From Hydrogenimonas thermophila (lineage in GTDB: Bacteria > Campylobacterota > Campylobacteria > Campylobacterales > Hydrogenimonadaceae), in NCBI RefSeq assembly GCF_900115615.1, contig NZ_FOXB01000013.1, forward strand, positions 1 to 50,275: a stretch of DNA of 50,275 bases, in the 5' to 3' direction. The notes beneath the pieces are model-generated. The model was not told where the DNA came from. It saw nothing but the letters and a program-made list of their open reading frames with translations, and ran no database searches. This document shows, in pieces, positions 1 to 50,275 of the stretch (position 1 is its first letter; each line of letters opens with the position of its first letter). The position numbers were made by a program, and so were the translations under genes.

Positions 1-95
1 TCATAGTTGACTCCTCGTTTTTGAGTCAACTAAAGCAAAAACCTTTCCAAAATTATACATTTAAGAATTATTTAAAATTTCATTGGATTTGGCTG
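1..95 (-). mobile_element. ISAs1-like insertion sequence, inner end (partial)
   Basis: These 95 bases are the exact reverse complement of 49920-50014 at the other end of the window, where a transposase gene follows. Positions 2-4 are therefore the start codon of a transposase reading off the left edge. The element tip is at base 95 (CAGCCAAATCC read on the minus strand); at base 96 the two copies diverge. It contains, in minus orientation, a TATAAT box (52-57), a sigma-54-like GG-N10-GC element (33-50) and a 9-bp hairpin (5-31) just before the start codon. The body of the element lies outside the window. Confidence 0.85.
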
Positions 96-96
96 G

Positions 97-783
97 AAAA
101 AAATTATTTTAGCTTCAACATTAATAGCATCATTAGCTTATGCTGGTGATAATGCTGTATTAAACAGTGCTTCACTAGGAATTCAAGCAGGTACAATGGG
201 GGCTGGTTTAGATTACTCTAAAAAAATAGAAGCATTGGGTGATAAAACAGTTTTTAAAGTAGCAGTTGCAGGGTTTAATTATAGCACTGATTATGATGAT
301 ACTAGTGTCCATTATGATGCAGATTTAAAACTTGCGAATATTGGTCTCTTGCTTGATTACCATCCATTCTCTGGAGGTTTCTATATAAGTGCAGGTGCAT
401 ACTATAACGGAAACAGCATTGATTTTCAAGCAACACCTACAAATGGAACTTATGATATCAATGGCAACACATATGATGCCACTGAACTTGGATATCTTAA
501 AGGTGAAACCAACTTTAATAAGTTTGCTCCATTTATTGGTATAGGTTATGATAACTCTATTTTTGGAAATGGAAATTTATTTTTAAGTTCAAAATTAGGT
601 GCAATGTATCAAGGCTCTCCAAATATTGATCTGACTGGAGTTTGTGGACAGGCAATTGAAGGTACTGCTAAGTGTGTTCAACTTCAAAATGACATTGAGA
701 TAGAACAGCAATCTCTTAATGATGATGCAGATAGCTTCAAATGGTGGCCTGTAATTAGTGTAGGTGTTACATACAAGTTTTAA
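97..783 (+). pseudogene. Outer-membrane beta-barrel protein, start codon lost to IS insertion
   Basis: The reading frame continues upstream of the first ATG (196) to the IS junction at 96. It reads KKIILASTLIASLAYA then GDNAV, a clear signal peptide with an AYA cleavage site. The mature part alternates polar and aromatic residues and ends in VTYKF with a C-terminal Phe, the usual signature of an outer-membrane barrel handed to the BAM machinery. Length, about 230 residues, suits a small 8- to 10-strand barrel. G96 is probably the last base of the original ATG, so the IS landed inside the start codon. No ATG, GTG or TTG lies in frame between the stop at 73-75 and codon 196; only an ATT (82-84) could serve. 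Starting at 196 would remove the signal peptide. I call it inactivated; a small chance remains of weak expression. Ligand or porin role unknown. Confidence 0.8.
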
Positions 784-802
784 AATTTTACATTAAAATA
801 AC

Positions 803-820
803 ACTCCCTTTTCAGGGAGT
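803..820. terminator. Hairpin between convergent OMP and gspF genes
   Basis: ACTCCC (803-808) and GGGAGT (815-820) form a 6-bp stem with a 6-base loop. On the minus strand a T-rich run follows, so it could end gspF transcription; on the plus strand the following sequence is A-rich and less convincing. Confidence 0.5.
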
Positions 821-844
821 ATCTACAAAAAACAACTATATCTT

Positions 845-2056
845 TTATTGAATATTTATAGAGAATATAGGAAGTAACATAGCTGTTACAATAAACCCTA
901 TTACTCCCCCTACAAACAGCATTAATGCTGGTTCAAGAAGAGAAAGCAGTACATCTAATCTATCTTTATTCTCTTCAAAGTATAGCTCTGAAAGATTTTG
1001 CAATATTGGTGATACTTCACTTGTCTCTTCACCTATTGCTATAGCTTGCAAGAAAGATGGATCTACTTGAAACTCTTCAGACTTTAATGCAATAGATAAC
1101 TTTTTCCCTTCTACTACTTTTTGAGCTGAATCAAGAAAAAGAGACTTTATGACACTGTTATTTAAAATTTGTGCTGAAAGGTTTATAGCTTGAACAAAAG
1201 GTACACCTGACTGCACCAAAACTGCAGCCATATATGAAAATTTTCCAAGCTCATTTTTTTCAATCATTGGACCAAAAAATGGTATAGAAAGTAAAACTCT
1301 ATCAACCGCAGTACGAAATGCAGGTATTTTGGCTCTTGAAATATAAAATAGTATGATTGCAGATATTAATACTACAAGCATATGCACCCAATAATTTGAA
1401 AATATATTGCCCGCATTAATAACAAATTTTGTAATAGGAGGCAACTCCTGTCCCATTTGCGTAAATATGTTTGCAATTTTAGGAACAACATAAGAGATCA
1501 TAAAAGCAACCATACCAATAGAAGCAATTAAAATAAATGCTGGGTAAGCGAATGCTCCTTGGATCTGTTTATTGATCCGCTCTCTCTCTTTTAAGAAAGT
1601 AGACATCTTTTGTAAAACACCAGCTAAAATTCCGCTCTCTTCAGATACTTTGATTGCTTGTTTGTAAAATGCCGGCAGAATTACTACAGACTGTTTTTCC
1701 ATTGCACCATAGAGTGTTTTTCCCTCATCAATGGCAGTAATAAGCGTTTGAAGAAAAGTCTCTATCTTTTTGTGATGCTCATACTGGTTTTTAAGTAGAC
1801 CAAGTGCTTTAACTAGTGGAATTCCAGCTTTAATAAAAATGGCAAGGTCTCTGCTTATAACTGCCAACTCTGAAGGTTTAATGCGATAAGCACGTTTTAA
1901 AGAGAGCTTAGGAAGTAAAGATTGTTCAGCTTTAATATCTGTATAGAAAATACCTTGAGATTTTAACCTTTGTTTAACCTCATCTATACTCTCTGCCTCT
2001 AATTGACCTTTACGCTTTTGACCCTTTTTATCTATGCCTCTGTATTGGTAAATCAT
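845..2056 (-). CDS. gspF: Type II secretion/type IV pilus inner-membrane platform protein GspF
   Basis: GspF/PilC proteins sit in the inner membrane and couple the assembly ATPase to pseudopilus or pilus growth. The 403 residues match the usual family length. There are two tandem GspF domains (about 65-190 and 270-395), each ending in a hydrophobic segment, plus a middle membrane helix near 220-240. The phrase AIAIGEETSEVSPILQNL in the second domain is typical of the family. It overlaps the preceding pseudopilin gene by 4 bases (2053-2056), so the two are translationally coupled. No GspE ATPase, GspD secretin or prepilin peptidase is present in the window, so the rest of the machine must be elsewhere. 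Whether it serves protein secretion or DNA uptake cannot be told here. Confidence 0.9.
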   Translation of the reverse strand: MIYQYRGIDKKGQKRKGQLEAESIDEVKQRLKSQGIFYTDIKAEQSLLPKLSLKRAYRIKPSELAVISRDLAIFIKAGIPLVKALGLLKNQYEHHKKIETFLQTLITAIDEGKTLYGAMEKQSVVILPAFYKQAIKVSEESGILAGVLQKMSTFLKERERINKQIQGAFAYPAFILIASIGMVAFMISYVVPKIANIFTQMGQELPPITKFVINAGNIFSNYWVHMLVVLISAIILFYISRAKIPAFRTAVDRVLLSIPFFGPMIEKNELGKFSYMAAVLVQSGVPFVQAINLSAQILNNSVIKSLFLDSAQKVVEGKKLSIALKSEEFQVDPSFLQAIAIGEETSEVSPILQNLSELYFEENKDRLDVLLSLLEPALMLFVGGVIGFIVTAMLLPIFSINIQ

Positions 2057-2577
2057 TCGTAAGCTTTCAGTTTAATATCTATCACTCTGTCTCTTGCAGA
2101 TTCTACATCATTAAACCTTACCGGATCTGCATAGGCAAACATAAGTAAAGCCCCTTTGCCATCATCTACAATAATCTCGTCACCAGCCCCATTTTTTCTA
2201 ACTTTATATCGAAAATATACAGGTATTGGCTTTTGATCTTCATCTATAACCGGATCAAACTCTACCTCTTTTAGAGTTTCATCAGGCATTAATCTATAAA
2301 CTATTGGCTTTTTCTTAAATAGTTGTAAACTCATTTTTGAAAGTTCATTGTCAAAATAGATTTTGCACTTTTTTGAGTTATCTTCTAAACACACTACTTC
2401 TGCTGATTTATAAAATCTGCTATCTCGCAAAATTTTTGGCAAATCAGAGAGTTTTATCTTTTTTTCTTCATTTTGAGAAAATTTAACAGCAACCAATGCA
2501 TATATGAAGCCAATTATTACAATAACCAACATTAGTTCAAAGAGGGTGAATCCCCCTTTGAATCTATCTATTTGCAT
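2053..2577 (-). CDS. Minor pseudopilin (GspH-like)
   Basis: The protein begins with a short basic leader and a prepilin peptidase site: cleavage between Gly9 and Phe10 followed by TLFELMLVIVIIGFIYALV, with the conserved Glu at mature position 5. After this N-terminal helix the 174-residue sequence is not closely recognisable. Size and position between gspG and gspF suggest a minor pseudopilin such as GspH, but GspI or GspJ is possible. Two Cys (residues near 47 and 54) could form a disulfide. The start overlaps the end of gspG by 10 bases and the end overlaps gspF, so all three form one operon. Confidence 0.8.
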   Translation of the reverse strand: MQIDRFKGGFTLFELMLVIVIIGFIYALVAVKFSQNEEKKIKLSDLPKILRDSRFYKSAEVVCLEDNSKKCKIYFDNELSKMSLQLFKKKPIVYRLMPDETLKEVEFDPVIDEDQKPIPVYFRYKVRKNGAGDEIIVDDGKGALLMFAYADPVRFNDVESARDRVIDIKLKAYE

Positions 2578-3011
2578 TCAGAGAGACGTATATCTTTATT
2601 CTCTTCACTGCCGCCCTCTTTACCATCGGCACCTAAAGAGATGAGTTCAGGCTTTCCATCCTCTTCAAGATAGACAAAAGGATGCCCCCAAGGATCTTTT
2701 GGCAAGTTATTATCTTCTAGATAACCAGATTTTGCATAGTTTGGCAGGTCGTCAGGAGATGGATTTTTTATAAGAGCTTCAAGTCCCTCTTCAGTTGTAG
2801 GGTATCTTCCATTATCTACTTTAAACATTTTTAGAGCTTGTGAAATATTTTTCATCTGAATACAGACTAGTTTCTGTTTTGCCTCTTCACTTTTTCCCGT
2901 TAAACTTGGCATAACAAGTGCTGCAAGCAACCCAAGAATAATAATAACTATCATCAATTCCATCAATGTAAATGCACCACGTTGTTTATAAACCCTACTC
3001 TTATTCATCAT
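2568..3011 (-). CDS. gspG: Major pseudopilin GspG
   Basis: A class III prepilin signal (AFTLMELMIVIIILGLLAA) is followed by the family hallmarks GLEALI, DPWGHPFVY and SLGADGKEGG, which include the calcium-binding loop of type II pseudopilin GspG. Length is 147 residues, as expected. The residue before the processed Phe14 is Ala instead of the usual Gly; prepilin peptidases tolerate Ala here. An AAGGGG ribosome-binding site precedes two adjacent ATG codons. This is the first gene of the gspG-gspH-gspF operon and has its own likely promoter. Confidence 0.92.
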   Translation of the reverse strand: MMNKSRVYKQRGAFTLMELMIVIIILGLLAALVMPSLTGKSEEAKQKLVCIQMKNISQALKMFKVDNGRYPTTEEGLEALIKNPSPDDLPNYAKSGYLEDNNLPKDPWGHPFVYLEEDGKPELISLGADGKEGGSEENKDIRLSECK

Positions 3012-3049
3012 AAACTCAACCCCTTATATTGTATAAATATTGATGGCGC

Positions 3050-3055
3050 ATTATA
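3050..3055 (-). promoter_or_regulatory. -10 box for the gsp operon
   Basis: TATAAT on the minus strand, about 40 bases before the gspG start and just after the miaA stop. No clear -35 box is visible, which is normal for sigma-70 promoters in this phylum. Confidence 0.45.
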
Positions 3056-3071
3056 GCATATTAATAATGTA

Positions 3072-3971
3072 TTAGTTTTTGAGTAAAACCTCTGCTATAT
3101 TTGATTTAAGCTCTTCTGGAGTGCCTTGTATGTGAGGTGGGAACTGTGTACGATTAAAGGTTCTTTGACGTTTTGCCAGTTGTCGTGTGTGTATGCTGAT
3201 CAACTCTTTAGCATCTTTTAATGAACACTTTCCATCAAAATAGTCCAAAATCTCTTTCACTCCTATAGCTTTCATAGGGTTATGGTTTCTGCCATATTTG
3301 TATTCAAGATTGGCAATTTCATCTACCAATCCCATTTCAAACATTTGATTAGTTCGTAACTCTATGCGTCTGTTTAAAACTTCTTTATCTATGCTTATCT
3401 CAAAAAGCTCAAGATCTTTTGCTACAGGTTTTGGAGGATTGTTTTTAAAGTATAAAGATGGAGCAGTACCTGTTTGGTAAAAAATTGTAAGAGCTTTCTC
3501 TATGCGGTACCTATCTGTGGGCATTAAATTTTTTGCATACACTTCATCAATTTTACTTAAAAAAGAGTAAGCCTTTTGCAGATCGCCCATCTCTTCTTCT
3601 ACTTTTTTCTTTGTCTCTTCATCTATCTTTGGAAGTTCAGAAATTCCTTCTATAAGAGTTTTAAGATAAAAACCTGTTCCACCGACTATAATTAAATTTT
3701 TATTTTGCTCTTTGCAAAAGTCAACAGACTCTTTGTAGAGATCTATAAAGAGTGCTACATTAAATGGTGTATCTACATCTATTACATCAATCCCAAAGTG
3801 CAGTATGTCACCTCTTTCAGTTATAGTTGGTTTTGCAGAGGCTATGTCTATCTCTCTATAAAGAGCCAAAGAGTCCAGTGAGAGTATGACACAGTTATAA
3901 TTTCTTGCCAACTCTAAAGATAGCGCGCTTTTACCTGATGCTGTCGGACCTAAAATAGCTATAGTTTTTAT
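3072..3971 (-). CDS. miaA: tRNA dimethylallyltransferase MiaA, apparent AUA start
   Basis: MiaA adds a dimethylallyl group to A37 of tRNAs that read UNN codons. The P-loop GPTASGKS lies near the N terminus, followed by the family elements SLDSLALYREIDIASAKPT, DRYRIEKAL and IGVKEI; total about 299 residues. The first ATG/GTG/TTG in frame (TTG at 3909-3911) lies after the P-loop and would give a dead enzyme. Upstream, the frame is open to a stop 24 bases before 3971 and holds no conventional start. The reading KTIAILGPT matches the usual N terminus MKTIAILGPT if the ATA at 3969-3971 is the start. An AAAAGG ribosome-binding site lies 7 bases before this ATA. Either the gene uses an AUA start or one base is wrong or mutated. 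Confidence 0.88.
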   Translation of the reverse strand: MKTIAILGPTASGKSALSLELARNYNCVILSLDSLALYREIDIASAKPTITERGDILHFGIDVIDVDTPFNVALFIDLYKESVDFCKEQNKNLIIVGGTGFYLKTLIEGISELPKIDEETKKKVEEEMGDLQKAYSFLSKIDEVYAKNLMPTDRYRIEKALTIFYQTGTAPSLYFKNNPPKPVAKDLELFEISIDKEVLNRRIELRTNQMFEMGLVDEIANLEYKYGRNHNPMKAIGVKEILDYFDGKCSLKDAKELISIHTRQLAKRQRTFNRTQFPPHIQGTPEELKSNIAEVLLKN

Positions 3972-4060
3972 CTTATAACCTTTTATTTGGTGTTATTTAC
4001 TGCCAATGTTTCAATGTTTGAGATTATATGATAAAATTCATTTAAAAAAAAAGGTGGGTT

Positions 4061-4918
4061 TTGAGATTAGTTAAATGGTATAAAGATTTTAACGAGCTTA
4101 TTATGTTTCAACACTCTGTCTTTAGCTTGCCTTTTATTTTCATTGCAATGATAGTATCTGCTAATGGATGGTTTGGTTGGAAGCTTTTACTTCTTGGCGT
4201 TCTTGCAGCAGTCAGTGCAAGAAATTTTGCGATGCTTGTAAATCGTTACTTAGACAGAGATATTGATGCAAAGAATCCACGTACAAAAAATCGCCCTAAT
4301 GTAGATGGTCGCTTTTCTGAAACTCAGCTACGTATTTTGATAATAGTAAATGCAATATTTTTTATTGCTGTGGCGTATGTTATAAATGATCTTGCCTTTT
4401 GGCTATCTTTCCCTATTTTACTTATTCTTGGCGGATACTCCTGGTTTAAACGTTTTTCTGAAATGGCACATTTGGTTTTGGGTCTCTCTCTTGGTTTGGC
4501 TCCTATCGCCGGTGCCATTGCTGTTGAAGGGACCATTCCTATGTGGTCTGTTATGCTTGCAGTAGGTGTAATGTTTTGGGTTGCAGGATTTGATCTGCTC
4601 TATTCACTGCAAGATATGGAGTTTGACAAAAAAGAGGGGCTCTACTCTATTCCTTCCCGTTATGGAAGTGATGCAACTATGTTTTTGGCAAAAATATTTC
4701 ATACTATAGCAGTGCTTTTTTGGGCATTTTTTGTATCAACAGCAGAACTTGGATTTTTTGCTTGGTTGGCTGTTATTGCATCAGCAGGAATGCTTGCATA
4801 TGAGCATCATATAGTTAACAAAGATTTTACAAAGATTGACAGAGCCTTTTTTACTGTAAACGGATATTTGGGATTTATTGTACTTGGGCTAATAATAGTT
4901 GACAGGATAGTGCAATGA
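4061..4918 (+). CDS. mqnP: UbiA-family prenyltransferase (MqnP-like, menaquinone synthesis)
   Basis: Integral membrane prenyltransferase with both Asp-rich motifs of the UbiA family: NRYLDRDID with a following TKNRP near residues 65-85, and DLLYSLQDMEFDKKEG near 178-195. About eight hydrophobic helices are visible. In Campylobacterota, which lack ubiquinone and make menaquinone by the futalosine route, this protein is taken to be MqnP, attaching the polyprenyl chain to the naphthoate ring. I infer that role from lineage and family. The start is TTG at 4061 behind a strong AAGGTGG site. Its end overlaps the next gene (ATGA, 4915-4918). Confidence 0.85.
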   Translation: MRLVKWYKDFNELIMFQHSVFSLPFIFIAMIVSANGWFGWKLLLLGVLAAVSARNFAMLVNRYLDRDIDAKNPRTKNRPNVDGRFSETQLRILIIVNAIFFIAVAYVINDLAFWLSFPILLILGGYSWFKRFSEMAHLVLGLSLGLAPIAGAIAVEGTIPMWSVMLAVGVMFWVAGFDLLYSLQDMEFDKKEGLYSIPSRYGSDATMFLAKIFHTIAVLFWAFFVSTAELGFFAWLAVIASAGMLAYEHHIVNKDFTKIDRAFFTVNGYLGFIVLGLIIVDRIVQ

Positions 4919-5439
4919 ATAGTGAAAAGATAAGATTGATTCCAGCTCCTTTAGAGATTTGTTATAACATTGCAGATAAAAATGCTGAAGCTTATGAGAG
5001 AGAGTATCAACTACTTAGTGAAACTGATGATGATCCAATAGGGCAATGGCTTAAAATTGCCAAAGCAAAGGGTGAAACAAAAGAGAGTGATCCTGTACTT
5101 CTTAATCTTTTAGTAGAGCTTCACCGTAAAGTCGATCAACTCACCCAGCTAGTAAAAAATGAAACCCCTGAACGCATTGAACTTCCTCACTCTACAGAGA
5201 TAGAATCTATAGGATTTGAGCATTTTCAGCTTAAAGAGCCAAGATTTAAAGCGGGTGAGCAATATTATGGCAGGATTGAAATGCCTATTTTTCCTAAAAG
5301 AGATGTTCCTGTATGGTTTGTAGCTTTAGATGAGAAGATTGCACGAATAGAGAGAATTCATGACAGAGATGAAAAAGAGTGGAACAGTTATGTTGTTGCA
5401 CGAGAACGGGTTATGATCAGGGAGATGAAGCGTATATGA
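4915..5439 (+). CDS. Conserved small soluble protein, possible divergent PilZ-type domain
   Basis: This 174-residue protein has no signal peptide or membrane helix. The N-terminal half is helical and charged. The C-terminal half (about 95-174) has the run of a small beta domain: IESIGFEHFQLKEPRFKAGE, then EMPIFPKRDVPVWFVALDEK and a closing VARERVMIREMK. That order (S/G-phi-G-F, G-phi-x-phi-x-phi, basic end) recalls an atypical PilZ domain, but the RxxxR motif for c-di-GMP binding is not clear. It is translationally coupled to mqnP by an ATGA overlap. Function unknown; the PilZ suggestion is weak. Confidence 0.6.
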   Translation: MNSEKIRLIPAPLEICYNIADKNAEAYEREYQLLSETDDDPIGQWLKIAKAKGETKESDPVLLNLLVELHRKVDQLTQLVKNETPERIELPHSTEIESIGFEHFQLKEPRFKAGEQYYGRIEMPIFPKRDVPVWFVALDEKIARIERIHDRDEKEWNSYVVARERVMIREMKRI

Positions 5440-5502
5440 TTTTTTACTTTTTCATTTGGAATTCATCTTAGGTAAAAAGTAGATTTTGATGAAAGGCTAT
5501 AT

Positions 5503-6009
5503 GTGAATGAGATAGTACTAATGATCGCAGCATTAGCAACTGTTATGCTGATTGTGATCATATATTTAACAATTAAAGATAAAGAGAGTACAAGAAAGAT
5601 AGCAATGCTAGAAACAGGCATTGATACATTAAATCAAGAGCTTTTTAGAATAACCAAAGAGATAGAATCTCTTAAAAAAGAGTTAAAAGAGTCAGATGAA
5701 AAGGTTTTGGAAATAGATACAGAGATGATAGACTCTATAGTGCATAACAAGCTAAAACCATTTGCTGTGCAGATGCAAAATATGGATGAAAAGATAACCT
5801 TTTTATCTGAAGATCTATTTGAAAATCTTGAACGCATCCAAAATCAGATGAGACATATAACATTTGCCAATGACCATACAGTACCTAGCGAAAAACAGAT
5901 TTTACAGTTGCATTCACAGGGAATGGATGCTGAAAGCATTGCAAAACAGCTTCGCCTTGGAAAAGGTGAAGTAGAATTAGTATTGAAGTTCTCAAAAATC
6001 CATGCTTAA
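5503..6009 (+). CDS. Single-pass membrane coiled-coil protein
   Basis: A membrane helix at residues 3-23 (IVLMIAALATVMLIVIIYL) is followed by a heptad-patterned coiled coil (about 30-125). The C-terminal 40 residues contain QILQLHSQGMDAESIAKQL and LGKGEVELVLKFSK, which looks like a helix-turn-helix fold of the DUF6115/DUF2802 kind common in this phylum. Start is GTG at 5503, eight bases after GAAAGG. The end overlaps the glycosylase gene by 8 bases. The role is unknown. The layout (anchor, coiled coil, HTH-like tail) suggests an envelope-attached structural or scaffolding protein. Confidence 0.7.
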   Translation: MNEIVLMIAALATVMLIVIIYLTIKDKESTRKIAMLETGIDTLNQELFRITKEIESLKKELKESDEKVLEIDTEMIDSIVHNKLKPFAVQMQNMDEKITFLSEDLFENLERIQNQMRHITFANDHTVPSEKQILQLHSQGMDAESIAKQLRLGKGEVELVLKFSKIHA

Positions 6010-6706
6010 TGTTCATCCAGAGTGGCAAGAGACCATAAAAACTGCATATAATGCATTAGATGAAGATTACAGAAACTTCATAGAAAATGGTGATTTTATT
6101 CCTGCACGCTCTAAAATATTCAATGCCTTTAAAACTCTTCCAAAATCAAAAGTAAAATATATCCTTTTTGGTCAAGACCCCTATCCAAGAGAAAAATCAG
6201 CTACAGGACATGCATTTATAGATGGTGCTGTAAAGAAAATTTTTAGTGACAAAGGGTTAAGCAAAGAGGTTAACAGAGCTACAAGTTTAAGAAACTTTGT
6301 AAAAATGGCACTGGTAGCTGACGGTTTTCTTAGTCCAGATGATCTTTCTCAAGAAGCTATAGCAAAAATAGACAAATCTTCTTTAATAGATACCATAGAT
6401 GAGTTAAGGTGTAATTTTGAAAAGAGTGGCGTACTTTTACTAAATGCTGCACTACTATTTGAAAATAAAAAGGCTTCTAATTCTCATGCAAAGTCTTGGA
6501 GACCATTTATGCGTGTATTGCTAGAGAAATTAGATCAAGATGTCGAACTGATCCTATTTGGCAATTTGGCAAAAATGATCAAAAAAATTCCTGAATCTTC
6601 AAGATTTTTGCATCATGAAATGGAGCATCCATACAATCATACATTTATTTTAAACCCAAAAGCACAAGATTTGTTTGGACAAATGAAACTTTTGCAAAAA
6701 AAATAG
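6002..6706 (+). CDS. Uracil-DNA glycosylase-like protein (divergent family 1)
   Basis: Family 1 enzymes remove uracil from DNA using the water-activating loop GQDPYH and a C-terminal HPSPLS loop. Here the first motif reads FGQDPYP (near residues 56-62), so the catalytic Asp is present but the His is Pro. LLLNAALLFENKKASNSHAK matches the LLLN uracil-recognition strand (Asn kept) and the S/H segment of UNG. The last loop reads EHPYNHTF in place of HPSPLS. The overall length of 234 suits UNG. Substrate preference may be altered. It overlaps the upstream coiled-coil gene by 8 bases and is followed by tRNA-Arg with its own promoter. Confidence 0.78.
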   Translation: MLNVHPEWQETIKTAYNALDEDYRNFIENGDFIPARSKIFNAFKTLPKSKVKYILFGQDPYPREKSATGHAFIDGAVKKIFSDKGLSKEVNRATSLRNFVKMALVADGFLSPDDLSQEAIAKIDKSSLIDTIDELRCNFEKSGVLLLNAALLFENKKASNSHAKSWRPFMRVLLEKLDQDVELILFGNLAKMIKKIPESSRFLHHEMEHPYNHTFILNPKAQDLFGQMKLLQKK

Positions 6707-6725
6707 AATTTTTTTCAAAAAACTC

Positions 6726-6754
6726 TTGAAATTGTAAAAAAAAAAGTGTATAAT
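6726..6754 (+). promoter_or_regulatory. sigma-70 promoter of tRNA-Arg
   Basis: TTGAAA (6726-6731), 17-base spacer, TATAAT (6749-6754), followed by a GC-rich CCCGTCC discriminator stretch. The tRNA begins 21 bases downstream. A near-consensus promoter, as expected for a stable RNA gene. Confidence 0.85.
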
Positions 6755-6774
6755 TCCCGTCCACAAAGAGAGAT

Positions 6775-6851
6775 GCGCTCGTAGCTCAGCTGGATAGAGC
6801 ACTGGTTTGCGGTACCAGCGGTCGCACGTTCGAATCGTGCCGGGCGCGCCA
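6775..6851 (+). tRNA. tRNA-Arg (anticodon GCG)
   Basis: A complete 77-base cloverleaf. The acceptor stem GCGCTCG pairs with CGGGCGC (one G-U), the D stem is GCTC/GAGC, the anticodon stem CTGGT/ACCAG encloses loop TTGCGGT, and the T arm is GCACG-TTCGAAT-CGTGC. The discriminator is G and CCA is encoded. Loop positions 34-36 read GCG, which decodes CGC and CGU as arginine. Many bacteria instead use an ACG (inosine) tRNA for these codons. It stands alone; no repeat of its 3' end that would mark an integrated element was seen in the window. Confidence 0.95.
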
Positions 6852-6882
6852 TTTCAAACTCCAACCTACAATTTTAAATCTT

Positions 6883-7980
6883 TTAACTTTTCATCCAATT
6901 TAGATGTTTTTTAAACTGAGAAGGATCAAAAACTTTATCTGTATATACTCTAACATTTCCAAGTCTTGCACGTTTTAGTACAGAGTTATAAAAGTTCTCT
7001 TCTTGCCCTTTTCTCTTCTCCCTTTGATAAATATTTACAATCAATGCTCGTGCCGTACGTCCAAAATAGTCAACTATTGCATCATATTTATAAACAAAAG
7101 AAAGACCGTCCAATCGATGAACATATTTGCATTCAACTGTACCTATGCGATTATTTTCAATAAATAGAACATCGAACTCATTTATAACGTGGCTTTGTTC
7201 TTTTGAATGAGCTAAAAAGTCTATTTTACAACCCATTTTTACATCTTCAAATCCTGCCTCTTTACATTTCCAATATACATACTCTTCAAAAAGCTGACCT
7301 TGAAGTCTTCTTTTATTATGCTCATATTTAAGTTTGTTATTTTCAAGAATATCAATGCGGTTAAGAAGTTTCATTATGTCGTTGTAATGATTGTATGGAA
7401 AATCTTTACTATTGTTTAGTAAAGCTCTGCGAACATTTTGAAATCTTTCCTCATTCTCAAAAAGCTTGCAAACACTCTCTTTATCTTTTATAAACTCCTT
7501 TTCATCTATATACTCTACTATCTCATAACCTAGCATTGAACAGTATGTTTCTATATCCATTTCATCAGCGCTCTTTGTTGTAACTCTGCCATTTTCAATT
7601 TTGAAAATAGTATTGTCATATGCGTCATAACTTAAAAGAGCAGCTCTGTTTTGCAGAAAGAAAGAACCTAATATAATAGTAGGAGCAGCATTGGCATCAG
7701 ATGAGAAAAAGATAACCTTCATACTATCTTTTGTAACTTTTTTGTAAAGATTGTGAATGCTCTCTATAGCTGTTTCATAAAAAGTCTCTGTATCAACAGA
7801 CCAATTTAGTCCTAGTTTTTTACTGAAATGTTGCAAATTTCTCTTAAAACGAAAAGCTCGTCTCTGCTCCTCTTTATTATTATCTATAAGCAAAACAATT
7901 TCTCTTATTTCATCTCTAAGCGTATATATAGCTCCAAGTGATTGCGCTATATCTTCCCCTAAAAGCAATACAAGACGCAC
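6883..7980 (-). CDS. DUF1887 / Card1-Can2-like protein: CARF-type fold plus PD-(D/E)xK nuclease
   Basis: The C-terminal half has a restriction-type nuclease core: GQLFEEYVYWKCKEAG (about 225-240), then VINEFDVLFIENNRIGTVECKY, holding the E-x-D and ExK metal and catalytic residues. The same order is found in DUF1887 proteins such as Card1/Can2, which join a CARF sensor for cyclic oligoadenylate to a nuclease. The N-terminal 160 residues look like a Rossmann/CARF fold (VLLLGEDIAQS, IVLLIDNN, KVIFFSSDANAAPTIILG), but the usual TGGTK-like ligand loop is not recognisable. There is no CRISPR array or cas gene nearby. The GTG start at 7980 has AAAGGA upstream. It is the first gene after tRNA-Arg, convergent to it, and divergent from the toxin-like pair. 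Confidence 0.7.
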   Translation of the reverse strand: MRLVLLLGEDIAQSLGAIYTLRDEIREIVLLIDNNKEEQRRAFRFKRNLQHFSKKLGLNWSVDTETFYETAIESIHNLYKKVTKDSMKVIFFSSDANAAPTIILGSFFLQNRAALLSYDAYDNTIFKIENGRVTTKSADEMDIETYCSMLGYEIVEYIDEKEFIKDKESVCKLFENEERFQNVRRALLNNSKDFPYNHYNDIMKLLNRIDILENNKLKYEHNKRRLQGQLFEEYVYWKCKEAGFEDVKMGCKIDFLAHSKEQSHVINEFDVLFIENNRIGTVECKYVHRLDGLSFVYKYDAIVDYFGRTARALIVNIYQREKRKGQEENFYNSVLKRARLGNVRVYTDKVFDPSQFKKHLNWMKS

Positions 7981-8083
7981 AGAAAATCCTTTATTGACTG
8001 TAATTAGACTGTTTGCATTATATTAGGAGTTTAATAAATATTGACTTTTCCAAAAAATTACTTAACAAAAAGAAAATTGATAA

Positions 8084-8191
8084 TTAAGCGGTTTTAGTTG
8101 GCTTAGTCAAAGTAGTGATGTTTATGAGTGTCCAATGTGTGAGAGTAAGGATATTGTTATCATTAAAAGCGATGTTAAAGAGGAAAAATGA
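8084..8191 (+). pseudogene. Remnant of a gene end with a CxxC zinc-ribbon motif
   Basis: An open frame of about 35 codons runs from a stop at 8081-8083 to a TGA at 8189-8191 and reads SSDVYECPMCESKDIVIIKS. A CPxC knuckle followed by a beta-like strand looks like real protein, yet there is no start codon before it. Its stop overlaps the ATG of the next mini-ORF as ATGA, the way coupled genes do. I read it as the surviving 3' end of a deleted gene. The parent family is not recognised. Confidence 0.4.
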
Positions 8192-8271
8192 GTAAAAAGC
8201 TTTTTTTACTGGGTGGTTATGATGATCTGGCTATACTTATTCATACAATCTTAAAAGAGGTGATAAGTTGA
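8188..8271 (+). CDS. 27-codon ORF, likely gene remnant or coupling leader
   Basis: ATG at 8188 follows an AAAGAGG site and encodes MSKKLFLLGGYDDLAILIHT plus seven residues, then stops at 8269-8271. The N-terminal strand-glycine pattern resembles the start of a Rossmann-type protein cut short. Its stop overlaps the TTG start of the next gene, and a GAGGTGAT ribosome-binding site lies inside it. It therefore probably couples translation into the downstream toxin-like gene, whatever its origin. Confidence 0.35.
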   Translation: MSKKLFLLGGYDDLAILIHTILKEVIS

Positions 8272-8699
8272 ATATTGAAGATAAAATAGTTGAAAAAATT
8301 AATTCTATTGAAGATGTTAAGAAAGATTTTCACAAACTATGGATAAACAAAGATAGTTTTAAGAAACATATTGAAAAAAGATTAAAACTGTCCCATATAA
8401 AAGATAAAGATGATTATATTTTTAAAACTATTGATTGTGTAATCAATGCAGATGAATATATATTGGCAATTCATAAAGATAGTTGGAATAATTTATGCTA
8501 CAATAAAAATAATAACTGGGCTGTCATTTTTAATGAAAATGGCGAGATTATGACAAGTTATAAAGTTGAACCTGACAAAAAAGGTTTTGAAGAGCTTCAT
8601 AAAGAGGTTGGTGGGAAAATAGAAAAAGGGGAAGTAGATGAGAGAGTTAGAGAAGCTTTTAAAAGATTACGAGAACGATATAAATCATTGGGAAAGTGA
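8268..8699 (+). CDS. Possible BECR-fold (barnase/EndoU/RelE-like) toxin
   Basis: The 143-residue protein has a helical N-terminal part and a C-terminal beta region, HKDSWNNLCYNKNNNWAVIF followed by NENGEIMTSYKVE. The pattern of a tryptophan strand, then a turn, then a strand with T-S-Y is typical of phage and contact-dependent barnase/EndoU/ColicinE5-like nucleases. A His-Ile-Glu-Lys-Arg segment (KKHIEKRLKLSHI) sits where such families carry their catalytic His. TTG at 8268 is chosen because a GAGGTGAT site lies directly before it. The next gene starts inside it, an arrangement common in toxin-antitoxin pairs. The family call is tentative and no exact family was recognised. Confidence 0.45.
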   Translation: MNIEDKIVEKINSIEDVKKDFHKLWINKDSFKKHIEKRLKLSHIKDKDDYIFKTIDCVINADEYILAIHKDSWNNLCYNKNNNWAVIFNENGEIMTSYKVEPDKKGFEELHKEVGGKIEKGEVDERVREAFKRLRERYKSLGK

Positions 8700-8910
8700 T
8701 TTTGGAGAGGGGCATCTTTTTTTAGCTAATAGAGAAGCATTGATTCCTTTTGAAAAAACAAAAGAGGTGATTGAACTTGATAAAAAAGCTTTAAATGTTA
8801 TTGAAAAAGATAAAAGCAAAGGAAGCGACAAACTATTTTTACTAAAATTAAGAGATATTATTTTAAACAATATTAACAAAAAAATAGATGAATCTTCTAA
8901 GGTGGCTTAA
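8638..8910 (+). CDS. Possible antitoxin/immunity partner of the upstream gene
   Basis: A 90-residue acidic, helical protein (MRELEKLLKDYENDINHWES at the start) that begins 62 bases before the end of the upstream gene in a different frame. AAAGGGGAAG before ATG 8638 is a good ribosome-binding site. Small size, charge and overlap fit an antitoxin or immunity protein, but no known family is recognised. A hairpin terminator overlaps its stop codon. Confidence 0.45.
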   Translation: MRELEKLLKDYENDINHWESDFGEGHLFLANREALIPFEKTKEVIELDKKALNVIEKDKSKGSDKLFLLKLRDIILNNINKKIDESSKVA

Positions 8911-8928
8911 CCTTCCTATTAAACCACC
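8901..8928. terminator. Bidirectional terminator hairpin
   Basis: GGTGG-c-TTAA (8901-8909) pairs with TTAA-a-CCACC (up to 8928) around an 8-base loop. It lies between the convergent antitoxin-like gene and the GTPase gene, and overlaps the stop codon at 8908-8910. Confidence 0.55.
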
Positions 8929-8967
8929 GCCTAACTCTAATCTTACATTATTAATACTTTTTTACTT

Positions 8968-10344
8968 TTAAGTTTCTGATTCTTTACCGGCAGGAGAGAC
9001 AAATTGATCATTAAGTTTTCTAATGGCTGCTCTGCTGTAATCCATTATATTTTCCAGCTTATCAACTACTCGTTGGCTCCAGCCTTTGCCCCAGACACGC
9101 AATACAGGTCTAAACCATTTTGTATTGTATTCTATAGCTTTTGCTATTGCCTGATCTTTTTCTGCCCAGCGTTTAATTTCTAAATTTGCGTAAACTTTTC
9201 TTACTTTAAAGTGTATAAATATAATCAAAACAGTAATAGCAGCAGATATACCGCCTATAACTTCTACAGATGTTGGAAGTATGCCTGTCATAAAAAGTGC
9301 ACCTGCACCACCTATGAAAATTAAGCTTAAAAGAGTATCGGTAATGACTACTCTTTTACCCCATCTACTAAGAGATTCACGAAGCTTTGGAAGTTTGTTA
9401 TTGATTATATCTTTTGCAAAGTCTTCAAGTGCTTTAGAGATTCTGTAGGCACGCTCTACTTTAACTCCCTCCATACGCTCCAAAATATGATTTAAATCTT
9501 CATCTCTCTTGCGTTTAAGTCTCTCTGCAATAGATGGATCATCAATAGGATTCATAGCTTCTTCACTATATATTGCAAAGAAGTTGCCTGAAATCAGCCC
9601 TTTTTGTGAAAGAGCTCTCTGCCACGAGCCAATAACATCTTCAAGGTTATCTTCTCTTGCTGTTGTATCTATCTGATTAAGAATATAGAGTATCTTATCT
9701 CCATCTCTATGGCGTACTGTCTTTCCGACAAGATGCTCAAGTGTATCACGCATTGCTCCAGGTTCAGGATGGCGAGCATCAAAGAAGATAAGAACAAGAT
9801 CAGACATATCTATGATGTGACTGGTAATACGAAGAATAGAATCACGCTGACTGTCAGCATCAAAACCAGGAGAGTCTATCAATATTCCGCCTTTAATGGC
9901 ATCAGACTTGACAGTTTTAAGTTGAAGATATAGGTTTACACGACTTCCTTCACCCTGCTCTACCTTTTCTACCTCTTCGCTGATATTGTAAAAAGGAAAT
10001 CTAGGATCAGCATCTAGTGCCAAGCCTGGCAAAGTAGTAACTTTCTCATTATTGCTGTAACAGATAACAGTAAATTTATCATCTACTGCCTGATTACCGC
10101 TTTGCTGAACTTTTTGTCCAAGGTATTCGTTGATAAAAGTAGATTTCCCTGCTGAAAAAGTTCCTAAGATAGAGATTAATGGCCACCAAGAGATATTTGC
10201 CGTATAACTCTCATCCTGAGCCAACAGTCCAAGAGAGTGAGCTACTTTATCAAGATTTTCATACTCATTTATTACATCCAAAAGGACAGGGTTTTCCTCT
10301 TTAAGATGCTGCTTTAATTTTTTGTATCGCTCATTAGGTGTCAT
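8968..10344 (-). CDS. Dynamin-like GTPase with C-terminal membrane hairpin
   Basis: The GTPase motifs are in order: P-loop LGTFSAGKST (about 60-69), a switch I Thr region, DSPGFD (G3, about 158-163) and NQID (G4, about 222-225). GTFSAGKST is characteristic of the dynamin/EHD branch and not of Ras- or Era-like G proteins. Two hydrophobic helices near 335-378 (LLSLIFIGGAGALFMTGILP and ISAAITVLIIFIHF) form a membrane hairpin, followed by a basic helical tail. Bacterial relatives remodel or fuse membranes; some act in stress or phage defence. At 458 residues it is a compact version. AAGGAGA precedes the ATG. It sits downstream of pbp1A on the same strand with an 11-base gap, so it may be co-transcribed. 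Confidence 0.82.
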   Translation of the reverse strand: MTPNERYKKLKQHLKEENPVLLDVINEYENLDKVAHSLGLLAQDESYTANISWWPLISILGTFSAGKSTFINEYLGQKVQQSGNQAVDDKFTVICYSNNEKVTTLPGLALDADPRFPFYNISEEVEKVEQGEGSRVNLYLQLKTVKSDAIKGGILIDSPGFDADSQRDSILRITSHIIDMSDLVLIFFDARHPEPGAMRDTLEHLVGKTVRHRDGDKILYILNQIDTTAREDNLEDVIGSWQRALSQKGLISGNFFAIYSEEAMNPIDDPSIAERLKRKRDEDLNHILERMEGVKVERAYRISKALEDFAKDIINNKLPKLRESLSRWGKRVVITDTLLSLIFIGGAGALFMTGILPTSVEVIGGISAAITVLIIFIHFKVRKVYANLEIKRWAEKDQAIAKAIEYNTKWFRPVLRVWGKGWSQRVVDKLENIMDYSRAAIRKLNDQFVSPAGKESET

Positions 10345-10355
10345 TGACTCTCCTT

Positions 10356-12302
10356 TTAAAAAATTATCTCTTCATTTTCAATAATCTGATCCTCTTTAGG
10401 CAGTGGAGATTTGTCGGTATATATCAAATCTTTACCATTTTGCATTACGTGATAAACTCCTTCAGGCTCTTTAAATTTTCTTTTAAACTCAGGATGAATT
10501 TGTATGAGTTTTTGATAAAAATACCTTACAACCGGTGCAGCTGTCCTTCCACCTGTTTCACGTCTTGCAAGAGGTGTATTGTTATCATTACCAAACCATA
10601 CAACAGCTTCTACATCTGGTGTAAATGAACAAAACCATGTATCAACACTTTTGTTTGTAGTTCCTGTTTTACCTGCTACATCCATACCTTTAACACGAGC
10701 ATTTCGCCCAGTTCCTCTTTTAACAATATCTCGCAAAATATCAACCATCAAGTAAGCTTGTGATTCTGAGTAAATCTTTTTTACTTTAGCATTATAATGT
10801 TTAATCAAACGACTATTATTGTCATATATATTTGTCACAAGTCTTGGTTCGTGCAATCGTCCCATATCTGCAAATACTGTATATAGTCTTGCTACCTGCA
10901 GAGGAGAAAGAGCAATATTTCCAAGAGCTATAGAAAGATTGTATGGTAAATTCTTCACTCCTAAAGGGCTCAACTTTTTATGTAGAGTCATTATGCCTAT
11001 CTCGCTGACTAGATTTATGGTAGCAAGGTTTCTAGAGTGTATAAGGGCTTCTCTTAAAGTGATCATCCCCTTATAATCTTTCTCATAGTTTTTAGGCTGC
11101 CAAAGCTTTTTGGTATCTCCACTTTCAAAACGGTAGGTACGTGCAATATCTGCAACCTTACTTTCTGGATTATACCCCAGCTCAAGTGCTGTCTGATAGA
11201 TAAATGGTTTAAAAGCAGAACCTACCTGCCGTCTGGATGATACAGCACGGTTAAATGCACTTTTTTTATAATCAACGCCACCTACCATAGCCAAGATATC
11301 TCCACTTCTACCATCTAGAACAACCATTGCTCCGTTAAATACTGAAGTGTTAGTATCATCATTTTGGTGTCGTTTTAAATATGCATCATACCCATAATTA
11401 AGTGCAGATTTAGCCATCTGCTGATACTCTAAATCTATGGCAGTTTCAATTTTATAACCGCCTCTGCGAATATCAGGATACTCCTTTTGCAGCATATTCA
11501 TAACAGCATCTACAATGTAAGGTGCTCTGTTTTTTGTTAATGTATCATCATATACTTTTGGAGCCTCTTTTATCTCTCTTAAATATGTCTCTTCATCTAT
11601 CCATCCAAGAGCTTTCATACGATTTAAAACACGGTTTGCCCTTGCCATTGCATTGGCATAATGACGAGTCGGATCGTATGCGCTTGGAGCTTTTGGCAAT
11701 CCTACAAGTACCGCTATCTCTTTTAGCGTCAACTCATCTAAATCTTTACGAAAATACCCATATGCAGCTGTTCTTATGCCATAATACCCATGACCAAAAA
11801 AGACAGCGTTTAGATACCTCTCTAGTATCTCCTCTTTTGAAAGTAGTTGTTCAAGGCGAATAGCAAGAAGAGCCTCTTTTATCTTTCTTTCTATCTTCTT
11901 CTTACGGGTAAGCAGTGTTGATTTGATGAGCTGTTGAGTAAGCGTAGATGCACCCTCTACCATTTTACGGGCTTTGATATCTTTTATAATTGCTCTAAAA
12001 ATTGCCTCTGGATTTACTCCGTGATGTTCATAAAAAAGAGTATCTTCTATGGCAACAAGAGCTTCTATTACTCGACCTGGAATCTCTTTGTACGGTACAT
12101 AGAGACGATGCTCCTTTTCAAATACATTAGCTAAAAGTTTACCGTTTCTATCAAAAATCTGTGTAGTTTTGGGAGGATTATAGTGTACTAAAGGCTCTAC
12201 TTCATGGGCAATTTCAAAGTAAAAATATACCAAATACCCAAAAACTGCAAACCCTGCCAAAAAGAGTAATCTAACAATCCATCTAAATAAAAACCTTATC
12301 AT
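10356..12302 (-). CDS. pbpA: Penicillin-binding protein 1A (bifunctional)
   Basis: Class A enzymes polymerise glycan strands and cross-link peptides in the periplasm. The order is: N-terminal membrane anchor (about 5-28), a glycosyltransferase domain with EDTLFYEHHGV and GASTLTQQLIK, and a transpeptidase domain with the serine motif SAFK (in RQVGSAFKPF), the SRN triad (HSRNLATIN) and KTGTTN. Length 648 is normal for Campylobacterota. The alaS-maf-pbpA order is known in Campylobacter and is kept here with extra genes inserted. Its ATG overlaps the stop of the ABC ATPase gene (12299-12302). Confidence 0.95.
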   Translation of the reverse strand: MIRFLFRWIVRLLFLAGFAVFGYLVYFYFEIAHEVEPLVHYNPPKTTQIFDRNGKLLANVFEKEHRLYVPYKEIPGRVIEALVAIEDTLFYEHHGVNPEAIFRAIIKDIKARKMVEGASTLTQQLIKSTLLTRKKKIERKIKEALLAIRLEQLLSKEEILERYLNAVFFGHGYYGIRTAAYGYFRKDLDELTLKEIAVLVGLPKAPSAYDPTRHYANAMARANRVLNRMKALGWIDEETYLREIKEAPKVYDDTLTKNRAPYIVDAVMNMLQKEYPDIRRGGYKIETAIDLEYQQMAKSALNYGYDAYLKRHQNDDTNTSVFNGAMVVLDGRSGDILAMVGGVDYKKSAFNRAVSSRRQVGSAFKPFIYQTALELGYNPESKVADIARTYRFESGDTKKLWQPKNYEKDYKGMITLREALIHSRNLATINLVSEIGIMTLHKKLSPLGVKNLPYNLSIALGNIALSPLQVARLYTVFADMGRLHEPRLVTNIYDNNSRLIKHYNAKVKKIYSESQAYLMVDILRDIVKRGTGRNARVKGMDVAGKTGTTNKSVDTWFCSFTPDVEAVVWFGNDNNTPLARRETGGRTAAPVVRYFYQKLIQIHPEFKRKFKEPEGVYHVMQNGKDLIYTDKSPLPKEDQIIENEEIIF

Positions 12303-12997
12303 TTTCTAAACTCCCGATTTGCAAAACCAGCTTCTATGAGTGCTTTAGTATACTCTTTTGATGGAGCTCTTAAAACCTCATCCATTAATCCTGTTTCTAC
12401 GACTTTTCCTCTTTTTATAACTGTAATTTCACTGCAAAGTTTTGAAGCTGTAGATATGTCGTGTGTTACAAAAAGCATCTTGAACTTCAACTCTTCTTGC
12501 AATTTTAGTAAAAGTTTTACAATAACTTCTCTAAGATCCGCATCAAGTGCTGTTGTAGGTTCATCCAGTAACAGTAACTTAGGATTTGTTGAAAGTGCCA
12601 TAGCTATGACTACTCTTTGCAACTGCCCACCTGAAAGTTCTGGAGGAAAGCGGTTTAAGAGTTTACTCTCCAGCCCTACCTGCTCCATCATTTGTGGTGC
12701 CAAATCTTGAGAAATAATCCACTGATCTTTAATTTTTGTTAGAGGAGAAAGTGCTGTAAATGGATTTTGCGGAACATAACCTAATGTTTTACCACGCTCC
12801 AACTTAAAGTCACTTTCCGTCTTCATTTGTGCTTTAAAGCCTTTTGGCAACATTTGCAGCAGTGCTTTAAGGGTAAGGCTCTTTCCACTACCACTCTCAC
12901 CAACAAGAGCCAATGAGTTTGCAATTGAAAAATTTATATCAACATATATTTGGTTATCTTTGCTGATTTTAAGAGAATGGCAGTGAAATATATTCAT
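12299..12997 (-). CDS. ABC transporter ATP-binding protein (peptide/nickel type)
   Basis: A complete ATPase domain: Walker A GESGSGKS (about 34-41), Q-loop VPQNPFTAL, signature LSGGQLQR, Walker B LLLLDEPTTALD and switch VTHD. The Q-loop and following segment resemble the DppD/OppD/NikD importer subfamily. At 232 residues it is shorter than those proteins and lacks their C-terminal oligopeptide extension. No permease or binding-protein gene is adjacent, so its partners must be elsewhere or it acts outside a classical importer. TTAAGGTG precedes the ATG. It is coupled to pbpA by an ATGA overlap. Confidence 0.85.
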   Translation of the reverse strand: MNIFHCHSLKISKDNQIYVDINFSIANSLALVGESGSGKSLTLKALLQMLPKGFKAQMKTESDFKLERGKTLGYVPQNPFTALSPLTKIKDQWIISQDLAPQMMEQVGLESKLLNRFPPELSGGQLQRVVIAMALSTNPKLLLLDEPTTALDADLREVIVKLLLKLQEELKFKMLFVTHDISTASKLCSEITVIKRGKVVETGLMDEVLRAPSKEYTKALIEAGFANREFRK

Positions 12998-13052
12998 AAA
13001 GCACCTTAATGCTATAAAATTTTTTTTAAATTTGTATCAAATAATAACTTAA

Positions 13053-14237
13053 TTAGTACAAAAAACCAAAAAGCCAAAGTGGTATTTTAGTTTTATACCC
13101 TATCTCAATATCATCAACTGCTAAAAAACTATTTGGCAAATCTTTAATTTGATCAAAGCTCTTATTTTTACCACCAATCTCTACTATATATTTTTCATCA
13201 ATTAAAAAGTCTCCTATTTTTGAGTAGTTTACTTTATGATTAATCGATATTGAATTAATAAAAAATTGTTCTCTTACTGTTCCAATCTCAGAATTTTTAC
13301 AAAAAGTGTAAGTCAAATTTGGATTATCAAGATATAGTTTTGCAGGTTTTTTAAAGTGGCTTTGCTTTTTGTTTAACATATCAACTCTGCATAAAACATT
13401 TCCAAGAGTCAGATAGTGAATATATCTATAAAGAGTCTCTCTACCTATTCCAATATCTTTTGCAAGATTTGTTAAGTTTAGTTCATAAGGTTTTGATAGA
13501 CACAAAAGCTTAATCAGTTGTTTTAGCTTATCGATATTTGCTATATCTATATGGAAAATATACAATAGATCGTTTTCTATTACTGTGTTGATGCTCTCTT
13601 CAACTTTAAGTTTATAACTTTTTGGAGCTTCAAAATAGTATGGATAATACCCAAACTCAAGATACTCTTTAAAATATACAAATGGTTTAAACTCTTTTGT
13701 AAGACTATTGGCTATATTTGTATGATTTTCTAAAATTTCATCAAGGGTAAAACTTTGAAAACTCTTACCTAGCTTTAGCTCTAAAAACTCTCTAAAACTT
13801 AATCCTTTAAATCTATATAACACTGCCCTTCTGCTAAGATCTGCTTTGCTATGTTCTAAACTTATTGCACTGCTTCCGCTAAAGAGAACTTTTAAGTCTA
13901 AAAAATCGTAAATCTCTTTTAACTCTATCTCAAAATTTTTGATTTTATGAATCTCGTCAATTGCTAAAATCTCTCCGCCATATCTGCTAAACTCTTCTGC
14001 AATATCATAGAGTTTAACTCCTGAAGCCATTATGCTATCTGCACTAAAGTAGAGAGTTTTATCGAAATCAAACTCTTTTAAGTATTGAATCAAAAAAGTG
14101 GTCTTACCAATTCCTCTTGCTCCAAGCACTCCTATTAGTCTATTGTCAAAGTCTATCTTTTCATAAAAATATCTTTTATAGGTAGAAGTTATGAGTTTTG
14201 AGATTTTATCATACTTAATTCTAAGTTCATCTAACAT
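13053..14237 (-). CDS. AAA-type ATPase with DUF4143 C-terminal domain
   Basis: Walker A reads GARGIGKTT near residues 39-47 and the second motif EILAIDEIHK, followed by a sensor-like VLFSGSSA. The C-terminal part (about 230-394) includes GRETLYRYIHYL, a winged-helix-like element, and VNYSKIGDFLIDEKYIVEIG, the nuclease-like DUF4143 segment with an ExG end. These proteins are common, mobile and poorly understood; some behave as accessory or defence-related ATPases. Here it interrupts the bioF-ABC-pbpA run. AAGG lies before the ATG. It looks like an accessory insertion. Confidence 0.8.
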   Translation of the reverse strand: MLDELRIKYDKISKLITSTYKRYFYEKIDFDNRLIGVLGARGIGKTTFLIQYLKEFDFDKTLYFSADSIMASGVKLYDIAEEFSRYGGEILAIDEIHKIKNFEIELKEIYDFLDLKVLFSGSSAISLEHSKADLSRRAVLYRFKGLSFREFLELKLGKSFQSFTLDEILENHTNIANSLTKEFKPFVYFKEYLEFGYYPYYFEAPKSYKLKVEESINTVIENDLLYIFHIDIANIDKLKQLIKLLCLSKPYELNLTNLAKDIGIGRETLYRYIHYLTLGNVLCRVDMLNKKQSHFKKPAKLYLDNPNLTYTFCKNSEIGTVREQFFINSISINHKVNYSKIGDFLIDEKYIVEIGGKNKSFDQIKDLPNSFLAVDDIEIGYKTKIPLWLFGFLY

Positions 14238-14301
14238 TTTTAGCCTTAAATGTCTTATCTATAGAACAAAATTGTATATAAATGTCTGTTAAAGCAAGCT
14301 T

Positions 14302-15396
14302 TTATCTCAAGCAAGCATCAATCTGATCAAAAAGTTTTCTGTAATGTTTAGGTTTTACAGATGTACGTAAAATAATTCGTAAAATTGGCTTGCTTACAGT
14401 AGGGGGACGGATGGCTCCTACTTCAAACTTTTGAGATTTTAAAATATCTCTTATTCGCATAGTAGTCTCAATGTCTGGTATCTCTACTGGAACTATCATC
14501 CCTTCTGGGTATACTCCCATCTTGGCTCTAACTTGATCTTTTAGACGATCTATCTTTCTTTTTAGCTTCTCTTTTTTTCTCATAATATAGTCAAAGTTAG
14601 TTGATGCTAAAGCTATGTCAAAAAGTGAAGGTGCTGTAGCGTAGATCAATGATTTGGCGCGATTGTGCAAAAAACTTACTATCTCACGTGAGCCTAAAAT
14701 ATAAGCTCCATAACTTCCATAAGCTTTTCCAAGTGTACCCATCTTGATATGAAGGGAATTAGGCTTGATGTTGTAATGATCAAATACCCCAAGCAGATTT
14801 GGTCCTACAGTACCACTACTGTGAGCCTCGTCAACGATCATCAATGCATCAAACTTTTCACTTATCTCAAAAAACTCTCGTCTAACCATATCACCTTCCA
14901 TAGAGTATATCCCCTCTACAGCAATGATACGGCGACCTTTTAGCTGTGTAGAGTTTAACTTTTTTAAAAGATCATCTGGATCATTATGTTTAAACAGTAC
15001 TACTTTACCCTGCACCAGTTTTGTAGCCACCATTCCACTTGCATGGTAACTCTCATCTATAAAAAGAACGTCAGACCTTCTAACAAGTGCTTCAATAAGC
15101 CCAAGATTTGCTAAAAAACCACTACCTACTACAACACCGGCTTCAAATTGGTTTGCTTTACAAAGAGCATCTTCAAACTCTTGATGAATAGGATGATAGC
15201 CACCTACAAAAAGAGAGGATTTTGGTGCGTGGTATGGATAGTGAGATAACTTTTTAAAGGCAAGTTTTAAGAGTTTTGATTTATGTGCAAGACCAAGATA
15301 GTCATTGCTTGCCATATCAATAGATTCAAAATCAGAAGAGATTGGCTGGCGAAACCGCCCTGCTTTTTTTAGTGCTGTAAGTTCTTTTTCATACAT
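14302..15396 (-). CDS. bioF: 8-amino-7-oxononanoate synthase-type PLP enzyme (BioF-like)
   Basis: Alpha-oxoamine synthases condense an acyl thioester with an amino acid; BioF uses pimeloyl-ACP/CoA and alanine in biotin synthesis. Family features are SNDYLGLA near the N terminus, GSGFLANLG, the DEAHSSGTVG motif holding the PLP Asp, and TLGKAYGSYGAYI with the Schiff-base Lys. At 364 residues it is slightly short of the usual 380-400. No other bio gene is in the window; KBL or a related synthase cannot be excluded, but BioF is the best reading. The start has only a weak ribosome-binding site. A structured element lies directly upstream and could control it. Confidence 0.82.
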   Translation of the reverse strand: MYEKELTALKKAGRFRQPISSDFESIDMASNDYLGLAHKSKLLKLAFKKLSHYPYHAPKSSLFVGGYHPIHQEFEDALCKANQFEAGVVVGSGFLANLGLIEALVRRSDVLFIDESYHASGMVATKLVQGKVVLFKHNDPDDLLKKLNSTQLKGRRIIAVEGIYSMEGDMVRREFFEISEKFDALMIVDEAHSSGTVGPNLLGVFDHYNIKPNSLHIKMGTLGKAYGSYGAYILGSREIVSFLHNRAKSLIYATAPSLFDIALASTNFDYIMRKKEKLKRKIDRLKDQVRAKMGVYPEGMIVPVEIPDIETTMRIRDILKSQKFEVGAIRPPTVSKPILRIILRTSVKPKHYRKLFDQIDACLR

Positions 15397-15449
15397 TATA
15401 AATGTTACTACTTTTCATAAAACTAATTTAAGATTTTATTTAATATAAT

Positions 15450-15580
15450 GCCAAAAGGAAGGGGGCATTAAAGCCCCTTTATCTTTATGCTTACCCGTAG
15501 ATTCCAGACTCTAAAGGTAAGCTTTAAGACAAATCGCTTCAAAAGCGACCTCCTTTTGGCTATTTCCCCCTAACGGGGGA
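15450..15580. other. Structured non-coding element (multi-arm hairpin region), strand uncertain
   Basis: Between maf and bioF lies about 130 bases without a gene but with strong pairing. A 10-bp closing stem GCCAAAAGGA (15450-15459) / TCCTTTTGGC (15551-15560) encloses three arms. Arm 1 is GGGGC/GCCCC (15462-15466, 15473-15477). Arm 2 is GCTTACC/GGTAAGC (15489-15495, 15516-15522) with inner TAGA/TCTA. Arm 3 is TCGCTT/AAGCGA (15534-15539, 15543-15548). A separate hairpin TCCCCC-TAAC-GGGGGA follows (15565-15580). TATAAT boxes lie on both sides: 15444-15449 on plus, and 15585-15590 read on minus. On the minus strand it would be a bioF leader of about 180 bases; on the plus strand, a small RNA with a terminator. 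I recognise no known riboswitch, SRP, 6S or tmRNA core. Confidence 0.55.
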
Positions 15581-15598
15581 GTTTATTATATCAAAAAG

Positions 15599-16141
15599 CT
15601 ATAACCATCTTAAAATCTTCTCAACTGTCAAACCCATTGCACACGACTCTAAGCCTTCGACACTTTTTATGTAAGGTTTACAAAAACCTTCAACCATACA
15701 GGCTCCGGCTTTACCACGCCACTCACCACTTTCAATGTAGTTTTTTAGATCAGTTTCATCAAACTCTGCAAATCTATAAACAGTTTGAGAAAGGTCTATA
15801 AACATTTTACTCTTCGATTTATAAGCCATACAGGTAATAATAGCCACATCGCTTCCGCTTTGCAGTTTTAAAAGCTCTAACGCCTCTGCTTCATCTTTTG
15901 CTTTACGTAAAATCTTGCCGTGAGCCGTTACAACTGTATCTGCACACAAGATTGGTAAATCTAATCCAAAACAGCTCTCACACGCTTGCATCTTTCCCAT
16001 AGCAGCGTGATAGACAAAATCTTTAGGCACTGTATACTCTAATGTATCTTCATCAAAATCACACCCCACCTGCTTAAAAGCTATACCACTATTTTTGAGT
16101 ATACTTGCACGAGTAGGAGATGAAGAGCCAAGAAGTAACAT
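15599..16141 (-). CDS. maf: Maf-family nucleotide pyrophosphatase
   Basis: Maf proteins hydrolyse non-canonical or modified nucleoside triphosphates to monophosphates. The N-terminal loop LLLGSSSPTRASIL and the catalytic CADTVVTAHGKIL segment are present, as are the closing KAGACMVEGF strand and ESCAMGLTVE. Length 180 is typical. The gene follows the small membrane protein gene by 3 bases and belongs to the alaS operon, as in other Campylobacterota. The assignment as a house-cleaning pyrophosphatase follows family knowledge; the preferred base is not evident. Confidence 0.9.
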   Translation of the reverse strand: MLLLGSSSPTRASILKNSGIAFKQVGCDFDEDTLEYTVPKDFVYHAAMGKMQACESCFGLDLPILCADTVVTAHGKILRKAKDEAEALELLKLQSGSDVAIITCMAYKSKSKMFIDLSQTVYRFAEFDETDLKNYIESGEWRGKAGACMVEGFCKPYIKSVEGLESCAMGLTVEKILRWL

Positions 16142-16144
16142 CTG

Positions 16145-16636
16145 TTAAAACCCTCTTAATGTAATGCCAACTGCCAATGCAACAACACCAAGTGCAATAT
16201 TCAAAGGAAGCATAAAGTTAGGAATAGGCGACAACTGCTCTTTTGCACCAGCCAAATCACCTGAGACAAATAGTCTTTCAGCTTTATTGCGTTTAATAAA
16301 CATTAGTGAATAGTTAATTGTCATAATTGTCCAAATTGCCTCTTTGACATGCACCATTCCATACAGAGGTGTTCCTTTAAAGCCCATACCTATTGCCATA
16401 ATACCGCCGGTAATAATTAAAATTACTATAAACGGTAAAACAATCATAAAGAGACGCTGCATTATCTCCAATGTTCTTGCCATCCGCACTTTTGGATCTT
16501 CTATGTGTTGTAAACTTGGATGAACAGCACCTCTTATAGCTATCATACCACCAACCCAAACAAAAGCACTAAGAACATGCAAAAATAGTATAAAAAAAGC
16601 ATAATCAGCAAAAATTGTAATAATAGCCTCTTTCAT
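16145..16636 (-). CDS. Four-helix integral membrane protein (CopD/DUF-type)
   Basis: Four hydrophobic segments are visible at about 9-30, 62-85, 100-115 and 140-160. The first reads FILFLHVLSAFVWVGGMI and carries a His in the membrane, the type of helix seen in CopD-like and HemJ-like proteins. The 163-residue length matches a conserved hypothetical membrane protein commonly found beside alaS and maf in this phylum. GGGAGGG precedes the ATG. Function unknown; a role in heme or copper handling would be speculation. Confidence 0.7.
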   Translation of the reverse strand: MKEAIITIFADYAFFILFLHVLSAFVWVGGMIAIRGAVHPSLQHIEDPKVRMARTLEIMQRLFMIVLPFIVILIITGGIMAIGMGFKGTPLYGMVHVKEAIWTIMTINYSLMFIKRNKAERLFVSGDLAGAKEQLSPIPNFMLPLNIALGVVALAVGITLRGF

Positions 16637-16659
16637 AATCCCTCCCCCTTTTGCATCTA

Positions 16660-19224
16660 TTACAAATTCTCTTTCAAATAAGCCATCGCTTTCTCTTTAG
16701 CCTCACCAATCTTAGAAGCATCTTTCCCGCCGGCTTGAGCAAAATCGTCACGACCGCCGCCACCGCCGCCAAGGATTGGTGCTATCTGCTTAACCCAGGC
16801 TCCAGCTTTTACAGATGTGTTTTTCTGTCCAGCGGCGATTAGAACCTTCTCACCTTTTCTTTGGAAAAGCATTACAGCCACTTTGTCGTGTGCATTTTTC
16901 AAATCATCGATCATAGCTTTAATGTCACCGCCTTCAACCTCATCGACTACAACAGTAACACCATTTATTGTTTCAGCTTTTACATCGCTTTTTTTACTCT
17001 TTTGAGCTTCAACTAACTCCTGTTTTAACTGTTTAATTTGAGATTTAAGCTTTTCAATGCCAAGAATAGGATCTTTAGCTTTAAGCTCACTCTCTACTTT
17101 TGCAAGTGTGCCACGCATATTTTTAACAACTTCATACGCTGAATGACCACACACTGCCTCAATTCGACGAACACCGGCACTAACACCACTCTCTTTTGTG
17201 ATAAGAAACATTCCAATTTCAGCAGTATTACGTACGTGCGTTCCACCACAAAGCTCAATACTACTGTCGCCAAAGCTTACTACACGCACCTTGTCGCCAT
17301 ACTTCTCTCCAAAGAGAGCCATTGCGCCTTTTGCCTTGGCTGACTCTATATCCATCTCTTCTGTTTCACCATCAATGCCACGTTCAACTCTGTCATTTAC
17401 CCACTTCTCAACAGAAGCAATCTCTTCAGCACTCAAAGCTTTTGGATGGCTAAAGTCAAAGCGCAAACGATCAGCCTCTACAAGTGAACCGGCTTGACTT
17501 ACGTGATCTCCCAAAATCTCTCTCAATGCACTGTGAAGCAAGTGAGTTGCACTATGATGTTTTGCTATCTCGTGGCGTGATGTATCTACAACAGCTTTAA
17601 CAAGATCTTTTTCGCAAACTTTTGTAACTGCTTTGATTTTAGAAAGATTTAAATCAAAGAATTTTTTTGTATCAAGAACTTCAGCAACTGTTTCGCAAGT
17701 ATCTATGCTTTGCAATACTCCAACATCTCCAGCTTGTCCACCACTTTCAGCATAAAAAGGAGTAGTATCAAGCATTACCCAACCACTCTGCTCTGGCTCT
17801 AGAGATTCAACACGCTCAAATGAGTCATTTAGCAGAGCAACTACTTTGCTCTCACTTGTTAAACTCTCATACCCTACAAAACTGTTTTTGCCAAACTCCT
17901 CTATAAGAGCTTTAAAGTCACCCTCAACCTTGGCATCACCGCTTCCCTTCCAAGCTGCTTTAGCACGCTGGCGCTGTTCTTGCATCAAACGCTCAAATTC
18001 AGCAATATCAACATCTATGCCTCTATCTTTAAGCATATCCTGCGTCAAATCGAGCGGGAAGCCGTAAGTGTCATAAAGTTTGAAAGCAACAGAACCGCTA
18101 AAGAGATTTTTAGTGTTTGCCAACTCTTTTTCAAACAGCTCTATACCTGCTGAGATTGTCGCAAAGAAACGCTCCTCTTCTAACTGCATCAACTGCTTGA
18201 CTGTCTCTTTCTTATCTACAAGGTAGGTGTAGTGTCCGCCCATTATCTCAACCAACACATCAACCAGTTTGCACATAAACGGCTCACGCAGACCAAGCAT
18301 ATAGCCATGGCGTACTGCACGGCGAAGAATACGGCGAAGCACATAACCGCGCCCTTCATTAGAGAAGTTCACACCTTGAGCCAATAAAAATGTTGTTGAG
18401 CGTAAGTGATCAGCAATTACACGGTAACTTGCACCACTCTCATATACATACGGCTTACCAACCATCTTTTCAACAGCACGGATAATTGGCATAAAGAGTT
18501 CTGTGTCATAATTGCTTAGTTTACCCTCTTTAACTGCCATAACACGTTCAAGACCCATACCGGTGTCGATTGAAGGCTTTGGAAGAGGTGTTAAATTGCC
18601 ATCTTTATCACGCTCGTATTGCATAAAGACAAGGTTCCAAATCTCTAAGAACCTGTCTCCGTCACCTCCCATGTAGTCTTCTGGACCATTAAAGTGCTCT
18701 TGACCCTGATCATAAAAAATTTCACTACACGGTCCACAAGGTCCTGTATCTCCCATTTGCCAGAAGTTATCTTTATCACCCATACGCAAAATGCGATCAG
18801 GTGCAACATATTTTGCCCAAATCTCTGCAGCTTCGTCATCACTCTCATGTACTGTAACCCAAAGCTTTTCAACAGGAAGTTCAAGCACTTCAGTTACAAA
18901 CTCCCACGCATAGGCTATGGCATCCTCTTTGAAGTAATCGCCAAAACTAAAGTTTCCAAGCATCTCAAAGAATGTATGATGACGTGCCGTATGACCAACA
19001 TTTTCAAGGTCGTTATGCTTACCACCTGCACGAATGCAAGTTTGACAACTTGCCGCTCTAGGAGGATTTGGCACAGGTACTTCACCTGTAAAAACTGTTT
19101 TAAAAGGCACCATACCTGCATTGGTAAAAAGAAGCGTCGCATCATCAGGAACCAGCGGCGCACTCTCATAAATCTTATGCCCTTTAGAGGCGAAAAAATC
19201 CAAAAAAGCTCGTCTTATATCCAT
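16660..19224 (-). CDS. alaS: Alanyl-tRNA synthetase
   Basis: Charges tRNA-Ala. The N-terminal catalytic domain has [20 protein letters not shown] and the class II motifs ([29 protein letters not shown]). The editing domain carries [12 protein letters not shown] and LCGGTHV, which bind zinc, and the C-terminal DHHA1 part has the glycine-rich [16 protein letters not shown] choose the ATG at 19224 (854 residues) over an upstream ATG at 19281, since an AAGGTAAT site lies directly before it and family members begin there. First gene of the alaS-membrane protein-maf run. Confidence 0.96.
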
Positions 19225-19396
19225 CTTTTTATTACCTTGAAAAAAAATTACTCTGATTTTATCGAAATTCTTTTGAAACATCCATTTGTCGATATTTATA
19301 TCTTCATTTTTATTTCTATTTTCAACTAAAAATCATATAATATTTTGATACAATTGACTTTTTAATTCAAGGTATGAATATTTTGTAGGAGAAAAA

Positions 19397-20131
19397 ATGC
19401 AACAAATAGATGTGAACTCAGATGAGTTTCAAGCTGAATTGGAAAAGACTTGGAAATTTGTTGAAAAAGTAAATAAACAGTTTGGCTTTGTTCAAAATCC
19501 GGATAGTGAGATAAACGATGGTGTTGCAATGGGGCTTGCTAGAAATAAGCTTATATATGGTAAGCGATACTGCCCTTGTTTTATGGTTATAGGTGAAACA
19601 CCAGAAGAGAGAAAAGCAGCAGATAACCGCATCTGTCCTTGTAAACCTGCATTAGAAAAAGAGATTCCTGAACAAGGTTACTGCCACTGTGGTATCTTCT
19701 GTACTCCAGAGTATGCACAAAAACATGCAAAAGAGGATGCTGCAGAAGAAGCTGCACATCTTCACTCAAGAGGATTAAGCAAAGAAGAGGCTCAATTACT
19801 TCTTGAAAAAGATCAATTAGATGGTGACGAGCTTGAAGCATTAATCGAAGCAAGAGATCTGGGAATGGTTAAATTTGAACTAATTGATGTTCGGGAGCAG
19901 ATGGAATTTCAGATGGGTCATATTAAAGGAACTGATGAGTTATGGCCAACTTCTCAATTTTATGATTGGTTTGAAAAGATTCAAAATAAAAAAGATGATT
20001 ATATGATTCTTTATTGCCATACAGGAAGCAGAAGTTATCAAGTTCAACATATAATGAAAGCTCAAGGCTTTAAACATATTGGCAACCTTATGCATGGTAT
20101 TGTCTCATATAATGGAGAAATTGTAAGATAA
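19397..20131 (+). CDS. Ferredoxin-thioredoxin reductase catalytic subunit fused to rhodanese
   Basis: Residues 1-110 carry the FTR catalytic signature: CPC (59-61), CPC (80-82) and CHC (96-98). These cysteines hold a 4Fe-4S cluster next to a redox-active disulfide used to reduce thioredoxin-type targets with ferredoxin electrons. Spacing between the motifs is longer than in plant FTR. Residues about 150-244 form a rhodanese domain with ELIDVREQMEFQMGHIKG and the active loop YCHTGSRS (Cys207). The fusion suggests a role in ferredoxin-linked thiol or persulfide chemistry; this is inference. TAGGAG precedes the ATG. It is divergent from alaS, with TATAAT at 19336-19341. Confidence 0.9.
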   Translation: MQQIDVNSDEFQAELEKTWKFVEKVNKQFGFVQNPDSEINDGVAMGLARNKLIYGKRYCPCFMVIGETPEERKAADNRICPCKPALEKEIPEQGYCHCGIFCTPEYAQKHAKEDAAEEAAHLHSRGLSKEEAQLLLEKDQLDGDELEALIEARDLGMVKFELIDVREQMEFQMGHIKGTDELWPTSQFYDWFEKIQNKKDDYMILYCHTGSRSYQVQHIMKAQGFKHIGNLMHGIVSYNGEIVR

Positions 20132-20143
20132 ATTATTATCTGT

Positions 20144-20181
20144 CTATGCATAGTTTCATTAATTTATGACTCTATGCATAG
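20144..20181. repeat. Two copies of the palindrome CTATGCATAG
   Basis: CTATGCATAG occurs at 20144-20153 and again at 20172-20181, 18 bases apart, between two convergent genes. Each is a perfect 10-base palindrome, and the two can pair with each other to form a long hairpin. The likely role is a bidirectional terminator. Paired operator sites are an alternative, though the position after both genes argues against it. Confidence 0.5.
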
Positions 20182-20203
20182 AAATAGCTCTAAATTAAAA
20201 TTA

Positions 20204-23200
20204 CTACTCTACATAAATCCAAAAACTTTCATATCTTGAAATATTATTTTCAACCCTAGGTAAAGAATCACCTATTAAGTTATCAATTTCACTGTTTGAT
20301 GTATATACAAACCACTGATTGTTTTTATACAAATACAGTATTTTCAGTACTTTATTTTGAGAATTAATTAAAGTATCTATTTGTTCTGGTGTTTTGTCTT
20401 CATTTACTCCAACCAAGTACCATCCTGAAGTATATAATGTTGCAAAATCATCTGGATCATTTTGTAATTCATCTAAAGAAAAAAGTATGGTTGTTGATGT
20501 AGTAGTTTTTACTACAAACCCCTCTTTAGAATTTAAGTCTTCAAATCTGTCTATTTTTACAGAATTACTGATCTCATTTGTATTATCCCAAAGAGCCCAT
20601 CTATTCCCAAGATATTTAAAAATATACTTTATACTTGGTTTACCAAAAGTAGTATTTAAATCTTGTGAATGCAAAGATGCTTTTACAGGTAAAGATATAA
20701 AGTTCCAGCCTTCATTTAATGCAACAGACAAATTTCCTTCTGTTACAACAATATTTAAACTCTTTTTTATAGTATAACCACTATCAGTAATTACAGTACA
20801 CTTAACTTCATAATTTCCAGGATTCTTGTAAACGTGTAAAACATAAGAGTCTCCATCTACACTTGTCCCATCTCCAAGTTCCCAATATATTGACTCTACG
20901 GAGCCAAAAAGGGGATTTAAGTAATAACTAAGATTTATATCTAAAGGGGCCGTACCAACTGTTTTATTAGATATAATATCAAGAGCATTAACTACTTGCA
21001 AATTGAAAGATTGTGTATCTGATGCTCCTTCTTCATCAAAAAGAGTCAACGTAATAGTTGTGTTACCTTCCATATCAGGTTTAGATGATACTTGTATATA
21101 TATTGGACTGTTATAATCAGCTTGAGTAAGCCATTGTGTATTCCAAGTTTTATTTATATCTACTAATGATGTATTGCTTGACTCTATACTCAAATTCAGA
21201 TCATCTCCTTCAATATCATTTAAATCAAGTGATATATTAAAGTCATCAAAATTTACTGGTTTTAGTATATCATCAATTAAAGATATAGAAGGAGCATCAT
21301 TTTGTTCCTGAATATAAACAGTATAAATTACAGTATCTGTTATTCCATTTACATCAACTTTTAGTGTTAGAGTAATAGTTCCTGATTGGTTGGGCTTTGG
21401 AGTGACAATAAGTACACCATCTTCAATAACTACATCTACAATCGATGGATCTGAAACAGTTACTTCAAAATTACTGTCATCTAAAGGTTGTTCTACTCCT
21501 TCAACAATCAAAGGAATTTCAAAGCTGGTAGAATCTTCTACTATTGTAGTTTCATTACTCTCTAAATGCCAAATAGGAATTGATATCCAGTTAGAAGAAT
21601 TTAAATCAATAGTAAATAAATTATTAGTGCTATTTATAACAGTTTTAAAGTCATTTGAACCATTATTTTCACTATATAGTTTACCATCACTAAAATTGTA
21701 CCAGTAACTTAATGTTTGATTCTCTTCTAAGTCGATCCTTATACTAAAATTATTATCAGGATTATATACTGGAGCTGAAATATTCATATCTCCATCATAA
21801 ATATTATTTATCAAATTTGGATCTATTGAAAAGTTTTCATAATTGCCATCAACTCCAACAATCTGTATATTAGTTATATTATGTTCACTTAAATTAATAT
21901 TTAAAAGACTTAGATTTATATATATTGGGTCTACAAATACTGTAATAAATTGTAAACTTTCATTATTTTCACCTTGTAATAAAATTGTTGTCTCTCCTAC
22001 TGATTTATTTGTTGGTGAAACTTTCAAAGTTGTATTTGAATAAATAAGAGTTGCAATAGCAGTTTCTGGGTCTAGAGAAATAGTATTATCATAACTTCCA
22101 GAATATTTAGGAAGCGTAATGTTGGCACTGTTATCTGCATTAATATGGATATTTTCTATTTTTGGCCATAAAGTAGAATTAATGACTTGATTTAAAATAT
22201 CATCTCTTGCTGCTGCATTTAGCATAATCTCCATCTCTGTATCACCAACACTTTTATATATACTTCTATATACAAAACCACCATCATGTGAAGATAGAGC
22301 AAAAGCATTTTCATCAAAAATATAACCTTCTACATTTGGCATTAAGACTATGATATCTGGGGAATTAGCATAGGTTAGATTGTCATCTTCATTATATCTG
22401 TATGTTTTGTCCGATAATCTTATCCAACTTCCGGCATTTGAATTTATTATATTTCCATATATATCTTTTTCCATCAATATGCCTGAAGTATTATTTTCAA
22501 ATACAAGATATTTTGAGCTGTTTAATTCATTAAAATATATAGCCATTTTACCTGAACTGTTTCTATCATTTATAAATGTATCTATAGAGGTATAATTGTT
22601 ATTATCATAATCTTTTTCTAATCCAATAAGTACAAAATCATCTTTCAATATTTTTTTAACTGTCAGATATCCTTTTGCATCATTTGAAAAATTAAAATCT
22701 ATATAATTTTCACTATATACACTTTGTAAAAGTTCAGACTCTAATATATTGACTAATTTAACTTCCATAATAGAGTATGTATCACTTTCATTTGATTCAT
22801 AAACTGTAACAACATTTTGCTCATCTATATTAAAAGATAAATTATTATGATACACAGGACCAGTTATTGAGGTATTGGTAAAGTTATATTTTATCTCTCT
22901 TATTATCTCATCTTCTAAAGCAACTTTTCCTGTATCTATATCATAATACCCATTTTCATCTATATAGCCGTCAATCCAATATAAATTTAAAGGCAACTGG
23001 TAAAAGATTGATTGATTATCATCATACTCTTGCAAAGATATTCTTTTTCTAATATTGTACAGGTGAACTTTATTCACATTTTCAAAACTATACCAATTAT
23101 TACTATCTAAATTTAGAAAAAGAGTATTATTTGTTGCATCTATTTTAGTAGTAAAATTAGTATCGTCTTTATTTATATAAAGTTTAAAATCACTAAAATT

Positions 23201-25537
23201 AAGCCAATATTGGGAACTGTCATTTAGATCGAAACGAATAGAGTAATTGTGGTCATAAGGAATATTATCTTTTAAAATTATAGTATTACTGTCACTTATA
23301 GAACCAGATAAAAGTATTTGCGAACCATTTTCATCTACAAGATAAATAGAAGTAATATTGCGCTCAATATTGGTAAGATCAAGCCTTAAATCAAAATGTT
23401 TTGCATACTTTAATGCTCTATTGTAGTAATCATAATAACTTATATAAACTTCATCATCTTTATTAAATGTCACATAACTTTCAAAAAACTGTTTTACTCC
23501 ATTTGCACCTGGCTCTATATTTTCGACACTCCATTCTCCTTGCCTATTACTTGCATACAACAGTTCATTACCTTCCATGTATGTAATATGTACTTTTGCA
23601 TTAGAATCAACATTTATGGACTCTATATATAGGTCTGAATTGGAGGTAAGATTTACTATCTCTTTAGTCCAGTTGCCATCTTTATTTGTAAGATATATAA
23701 CTTCATATTCATTTATATCAGGATTTGCCACATATACAATATGAACAGATTGATTTTTATCAACAGTAATAACAGGCTCATAATATGTAGTATAACCTGT
23801 ATTTTCTTTTACAATCGAACCATTTTTATCTGTTGCATACCATATTTGATCTTCAATTAAATATACAATATGAAACTTTTTCTCATCATCAATGTCGAGA
23901 TTACCGGCATATAGATTTGAATTATGATCTATTACAGTTTGTACAAAATCTCCAGATAAATTGCTCTCTAAAGTAAGATTCATTTCATTAATGTTTGAAT
24001 CATATAGGTCTAAAAGCATATATACATTAGAATTTTTATCTATATTGATATTTCTAACATTAGAATTTTCAATACCAGTTTTAATAATCTGTTTATCCAA
24101 ACTATTATTGCCAACTGAGGCATAAGTTAAATTACCATCAAATGTTAAATAGACAATATGGCTTATATTATTTTCATCTATACGAATATTACTTATTGGC
24201 TTTAATCCTGATTTAACTGTATCTATATTCCGATCTACTGTTGTCTCATTTGCCTCATTTTCTGAAATAAGTTTCAATGAGGTTGAAAGACTTGAATAGA
24301 TATCATAGTTATCTAGATATGCTATATGGTATTTTCCATAGTTATCAACTGTAATAGTGCTGTATCTACCAATATCTTTACCACTATCTACTGTTTGCTG
24401 CACCCAACTATCCGAAACATTACTAATATATTTAAGATTATTTTGTGAAAGATAAGTAAGATGAACTTTATTGTTGTTATCTGTAATCAATGAGGTGTAA
24501 ATATTGTAATCACTACTCCCTTCATACATTACATCAAAAATTTGTCCATAATCTATATTCTCATCAAGAGTATTGATGCTCCAGTCAGTACCATTAAAAT
24601 CAGCAAGTTTCAATGCTCCGCTGTTAGTGTGATAATTATATAAATAACTGATGTAAATCGTATCATTTTTATCTATTGCAATTGAAGTATAACTCTTTTT
24701 TTCTAAAGTAGCCGTCGAAACAGTATCTATTTGCCAATCGCTATCTTTTTTTGCATGTCTTATATAGTAATAACCATTTTCATCACTGCTTGCATAACTT
24801 ATATGTACTATATTTTTGCTGTCAACTGCTATTGAGGAATATTCACCAACTATTGCATTGGCAGTTGAGTCAACTGTCTCACTTTGCCAACTTCCTCCTG
24901 AATTTGTTGCATAACGCAATACTACATCACCACCTACTATACCATCATAGCTTATGTGTATACTATCATTTGCATCAACAACTATAGATGAAAAAGTATT
25001 GGCATTTTCATCTATATTAGTTATATCCCAGCTACCGGAACTATTTGTTGCATATGATAAATTACCATCAATAATAAAGCTTATATGAGCAGTACCATCT
25101 GCTTCAACAGCTATAGAGGTATCTACAGCATAAATATACTCTTTCGAATACACAAAATCGGATGTCCAAATACCACCATTATTAGTAGCAAATTTAATAC
25201 TGTTATTTATAGCATCAAAATAACTTACATAGAGTTTATCATTAGAATCTATTGCTATAGAAGCCTTACTTCCAACAGAAAGATTATCATCAATTATTTC
25301 ATAATGCCAAGTTATGCCGTCAAAAAAAGCATGATAAAGCTTATCACCACCATAAACTATATGTGTTGTATTATTGCTATCAACGGTTACAGATCGTTGA
25401 GATGGTAGTTTTATAAATTTTGGATTATATGCAAAGTCAATTTTCCAATTGTTTAAAATATAAGTGCTTTGACTTGCTACTGCATCTTGTAAGATAAAAC
25501 TGATAAAAAATAGAAAAATAGAAAATATTTTTTTCAT
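20204..25537 (-). CDS. Giant secreted protein with about 14 propeller-type repeats, PKD domain and C-terminal repeats
   Basis: 1777 residues, starting with a signal peptide (MKKIFSIFLFFISFILQDAV). The first ~750 residues hold about 14 units of 40-50 residues with the pattern SIAVDSNDxxHISYxxxxNLxYATNxxGxW. The count of about 14 would fit two seven-bladed beta-propellers. Then come a long Asn/Ser-rich beta region, Ig/cadherin-like stretches (SDPSIVDVVIEDGVLIVTPK; QNDAPSISLID), a PKD domain (WELGDGTSVDGDSYVLHVYK) and a C-terminal pair of GWNFISLPV/GWYLVGV units ending in SRYESFWIYVE. No LPXTG, type I or type IX sorting signal is obvious. It overlaps the FecR gene by ATGA and is the last gene of a three-gene operon with a Slam-like exporter. 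Probably a surface adhesin or ligand-binding protein. Confidence 0.75.
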   Translation of the reverse strand: MKKIFSIFLFFISFILQDAVASQSTYILNNWKIDFAYNPKFIKLPSQRSVTVDSNNTTHIVYGGDKLYHAFFDGITWHYEIIDDNLSVGSKASIAIDSNDKLYVSYFDAINNSIKFATNNGGIWTSDFVYSKEYIYAVDTSIAVEADGTAHISFIIDGNLSYATNSSGSWDITNIDENANTFSSIVVDANDSIHISYDGIVGGDVVLRYATNSGGSWQSETVDSTANAIVGEYSSIAVDSKNIVHISYASSDENGYYYIRHAKKDSDWQIDTVSTATLEKKSYTSIAIDKNDTIYISYLYNYHTNSGALKLADFNGTDWSINTLDENIDYGQIFDVMYEGSSDYNIYTSLITDNNNKVHLTYLSQNNLKYISNVSDSWVQQTVDSGKDIGRYSTITVDNYGKYHIAYLDNYDIYSSLSTSLKLISENEANETTVDRNIDTVKSGLKPISNIRIDENNISHIVYLTFDGNLTYASVGNNSLDKQIIKTGIENSNVRNINIDKNSNVYMLLDLYDSNINEMNLTLESNLSGDFVQTVIDHNSNLYAGNLDIDDEKKFHIVYLIEDQIWYATDKNGSIVKENTGYTTYYEPVITVDKNQSVHIVYVANPDINEYEVIYLTNKDGNWTKEIVNLTSNSDLYIESINVDSNAKVHITYMEGNELLYASNRQGEWSVENIEPGANGVKQFFESYVTFNKDDEVYISYYDYYNRALKYAKHFDLRLDLTNIERNITSIYLVDENGSQILLSGSISDSNTIILKDNIPYDHNYSIRFDLNDSSQYWLNFSDFKLYINKDDTNFTTKIDATNNTLFLNLDSNNWYSFENVNKVHLYNIRKRISLQEYDDNQSIFYQLPLNLYWIDGYIDENGYYDIDTGKVALEDEIIREIKYNFTNTSITGPVYHNNLSFNIDEQNVVTVYESNESDTYSIMEVKLVNILESELLQSVYSENYIDFNFSNDAKGYLTVKKILKDDFVLIGLEKDYDNNNYTSIDTFINDRNSSGKMAIYFNELNSSKYLVFENNTSGILMEKDIYGNIINSNAGSWIRLSDKTYRYNEDDNLTYANSPDIIVLMPNVEGYIFDENAFALSSHDGGFVYRSIYKSVGDTEMEIMLNAAARDDILNQVINSTLWPKIENIHINADNSANITLPKYSGSYDNTISLDPETAIATLIYSNTTLKVSPTNKSVGETTILLQGENNESLQFITVFVDPIYINLSLLNINLSEHNITNIQIVGVDGNYENFSIDPNLINNIYDGDMNISAPVYNPDNNFSIRIDLEENQTLSYWYNFSDGKLYSENNGSNDFKTVINSTNNLFTIDLNSSNWISIPIWHLESNETTIVEDSTSFEIPLIVEGVEQPLDDSNFEVTVSDPSIVDVVIEDGVLIVTPKPNQSGTITLTLKVDVNGITDTVIYTVYIQEQNDAPSISLIDDILKPVNFDDFNISLDLNDIEGDDLNLSIESSNTSLVDINKTWNTQWLTQADYNSPIYIQVSSKPDMEGNTTITLTLFDEEGASDTQSFNLQVVNALDIISNKTVGTAPLDINLSYYLNPLFGSVESIYWELGDGTSVDGDSYVLHVYKNPGNYEVKCTVITDSGYTIKKSLNIVVTEGNLSVALNEGWNFISLPVKASLHSQDLNTTFGKPSIKYIFKYLGNRWALWDNTNEISNSVKIDRFEDLNSKEGFVVKTTTSTTILFSLDELQNDPDDFATLYTSGWYLVGVNEDKTPEQIDTLINSQNKVLKILYLYKNNQWFVYTSNSEIDNLIGDSLPRVENNISRYESFWIYVE

Positions 25538-27159
25538 TGTTTAGTTCCTCCAAAAACCCCTATTGCTGAACCATTAGATATACTATCTAATTGAAAACTA
25601 CCTCCAATACTTTCAACATTTGGACCATAAAAACCTCCATTAATATTTCCACTAATTCCTTCAACATCACTATCACTACTTGAAGCTATACTATTACTTT
25701 CAAAATAGTAAGGAGTTACTAAACCATCTGTAATCTCAAATTTCCAGGTTGGTTCATCAGCAGCTTGAAATTGCATTACACCTGAAAGTGTCTGAGCACC
25801 AAAATCTATACTCATATCAAATGTTCCTGTTGCAATTTTACCGTTTGTAATAGCGGCTACATCACCTGAATAACTAGCTGTAATATGATCTGTAATATAT
25901 CCTTCAACTGCTTCTGCCGGCGAAACTGTACCATTAACCCAAGTATCTACAGGATTATTTTCATTATCCATCCAGTATCCAAATGACATATAGTCATCAC
26001 TATATAATGTTTCTTCTAAACCACTATCTTCAATAGTATCTATATCCACAGTTGTTTCACCATTTGAAGGATTAGGAATATCTACTTCAACTGTTGTACT
26101 TTGCGATGGATCATAAACTTCTGTATTAGGTGGACTTGATATGCTTCCTGCTTCAGCATCTGTTCCTGCTGTCTCACTATCTGTAGGATTCGGTATATTC
26201 TCTGATACAGTTTCTATTTCATTATTCACTGTATTTATAATATCATTTGAGTTTTGTGTATTAACAGTATCTTCTGTAATTTCTACAATGGTATCTATAT
26301 TTTCAGCTATTCTTACTATATCTGTATCTGTTACAATTACTGCATCAGAGATTTGATTTGAATGTTGTTCTATTGCAATATCAAGATTTTGATTATCAGT
26401 AGTTTTATTCTCTGTATCAGCTACTAGCTTTTCATCATTGGAAACATCTTGATTACTACTAGTTGTCTCATTGCTTTGCTCAGTTTTAAAAGTTTCATCT
26501 TTCTGCTCTTTTTCTGTAGAAGTTTTTTTTATTTCTTTATTTTTTTTATCTTCTTTTGCTTTCTTTTTACTAAATTCATCAATATCTCCAGCTACAAAGT
26601 CTCTTGGAGGTGTAGGAGAAGAGTTTGGTTTTACTTCTGTTATCTTTCCAGCCTCAACATAAACACTTTTACCATTAAAATTAGACATAACACTTATAGC
26701 TCCCTGAGTACAAGCTATTTTATCACCTTTAATAGGGGATGCTTCAATAATAATTTCTGTACCTCTAATACCTATAGTTGCATTCTTCGTTTTTAACTTA
26801 AACTTTTTAGGTGCTATTTTTCCTATTTTTCCTGTAATTGTTCTAAACAAACCTTTTGTCATACCAAATGATACTTTTGATTTTTTAGAATCCTCAAAAA
26901 GATACTCTTTTATTGAAAATTTACTATTTCTTCCAATAGTTACAACTGTTTTATCATTAAATATCAACTGTACTTTACTATTTTCTTTAGTTATAACAAT
27001 ATCTTTATCTTCTATAGAACTACCAGTATTGGCTATGATTTTTTTTCCAGACCTTTGAATATAAGCTTCTCCTTTAACAGCAGCAACCACTCCAACCTTA
27101 GCAACTAAACTATATGCTGAAATCATAAAAATAATAAATGCAATCAATAACTTTTTCAT
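25534..27159 (-). CDS. FecR-domain protein with C-terminal TbpB-type barrel (putative type XI secretion cargo)
   Basis: 541 residues. A signal peptide (to about 20) is followed by a FecR/DUF4880-like region (about 25-180): VAAVKGEAYIQRSGKKI, VQLIFNDKTVVTIG, and NATIGIRGTEIII. A low-complexity Lys/Glu/Thr/Asn-rich linker spans about 185-370. The last ~160 residues match the TbpB_B_D fold: MSIDFGAQTLSGVMQF, then GISGNINGGFYGPNVES, GGSFQL and the terminal AIGVFGG. That barrel is the domain recognised by Slam-type (T11SS) exporters in surface lipoproteins and hemophilins. There is no lipobox, so the product would be released or held otherwise. It starts 2 bases after the Slam-like gene. In other bacteria FecR-domain proteins often sit beside CHASE2 cyclases, as here. 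Confidence 0.78.
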   Translation of the reverse strand: MKKLLIAFIIFMISAYSLVAKVGVVAAVKGEAYIQRSGKKIIANTGSSIEDKDIVITKENSKVQLIFNDKTVVTIGRNSKFSIKEYLFEDSKKSKVSFGMTKGLFRTITGKIGKIAPKKFKLKTKNATIGIRGTEIIIEASPIKGDKIACTQGAISVMSNFNGKSVYVEAGKITEVKPNSSPTPPRDFVAGDIDEFSKKKAKEDKKNKEIKKTSTEKEQKDETFKTEQSNETTSSNQDVSNDEKLVADTENKTTDNQNLDIAIEQHSNQISDAVIVTDTDIVRIAENIDTIVEITEDTVNTQNSNDIINTVNNEIETVSENIPNPTDSETAGTDAEAGSISSPPNTEVYDPSQSTTVEVDIPNPSNGETTVDIDTIEDSGLEETLYSDDYMSFGYWMDNENNPVDTWVNGTVSPAEAVEGYITDHITASYSGDVAAITNGKIATGTFDMSIDFGAQTLSGVMQFQAADEPTWKFEITDGLVTPYYFESNSIASSSDSDVEGISGNINGGFYGPNVESIGGSFQLDSISNGSAIGVFGGTKQ

Positions 27160-27161
27160 AG

Positions 27162-28526
27162 CTAAAACTCTTTAATAATATTTATATTTGCATAACTTTT
27201 TTTATATGCAGAAGATGGATGATTTGAATAATTTTTTATATGTCCTATACTACCCTGAAATATAAATCCTTTACTCATTTTTTTAGTAAAACTGATTGAA
27301 AAATTGTAGTACCTGTCTTTTCTTTTTGTTCCATAAAGAGAATCTATATCTTTGTATTTAATATCTCTATACAATAGTTTTAGACCAAAACTTTTATCTT
27401 CAGTAAATTTATATACAGTACCTAACCCAAGAGCAATTGCATCTAAATCAATATTTGTTAAAACACTATCAATTTTTCTCTCTTGTTGGTAACTAATTGT
27501 TGGATTAATAAAAAACTTATTACTTAACTTTTTTTGTATCGATAAAAATATTTCATAAAAATTTGCATCTCTCTCCTTATTTAATAAACTTTCAGGTATT
27601 TTTCTTTGAAATTTTAATGAAATTTTGTACATAAAAGTTTTTGACAACATATATTGTAAAGATGGAGAGAAGTAAAAAGTATGTAGATATGGATTAGAAC
27701 CATAAAACATTCTTTCATAGCCAATAGCTAAATCTACTAAATATTTATTTTTCCTATAAGAAATAGCAGGAGAGTAACTATAAAAAAATATATTTTTATC
27801 TGAATATTTCTCCATTGTTTTCAAAAAAAACAAAAAGTTATTTTTTAAAGCAAAACCTCCAGGATTACCAATATCATACAGATGATTTAATATGAGTATC
27901 TCTTGATGAGCATAATCACTGTCATATGTAACAGTATTGTCAAGATTTATCTGTAATTTTGGAATATAATATTGTTCATCAACAGGAGAGTTGTTTACAT
28001 TGGAGTCATAAGATATTCCGACAACTGCTATTGCTTTTAAAAAAGATTTTTTTCTAGATTTTTCAATTGCTTTCAAATATTTTTTTACATTTAGTTTTAC
28101 CTGTACAGGAATGTTCTCTTTTAATATTTCTTCAAAAAGATTTTTTGATTTATCTAGTTTTTTAGTTTCAAAATATATCTTTGCAATTTCTAACTTTGCT
28201 CTAATATTAGTAGGTTCAAGCATTAAAACTCTCTCAAATGCACTAATAGCCTCTTCAAATTTTCCTAGTTTATATGCACTTCTTCCAAGATAGTATTGCC
28301 ATTTAATATTTTTTAAATTATTTAATAAATATCTATTTAATACCTCATAAGACTTTTCATATTTACCATTTTTATAGTAGTAAATTGCTCTCTTTAATTT
28401 TTGGTCTTCTTTTTTATTTATATTTGAATAATTTTTTAAATTACTTCTACTACTGTGTAATTCTGTACTATTATTTCCTGCATTAAGAATAGAATAAAAA
28501 AGAAGTAAAATAAAAATCTTTTTCAC
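27162..28526 (-). CDS. TPR plus outer-membrane barrel protein (Slam / type XI secretion-like)
   Basis: The N-terminal ~180 residues contain TPR units (YYKNGKYEKSYEVLNRYL; YYLGRSAYKLGKFEEAISAF; AKIYFETKKLDKSKNLFEEI). The remaining ~280 residues alternate aromatic and polar residues in strands and end with NINIIKEF, a C-terminal Phe as in outer-membrane barrels. TPR followed by a barrel of this size is the plan of Slam proteins, the T11SS translocons. I choose GTG at 28526, giving 454 residues and a clean signal peptide (VKKIFILLLFYSILNAG), since AAGG lies just upstream; a TTG at 28553 is possible. It is the first gene of the operon with the FecR/TbpB-barrel protein and the giant protein. Generic TPR porins are an alternative. 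Confidence 0.75.
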   Translation of the reverse strand: MKKIFILLLFYSILNAGNNSTELHSSRSNLKNYSNINKKEDQKLKRAIYYYKNGKYEKSYEVLNRYLLNNLKNIKWQYYLGRSAYKLGKFEEAISAFERVLMLEPTNIRAKLEIAKIYFETKKLDKSKNLFEEILKENIPVQVKLNVKKYLKAIEKSRKKSFLKAIAVVGISYDSNVNNSPVDEQYYIPKLQINLDNTVTYDSDYAHQEILILNHLYDIGNPGGFALKNNFLFFLKTMEKYSDKNIFFYSYSPAISYRKNKYLVDLAIGYERMFYGSNPYLHTFYFSPSLQYMLSKTFMYKISLKFQRKIPESLLNKERDANFYEIFLSIQKKLSNKFFINPTISYQQERKIDSVLTNIDLDAIALGLGTVYKFTEDKSFGLKLLYRDIKYKDIDSLYGTKRKDRYYNFSISFTKKMSKGFIFQGSIGHIKNYSNHPSSAYKKSYANINIIKEF

Positions 28527-28563
28527 ACTTTTTACCTTAAATATAAAATGCAACTTTTTTCAT

Positions 28564-28632
28564 TTTACTTTAGAGTAGATTATGGTAAACTTAATTTACT
28601 TAATAGAAAAAAATTATATTATAAAGTAAATT
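28564..28632. promoter_or_regulatory. Divergent promoter region with repeated TTTACTT motifs
   Basis: The gap between the divergent Slam-like and CHASE2 cyclase genes is AT-rich. It holds TTTACTT near 28565, AATTTACTT at 28593-28601 and the inverted AAGTAAATT at 28624-28632. A 9-bp inverted repeat between divergent genes would suit a regulator dimer. TATATTATAAA nearby could provide -10 boxes. No regulator is identified. Confidence 0.35.
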
Positions 28633-28670
28633 TTTGTTTAAAATAACTGGAGTTAAAAGCTAATGATACT

Positions 28671-30815
28671 ATGAATAAAAAAAAATTATACATCATATCT
28701 ACTTCCATAATAGTTACACTTTCAATAATATTCGGATATTTATATCATTATGAATTACTTAATCCTTTTGATAAAAAAATAGTAGATCTAATGTTCAAAA
28801 TTAGAGGCTATCAAATACCTAGTAAAGATATTGTCATCATAGATATTGATGAAAAAAGTTTGAATGAACTAGGACAATGGCCCTGGTCTCGCAATAAAGT
28901 TGCAAAAATTTTATACAATCTTAAAAATGCTGGAGCCGGAATAATAGGTCTTGACATCGTTTTTTCAGAACAAGACAACAGTTCTCCTAAAAAAATTTTA
29001 ACAGAGCTTGGAATAGAATATCAAAATGCTCCCGATTATGATGAAATACTTGCAAAAGCAGTTTCTGAAACACCAACTATTCTTGGATATATATTTGATT
29101 TTGAAAATGACAGTAATCTAGAAGGGAGTTCTCCTGAAATTCCTGTTATTTTTATAGAAAAAAATCGTCCAAAAGAGTTAGATTTTATAATTAAAGCAAA
29201 ACGTGCAATACTAAATATTCCAATTATTCAAAACAACGCTTATTCTAGTGGTTTTTTCAATACAATTCCAGATAACGATGGTATTGTTCGTACAGTCCCA
29301 CTTATAGTACGTTACGATGACTCTATTTATCCATCTTTGTCATTAGAAATTGTGCGAGCTATAATTGGAGTTAATAAAGTTTATATTAATTATACTTCAT
29401 CCGGTGTCACATCTGTACAAATGAATGATTTAATCATACCAACCGATCGTTTTGGAAGATTGCTTGTTAATTTTAAAGGACCAGCTAAAAGTTATACTTA
29501 TCTTTCTGCCTCAGATATATATAACAATAAATTTAACTATGATCTTATTAATGGAAAAATTGTATTAATTGGAACTTCAGCATCAGGATTACTAGATCTT
29601 CGAGCTACTCCATATGATAGTACATTTCCAGGAATTGAAATTCACGCAAATACCATTGACAACTTAATAAATCAAACATTTATCACTATACCTGACTGGA
29701 TAGAAGTTGCTGATATTTTAGTAATGATTACAATATGCTTAATATCTGTAATTATATTCTCAATAACACCTCCATTTTTATTAACACTATTTATACCTCT
29801 TATTTTTGGAGGTTTTTTTATATTTTTATATAAAATGCTTTTTGAATATCATATTTTACTTAATACTATATTTCCATTACTTCTTTTAATATCACTATTT
29901 TCTATTTCAACAATAATTAATTATTTTTATGAAATACGTATTAAAGAGATTATAAAAGACAAATTTGCAAAAAAAGTTTCTCCTCAAGTTGTAGAGGAGT
30001 TACTTAACAGTCCTGAATCTGATGCATTTGATATAAAAGAGAAGGAAATTACAATATTTTTTAGTGATATTAGATCTTTTACTTCAATTTCAGAACAGAT
30101 AGGAAACCCTAAACGTCTTATTGAATTACTTAACAGATATATGACACCAATGGTAGATATTATTATAAACAATAAAGGAACAATTGATAAATTTATTGGT
30201 GATGCAATTATGGCTTACTGGAATGCACCACAAAATTTAGATAATCACCAAGATGCAGCTGTAACATCTGCTCTTGAACAGCTGCAAATGCTTGAAAACC
30301 TTAATAATTCATTTAAAACTGAAGGACTGCCTGTTATAAACATAGGAATTGGAATTCATACAGGATTAGCAACAGTTGGGGAAATGGGTTCACAAGGACG
30401 GAACGATTATACTGTAATTGGTGATAATGTAAACCTTGCTTCAAGACTTGAGGGATTAAATAAATATTATGGAACTCAACTTATCATTTCACACTTTACA
30501 AAAGACAAACTTCATAAAACATATATTACACGCGAACTAGATACCGTGTTAGTAAAAGGGAAAAAACATCCAGTTACTATATACGAAGTTCTTGGATTTG
30601 GAACTCCAGATGAGAAGTTGAAAAAAGAATTAAACTTATATGAAAAAGCCTTATCTAAATATAAAAATAGAGATTTTACTGATGCAAAATATTTTTTTGA
30701 AATAATCTATAAAAATTCTCCAAAAACTCTTTATAAAATATATATTGAACGTTGCAACAACTTTATTAAACATCCTAATAAATTTAATGCAATTTATGAA
30801 TTTACTACCAAGTAA
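28671..30815 (+). CDS. CHASE2-domain adenylate cyclase (class III)
   Basis: A membrane anchor (about 5-25) is followed by a periplasmic CHASE2 sensor (about 30-330; VDLMFKIRG, IVIIDIDEKSLNELGQWPW, IIGLDIVFSE, DNDGIVRTVPL), three membrane helices (about 340-425) and a class III cyclase domain (about 455-620). Catalytic features are the metal-binding Asp pair (IFFSDIRSFTSIS; FIGDAIMAYW), a Lys in DKFIGD and Thr/Asp in DYTVIGDNVN fitting ATP as substrate, and the Asn/Arg pair in NVNLASRLE. A short helical tail follows. The product is probably cAMP. It is divergent from the FecR operon and its end overlaps the convergent phosphodiesterase gene by 11 bases. Confidence 0.92.
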   Translation: MNKKKLYIISTSIIVTLSIIFGYLYHYELLNPFDKKIVDLMFKIRGYQIPSKDIVIIDIDEKSLNELGQWPWSRNKVAKILYNLKNAGAGIIGLDIVFSEQDNSSPKKILTELGIEYQNAPDYDEILAKAVSETPTILGYIFDFENDSNLEGSSPEIPVIFIEKNRPKELDFIIKAKRAILNIPIIQNNAYSSGFFNTIPDNDGIVRTVPLIVRYDDSIYPSLSLEIVRAIIGVNKVYINYTSSGVTSVQMNDLIIPTDRFGRLLVNFKGPAKSYTYLSASDIYNNKFNYDLINGKIVLIGTSASGLLDLRATPYDSTFPGIEIHANTIDNLINQTFITIPDWIEVADILVMITICLISVIIFSITPPFLLTLFIPLIFGGFFIFLYKMLFEYHILLNTIFPLLLLISLFSISTIINYFYEIRIKEIIKDKFAKKVSPQVVEELLNSPESDAFDIKEKEITIFFSDIRSFTSISEQIGNPKRLIELLNRYMTPMVDIIINNKGTIDKFIGDAIMAYWNAPQNLDNHQDAAVTSALEQLQMLENLNNSFKTEGLPVINIGIGIHTGLATVGEMGSQGRNDYTVIGDNVNLASRLEGLNKYYGTQLIISHFTKDKLHKTYITRELDTVLVKGKKHPVTIYEVLGFGTPDEKLKKELNLYEKALSKYKNRDFTDAKYFFEIIYKNSPKTLYKIYIERCNNFIKHPNKFNAIYEFTTK

Positions 30816-33165
30816 GTGAAACTTCATCAATCTGTTCAGGATGTAAATGTTTTTTAGCATATTCAAGATAAATTTTTTTTTCATAAAAAAACTTTACCAT
30901 ATCATAATCTAACTCATTATCTTTTGCCATAAAATAGAGAATTTTCATTGCTTCAGAAAGTTTTTTTGGTGTCTTATATGGACGATCCGGTGCAGTCAAT
31001 GCTTCAAATATATCTGCAATAGCTAAAATTCTTGCTTCAAATGGAATTTCATCACCCTTTAATCCATTAGGATACCCTTTTCCATTTAGTTTTTCATGGT
31101 GAGCACCTGCAATTTCTGGAATACGGCTATATTTTTTAGGAAACGAAAGCCTTTTTAAAATCTTTTGTGTTTCAATAACATGATCCATAATTTTTTTTCT
31201 CTCTTGGTCAGTTAATGTACCTTTTCTGACACTAAGAGCTTCATATTCATCTTGTTCAATAAGTTTATTTAATTTGCCATCAATTTCTACAAATATTTCA
31301 TCATATATCTTTTTAAGTCTTTCAACTTTTTCATCACTAAAAAACTCACTCCCTCTATTTGACTCTTCTAAAAAATTCGTAATTTCATCTAAAATTTTAT
31401 TATCAGAGTATTTGCTATTAATATACTCTTTCTTATATGTTTTGCCAATATCTCTTTTTAATATTTCTATTTTTAATTTTATGCAATTAATTCGATCATA
31501 AATACTTTCAAGCTTTGTCTGTTTGTTTATTAAAAAATCAGGTGTTGATATTTTGCCAATATCATGCATTAATGCTGAAAGATAGATCTGTTGCAACTCT
31601 TCATCATTAAAATATATATCTTTATATATGCCACTATTATCTGAGACTATTGCTTTTGCAAGCATCATAGTAATTTCAACCATACGGCGAATATGGTCAC
31701 CTGTAAATGGTGATTTTTCATCTAATGTAGTAGCAAGAGAGTTTAGAAAAGATATTAACATATGCTCTAAATCATATATTAAAAGCTGATTGCGCATTAA
31801 AAGTGCTGCTTGTGAAGCCAATGATTTAGTAATATTCTCATCATCTTTACTAAAAGGAACTATATCTCCAAGATTATTTTGTCTATTAATAAGTTGAAGT
31901 ACTCCTATTACTTCACCTTCATGATTTTTCATAGGTATAACAAGCATAGATTTTGATCTATATCCTGTCATTTGATCAAACTTTTTTGTACCACTGAAGT
32001 TATAACGCTTATCATTATATACATCTGCTATATTTATAACCTTGCCAGTTAAAGCAGATGCAGCAGCAACCATTTCCCAATTTTTGTCTCCATTTTCATG
32101 GTATAAAGGAACAAGAGGCCAATCTGGTTTATCTTCTGAATTTAATCCTTTATTTATTTGCAAAGTTTCATTTTGAATTATTTGAAATTCAAGATTTTTA
32201 TGCTCTTGATCCATAATATAAAGAGTCCCGCCATCAGCATTTGTAAACTCTCTTGCTGCATACACAATCATATTAAAAAGTCTGTTTTTATCAGTTTGTG
32301 CTGTCAACATTGTTCCAATATGCATTAAACGAGCAAAATTTTCATCAGAATTTTCAAATTTATCTATATTTTTATGTAGTCCGCTTTCATAGTCTATGAA
32401 ATCACCATCATCAATTACTGTTACACCTATTTGTGAAAGTTTTATAGACTTTTCTATGTTTTGTAAAATCTCCTGTTTATGTGATGGTTTTATATGATTT
32501 ATATATATATTTATATCTTTTCGTTTTAGATTAGAAAGTTGTTTTTCCAATATTGAAGGAGTAAGATGACAACTTACTTTTGCTAAAGACTCATATCCAT
32601 TAGGAAATGATACTTCAAAAATAGCAGCAGTAATATTACTATTTCTATTTATCTCTTCTGTAATTGAAGGACAAAGATAAGTATCAGATGAAAATAGTAT
32701 TGAGTTTTTGCCATTATCTATAATATATCCACAACTTCCTTCCATATGATGGTTTTTTATTGGTATTAATGATAAATCCCTTATTTTAAAACGCTGACCA
32801 TACGATAATGGTACTAAAGTTACAACAGGTTCTCCCCTGTCATTAATAGCTATTTTTGTATAATCAGTCCAAATTTCATTACAAAAAATATGATTTTTTA
32901 TATTTGAAAGAGTCTTTTCAATCCCATAAATATAAAATGTTTTATCTCTTTTATCAAAAATACTATCTATTAGATATGGAATATCATTTATATGATCAAG
33001 ATGTGAATGAGTTAAAAATAGATGATTGATCTCAGTAAAGTCATATTTATAACCTTTAATTATATTACCTGCATCTATTAAAATATCTTGAGCAACCTGA
33101 ATACAAGTAGTAAAACACTCTTTTGTCTTACCACCATATGATCCTAAAAATTTAATTCCTTCCAT
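30805..33165 (-). CDS. Fusion of class II cyclic-nucleotide phosphodiesterase, GAF and HD-GYP domains
   Basis: 786 residues in three parts. Residues 1-260 are a metallo-beta-lactamase fold of the class II 3',5'-cyclic nucleotide phosphodiesterase type, with HLFLTHSHLDHIND, NHHMEGSCGY and ILFSSDTYLCP. Residues about 280-460 form a GAF domain (ANDGGTLYIMDQ-like, SMLVIPMKNHEGEVIGVLQL). Residues about 475-760 are an HD-GYP domain with ALMHDIGKI and GAHHEKLNGKGYPNGLKGDE, the c-di-GMP phosphodiesterase signature, with an unusual helical insert between the two. One protein would thus degrade a cyclic mononucleotide and c-di-GMP. It overlaps the GGDEF-EAL gene by 14 bases and is convergent with the cyclase. 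Confidence 0.88.
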   Translation of the reverse strand: MEGIKFLGSYGGKTKECFTTCIQVAQDILIDAGNIIKGYKYDFTEINHLFLTHSHLDHINDIPYLIDSIFDKRDKTFYIYGIEKTLSNIKNHIFCNEIWTDYTKIAINDRGEPVVTLVPLSYGQRFKIRDLSLIPIKNHHMEGSCGYIIDNGKNSILFSSDTYLCPSITEEINRNSNITAAIFEVSFPNGYESLAKVSCHLTPSILEKQLSNLKRKDINIYINHIKPSHKQEILQNIEKSIKLSQIGVTVIDDGDFIDYESGLHKNIDKFENSDENFARLMHIGTMLTAQTDKNRLFNMIVYAAREFTNADGGTLYIMDQEHKNLEFQIIQNETLQINKGLNSEDKPDWPLVPLYHENGDKNWEMVAAASALTGKVINIADVYNDKRYNFSGTKKFDQMTGYRSKSMLVIPMKNHEGEVIGVLQLINRQNNLGDIVPFSKDDENITKSLASQAALLMRNQLLIYDLEHMLISFLNSLATTLDEKSPFTGDHIRRMVEITMMLAKAIVSDNSGIYKDIYFNDEELQQIYLSALMHDIGKISTPDFLINKQTKLESIYDRINCIKLKIEILKRDIGKTYKKEYINSKYSDNKILDEITNFLEESNRGSEFFSDEKVERLKKIYDEIFVEIDGKLNKLIEQDEYEALSVRKGTLTDQERKKIMDHVIETQKILKRLSFPKKYSRIPEIAGAHHEKLNGKGYPNGLKGDEIPFEARILAIADIFEALTAPDRPYKTPKKLSEAMKILYFMAKDNELDYDMVKFFYEKKIYLEYAKKHLHPEQIDEVSLTW

Positions 33166-35557
33166 TAGAAGCCTTTTTTAACTCTGGTTCTGGCTTACCA
33201 AAATAGTACCCTTGAAATTGTTCTATTCCAATATCTTTAGCAGCTTTAAAAACCTCTTCACTACTTACAAATTCAGCTACAGTTCCAACTCCAAGAGCTT
33301 TAGAAAACTGAACTATTGATTTTACAATTTGATATGATTTTTCATCATTAGGAAGATTTCTGATCAATGATCCGTCTATCTTTATAAAATCAGGTTGAAG
33401 TGTTGCAAGATATGAGAAGTTTGAATAACCTGTTCCAAAATCATCAATCGCTATCTTTGCACCTAAACTCCTTATTGTCTCAACAAAACGCTGAGCTTCT
33501 TCATAACCATCCATACTTTCACTCTCAAGTAGTTCAAAAATAATTCTCTCAGGTTCAGGAAATCTTTTCACTTCCTCATAAATCATGTTCATAGTATCTC
33601 TATTAAGCAAATCTATAATACTCAAATTTATTGATACTGCATAAGGTAATGATTTAAATTGCTCAAAACTTTTTTGAACTACTACTCTTGTTAAAGAGTG
33701 GTAATATTTTGATCTTTTAACCACATCTAAAAAGAGCCCAGGAGGTACTATATTGCCACTCATATCGATCATTCTAACCAATGATTCATATTTGATTATA
33801 TTACCATCTTTATCAACAATAGGCTGATAATATGGAACAATATGATCTGACAATATAGCTATTCTAACTGCTTTAAGCATCTCAATATTTTGCTTCTCTT
33901 CAGCTCTTTGTTGTGGTTTTTTATCATAAACATAAACATCAATATGCCTATTTTCTGCTTCGTGTACAGCTATATCTGCTTCTTCAAGCAAAAATTCATT
34001 AGATGTACTAACACCCACATGAACTTCAATATTTATATCAAAGTCTAACTCTTCAAAAATAAATGTACCCTCTTCTATATCTATAACTATATTTTTCAAA
34101 CATTCAACAAACTCATCAAGAGTCCTATCTTTAAATCCAAGTAGAACAAACTCATCTGAACCACTTCTATATAATTTTAACTCCCCATTATACTCTTCAA
34201 TCATTGCAGAAATTCGTTGAGAAAGTGCAAGTAAAATCTGATTTCCTACCTCAACTCCATAAGTATCATTTATTGATTTAAATCTGTAAATATCAATAAG
34301 TGCCAATTTACAATCAGGCATAGATTTAATATCTTTCTCTAATGCAACTCTATTTGGAATTTTTAATTCAGGATCCATTAATATTTGCGACTCAAGTTCA
34401 CGCCTAACCTCTTCTAACTCTTTTGTTCTGGAAGCAACAGCCTCTTTTAACTGTGTATAATAACTACGCAACATTTTTCCAAGTTCAATAAGATCATTTT
34501 TAATTAATGAAATTTCATCATCTCCCTTTTCGGGTTTTATTTTGTCAACAATATCAAATTGTTTATGCCTAAAAGCTTCACTCAATTTATATACTGAATC
34601 TATTCTTGACTTTAAACGTCTTGCAATAATATACATTACTAAACCAAAAAGCAAAATCACGGCTAAAACTATAGAGCCATGCATCAGCATTCCAGTTAAA
34701 AAGTTTTTATTATATTCTGAAATAGGATGAAGTACTCCTACTTTTCCTATCTCCTCACCTCTAAAACCTATAAGTGACTGAAGTGTAAGCAAATACTCTT
34801 CATCCTTAAAATCAATTGTCTGTACTCTTTTTGAAAAATCAATTTTTTCTATTATTGTGTTATTTACACCTTTTGTTTTTGCACCCAAAAGCCAATCATT
34901 CCAAGATTTTCCCAAATTAGCATAATATTTGTATGCATTAGGTGAAAGATAACGTAATGCCTCTAACCTATAAGTTAAAAAAACAGGAACTTGTACTAAC
35001 TTTCCTAAAAAATCAGGGAGCCACTCTAACTTTGCACCAAGAGAAAGCCCTCCAAGTATTGTTCCATTTTTATCAAAAATAGGATATGTAGAACGTACCC
35101 CTGCATAAGATTTGCATACCATTAAGTGGTCACTTGGCTTAAATGAACTAGTAACCCAAACAATATCACCACGCACATTTTTTACATTTATAGGCTTAAT
35201 TGAACTATTTGAAAAATTATAAAAGTTTTCTGCAGGAGGTTTAAAAAAGTGAATTTCATAAAGTAGTTTTTTACTATATGCAAGTTTCCAAAAACTACTT
35301 AAATGTTTTTCTATAATTTCAGGCTTATTATAAAGATAAGCATCGATTACCTCTTTATCATTTGCAATCATCATTGACAAAAGATGCAACTGCTCCTTTT
35401 TTAACCTTAGTAGTAAATTCAAATCACTAGAATCAGTTTTTAAAAAAGTTTGTTTATATTTTTCTAACCCACTATAATAGTTTGTTATCTCAGCAAGAAA
35501 ATATAAAACTACTATAAATAGCGTAGTCAATATAACAAAGCGGAAAGAAATTTTCAT
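33152..35557 (-). CDS. Cache-like sensor GGDEF-EAL protein (c-di-GMP turnover)
   Basis: 801 residues. A membrane helix (about 5-25), a periplasmic Cache-type sensor (about 30-285) and a second helix (about 290-312) are followed by a HAMP-like linker and coiled coil. The GGDEF site is degenerate: RSGSDEF in place of RGGDEF, so cyclase activity is doubtful. The EAL domain keeps the key residues: ESL, NLS, ELLESE, IDDFGTGYSNF, IKIDG, AEFV and QGYYFGKP. It is probably an active c-di-GMP phosphodiesterase, with the GGDEF domain perhaps sensing GTP. It is cotranscribed with the PDE-GAF-HD-GYP gene, which starts inside its 3' end. Confidence 0.9.
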   Translation of the reverse strand: MKISFRFVILTTLFIVVLYFLAEITNYYSGLEKYKQTFLKTDSSDLNLLLRLKKEQLHLLSMMIANDKEVIDAYLYNKPEIIEKHLSSFWKLAYSKKLLYEIHFFKPPAENFYNFSNSSIKPINVKNVRGDIVWVTSSFKPSDHLMVCKSYAGVRSTYPIFDKNGTILGGLSLGAKLEWLPDFLGKLVQVPVFLTYRLEALRYLSPNAYKYYANLGKSWNDWLLGAKTKGVNNTIIEKIDFSKRVQTIDFKDEEYLLTLQSLIGFRGEEIGKVGVLHPISEYNKNFLTGMLMHGSIVLAVILLFGLVMYIIARRLKSRIDSVYKLSEAFRHKQFDIVDKIKPEKGDDEISLIKNDLIELGKMLRSYYTQLKEAVASRTKELEEVRRELESQILMDPELKIPNRVALEKDIKSMPDCKLALIDIYRFKSINDTYGVEVGNQILLALSQRISAMIEEYNGELKLYRSGSDEFVLLGFKDRTLDEFVECLKNIVIDIEEGTFIFEELDFDINIEVHVGVSTSNEFLLEEADIAVHEAENRHIDVYVYDKKPQQRAEEKQNIEMLKAVRIAILSDHIVPYYQPIVDKDGNIIKYESLVRMIDMSGNIVPPGLFLDVVKRSKYYHSLTRVVVQKSFEQFKSLPYAVSINLSIIDLLNRDTMNMIYEEVKRFPEPERIIFELLESESMDGYEEAQRFVETIRSLGAKIAIDDFGTGYSNFSYLATLQPDFIKIDGSLIRNLPNDEKSYQIVKSIVQFSKALGVGTVAEFVSSEEVFKAAKDIGIEQFQGYYFGKPEPELKKASNGRN

Positions 35558-35668
35558 TTATTGTAGTCCATCATAAAAAATTGTAAAATAGAGCATTACT
35601 TATTTTAAACTTATATTTTAACATTTCCTATATTATCATAGTAACATTAAAAAAAAATATAAACCTAC

Positions 35669-36694
35669 TTAGGCTTTAACTAAATCAAGAATAGTTTTTA
35701 CAATCTTACAAGCTCCATTTTGACTTATCATTGTTCCAAGTCTCTTACTAACTACTTCTATATTTGAGTCAATAATATTTAAAAAAATATCTCTCTCCAA
35801 CATATTTTGTCTTACAACCCAACCTGCATTCATTCCAACATGGTAAGCAGCATTATAGTATTGATGATCTCCTGCAGCATAAGGGTAAGGAATAAACAGA
35901 GTTGGAATTTGAGCAGCGGTAAGTTCCCACAATGTACTAGCTCCTGCACGACTTACAGCAAGATCTGCTTTTTCAATACGTAAATAAATCTCTTTATCAA
36001 ATGCAAAAACATCTGCTTCTATATTTAATTTTTTATACTCTTTACTTACACGCTCATAATCACGCTTGCCAGTCTGATGAATAATTCCAATTCCCAGTTT
36101 TTGAAGTTCTGGAGCAAGTTGCAAAGCAAAATCGTTAATTGCCTTGGCTCCTTGACTTCCTCCTAAAAAAATAACTCTTTTAACTTCAGATCGCACACGA
36201 GCAGTTTTAAAAAAGTTTTCACTAACAGGGTAATCTACAGGGTCACTGCCATATGAAGAGAAAAAGTGTTTAGAAAAAGGTTTTAAAATCTTATTTAAAC
36301 GACCTGTGAGAGCATTTTGTTCATGTATAAAAAGTGGTATTCTTATCAAAATAGCAGCAAATGATGCAGGAGCAGCAGAAAAACCGCCTACACTGAGAAC
36401 TGCATCAATATTGTGAGCTTTCATAAACTCTTTTGCCTGCAGCATTGATTTGAATATTTGTGATATAGAGTAAAGTTTGTCTAGCCCTTTTTGATTGACT
36501 ACACCTCTAGTAGGAAGAAAGAGCTTATCTTTAAAATCATCATCTTTTTCAAACCAGGCTCTGTCTTGTCCACTTTCAGAGCCTATGTAGTATGTATTTA
36601 TACCACGCTTTAAAAGCTCATCTTTCACAGACCTGACAATAGCTAAATGCCCACCAGTTCCACCACCAGTTAAAAGAATGTTACAATGTTGCAT
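35669..36694 (-). CDS. murG: MurG, lipid II-forming GlcNAc transferase
   Basis: Transfers GlcNAc from UDP-GlcNAc to lipid I on the inner face of the cytoplasmic membrane. The N-terminal glycine loop LLTGGGTGGHLA, the HEQNALTGRLNK motif, FLGGSQGAKAIND and the donor-binding SRAGASTLWELTAAQIPTLF are all present. Length 341 is usual. Its start overlaps the end of the dUTPase gene by 14 bases. ftsW lies a little upstream on the same strand, as expected for a cell-wall cluster. Confidence 0.96.
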   Translation of the reverse strand: MQHCNILLTGGGTGGHLAIVRSVKDELLKRGINTYYIGSESGQDRAWFEKDDDFKDKLFLPTRGVVNQKGLDKLYSISQIFKSMLQAKEFMKAHNIDAVLSVGGFSAAPASFAAILIRIPLFIHEQNALTGRLNKILKPFSKHFFSSYGSDPVDYPVSENFFKTARVRSEVKRVIFLGGSQGAKAINDFALQLAPELQKLGIGIIHQTGKRDYERVSKEYKKLNIEADVFAFDKEIYLRIEKADLAVSRAGASTLWELTAAQIPTLFIPYPYAAGDHQYYNAAYHVGMNAGWVVRQNMLERDIFLNIIDSNIEVVSKRLGTMISQNGACKIVKTILDLVKA

Positions 36695-37367
36695 AAATAT
36701 CTTCCAGCATTCCTAGAAGCTTTTCATAACTTATATTTGAGTCACTCTTTAAAATCTCTTGCATTACGACATTATCTTCTTTCCCATTCCAAACCTTCTT
36801 GTAAGAACCCTCTTTATAGCCGTGTTGCTGTCTAAATTGGTTGAGTGCATTTTTACCTATATAAAGTCGATATACATCATCAAAACTCATTCCTGTAGCA
36901 TCAACACACTCCCAAAATTGACCAATAAGTTCTTCTTGATATACTTCATCATCAGTTTTGATCAATGCCAGTGCCATCAATGTCTCAAATGGTTCTAACA
37001 ACTCATCTATTCTGCTGTTTTCACTCTCACTCCACTCTTTTGGAAGTTTTATACTGCTATTTTTCATTACTGAGACTGCAAGTTTAGCTGCATCTTCACT
37101 ACTTTGAAATTGTAAAAGATAACTCATTACAAAGTGCCAAATATCAACCATCTCTATCTTGATATTTTCCAAATCTATTCCACCGGCAATATTTTTCCAA
37201 TGCTTCCAGCTAAAACTATCGATTAATTCTGCACTCTCCATAACAATACAACGTTTCCAATTTATAACTTTTCCCTGCTTGGTAACACCATCACGCCAAT
37301 GAGGTCCGTTTGTATCGTCATTCAACCTCTCTTGCAATTTAAACATCTCTACCATTTTCTCAGTCAT
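36681..37367 (-). CDS. dut: Dimeric all-alpha dUTPase
   Basis: Campylobacter-type dUTPases hydrolyse dUTP (and dUDP) to dUMP, and belong to the all-alpha NTP pyrophosphatase group, unrelated to the trimeric form. The protein has the metal-binding segments MESAELIDSFSWKHWK and IEMVDIWHFVMSYLL, with E-x-x-E and E-x-x-D patterns, near residues 43-58 and 71-85. A second helical repeat (QEELIGQFWECVDATGMSFD; NALNQFRQQHGYKEG) completes the fold. Length 228. AAGGAG precedes the ATG. It overlaps murG. Confidence 0.9.
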   Translation of the reverse strand: MTEKMVEMFKLQERLNDDTNGPHWRDGVTKQGKVINWKRCIVMESAELIDSFSWKHWKNIAGGIDLENIKIEMVDIWHFVMSYLLQFQSSEDAAKLAVSVMKNSSIKLPKEWSESENSRIDELLEPFETLMALALIKTDDEVYQEELIGQFWECVDATGMSFDDVYRLYIGKNALNQFRQQHGYKEGSYKKVWNGKEDNVVMQEILKSDSNISYEKLLGMLEDIYATL

Positions 37368-37394
37368 GCTAAGGCTCCTTCGTAAGTTTGCTCT

Positions 37395-38771
37395 TTAAAT
37401 ATTAGTTTCATTTTTATACATAAAAATGTAGTAGCTTCCTTTTGTTTTTCCAATTTTTTTTAAAACACCTTTTTTAACTAGGTTAGATAAAATCTCTCTT
37501 GCTCTTCTCTCTTTTATGTTTAAAATTTTTTCTACATCATTTGAAACTATTTTTTCATTTTGTTTTAGAACTCTAACTATTTTTTCTTCTTCAAAAGATA
37601 ATTCGGCGATATTCGGCACTTTTTCGGCGCTATTCGGCACTTTTTCACCAGTTTTCCTATAAAAAACTATACTTATAAAATTTCCACTCTCATCTATTTC
37701 AAATTTGATTCCTTTTTCATCACATAATTTTTTAATCTTTCCAATGCCACTACCCCAACTTTCAATATATTTTAGTTCTCTAAATAAATTTGCCAAGACT
37801 CTGTTTCTAAGTTCACTTCTCCCACTCATCACTTCTTCAAGAGTTAGTCCATTTGGAAAACCACCTGGTGAAACAATCTCAACCATATCATCATAAACAG
37901 CTACTTTTATATCACTATTTCTTGTATAATCTCTATGTATAACTGCATTTAAAAGTGCTTCTCTAAGAGCAATCAAAGGAATTTCTAGCTCCTCTTTTAG
38001 TTGCAAACCTTCAACTTTTGCAAACAGATTTAGATGATTTTGTAAAAATTGTAAAGTATTATTTAAATTACTAAAGAGATCTTTATTAAACTCTTTTTTA
38101 TCTATAAATATCTCTTTCGTAACTCCTCTAAATCTCGCACACTTGATTGTGCTATTGTCAAATTTACCAAGGGTTATACATAAAGCATTTGTAGGTAAAT
38201 CACTACTATTTAAACTTTTAATCAGCTTCAAGTTTTTTAACTTTTTGTAGTCGCAACTTTTGCCTATTTTTTCAAACTCATTATAAATGATATTAAAATT
38301 TAAATTATCTAAACCTATTTCAAAATTCTCTTCTTCATCAAAACTTTTATTAAATCTTTGTCTTTGAAGCTCTGTTATCATTACCTCATCTGCAACTCTA
38401 TTTGTTGATCCAACTCTAATTATTGTACCTTTTAGCTTACCTTTGTTTTTTAAGTAATATGGTAAAAGTGAACCACGAAATACTTCAACTACTAAAACAA
38501 CTTTCCCATCTATATTTTGAGCATAAATTTCTGGTAAAATATTTGGATAACACAAATCACTTACAATTGAGCTAATCTTTTCTTCATACTCAAAAACTCT
38601 ATCTTCATCAATTCCAATAATTTCTCTTTTATCATTTACTCCAACTATGATCTTTCCGCCACTAGTATTGCTAAAAGCAATAACAGTTTTTGCAATTGCT
38701 TCATTTGATGGTAGTTTCTCTTTTAATTCAAGTTTTTTACTTTCACCTTTTTGGATTTCTTGTTTTAACAT
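37395..38771 (-). CDS. AlbA_2 (Schlafen-like) domain regulator with GHKL-like and winged-helix domains
   Basis: Residues 1-130 form the AlbA_2 domain: ESKKLELKEKLPSNEAIAKT, FSNTSGGKIIVGVND, RVGSTNRVADE. The middle holds the ATPase_c_4 part typical of these proteins: ALREALLNAVIHRDYT and SPGGFPNGLT, with RNRVLANLFRELKYIESWGSGIGKI. The C-terminal ~65 residues are a winged helix (ILNIKERRAREILSNLVKKG). A small tandem repeat, EKVPNSAEKVPNIAE, joins them. Such proteins are often called RecG-like or transcriptional regulators. Here the gene separates dut from ftsW and is probably an acquired cassette. Confidence 0.85.
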   Translation of the reverse strand: MLKQEIQKGESKKLELKEKLPSNEAIAKTVIAFSNTSGGKIIVGVNDKREIIGIDEDRVFEYEEKISSIVSDLCYPNILPEIYAQNIDGKVVLVVEVFRGSLLPYYLKNKGKLKGTIIRVGSTNRVADEVMITELQRQRFNKSFDEEENFEIGLDNLNFNIIYNEFEKIGKSCDYKKLKNLKLIKSLNSSDLPTNALCITLGKFDNSTIKCARFRGVTKEIFIDKKEFNKDLFSNLNNTLQFLQNHLNLFAKVEGLQLKEELEIPLIALREALLNAVIHRDYTRNSDIKVAVYDDMVEIVSPGGFPNGLTLEEVMSGRSELRNRVLANLFRELKYIESWGSGIGKIKKLCDEKGIKFEIDESGNFISIVFYRKTGEKVPNSAEKVPNIAELSFEEEKIVRVLKQNEKIVSNDVEKILNIKERRAREILSNLVKKGVLKKIGKTKGSYYIFMYKNETNI

Positions 38772-38805
38772 CTTATTATCTTTTTAATACGTTATATATT
38801 CATCT

Positions 38806-39987
38806 CTACATTTTAACTTTCTTGCTCATAGAAAGAGCCAGACCAACTCCTATTGACATAGCAACAATTTGAGAACCGCCATAACTTAAAAATGGTACAG
38901 CAATACCTTTAAGAGGTATAACCCCGCTGATACCAAGGGCATTTATTAAAAATGCAAAACCTATGATCATTGCTAAACCAGCACAATAGAGATAATTGAC
39001 ATTGTTATCACTTCGTCCAGCAATTTTAAGTAGTCTAAAAATAACAACCATCAAAAGCATTACAACAGCTGCTACACCAAGGACTCCTATCTCTTCAGCC
39101 ATCCCTGCAAGCACGAAATCCGTATGTACTTCACTTAAAAAGCCAAGTTTTAAAACTCCATTTCCAAGACCAACCCCAAAGAGTCCACCATTGTGAATTG
39201 CGTGTAAAGAGTTACTGATCTGGTACGGCTCTTCTGCCAAATTTACTTTTGGAACTGCACTTGCCCATTGAGGAAAAATCTTGGCAATACTGTTTTGAAT
39301 CATATAGTACCAGCCTTTAAAACGCTCAATACGGTGGGGAGAGGTAACAACAAACCCTGCTATAGCAATTGCTCCAACAAGAATAGATGCACCAAAAAAC
39401 TTTAAACTGCTACCTGCAAATATCATCATTCCCAAAAGTGTAAGTGCCAGCAAAACTACCTGTCCCAAGTCATTTTGAAAAATAGCAATTATAAACATTA
39501 CAGCAATAAATATTATGAAATATGGCAACAGCATGGAAAGCTCTTCTTTTAGGGTATATCGAAACTCTTTTGAGCGTTCCATATGTTTAGGTAATACTTT
39601 ACGGGAAAAACTCCATGCAATGAAATAGGCAAATCCAATCTTAAAAAACTCAACAGGTGCCAAAGATAGTGGACCTAAGCGAATCCATCGTTTTGCCCCT
39701 CCAACTTCTCTGGCTATAGACTCAGGCAAAAACGGAATAGCAATCATCATTAATGCAGAGATAATAAAAATAGAAAATCCAATTTTTGTAGCTACTTTGT
39801 TTGAATCTTGTCGTGCAATAAACCACATTAAAAAAATTCCAATCATTCCAGCACTAAATTGACGTATAAAAAAGTGCCATGGCTGTACATTAAAAAGTAG
39901 CACAGTATATGCTGAGAGCGAATAACTGAAAATTATTCCAATAACAATTAAAGCAGTAGTAGCTAAAAATAGAGGTCTGTCTATCAT
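38806..39987 (-). CDS. ftsW: FtsW, SEDS-family peptidoglycan polymerase
   Basis: About ten membrane helices and SEDS-family motifs: GGAKRWIRLGPLSLAPVEFFK, FQNDLGQVVLL, SLHAIHNGGLFGVGLGNGV, HTDFVLAGMAEEIG and the C-terminal IPLKGIAVPFLSYGGSQ. The Asp of the H-T-D-F loop is a conserved catalytic-region residue. Length 393 is normal. FtsW polymerises septal glycan strands with the class B PBP FtsI, which is encoded 3 kb away at 42315-44117. The AlbA_2 gene lies between ftsW and dut-murG. Confidence 0.94.
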   Translation of the reverse strand: MIDRPLFLATTALIVIGIIFSYSLSAYTVLLFNVQPWHFFIRQFSAGMIGIFLMWFIARQDSNKVATKIGFSIFIISALMMIAIPFLPESIAREVGGAKRWIRLGPLSLAPVEFFKIGFAYFIAWSFSRKVLPKHMERSKEFRYTLKEELSMLLPYFIIFIAVMFIIAIFQNDLGQVVLLALTLLGMMIFAGSSLKFFGASILVGAIAIAGFVVTSPHRIERFKGWYYMIQNSIAKIFPQWASAVPKVNLAEEPYQISNSLHAIHNGGLFGVGLGNGVLKLGFLSEVHTDFVLAGMAEEIGVLGVAAVVMLLMVVIFRLLKIAGRSDNNVNYLYCAGLAMIIGFAFLINALGISGVIPLKGIAVPFLSYGGSQIVAMSIGVGLALSMSKKVKM

Positions 39988-40050
39988 GTTTTCTCGTAAA
40001 AGATTTTTTGATATTATATGCTACTTTAACTGATAAAAGGTTTGTCTCTT

Positions 40051-40989
40051 ATGATACTCCATAATCTATTACTTACAATTTTGTTTCTGCTCTTACTAAA
40101 TGGATGTGAATCAACAAACCATAATGTTGAGAAACCAATAGAACCATCATTTATTCAATACTCCGTAAAATCATATAAACAGACAATGCAAATTTTAGAC
40201 AGATTGGGATATACACAAGAAAAATTTAAAAAAGGAATGAAAAAAATACCAAAAGTTTTAATAACTCATATAGCAATGAGATGGGGAAGAGATGCAAAAA
40301 AGATTCCTGTATCTACCAAAAAAAGTATCTTTTTAAGGTTAATGGCATCTGAAGCTCTTATTGCCAATGAAGAGGTAAAAAAAGATAGAGAAAAACTTTT
40401 GTCAATTATAAATAAAATTGGACACAGCCCAATAACTCGTCAAGAGTCTGAATGGCTTAGAAATATAGCTAAAAAGTATAAAGTTATAAAGTCTGATTCA
40501 GATATTTTGTCAAAAAAAGAGATTAATAAACTTGTTCAAAGAGTTGATACTGTTCCTCCATCTTTAATAGTCGCTCAAGGTGCAATAGAGAGTGGATGGG
40601 GTACATCCAGATTTGCAGTTGAAGGAAATGCTCTCTTTGGTCAGTGGAGCTTTAGCAATAAAGCACTAAAACCAAAAAATCAACGTAAACACCTTGGAAA
40701 CTATGGTCTTGCAACATTTGATACACCGCTTGATTCAATAAGATCATATATTTTAAATTTAAATACTCATCCGGCATATAAAGAGTTTCGCAAACGAAGG
40801 ATGATGCTAAGAAAAGCCAACCTTCCGCTAACAGGCATAGCACTGACAGATACACTAAAATCATACTCAGAAAGAGGAGAAGAGTATGTTAATGACTTAA
40901 ACCGCTTAATAAAGTCAAATCACCTTGAATGGTTGGATTATGCACAGTTAAGCAGTGAAAAACCTGTTATAATTCATCCAGAAGAGTAG
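40051..40989 (+). CDS. Lipoprotein glucosaminidase (Bax/FlgJ-type)
   Basis: A lipoprotein signal ends in LLLNGC (Cys19 from ATG 40051). The C-terminal half is a Mannosyl-glycoprotein endo-beta-N-acetylglucosaminidase-type domain, PPSLIVAQGAIESGWGTSRF followed by AVEGNALFGQWSF, with the catalytic Glu in AIESGWG. Bax-family members cleave peptidoglycan glycan strands. The gene lies directly before flgB, so a role in letting the flagellar rod through the wall is possible but unproven. I chose ATG 40051, which is 10 bases after AAAAGG; the TTG at 40042 is too close to that site. Confidence 0.85.
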   Translation: MILHNLLLTILFLLLLNGCESTNHNVEKPIEPSFIQYSVKSYKQTMQILDRLGYTQEKFKKGMKKIPKVLITHIAMRWGRDAKKIPVSTKKSIFLRLMASEALIANEEVKKDREKLLSIINKIGHSPITRQESEWLRNIAKKYKVIKSDSDILSKKEINKLVQRVDTVPPSLIVAQGAIESGWGTSRFAVEGNALFGQWSFSNKALKPKNQRKHLGNYGLATFDTPLDSIRSYILNLNTHPAYKEFRKRRMMLRKANLPLTGIALTDTLKSYSERGEEYVNDLNRLIKSNHLEWLDYAQLSSEKPVIIHPEE

Positions 40990-41002
40990 ATAAATCAAAA
41001 AT

Positions 41003-41020
41003 TTGGAATGGTTTTTGCTT
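41003..41020 (+). promoter_or_regulatory. sigma-54 promoter of the flgBC-fliE operon
   Basis: TTGGAATGGTTTTTGCTT carries GG and GC exactly 10 bases apart and matches the Campylobacter sigma-54 form TTGGAAC-N5-TTGCTT. It lies about 32 bases before the flgB ATG. Rod genes of this phylum are known to be RpoN/FlgR-controlled, so this placement is expected. Confidence 0.85.
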
Positions 41021-41051
41021 GGATAAATTTACAGTTGACAGGAGGGTTTAG

Positions 41052-41474
41052 ATGGAGATAAATCACGCACATACCTTAATGGCTAAAGCTCTTGATTATA
41101 GGGCATTAAGACAAGATTTAATAAGCTCAAACATTGCAAATGTAGATACACCTTTTTATCGTTCAAGAGATATTCTTTTTGAAGATGCTTTAGTAAAAGA
41201 GCGTGAAAAACTTCATAACCTTCCATCTAAAAAGTTGCAAATGGCTGTAACAAGTCCAATGCACCTTCAAGGTAACGAGAATGATTTTCCTCCAAAAGCA
41301 GAGATTTTCTTCCGCGATGGACATATGGCAAGAAATGATGGAAATACCGTTGACCTTGATGTAGAGACAACCGAAATGGCAAAAAACGGTACTATGTACA
41401 ATGCATTGGTTATGGCATTAAAGAAAAACAGTATGCTATTTAAAAGTGTCATAGACTCTTCAGCAAAAATATAA
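41052..41474 (+). CDS. flgB: Flagellar basal-body rod protein FlgB
   Basis: Proximal rod subunit of the flagellum. The N-terminal rod motif LISSNIANVDTPFYRSRDI and the C-terminal amphipathic helix (VDLDVETTEMAKNGTMYNAL onward) are typical; length 140. GGAGGG precedes the ATG. It is the first gene of flgB-flgC-fliE-ftsI, behind a sigma-54 promoter. Secreted through the flagellar export gate without a cleaved signal. Confidence 0.96.
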   Translation: MEINHAHTLMAKALDYRALRQDLISSNIANVDTPFYRSRDILFEDALVKEREKLHNLPSKKLQMAVTSPMHLQGNENDFPPKAEIFFRDGHMARNDGNTVDLDVETTEMAKNGTMYNALVMALKKNSMLFKSVIDSSAKI

Positions 41475-41486
41475 AGGGATTGATAG

Positions 41487-41981
41487 ATGAGTTTTTTAAA
41501 CAGTTTTGATATAAACGGTTACGGACTTTCAGCGCAACGTTTCCGTGTAAATGTCATCAGCTCAAACATCGCCAATGCAAACACAACACGCACAGATGAA
41601 GGCGGTCCATACAGAAGACGAGAAGTTGTTTTTAAATCTTTCAATTTTGATAAAGTTTTAAATAGTAAAATTGAAGAAAAGAGTGATTTTCTTCCATATG
41701 AAGATCCTTTGGATGAAGGAATGGAAAACAAAACGGCAGTTCCACCTTTAATGGGTGTATTAGTTGACAAAGTTGTACGTGACGACAGTGAACCTAAAAT
41801 GAAATATGACCCTTCTCATCCAGATGCTAATGCCGAAGGGTATGTTGCCTATCCAAATATTAACCCTGTCGTCGAAATGGCCGATCTTATAGAAGCTACA
41901 AGAGCTTACCAAGCAAATGTAGCAGCATTTCAAAGTGTCAAATCAATGGCAACAAGTGCAATAGATCTGCTAAAAGCGTAG
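41487..41981 (+). CDS. flgC: Flagellar basal-body rod protein FlgC
   Basis: Rod subunit with the conserved N-terminal VISSNIANANTTRTDEGGPY, the internal GYVAYPNINPVVEMADLIEA segment and a C-terminal coil (RAYQANVAAFQSVKSMATSA). Length 164 agrees with the family. It begins 12 bases after flgB and is followed by fliE after 17 bases. Confidence 0.96.
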   Translation: MSFLNSFDINGYGLSAQRFRVNVISSNIANANTTRTDEGGPYRRREVVFKSFNFDKVLNSKIEEKSDFLPYEDPLDEGMENKTAVPPLMGVLVDKVVRDDSEPKMKYDPSHPDANAEGYVAYPNINPVVEMADLIEATRAYQANVAAFQSVKSMATSAIDLLKA

Positions 41982-41998
41982 TTAACAAGGATTAAGTG

Positions 41999-42304
41999 AT
42001 GGATAAAAACATTCAGAGTATTGGGCAGCTTTCAACAAATGATCTGCTTCAATCTAAAAACAAGAGTACAGCTAAAGTTGAAGGTAGTAGTTTTGGCGAT
42101 GTTCTCAAAAAGTCCATCGGAGAGGTAAACGATATACAAAAAGCCGGTGAAAAAGCGATGGAAGATATGGCAACCGGACAAGTAAAAGATTTGCATCAAG
42201 CTGCACTGGCTATTGACAAAGCTGAAATGAATATGAAACTTATGCTTGAAGTAAGAAACAAAGCTATAAACGCTTACAAAGAGATTCTGCGTACACAAAT
42301 CTAA
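41999..42304 (+). CDS. fliE: Flagellar hook-basal body protein FliE
   Basis: Small helical protein (101 residues) that links the MS ring and export gate to the rod. The C-terminal half has the family pattern DLHQAALAIDKAEMNMKLML then EVRNKAINAYKEILR. AAGGA lies 8 bases before ATG 41999; a GTG directly before it (41996) is an alternative start. Ten bases separate it from the penicillin-binding protein gene. Confidence 0.94.
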   Translation: MDKNIQSIGQLSTNDLLQSKNKSTAKVEGSSFGDVLKKSIGEVNDIQKAGEKAMEDMATGQVKDLHQAALAIDKAEMNMKLMLEVRNKAINAYKEILRTQI

Positions 42305-42314
42305 CAGGACTGCC

Positions 42315-44117
42315 GTGTCAAATTTTTTCTCATCTTCAAAAGAACTGGACGAACGTATTGGTAAAAAGACCAAACTTCTCCTGCTTCTTATTATATTTAC
42401 TTTTGGTATATTTGTCTTTATTGGCTCTATCTCACACACTGCTATAAAAGAACGCCATATTCCACGACTTGTTATCAGTGAAACAAACAGAGCTTTACGT
42501 GGAGATATACTGAGTAAAGAGGGTTTTAAACTAGCATTTAGCCAAAAACTATATAAAGCTATGGTAAATACCTACAACATTGATCCTGACAAAAAAGATC
42601 TTTTTATAAAACTTTTTAGCATCTACAGTGGAATTAGTGAAAAGACAATTAGAAAACGGGTAAGCAAAAAGGGAAATGTTGTTCTATCTTACTCTATAGA
42701 TGCTAACCGAGCCAAATATCTAAAAGAGTTGGCACGAAAACTTCGAATTTTAAAAGTATTTATTCCATATGAAGATAAAAAAGGTCATATCATCAAGTAT
42801 GGTCTTAGCCTTACAGAGAGTGGAGAATCAAGAATTTTTTCATACAAAGATAGCTTTGAACCTATTTTAGGCTTTATGAAAAAGAGTGAAGATGATGGCT
42901 TTACCAGACCAATTGGTGTTAAAGGATTGGAAAAGTCATACCAAGAGGCACTACGTCCCATACAAAATGGCATTGTTGAAGGATTAAGAGATATTGGAAA
43001 CAGTATTATTTTAGATGGAAACAGTTTTGTTAAACCACCTATTAATGGAATGACCCTTCTTTTGAATATTCCAATGAGTCTGCAAAAAAGCATTGAAGTA
43101 GTTTTACAGAAAGCTAAACGTGAATTGCAGGCAAAAGAGATTGTAGCCATTGTTATGGATTCTAAAACAGGAAAAATCAGAGCAATGGCAACTTCAAACA
43201 GATTTGATCCAAGCCACATAAGAAAGAGAGATTACCCTTCACTAAATGTAACTGCTATAGAATATACTTACGAGCCAGGTTCTGTTATAAAACCAATCAC
43301 ATTCTCTTTATTACTGCAAAATCACAGAGTAAATCCATATGACATTGTTAGAACCTATAATGGTCGCTATAAACTTGGACGCAAAATCATTACTGACGAA
43401 CATAGAGAAGAGTGGATGAGTGCAGAAAATGTCATAGTTTACTCTTCAAACATAGGAATTGCTCAGCTGGCTCAACGTCTTGATGGAATTGACTTTATTG
43501 AAGGATTTAAAAAATTTGGGTTTACCCAAAAAACAGGCATAGACCTTCCATATGAACATGTTGGAATTATGCCAAATACTCTACAGATGGAAAATGAAAT
43601 TTACAAAGCTACTGTAGGCTATGGGTATGGAATAAGAACTACACTCATACAACTAGTATGTGCATATAATGCTTTCAACAACAATGGTCGTATTTTAGAA
43701 CCTAAAATTGTAGATACCATCATAGACCATACAGGTAAAAGGTACCAAGTTGAATCATTTACAGAGCCAAAACAAGCTATAACTGCAGCAACTGCGACAC
43801 AGATGAATAAAATACTTCAAAAAGTTGTAAAGAAAGGAACAGGTAAAAAAGCCAGAACAGAAGGTTTAATTATTGGTGGAAAAACCGGTACTGCTCACAT
43901 AGCTTCTAAAAAAGGTGGTTATGCTCAACTATATAACAGTACCTTCATAGGATTTGCTAATGATAAAAAACATCGCTATACTATAGGTGTACTGGTTAGA
44001 GAGCCTAAAAAACCACATAGCTACTATGCTTCACAATCTGCTGTACCCGTCTTTAAACAAATTGTTGATGTTTTGGTTGAGCAGGGAGAGTTGATCCCTG
44101 AACGCTCAAACCCATAA
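42315..44117 (+). CDS. ftsI: Class B penicillin-binding protein (FtsI/PBP3-like transpeptidase)
   Basis: Cross-links septal peptidoglycan. A membrane helix (about 22-42) is followed by the non-catalytic dimerisation region ([20 protein letters not shown]) and the transpeptidase domain: SVIK (in [12 protein letters not shown]), SSN ([12 protein letters not shown]) and KTG (IGGKTGTAH). Length 600. GTG at 42315 is the start, 10 bases after fliE; placement behind flgBC-fliE is common in this phylum. Its end overlaps the convergent panC by 12 bases. Confidence 0.93.
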
Positions 44118-44927
44118 ATTATCTATAAGACGAGTCTTCCCTACTTTTGCCGCAACAAGAATAATACTGTTTTGTATCTTAACTTTTTTCAAAGGTCTAA
44201 AGTCTCTATCTACAATGGCAATATACTCTACATCTATATCTTTCATAATTTCAGACATTTTAGCTTCAATTACTTCACTTGAAAATTCACCCGCCATAAT
44301 AAGCCTTGAAGCAGCTTTTAAAGCACGTGAAATTGACAAAGCACGCTCTCTTTCCTCAGCAGAGAGATATACATTTCGGCTACTAAGAGCTAATCCGTCA
44401 TCTTCTCTAACTGTCTCAACAGGAACTATCTCATAAGGTAAAAAGAGATCTTTAGCCATCTTTTGCAAAATTACAAGTTGCTGTGCATCTTTCTTTCCAA
44501 AATATGCTCTGTCAGGCTGTACAAGATTTAAAAGTTTCATTACAATCTGAACAACTCCGTCAAAGTGTCCAGGACGACGATTACCCTCTAAAATATACCC
44601 AAGGTAGGAAGGAGCTTTAAGCTTAACCTCATCAGAGTGGTACATAGAAGAGATTTCTGGCATAAATAGAATATCAACTCCGGCAACTTCACAAATCTTT
44701 TTGTCAGCCTCTTCTCGTCTTGGGTATTTGTCCAAATCCTCACCAGGCAAAAACTGAGTTGGGTTTACAAATATAGATACAACTACATTATCATTCTCAG
44801 CTCTAGCCTTTTGTATAAGAGAGAGATGACCTTGATGCAAAGCACCCATTGTAGGAACAAATCCTACACTGCCTGAAAATTTACTAATAGCATCTTTAAG
44901 TTCTTTTATATCTTTTGCAATTTTCAT
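44106..44927 (-). CDS. panC: Pantoate-beta-alanine ligase
   Basis: Last step of pantothenate synthesis: ATP-dependent joining of pantoate and beta-alanine. Family motifs are [15 protein letters not shown] with the HxGH ATP-binding site, [34 protein letters not shown] and DGLALSSRN. Length 273 from ATG 44927, which has AAAGG just upstream; a TTG immediately before it is less likely. No panB, panD or panE is adjacent. Confidence 0.95.
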
Positions 44928-45008
44928 CAATAACCTTTATATAAAGTAAACATCTGTAAGCGACTTAATATAGTATAATTACGCAATTATATCAAAGGGA
45001 TGAGTCCA

Positions 45009-46118
45009 ATGGATAGTTATGAATTTTCAGAACTTATGAAAAAACTCAAGACAAAAGTTGAAAATATCAAAAATATTATTAAACCAGATACAATTAAGAA
45101 GAGACTGGCTGAAATCTCTGAAATGGAGATGCAAGAAGACTTTTGGAGTGATGCCAAAAAGGCTGGTGATATTCAAAAAGAGAAGAACCGATTAGAGCGC
45201 ATCTTGAAACGATATGAAGATGCTGAAGGTGCAGTGAGTGATGCTCTGGATCTTTTTGAAATGGCAACAGAAGAGAAAGATGAAGAGACTCTGGAGCAAC
45301 TCTTTTCAGAAGCACCTGAAATAGAAGAGCGTGTTAATAAAGTAGAGATAGAAGTTATGCTAAGCGGTCCACATGATGCAAACAATGCCATCGTCTCCAT
45401 TCATCCAGGTGCAGGTGGTACAGAGAGCCAAGATTGGGCAAGCATACTTTATAGAATGTATCTAAGATGGGCAGAAAGACATGGCTTTAAAGTTGAAGTT
45501 CTAGACTACCAAGAGGGTGAAGAAGCAGGCATAAAAGATGTAAGTTTCATCATTAAAGGTGAAAATGCTTACGGGTACTTGAAAGTTGAGAATGGAATTC
45601 ACCGCTTGGTTAGAATAAGCCCATTTGACTCAAATGCAAGACGGCATACATCTTTTACATCTGTTATGGTTTCACCTGAAATTGATGATGACATAGATAT
45701 TGAAATAGAAGATAAAGATTTGCGCATAGACACATACCGTGCTTCTGGTGCAGGTGGTCAGCACGTCAACAAAACTGAAAGTGCTATACGCATTACGCAT
45801 ATACCTACAGGCATCGTTGTACAGTGCCAAAATGACCGCAGTCAGCACAAAAACAAAGCAACTGCAATGAAAATGCTAAAGTCAAGACTTTATGAGCTAG
45901 AGCTTGAAAAGAAAAAAGCTGAAGCAGATGGCATAGAAAAGAGTGAAATTGGCTGGGGACACCAGATACGATCTTATGTTTTAGCTCCTTACCAACAAGT
46001 AAAAGATACACGAAGCGGTCAAGCATTCAGCAATGTAGATGCCATACTAGATGGTGACATAGACAAACTCATAGAAGGTGTGCTAATAGCCGAAGCAGAA
46101 AAAGGCAAACAGGAGTAA
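45009..46118 (+). CDS. prfB: Peptide chain release factor 2
   Basis: Releases peptides at UGA and UAA. The anticodon-like tripeptide SPF (in [16 protein letters not shown]) identifies RF2, and [13 protein letters not shown] holds the catalytic GGQ. The coding sequence is continuous, without the programmed frameshift of many bacteria. ATG 45009 (MDSYEFSEL) is chosen because AAAGGG ends directly at the alternative ATG 45000, leaving no spacing for it, and Helicobacter RF2 begins at the same place. 369 residues. Followed after 2 bases by a small Cys-rich gene. Confidence 0.96.
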
Positions 46119-46120
46119 AA

Positions 46121-46336
46121 ATGAGTGCAGGATGGAGTTGCTCACACCAAATTGGAAATATCTGCGATCTAATAAACAGACCTTGCGAACCAGGTATGAA
46201 AGGCTGCACCCTTTATGGGAAAGCAGTCTTTGCAGACCCTAAAACGCCATCAAACGAAGCAGTACGCCGCAGAGAAGAGATGCAAAGAAAAAAAGAGATG
46301 GAAGAGCTTATGAAAAATGCGGCAAAAGGGTTTTAA
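46121..46336 (+). CDS. Small Cys-rich conserved protein
   Basis: 71 residues with four Cys in the N-terminal half (WSCSHQIGNICDLINRPCEP and KGCTLYGK) and a charged helical tail (RRREEMQRKKEMEELMKN). The Cys spacing could bind a metal. It starts 2 bases after prfB with a GGAG site and is surely cotranscribed. Function unknown. Confidence 0.75.
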   Translation: MSAGWSCSHQIGNICDLINRPCEPGMKGCTLYGKAVFADPKTPSNEAVRRREEMQRKKEMEELMKNAAKGF

Positions 46337-46427
46337 CTATCCTAACAAACCATAATTAAGGAAACGCTTCAAATTTTGTATAAATCCAAAATAAATATAA
46401 AGAAGGATTTACAATAATGAAAGCACA

Positions 46428-46449
46428 GGCAAATATAACAATATTTGCC
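46428..46449. other. Perfect 9-bp hairpin in a gene-poor stretch
   Basis: GGCAAATAT-AACA-ATATTTGCC lies in the 290-base gap after the Cys-rich gene, followed by ATTTATTAC on the plus strand. It may terminate the prfB operon. It sits inside a possible 22-codon ORF (46417-46485) with an AAGGA site, but I see no further support for that ORF. The rest of the gap up to the 88-bp repeat holds nothing recognisable. Confidence 0.45.
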
Positions 46450-46535
46450 ATTTATTACAAAAGTGTTTATATGCAATATAATTGAAAAAGTGATAGCACA
46501 TTGAAGCATTACACTCCACTGACTTTATCTTACAC

Positions 46536-46623
46536 AATTATTGGTTTTTTTGGTTGCCACTTAGACAGCGTATTAGATATAATAAGAGTATGAGTCCCGA
46601 AGATGAGGTTCGGGGGAAAGGAG
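46536..46623 (+). repeat. 88-bp promoter/leader repeat, copy A
   Basis: Identical over 88 bases to 48230-48317. It contains a sigma-70 promoter (TTGCCA 46554-46559, 18-base spacer, TATAAT 46578-46583), a leader hairpin CCCGAA (46596-46601) / TTCGGG (46609-46614), and an AAAGGAG ribosome-binding site at the 3' edge. The repeat ends right at that site, so each copy supplies a full expression start to the following gene. Confidence 0.9.
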
Positions 46624-46628
46624 ATATT

Positions 46629-47441
46629 ATGGGCTGGGGAGCATTTTTATTAGGACTTTTAATCGGTAGTGCAGATACTGGTCCTGAAGAGGGAGCCAAA
46701 CCAAGAAACACTGGTCCAGAAGGAACTTTTCTTGGTCCAAACGATCGCAGAACTCAGCGTGAAAAAAATCACAAAGCTCAAGAGTATGCTGATATTGCTT
46801 TAGAGAGATTACCACAATATGTAAGAATGTATAATGCACCAAACCAAGATCAGCTTGATAATGTACTAAAAGCTTTTGAGAGTGCTGCAAAATTAGAACT
46901 TAAAGGCGGTACAAATGTAATTAGAATGGATCAGGATATTGGCAAAAGCAATGCACAAGCTCTTAAAGAGTGGAATGATATTAGAGAGTATTTTGCAATT
47001 GGCTTGGCTGAGGTTGCTAGACTATTTGGAGGACGTGTATATAACGCCTTGACTGAACACTACTCTGACTACTTCCTAATGGAAGTTAGAAAGTTTGTGG
47101 CAAAGCATCCATTAATTGATGAAGGGGTATTACAAGATAGATATTGGTTGTTTGAACAACATAGAATGAGATTTGGACAAAGTTGGCTTAAAAGAGGAGA
47201 TGAAGAAACTGCTCGAAAAATTGCCAACATAAAAACAAACTATGAATTATTCAAATTTACTGCTGAAAAAGAAATTGAAAGACGACAAAAAAAATTATTA
47301 GATTTAAATATTCCAAGAGAAAAGTGGAAACCTCTTTTAGAAAAATATAAAGACATCCGATTGCAAGACAGAATTCCTACAATGGATGAATTTAAAAGAT
47401 CATGGGATATAGCCACATCTCTTGATAAAATGATTGATTAA
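46629..47441 (+). CDS. Unrecognised protein, first member of a leader-duplicated pair
   Basis: 270 residues from ATG 46629, just behind AAAGGAG; an in-frame ATG further up lies in the promoter repeat and is rejected. The N terminus has a short Gly-rich hydrophobic stretch (MGWGAFLLGLLIGSADTG), then a Gly/Pro/Arg-rich segment and a helical body. The end, IPREKWKPLLEKYKD, resembles IEEEKWVPLLKKYKN in the gene at 48324, so the two are probably distant paralogues. It is convergent with, and overlaps by 4 bases, the gene at 47438. Possible roles are an immunity protein or a conjugation entry-exclusion protein. Neither is demonstrated. Confidence 0.6.
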   Translation: MGWGAFLLGLLIGSADTGPEEGAKPRNTGPEGTFLGPNDRRTQREKNHKAQEYADIALERLPQYVRMYNAPNQDQLDNVLKAFESAAKLELKGGTNVIRMDQDIGKSNAQALKEWNDIREYFAIGLAEVARLFGGRVYNALTEHYSDYFLMEVRKFVAKHPLIDEGVLQDRYWLFEQHRMRFGQSWLKRGDEETARKIANIKTNYELFKFTAEKEIERRQKKLLDLNIPREKWKPLLEKYKDIRLQDRIPTMDEFKRSWDIATSLDKMID

Positions 47442-48193
47442 TTGCTTGTAATCATCTGATCAACAACCCTCACATTAGAGCCCTCTCTGAAGTTAAGCCT
47501 AGAAGCCCAAGTTGTCTCCGTCATTCCATCAGATGACGGAGCAAGAGGGTTTGAGCCTGTTCTTTTTGCACTAGTTGGTATTTTTACCACCTTATCATTT
47601 TTTTCTAATCTGTATGCTGCATCATTTATCCTTCTTAAATCCCTATTAATACCTTCCCCATTCATTCCCTTTATAAACATATTTTTACCTGCCTTGGCAA
47701 CAGTTGCAGTATTAATAACATTTCCTACAGTATCTGCAATATACACACCCGTTAAGAGCCCAGTTCTTCCAGTACCTGATTTTACCGCTGCATCCCAAGT
47801 TGCAGAAGTTGCAGCATCATGTCTTAAGTGTGTTTTGTTACTTACGCCACTGTCTTTCTTCATAAATATATTAAACGATCCTTGCCCTCCCCTATCTCCA
47901 GGTTTGTATGTATAATTCACTTCGAACCCATCACTATCTATGAAAGTACCAGCTAATGCTTTTGTAGCTTCAAACATTGCATGTCGTTTTTCAAATAGAC
48001 TTGCATTTAAGAAATCTCCGCCCGCAAATGTATCAAGTATCTCCCTACCTGCTTCATCTTGTCTATAATATTCCTCATCAAGATTTTCATCTCCCATCAT
48101 ATTGGCAGCCAAATATTTAGAAACAGTATTTGAGCTTGCATTAATTGCTGCTTGTCCTCCTATATCCTCAGTAGTTCCCCATGTTACTTCCAT
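47438..48193 (-). CDS. Unrecognised Gly/Asn-rich protein, probably a C-terminal fragment
   Basis: 251 residues with composition unlike its neighbours: more Gly, Asn, Thr and Asp, and a GC content near 40% or more where the surroundings are nearer one third. There is no signal peptide and no clear ribosome-binding site at the first ATG. The stop lies just upstream in frame and the 88-bp repeat copy B begins 37 bases away. This looks like the 3' end of a larger secreted, tape-measure-like or toxin-type gene, joined here by recombination at the repeat. Segments such as GDRGGQGSFNIFMKKDSGVS and IADTVGNVINTATVAKAGKN suggest a mostly extracellular or structural protein. No family recognised. Confidence 0.45.
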   Translation of the reverse strand: MEVTWGTTEDIGGQAAINASSNTVSKYLAANMMGDENLDEEYYRQDEAGREILDTFAGGDFLNASLFEKRHAMFEATKALAGTFIDSDGFEVNYTYKPGDRGGQGSFNIFMKKDSGVSNKTHLRHDAATSATWDAAVKSGTGRTGLLTGVYIADTVGNVINTATVAKAGKNMFIKGMNGEGINRDLRRINDAAYRLEKNDKVVKIPTSAKRTGSNPLAPSSDGMTETTWASRLNFREGSNVRVVDQMITSN

Positions 48194-48229
48194 TGTCTTT
48201 TGATATATTTCCCCTTCTTACCCTTGTGT

Positions 48230-48317
48230 AATTATTGGTTTTTTTGGTTGCCACTTAGACAGCGTATTAGATATAATAAGAGTATGAGTCCCGAAGATGA
48301 GGTTCGGGGGAAAGGAG
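48230..48317 (+). repeat. 88-bp promoter/leader repeat, copy B
   Basis: Second copy of 46536-46623 with no mismatch. Promoter boxes fall at 48248-48253 (TTGCCA) and 48272-48277 (TATAAT), with the same hairpin and AAAGGAG. Sequence on either side differs from copy A, so the edges of the repeat are sharp. Confidence 0.9.
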
Positions 48318-48323
48318 TTAGTT

Positions 48324-49154
48324 ATGAGTAACGGAATGTCTGTTGGAGCACAATTTGGTGCAGCTTATCTTTTTGGATGGGCGCTTAACAAACTTCAAAA
48401 CCGAGACAATGAAGGTTGTAAAGCATATTTTTTAGAAGGCACTATATACACTCCAAAACAACATTGCAAAAAAATTATTGAAGCTGCACAACTTATACTT
48501 GAAAATATAGATTTGTTTATTAAAGAGAGCAAGAGAGACAAAGAATCTCTTGAATATGGACGCTCTAACCTTTCTCTTATGGAGTGGATAGCAACTTATG
48601 AACTTAGAGATGGGCTAGATGAAAAAGACTATGAAGAGACATATTGGGAACTTCAAGGCATAATGGTTCACACATTTCATGCAATAAAAGTCTTGTTAGG
48701 AGATGAAATATATAACAATGTTGTAAGTATGTTTAAAATGAATTATAACTTTAAATTTTTACCTGAACATATTGAGAAATATCTCAATGCAACTTATACA
48801 CATATTGACTCTAAAGGCAAAGAGATAAAAACAACATATAATGGTGCTTTACAACTTATGAAAGAAGATGTAATGGCTACAGCTTATGCTAACGGATTAG
48901 ATGATAGCTTCATAGATGAGTTGGAAATGGTTAGAACTATGGAAGAGTTTAGCAACATAAAAATTAAAATTAAAGAAGCGATATGGGAGAAAAAATGCAA
49001 AGAACTAAAAATAGAAGAGGAGAAATGGGTACCTTTATTAAAAAAATATAAAAACACTCCAAAAAACAATAAAAAAAGAAGAGTGATAAGCACAGCAATC
49101 AATAGACTAATTAAAGAATATAGTCAGTCTGACAACTTAAATTTATTGGAGTAA
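48324..49154 (+). CDS. Unrecognised helical protein, second member of the leader-duplicated pair
   Basis: 276 residues from ATG 48324, behind the repeat's AAAGGAG and GTTAGTT. The N terminus (MSNGMSVGAQFGAAYLFGWA) is Gly/Ala-rich and could insert in a membrane. The rest is a long mostly helical body with many Lys and Glu, ending with EKWVPLLKKYKN and a basic tail. Shared features with the gene at 46629 are the leader, length, hydrophobic start and W-x-PLL-x-KYK motif; overall identity is low by eye. Base composition is AT-rich like the core genome. Function unknown. Confidence 0.6.
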   Translation: MSNGMSVGAQFGAAYLFGWALNKLQNRDNEGCKAYFLEGTIYTPKQHCKKIIEAAQLILENIDLFIKESKRDKESLEYGRSNLSLMEWIATYELRDGLDEKDYEETYWELQGIMVHTFHAIKVLLGDEIYNNVVSMFKMNYNFKFLPEHIEKYLNATYTHIDSKGKEIKTTYNGALQLMKEDVMATAYANGLDDSFIDELEMVRTMEEFSNIKIKIKEAIWEKKCKELKIEEEKWVPLLKKYKNTPKNNKKRRVISTAINRLIKEYSQSDNLNLLE

Positions 49155-49205
49155 TAGTTATTGTTACACCTTAACAAATACTACACCCCATATAAAAATT
49201 TTTGA

Positions 49206-49493
49206 TTAATTTGGCAATACTACCATATTAACATTAACCTCATCACTTCCTCCACTCTCTCCCTGTCCTCTCTGCGGCTTAGTGAAAAATCTATCTTTAG
49301 CAGCTTTAATTCTCTTGTTTAATCCGCCATAAGTTTCTTGTGTTTTTTCAAAAGTTTTTCCCTTAGCTAAATAATCCATCCCTTTAAATAACTTACTTCC
49401 TGGTAAAAGAGACATTGCAACATCAGATACTGTTTTTACCAATTCATAAAAACAATACAGAATCTTTAAATTAGCATAATAATAATTTATCAT
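49206..49493 (-). pseudogene. Truncated C-terminal fragment, second convergent remnant
   Basis: The first ~20 residues (MINYYYANLKILYCFYELVK) are AT-rich filler. From TVSDVAMSLLPGSKLFKGMD onward the sequence looks like a real Gly-rich, basic C terminus of a large protein, with LAKGKTFEKTQETYGGLNKR and a Gly/Ser/Asp tail. The LPGSKLFKG phrase recalls pre-toxin or tape-measure regions, but this is only an impression. It lies convergent to the gene at 48324, as 47438-48193 does to its partner, so it is probably an analogous remnant. Confidence 0.4.
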
Positions 49494-49575
49494 GTTAAAT
49501 TATTATCAGTAATAAAACATTATATTACAGAATTTAAAAATAATTAGTTTTATTTTCATTTGATTTCTTATGATA

Positions 49576-49605
49576 TTGACTAATTTAGTAACTTTTTAAT
49601 ATAAT
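49576..49605 (+). promoter_or_regulatory. sigma-70 promoter of the traT-like gene
   Basis: TTGACT (49576-49581), 18-base spacer, TATAAT (49600-49605); the traT-like gene starts 32 bases downstream at ATG 49638. Confidence 0.7.
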
Positions 49606-49637
49606 TTCTTTTCTTAAAATAAAACATGGGAGAAAAA

Positions 49638-49943
49638 ATGTATAAAAAAATTGCAGTTTCCTTAGCTTGTGCATCTATTCTATTTACAGGATGTGCTACC
49701 ACAGAAATACAAACAAAAGCAAAAATGACAAGAACTATATTCCTTGATCCTGTTGCAAAGTCTCAAAGAACTGTATTTGTCGCTATTAGAAATACTTCAG
49801 GAAATGACTTAGAACTTGAAGATAAAATTATCTCAGGCTTAAAGAAAAAAGGTTATCGAGTTGTTGATGATCCAGCTAATGCAAAATATATTTTAATGGC
49901 AAATGTACTGTTTGCTGATCAGCCAAATCCAATGAAATTTTAA
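49638..49943 (+). pseudogene. traT: TraT-like surface-exclusion/complement-resistance lipoprotein, truncated by IS
   Basis: Starts at ATG 49638 behind GGGAG. The lipobox LFTGC gives Cys19. The text after it follows TraT closely: TKAKMTRTIFLDPVAKSQRT, VFVAIRNTSG, IISGLKKKGYRVVDDPANAK and YILMANVLFAD. TraT is normally about 240 residues, but here homology ends at codon FAD, exactly at the IS tip (49920). The frame then runs eight codons into the IS and stops. TraT blocks conjugation into the cell and protects against complement when on plasmids; chromosomal relatives exist. Only the N-terminal 40% survives, so it is inactive. Confidence 0.85.
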
Positions 49944-49964
49944 ATAATTCTTAAATGTATAATT

Positions 49965-49982
49965 TTGGAAAGGTTTTTGCTT
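49965..49982 (+). promoter_or_regulatory. sigma-54-like promoter of the transposase
   Basis: TTGGAAAGGTTTTTGCTT differs from the flgB sigma-54 element by one base and keeps GG and GC 10 bases apart. The expected transcription start is near 49992, after the 5' arm of the downstream hairpin. The mirror copy is at 33-50 on the minus strand. Not tested; a sigma-70 TATAAT also lies at 49958-49963. Confidence 0.5.
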
Positions 49983-49983
49983 T

Positions 49984-50010
49984 AGTTGACTCAAAAACGA
50001 GGAGTCAACT
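49984..50010 (+). promoter_or_regulatory. Hairpin sequestering the transposase ribosome-binding site
   Basis: AGTTGACTC (49984-49992) and GAGTCAACT (50002-50010) pair perfectly around a 9-base loop ending in the GAG that begins GAGGAG. The stem ends one base before the ATG and covers much of the site. Read-through RNA would fold it. RNA begun near 49992 would lack the 5' arm. Confidence 0.65.
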
Positions 50011-50275
50011 ATGAAACGATACACAAAGGCAAAAACATTGCTTGAATCACTAATGACAATACCAGACTATAGAGTAGATATAGGAAAAGTAGAGTATCCC
50101 CTAGCAGAAGTACTATTTATGGTGATATTTGCACTATTAAAAGGGAATACTACATTTAAAGAGATTTTTGGCTGGATGATATACAATAAAGATAATCCGG
50201 TGTTAAAAGAGATTTTCGAAAAAGATGAAGTTAAAATGCCTTCAAAATCTACACTGCACAATATATTAACAAATA
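50011..50275 (+). CDS. ISAs1-family transposase, N-terminal part
   Basis: 88 codons visible before the window ends. It begins MKRYTKAKTLLESLMTIPDY and continues PLAEVLFMVIFALLKGNTTF and KMPSKSTLHNIL. The D-x-R/L-AEVL-x-I-F-A-L-L-x-G segment is the N-terminal domain found before the DDE core in ISAs1 transposases; the catalytic residues lie beyond the edge. GAGGAG precedes the ATG. Confidence 0.82.
   Translation, partial: MKRYTKAKTLLESLMTIPDYRVDIGKVEYPLAEVLFMVIFALLKGNTTFKEIFGWMIYNKDNPVLKEIFEKDEVKMPSKSTLHNILTN

Follow-up and report, generated by a model that had tools for sequence, protein, structure and literature searches.

In type XI secretion systems (T11SS), such as Slam1-TbpB, Slam2-HpuA, HrpB-HrpC/hemophilin and NilB-NilC, an exporter is found beside a protein carrying a pedestal and an 8-strand TbpB-type barrel. 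The published plan of the Slam exporters is a TPR domain followed by a 14-strand barrel (PMC5449769). The C-terminal barrel of known cargo is thought to target it for secretion, and its N-terminal part is the effector (PMC8406197; PMC12282271). Except in one animal-associated cluster, the cargo of most T11SS exporters is not known (PMC12282271), and epsilonproteobacterial Slam neighbourhoods were left out of the 2017 survey, as the survey itself states (PMC5449769).

Other known systems share parts with the locus described here. A cluster of four genes, encoding a CHASE2 cyclase, a cAMP phosphodiesterase, a FecR protein and a TPR protein, was described for Campylobacterota in 2022 and proposed to form a single signalling pathway, in which the identity of the TPR and FecR proteins is not stated (PMC9239204). 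In Sinorhizobium meliloti, a signal from the plant reaches CHASE2 cyclases by way of NsrA, a barrel protein of the outer membrane (PMC13001267). Finally, FecA-FecR-FecI cell-surface signalling pairs an outer-membrane protein with a periplasmic domain of FecR type.

We analysed a window of 50,275 nucleotides from Hydrogenimonas thermophila, for which the domain identities, the predicted folds and the linkage across genomes, with its breadth, were all computed. Positions 20204-28526 hold three genes on the minus strand, arranged as an earlier note on this DNA had described them. The exporter-like gene (27162-28526) begins with GTG at 28526, just downstream of an AAGG-like ribosome site; the FecR-barrel gene (25534-27159) starts 2 bases past its stop; and the gene of a giant protein (20204-25537) overlaps the stop of the FecR-barrel gene in an ATGA. 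An Rfam scan gave no match; promoter-like sites do not exceed the numbers in shuffled sequence, and a search for terminator-like sites gave none.

That three-gene interval, however, left out the most conserved partners of the exporter-FecR pair, as locus comparison identifies them. Just outside it lie a CHASE2 adenylate cyclase, divergent from the operon (28671-30815, plus strand; Pfam CHASE2 3.4e-63, Guanylate_cyc 4e-23), and a phosphodiesterase that combines a metallo-beta-lactamase/class-II cAMP phosphodiesterase domain with GAF and HD-GYP domains (30805-33165, minus strand; Pfam PDEase_II, GAF, HD_5). By its Pfam domains, the locus is a complete Campylobacterota CHASE2 cAMP cluster, with cyclase, phosphodiesterase, FecR gene and TPR gene. 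The window genome also encodes four cNMP-binding proteins, which could receive a cAMP signal. Separately, an apparent FecR-CHASE2 cyclase fusion of 1106 residues in loci L095/L178 was rejected, as its reading frame crosses an assembly gap (Ns) inside a repeat.

The exporter-like protein has 454 residues. AlphaFold2, run on an alignment of 85 sequences (A4), predicts TPR helices, forming a putative periplasmic domain (residues 36-158; 28053-28421), then a putative outer-membrane barrel of exactly 14 strands (residues 161-453; 27168-28046), with a mean pLDDT of 92.9 and most strands above 95. PgaA-type exporters have 16 strands in place of 14. The TPR domain matches Pfam TPR_2 at 1.2e-13 and TPR_Slam at 0.0011. 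Against SlipAM (PF04575), the window copy scores a marginal 22.2 bits for a cut-off of 22, and SlipAM is not among the matches in its hmmscan listing; the match to NCBIfam slam_lipo (1.4e-11, 45 bits) lies below the cut-off of 80. The relatives are clearer. SlipAM is matched by 35 of the 85 (best 1.3e-25) and TPR_Slam by 50 of the 85 (best 3.9e-12); in a separate set of 32 relatives from Gammaproteobacteria, 22 match SlipAM.

Foldseek aligned the exporter model with high TM to the 14-strand OmpG, and also with CymA and the TPR-barrel proteins BcsC and PelBC; these are generic 14-strand and TPR-barrel proteins, and no Slam appeared among them. The sequence profile of the exporter found TPR proteins only among PDB sequences, and a first search of named genomes with the exporter sequence alone found nothing. 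Because the structural matches fit the plan but are unspecific, membership in the family is argued from sequence. Altogether, the TPR domain, the 14 predicted strands and the PF04575 matches support placing this protein in the T11SS (Slam/DUF560/SlipAM) family, with export itself a predicted function.

The neighbouring FecR-barrel protein, of 541 residues, has a signal-like N terminus without a lipobox, as read from its sequence and as the earlier note had remarked; none of 74 relatives has a lipobox either. Its AlphaFold2 model, built from 48 sequences (alignment A3), shows a confident FecR domain (residues 21-180; 26620-27099), a disordered linker with pLDDT below 50 (residues 213-379; 26023-26523), three strands of a pedestal and, at residues 427-540, a barrel of exactly 8 strands, modelled in blocks of pLDDT 94-98. 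Pedestal and barrel together span residues 381-540 (25540-26019). Two Pfam matches exceed their gathering scores: FecR (2.7e-11, residues 55-142) and TbpB_B_D (3.3e-10, residues 436-540). For the barrel, Foldseek returned NHBA as the best match (6cuj, 9.9e-9), then TbpB, HpuA, hemophilin and fHbp, each of them a barrel protein of T11SS-cargo type; independently, a sequence profile found TbpB (2.2e-13) and NHBA (4.6e-9) among PDB chains. The earlier note had proposed a Slam plan for the first protein and an 8-strand TbpB-like barrel for the end of the second, and had made its case depend on these two folds; both are predicted as it proposed.

With a barrel on a pedestal, a Sec-type signal and a gene next to the exporter, the FecR-barrel protein has the traits of a T11SS cargo, which supports its predicted role as one. 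We consider it very likely that the two genes encode a T11SS-family exporter and a cargo-type partner. Known cargo differs in other ways: here a FecR domain and a long linker precede the barrel, no lipobox is present, and the protein, which is not a surface lipoprotein, also cannot be recognised as a carrier of haem or iron. In addition, the neighbours are cAMP genes in place of TonB-dependent receptors.

The FecR domain itself matches PupR in structure, a FecR-type periplasmic signalling domain (Foldseek, 6ovk, 1.5e-5). In contrast to FecA-FecR-FecI, no FecI-type sigma factor or TonB receptor lies beside the FecR gene, whose neighbours are the exporter, the giant, the cyclase and the phosphodiesterase, and the protein lacks an inner-membrane anchor after its signal peptide. 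Residues 21-86 resemble the first half of the retention module of LapA-type adhesins (NCBIfam NF033682, retention_LapA, 4.2e-7), at 30.3 bits for a cut-off of 50, and similarity of this weak kind occurs in 31 of 48 relatives. We read it as a weak resemblance, not as membership. LapA-type adhesins share more than this stretch, since they too have an N-terminal periplasmic domain, a long variable middle and a C-terminal secretion signal. They depend, however, on type 1 secretion (ABC transporter/TolC-like), LapD/LapG and c-di-GMP, whereas our locus has a Slam-like exporter and would use cAMP as its messenger.

The linker measures between 43 and 2647 residues among relatives. In the protein of locus L089, which has 3000 residues, FecR stands at one end and the barrel at the other end of a repetitive helical stalk. 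Because the barrel is C-terminal, the lipobox is missing, the linker varies so widely and the FecR end is weakly LapA-like, the simplest reading would be a fixed periplasmic end, a variable stalk and an exported end. Retention of the FecR domain in the periplasm is weakly suggested by the LapA analogy, as the likeness covers half of that module.

The whole protein could instead be secreted as a soluble T11SS cargo, like hemophilin, with FecR as the effector and with the cAMP genes co-located only through cAMP regulation of the operon. A Sec-type signal without lipobox is indeed the signature of soluble T11SS cargo (PMC8406197), and the N-terminal part of known cargo is the exported effector (PMC12282271). 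Nevertheless, characterised FecR domains are periplasmic, as is the signalling domain of PupR that ours matches in structure; the linkage of FecR, exporter and cyclase persists where the barrel is absent; and the extreme variation in linker length suggests that one end is fixed and the other displayed. We regard secretion of the whole protein as unlikely.

We followed both families across genomes. The window genome (2.44 Mb) contains a single SlipAM match and a single TbpB_B_D match in all, in the two adjacent genes described here, and neither family was flagged in 14 control genomes. Within the order, 97 of 397 genomes contain full-length relatives of the exporter by profile search, and a barrel-only profile found the barrel in 77. 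The exporter is present in 74 of these 77 barrel genomes and in 23 of the 320 others, with a Fisher p of about 1.5e-55 that overstates independence, because the genomes are related and the seed sequences were first gathered as neighbours. To limit the circularity of neighbour-derived seeds, we examined the exporters found by profile alone (n = 79): a FecR gene lies no more than 300 bases away on the same strand in 62, a barrel-bearing gene adjoins 46, and 49 have a CHASE2 cyclase within the fetched stretch, many stretches being cut by contig ends.

The association extends beyond the phylum. Full-length exporter relatives occur in 64 of 274 sampled Gammaproteobacteria by the exporter profile. 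In the 40 top-scoring of these 64 loci, a FecR gene is found in 34, nearly always beside the exporter, and a CHASE2 cyclase in 9. Most of the gammaproteobacterial FecR proteins have C termini that have diverged too far to match Pfam TbpB_B_D. In Thiomicrospira sp. WB1, the genes for all four, FecR-barrel protein, exporter, cyclase and phosphodiesterase, form a single run, and the exporter-FecR pairing recurs in many free-living relatives.

It is also conceivable, though improbable, that cyclase, phosphodiesterase and giant are unrelated neighbours, co-moved by gene transfer with an exporter and FecR-barrel protein that make up a working T11SS on their own; of the alternatives weighed here we find this one the least probable. 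The cluster is patchy, with the barrel in only 2 sampled genomes of the host's own genus, and some exporter-FecR clusters have no cyclase nearby, partly through contig ends. Against this, dozens of genera as well as another phylum show the linkage with cAMP genes, and they do so in several gene orders; a gene order that is reshuffled while membership is kept argues for function.

In one clade of 10 exporters, the partner is a short FecR protein that stops shortly past the FecR domain and has no barrel; a cyclase mostly adjoins these pairs. Export of a barrel is thus not the sole function of the exporter family. Elsewhere, exporters of the same family are paired with an ordinary barrel lipoprotein (L072) or with a CHAP-VWA-barrel protein (L133). 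Given the barrel-less clade and these two cargo, the family appears to span secretion and, possibly, a sensing role that needs no barrel.

The same clade, which keeps the exporter-like partner with barrel-less FecR proteins, speaks for a different role of the outer-membrane protein: a receptor or channel rather than an exporter, with FecR as a periplasmic plug or reporter, in the way that FecR reports on FecA, relaying to the CHASE2 cyclase, and with the TbpB-like barrel in the periplasm. NsrA offers a precedent, as it acts as a receptor upstream of CHASE2 cyclases (PMC13001267); we liken it to the present protein by role, as an outer-membrane barrel feeding CHASE2 cyclases, and not by sequence. 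However, known T11SS cargo is targeted through its TbpB-type barrel (PMC8406197), the barrel occurs together with the exporter in 74 of 77 genomes, members of the exporter family match SlipAM at up to 1.3e-25, and those of L072 and L133 have ordinary barrel cargo. A receptor without export seems doubtful to us, to about the same degree as a soluble cargo.

In the giant protein (1777 residues), a signal peptide is accompanied by repeats that weakly resemble propellers and by a PKD domain (Pfam PKD_4 8.2e-11); the match to NCBIfam beta_propeller_lectin (4.4e-5) is below the cut-off. Its C-terminal 187 residues (20207-20767) recur, by profile (72-83 bits) and by alignment, at the end of giants whose genes immediately follow those of exporter and FecR-barrel protein in L166, L202, L208 and L218, and in L122 the slot holds a related giant of propeller/RCC1 type. 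The three-gene order that the earlier note suggested looking for elsewhere therefore exists in these five loci. In L042, L102 and L105, the slot is filled by Ig-like, FG-GAP and Lcl_C proteins.

Slot giants look like adhesins, are often mutually unrelated, and most clusters have none. The giant proposed earlier as an operon partner keeps that place, in that the same slot is filled in other loci, but as an optional and variable one. We rejected the giant as main or obligatory cargo, since it lacks a barrel, is missing from most clusters, and has counterparts that are often unrelated to it.

We now propose that the locus encodes a T11SS exporter-cargo pair wired to a cAMP sensor, a reading to which we give a probability of roughly 0.5. 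In this trans-envelope model, the TbpB-type barrel at the C terminus of the FecR protein would be recognised by the Slam-like protein, which would carry this end through the outer membrane. The FecR domain at the N terminus would fold and stay in the periplasm, as the retention module holds LapA-type adhesins, and the linker, which in relatives is a stalk that can reach about 2600 residues, would span the pore and display the barrel on the surface. A surface event, or the success of export itself, may then alter the periplasmic FecR domain. A FecR domain retained in the periplasm could come into contact with the adenylate cyclase's CHASE2 domain, likewise periplasmic, on which it would act, and the adjacent phosphodiesterase would reset cAMP. 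The giant would be a strain-variable surface partner and may supply binding. Export, retention of FecR, contact with CHASE2, signalling and the role of the giant are what we infer from the computed data.

The most specific version falls somewhat short of even odds in our estimate. It holds that the exporter threads the C-terminal half of the FecR protein out as part of a trans-envelope receptor, that the FecR half controls the CHASE2 cyclase so that surface binding or export sets cAMP, and that FecR-type proteins are the main partner of a large uncharacterised Slam-like branch in Campylobacterota and Gammaproteobacteria.

In a literature search covering main texts, we found no publication that treats FecR and T11SS together, and the main texts of the T11SS surveys examined make no mention of FecR. 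The parts and the cluster were already known; what appears to be new is the assignment of two of its genes to a T11SS, as the 2022 description has the same four genes without recognising the TPR protein as a Slam-type exporter or the FecR protein as a barrel cargo (PMC9239204).

Exporters without known cargo, epsilonproteobacterial Slams among them, thus gain a recurrent partner in the FecR proteins, and the two genes left unexplained in the published cAMP cluster gain molecular identities. The proposed system would link protein secretion to second-messenger signalling, and gives a testable answer to the question of how the outside could be sensed by a CHASE2 cyclase that two membranes separate from it.

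In the window, the gene for a GGDEF-EAL protein (33152-35557, minus strand) adjoins that of the cAMP/HD-GYP phosphodiesterase; enzymes of cAMP and c-di-GMP are thus grouped there. A protein with a Card1-like endonuclease domain (6883-7980, minus strand; Pfam 3.6e-10) may be CRISPR-associated, and a ferredoxin-thioredoxin reductase beta chain is fused to a rhodanese domain at 19397-20131 (plus strand).

In other genomes, the TbpB-type barrel of the FecR protein can be multiplied or absent. One FecR protein of 840 aa carries it in three copies: its loci, L054 and L055, are a single locus present twice on contig G067:C25, in opposite orientations. At loci L062, L088 and L092, the exporter gene is flanked by short FecR genes without the barrel, ahead of the CHASE2 adenylate cyclase gene. 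Campylobacter gastrosuis possesses two loci with Slam-like and FecR genes (L204 and L220), contrary to an earlier survey that reported Slam as absent from Campylobacter (PMC5449769).

No FecR or barrel gene was found near the Slam-like genes of one clade (loci L120, L121, L127, L131 and L137); at least four of the genomes behind them contain a barrel gene elsewhere. At three other loci, L133, L136 and L135, the Slam-like gene is directly adjoined by a gene whose protein product ends in a C-terminal TbpB-type barrel, the one from L133 (9392-12859) possessing CHAP and VWA domains as well. These barrel-ending proteins look like a further, apparently not yet described type of cargo.
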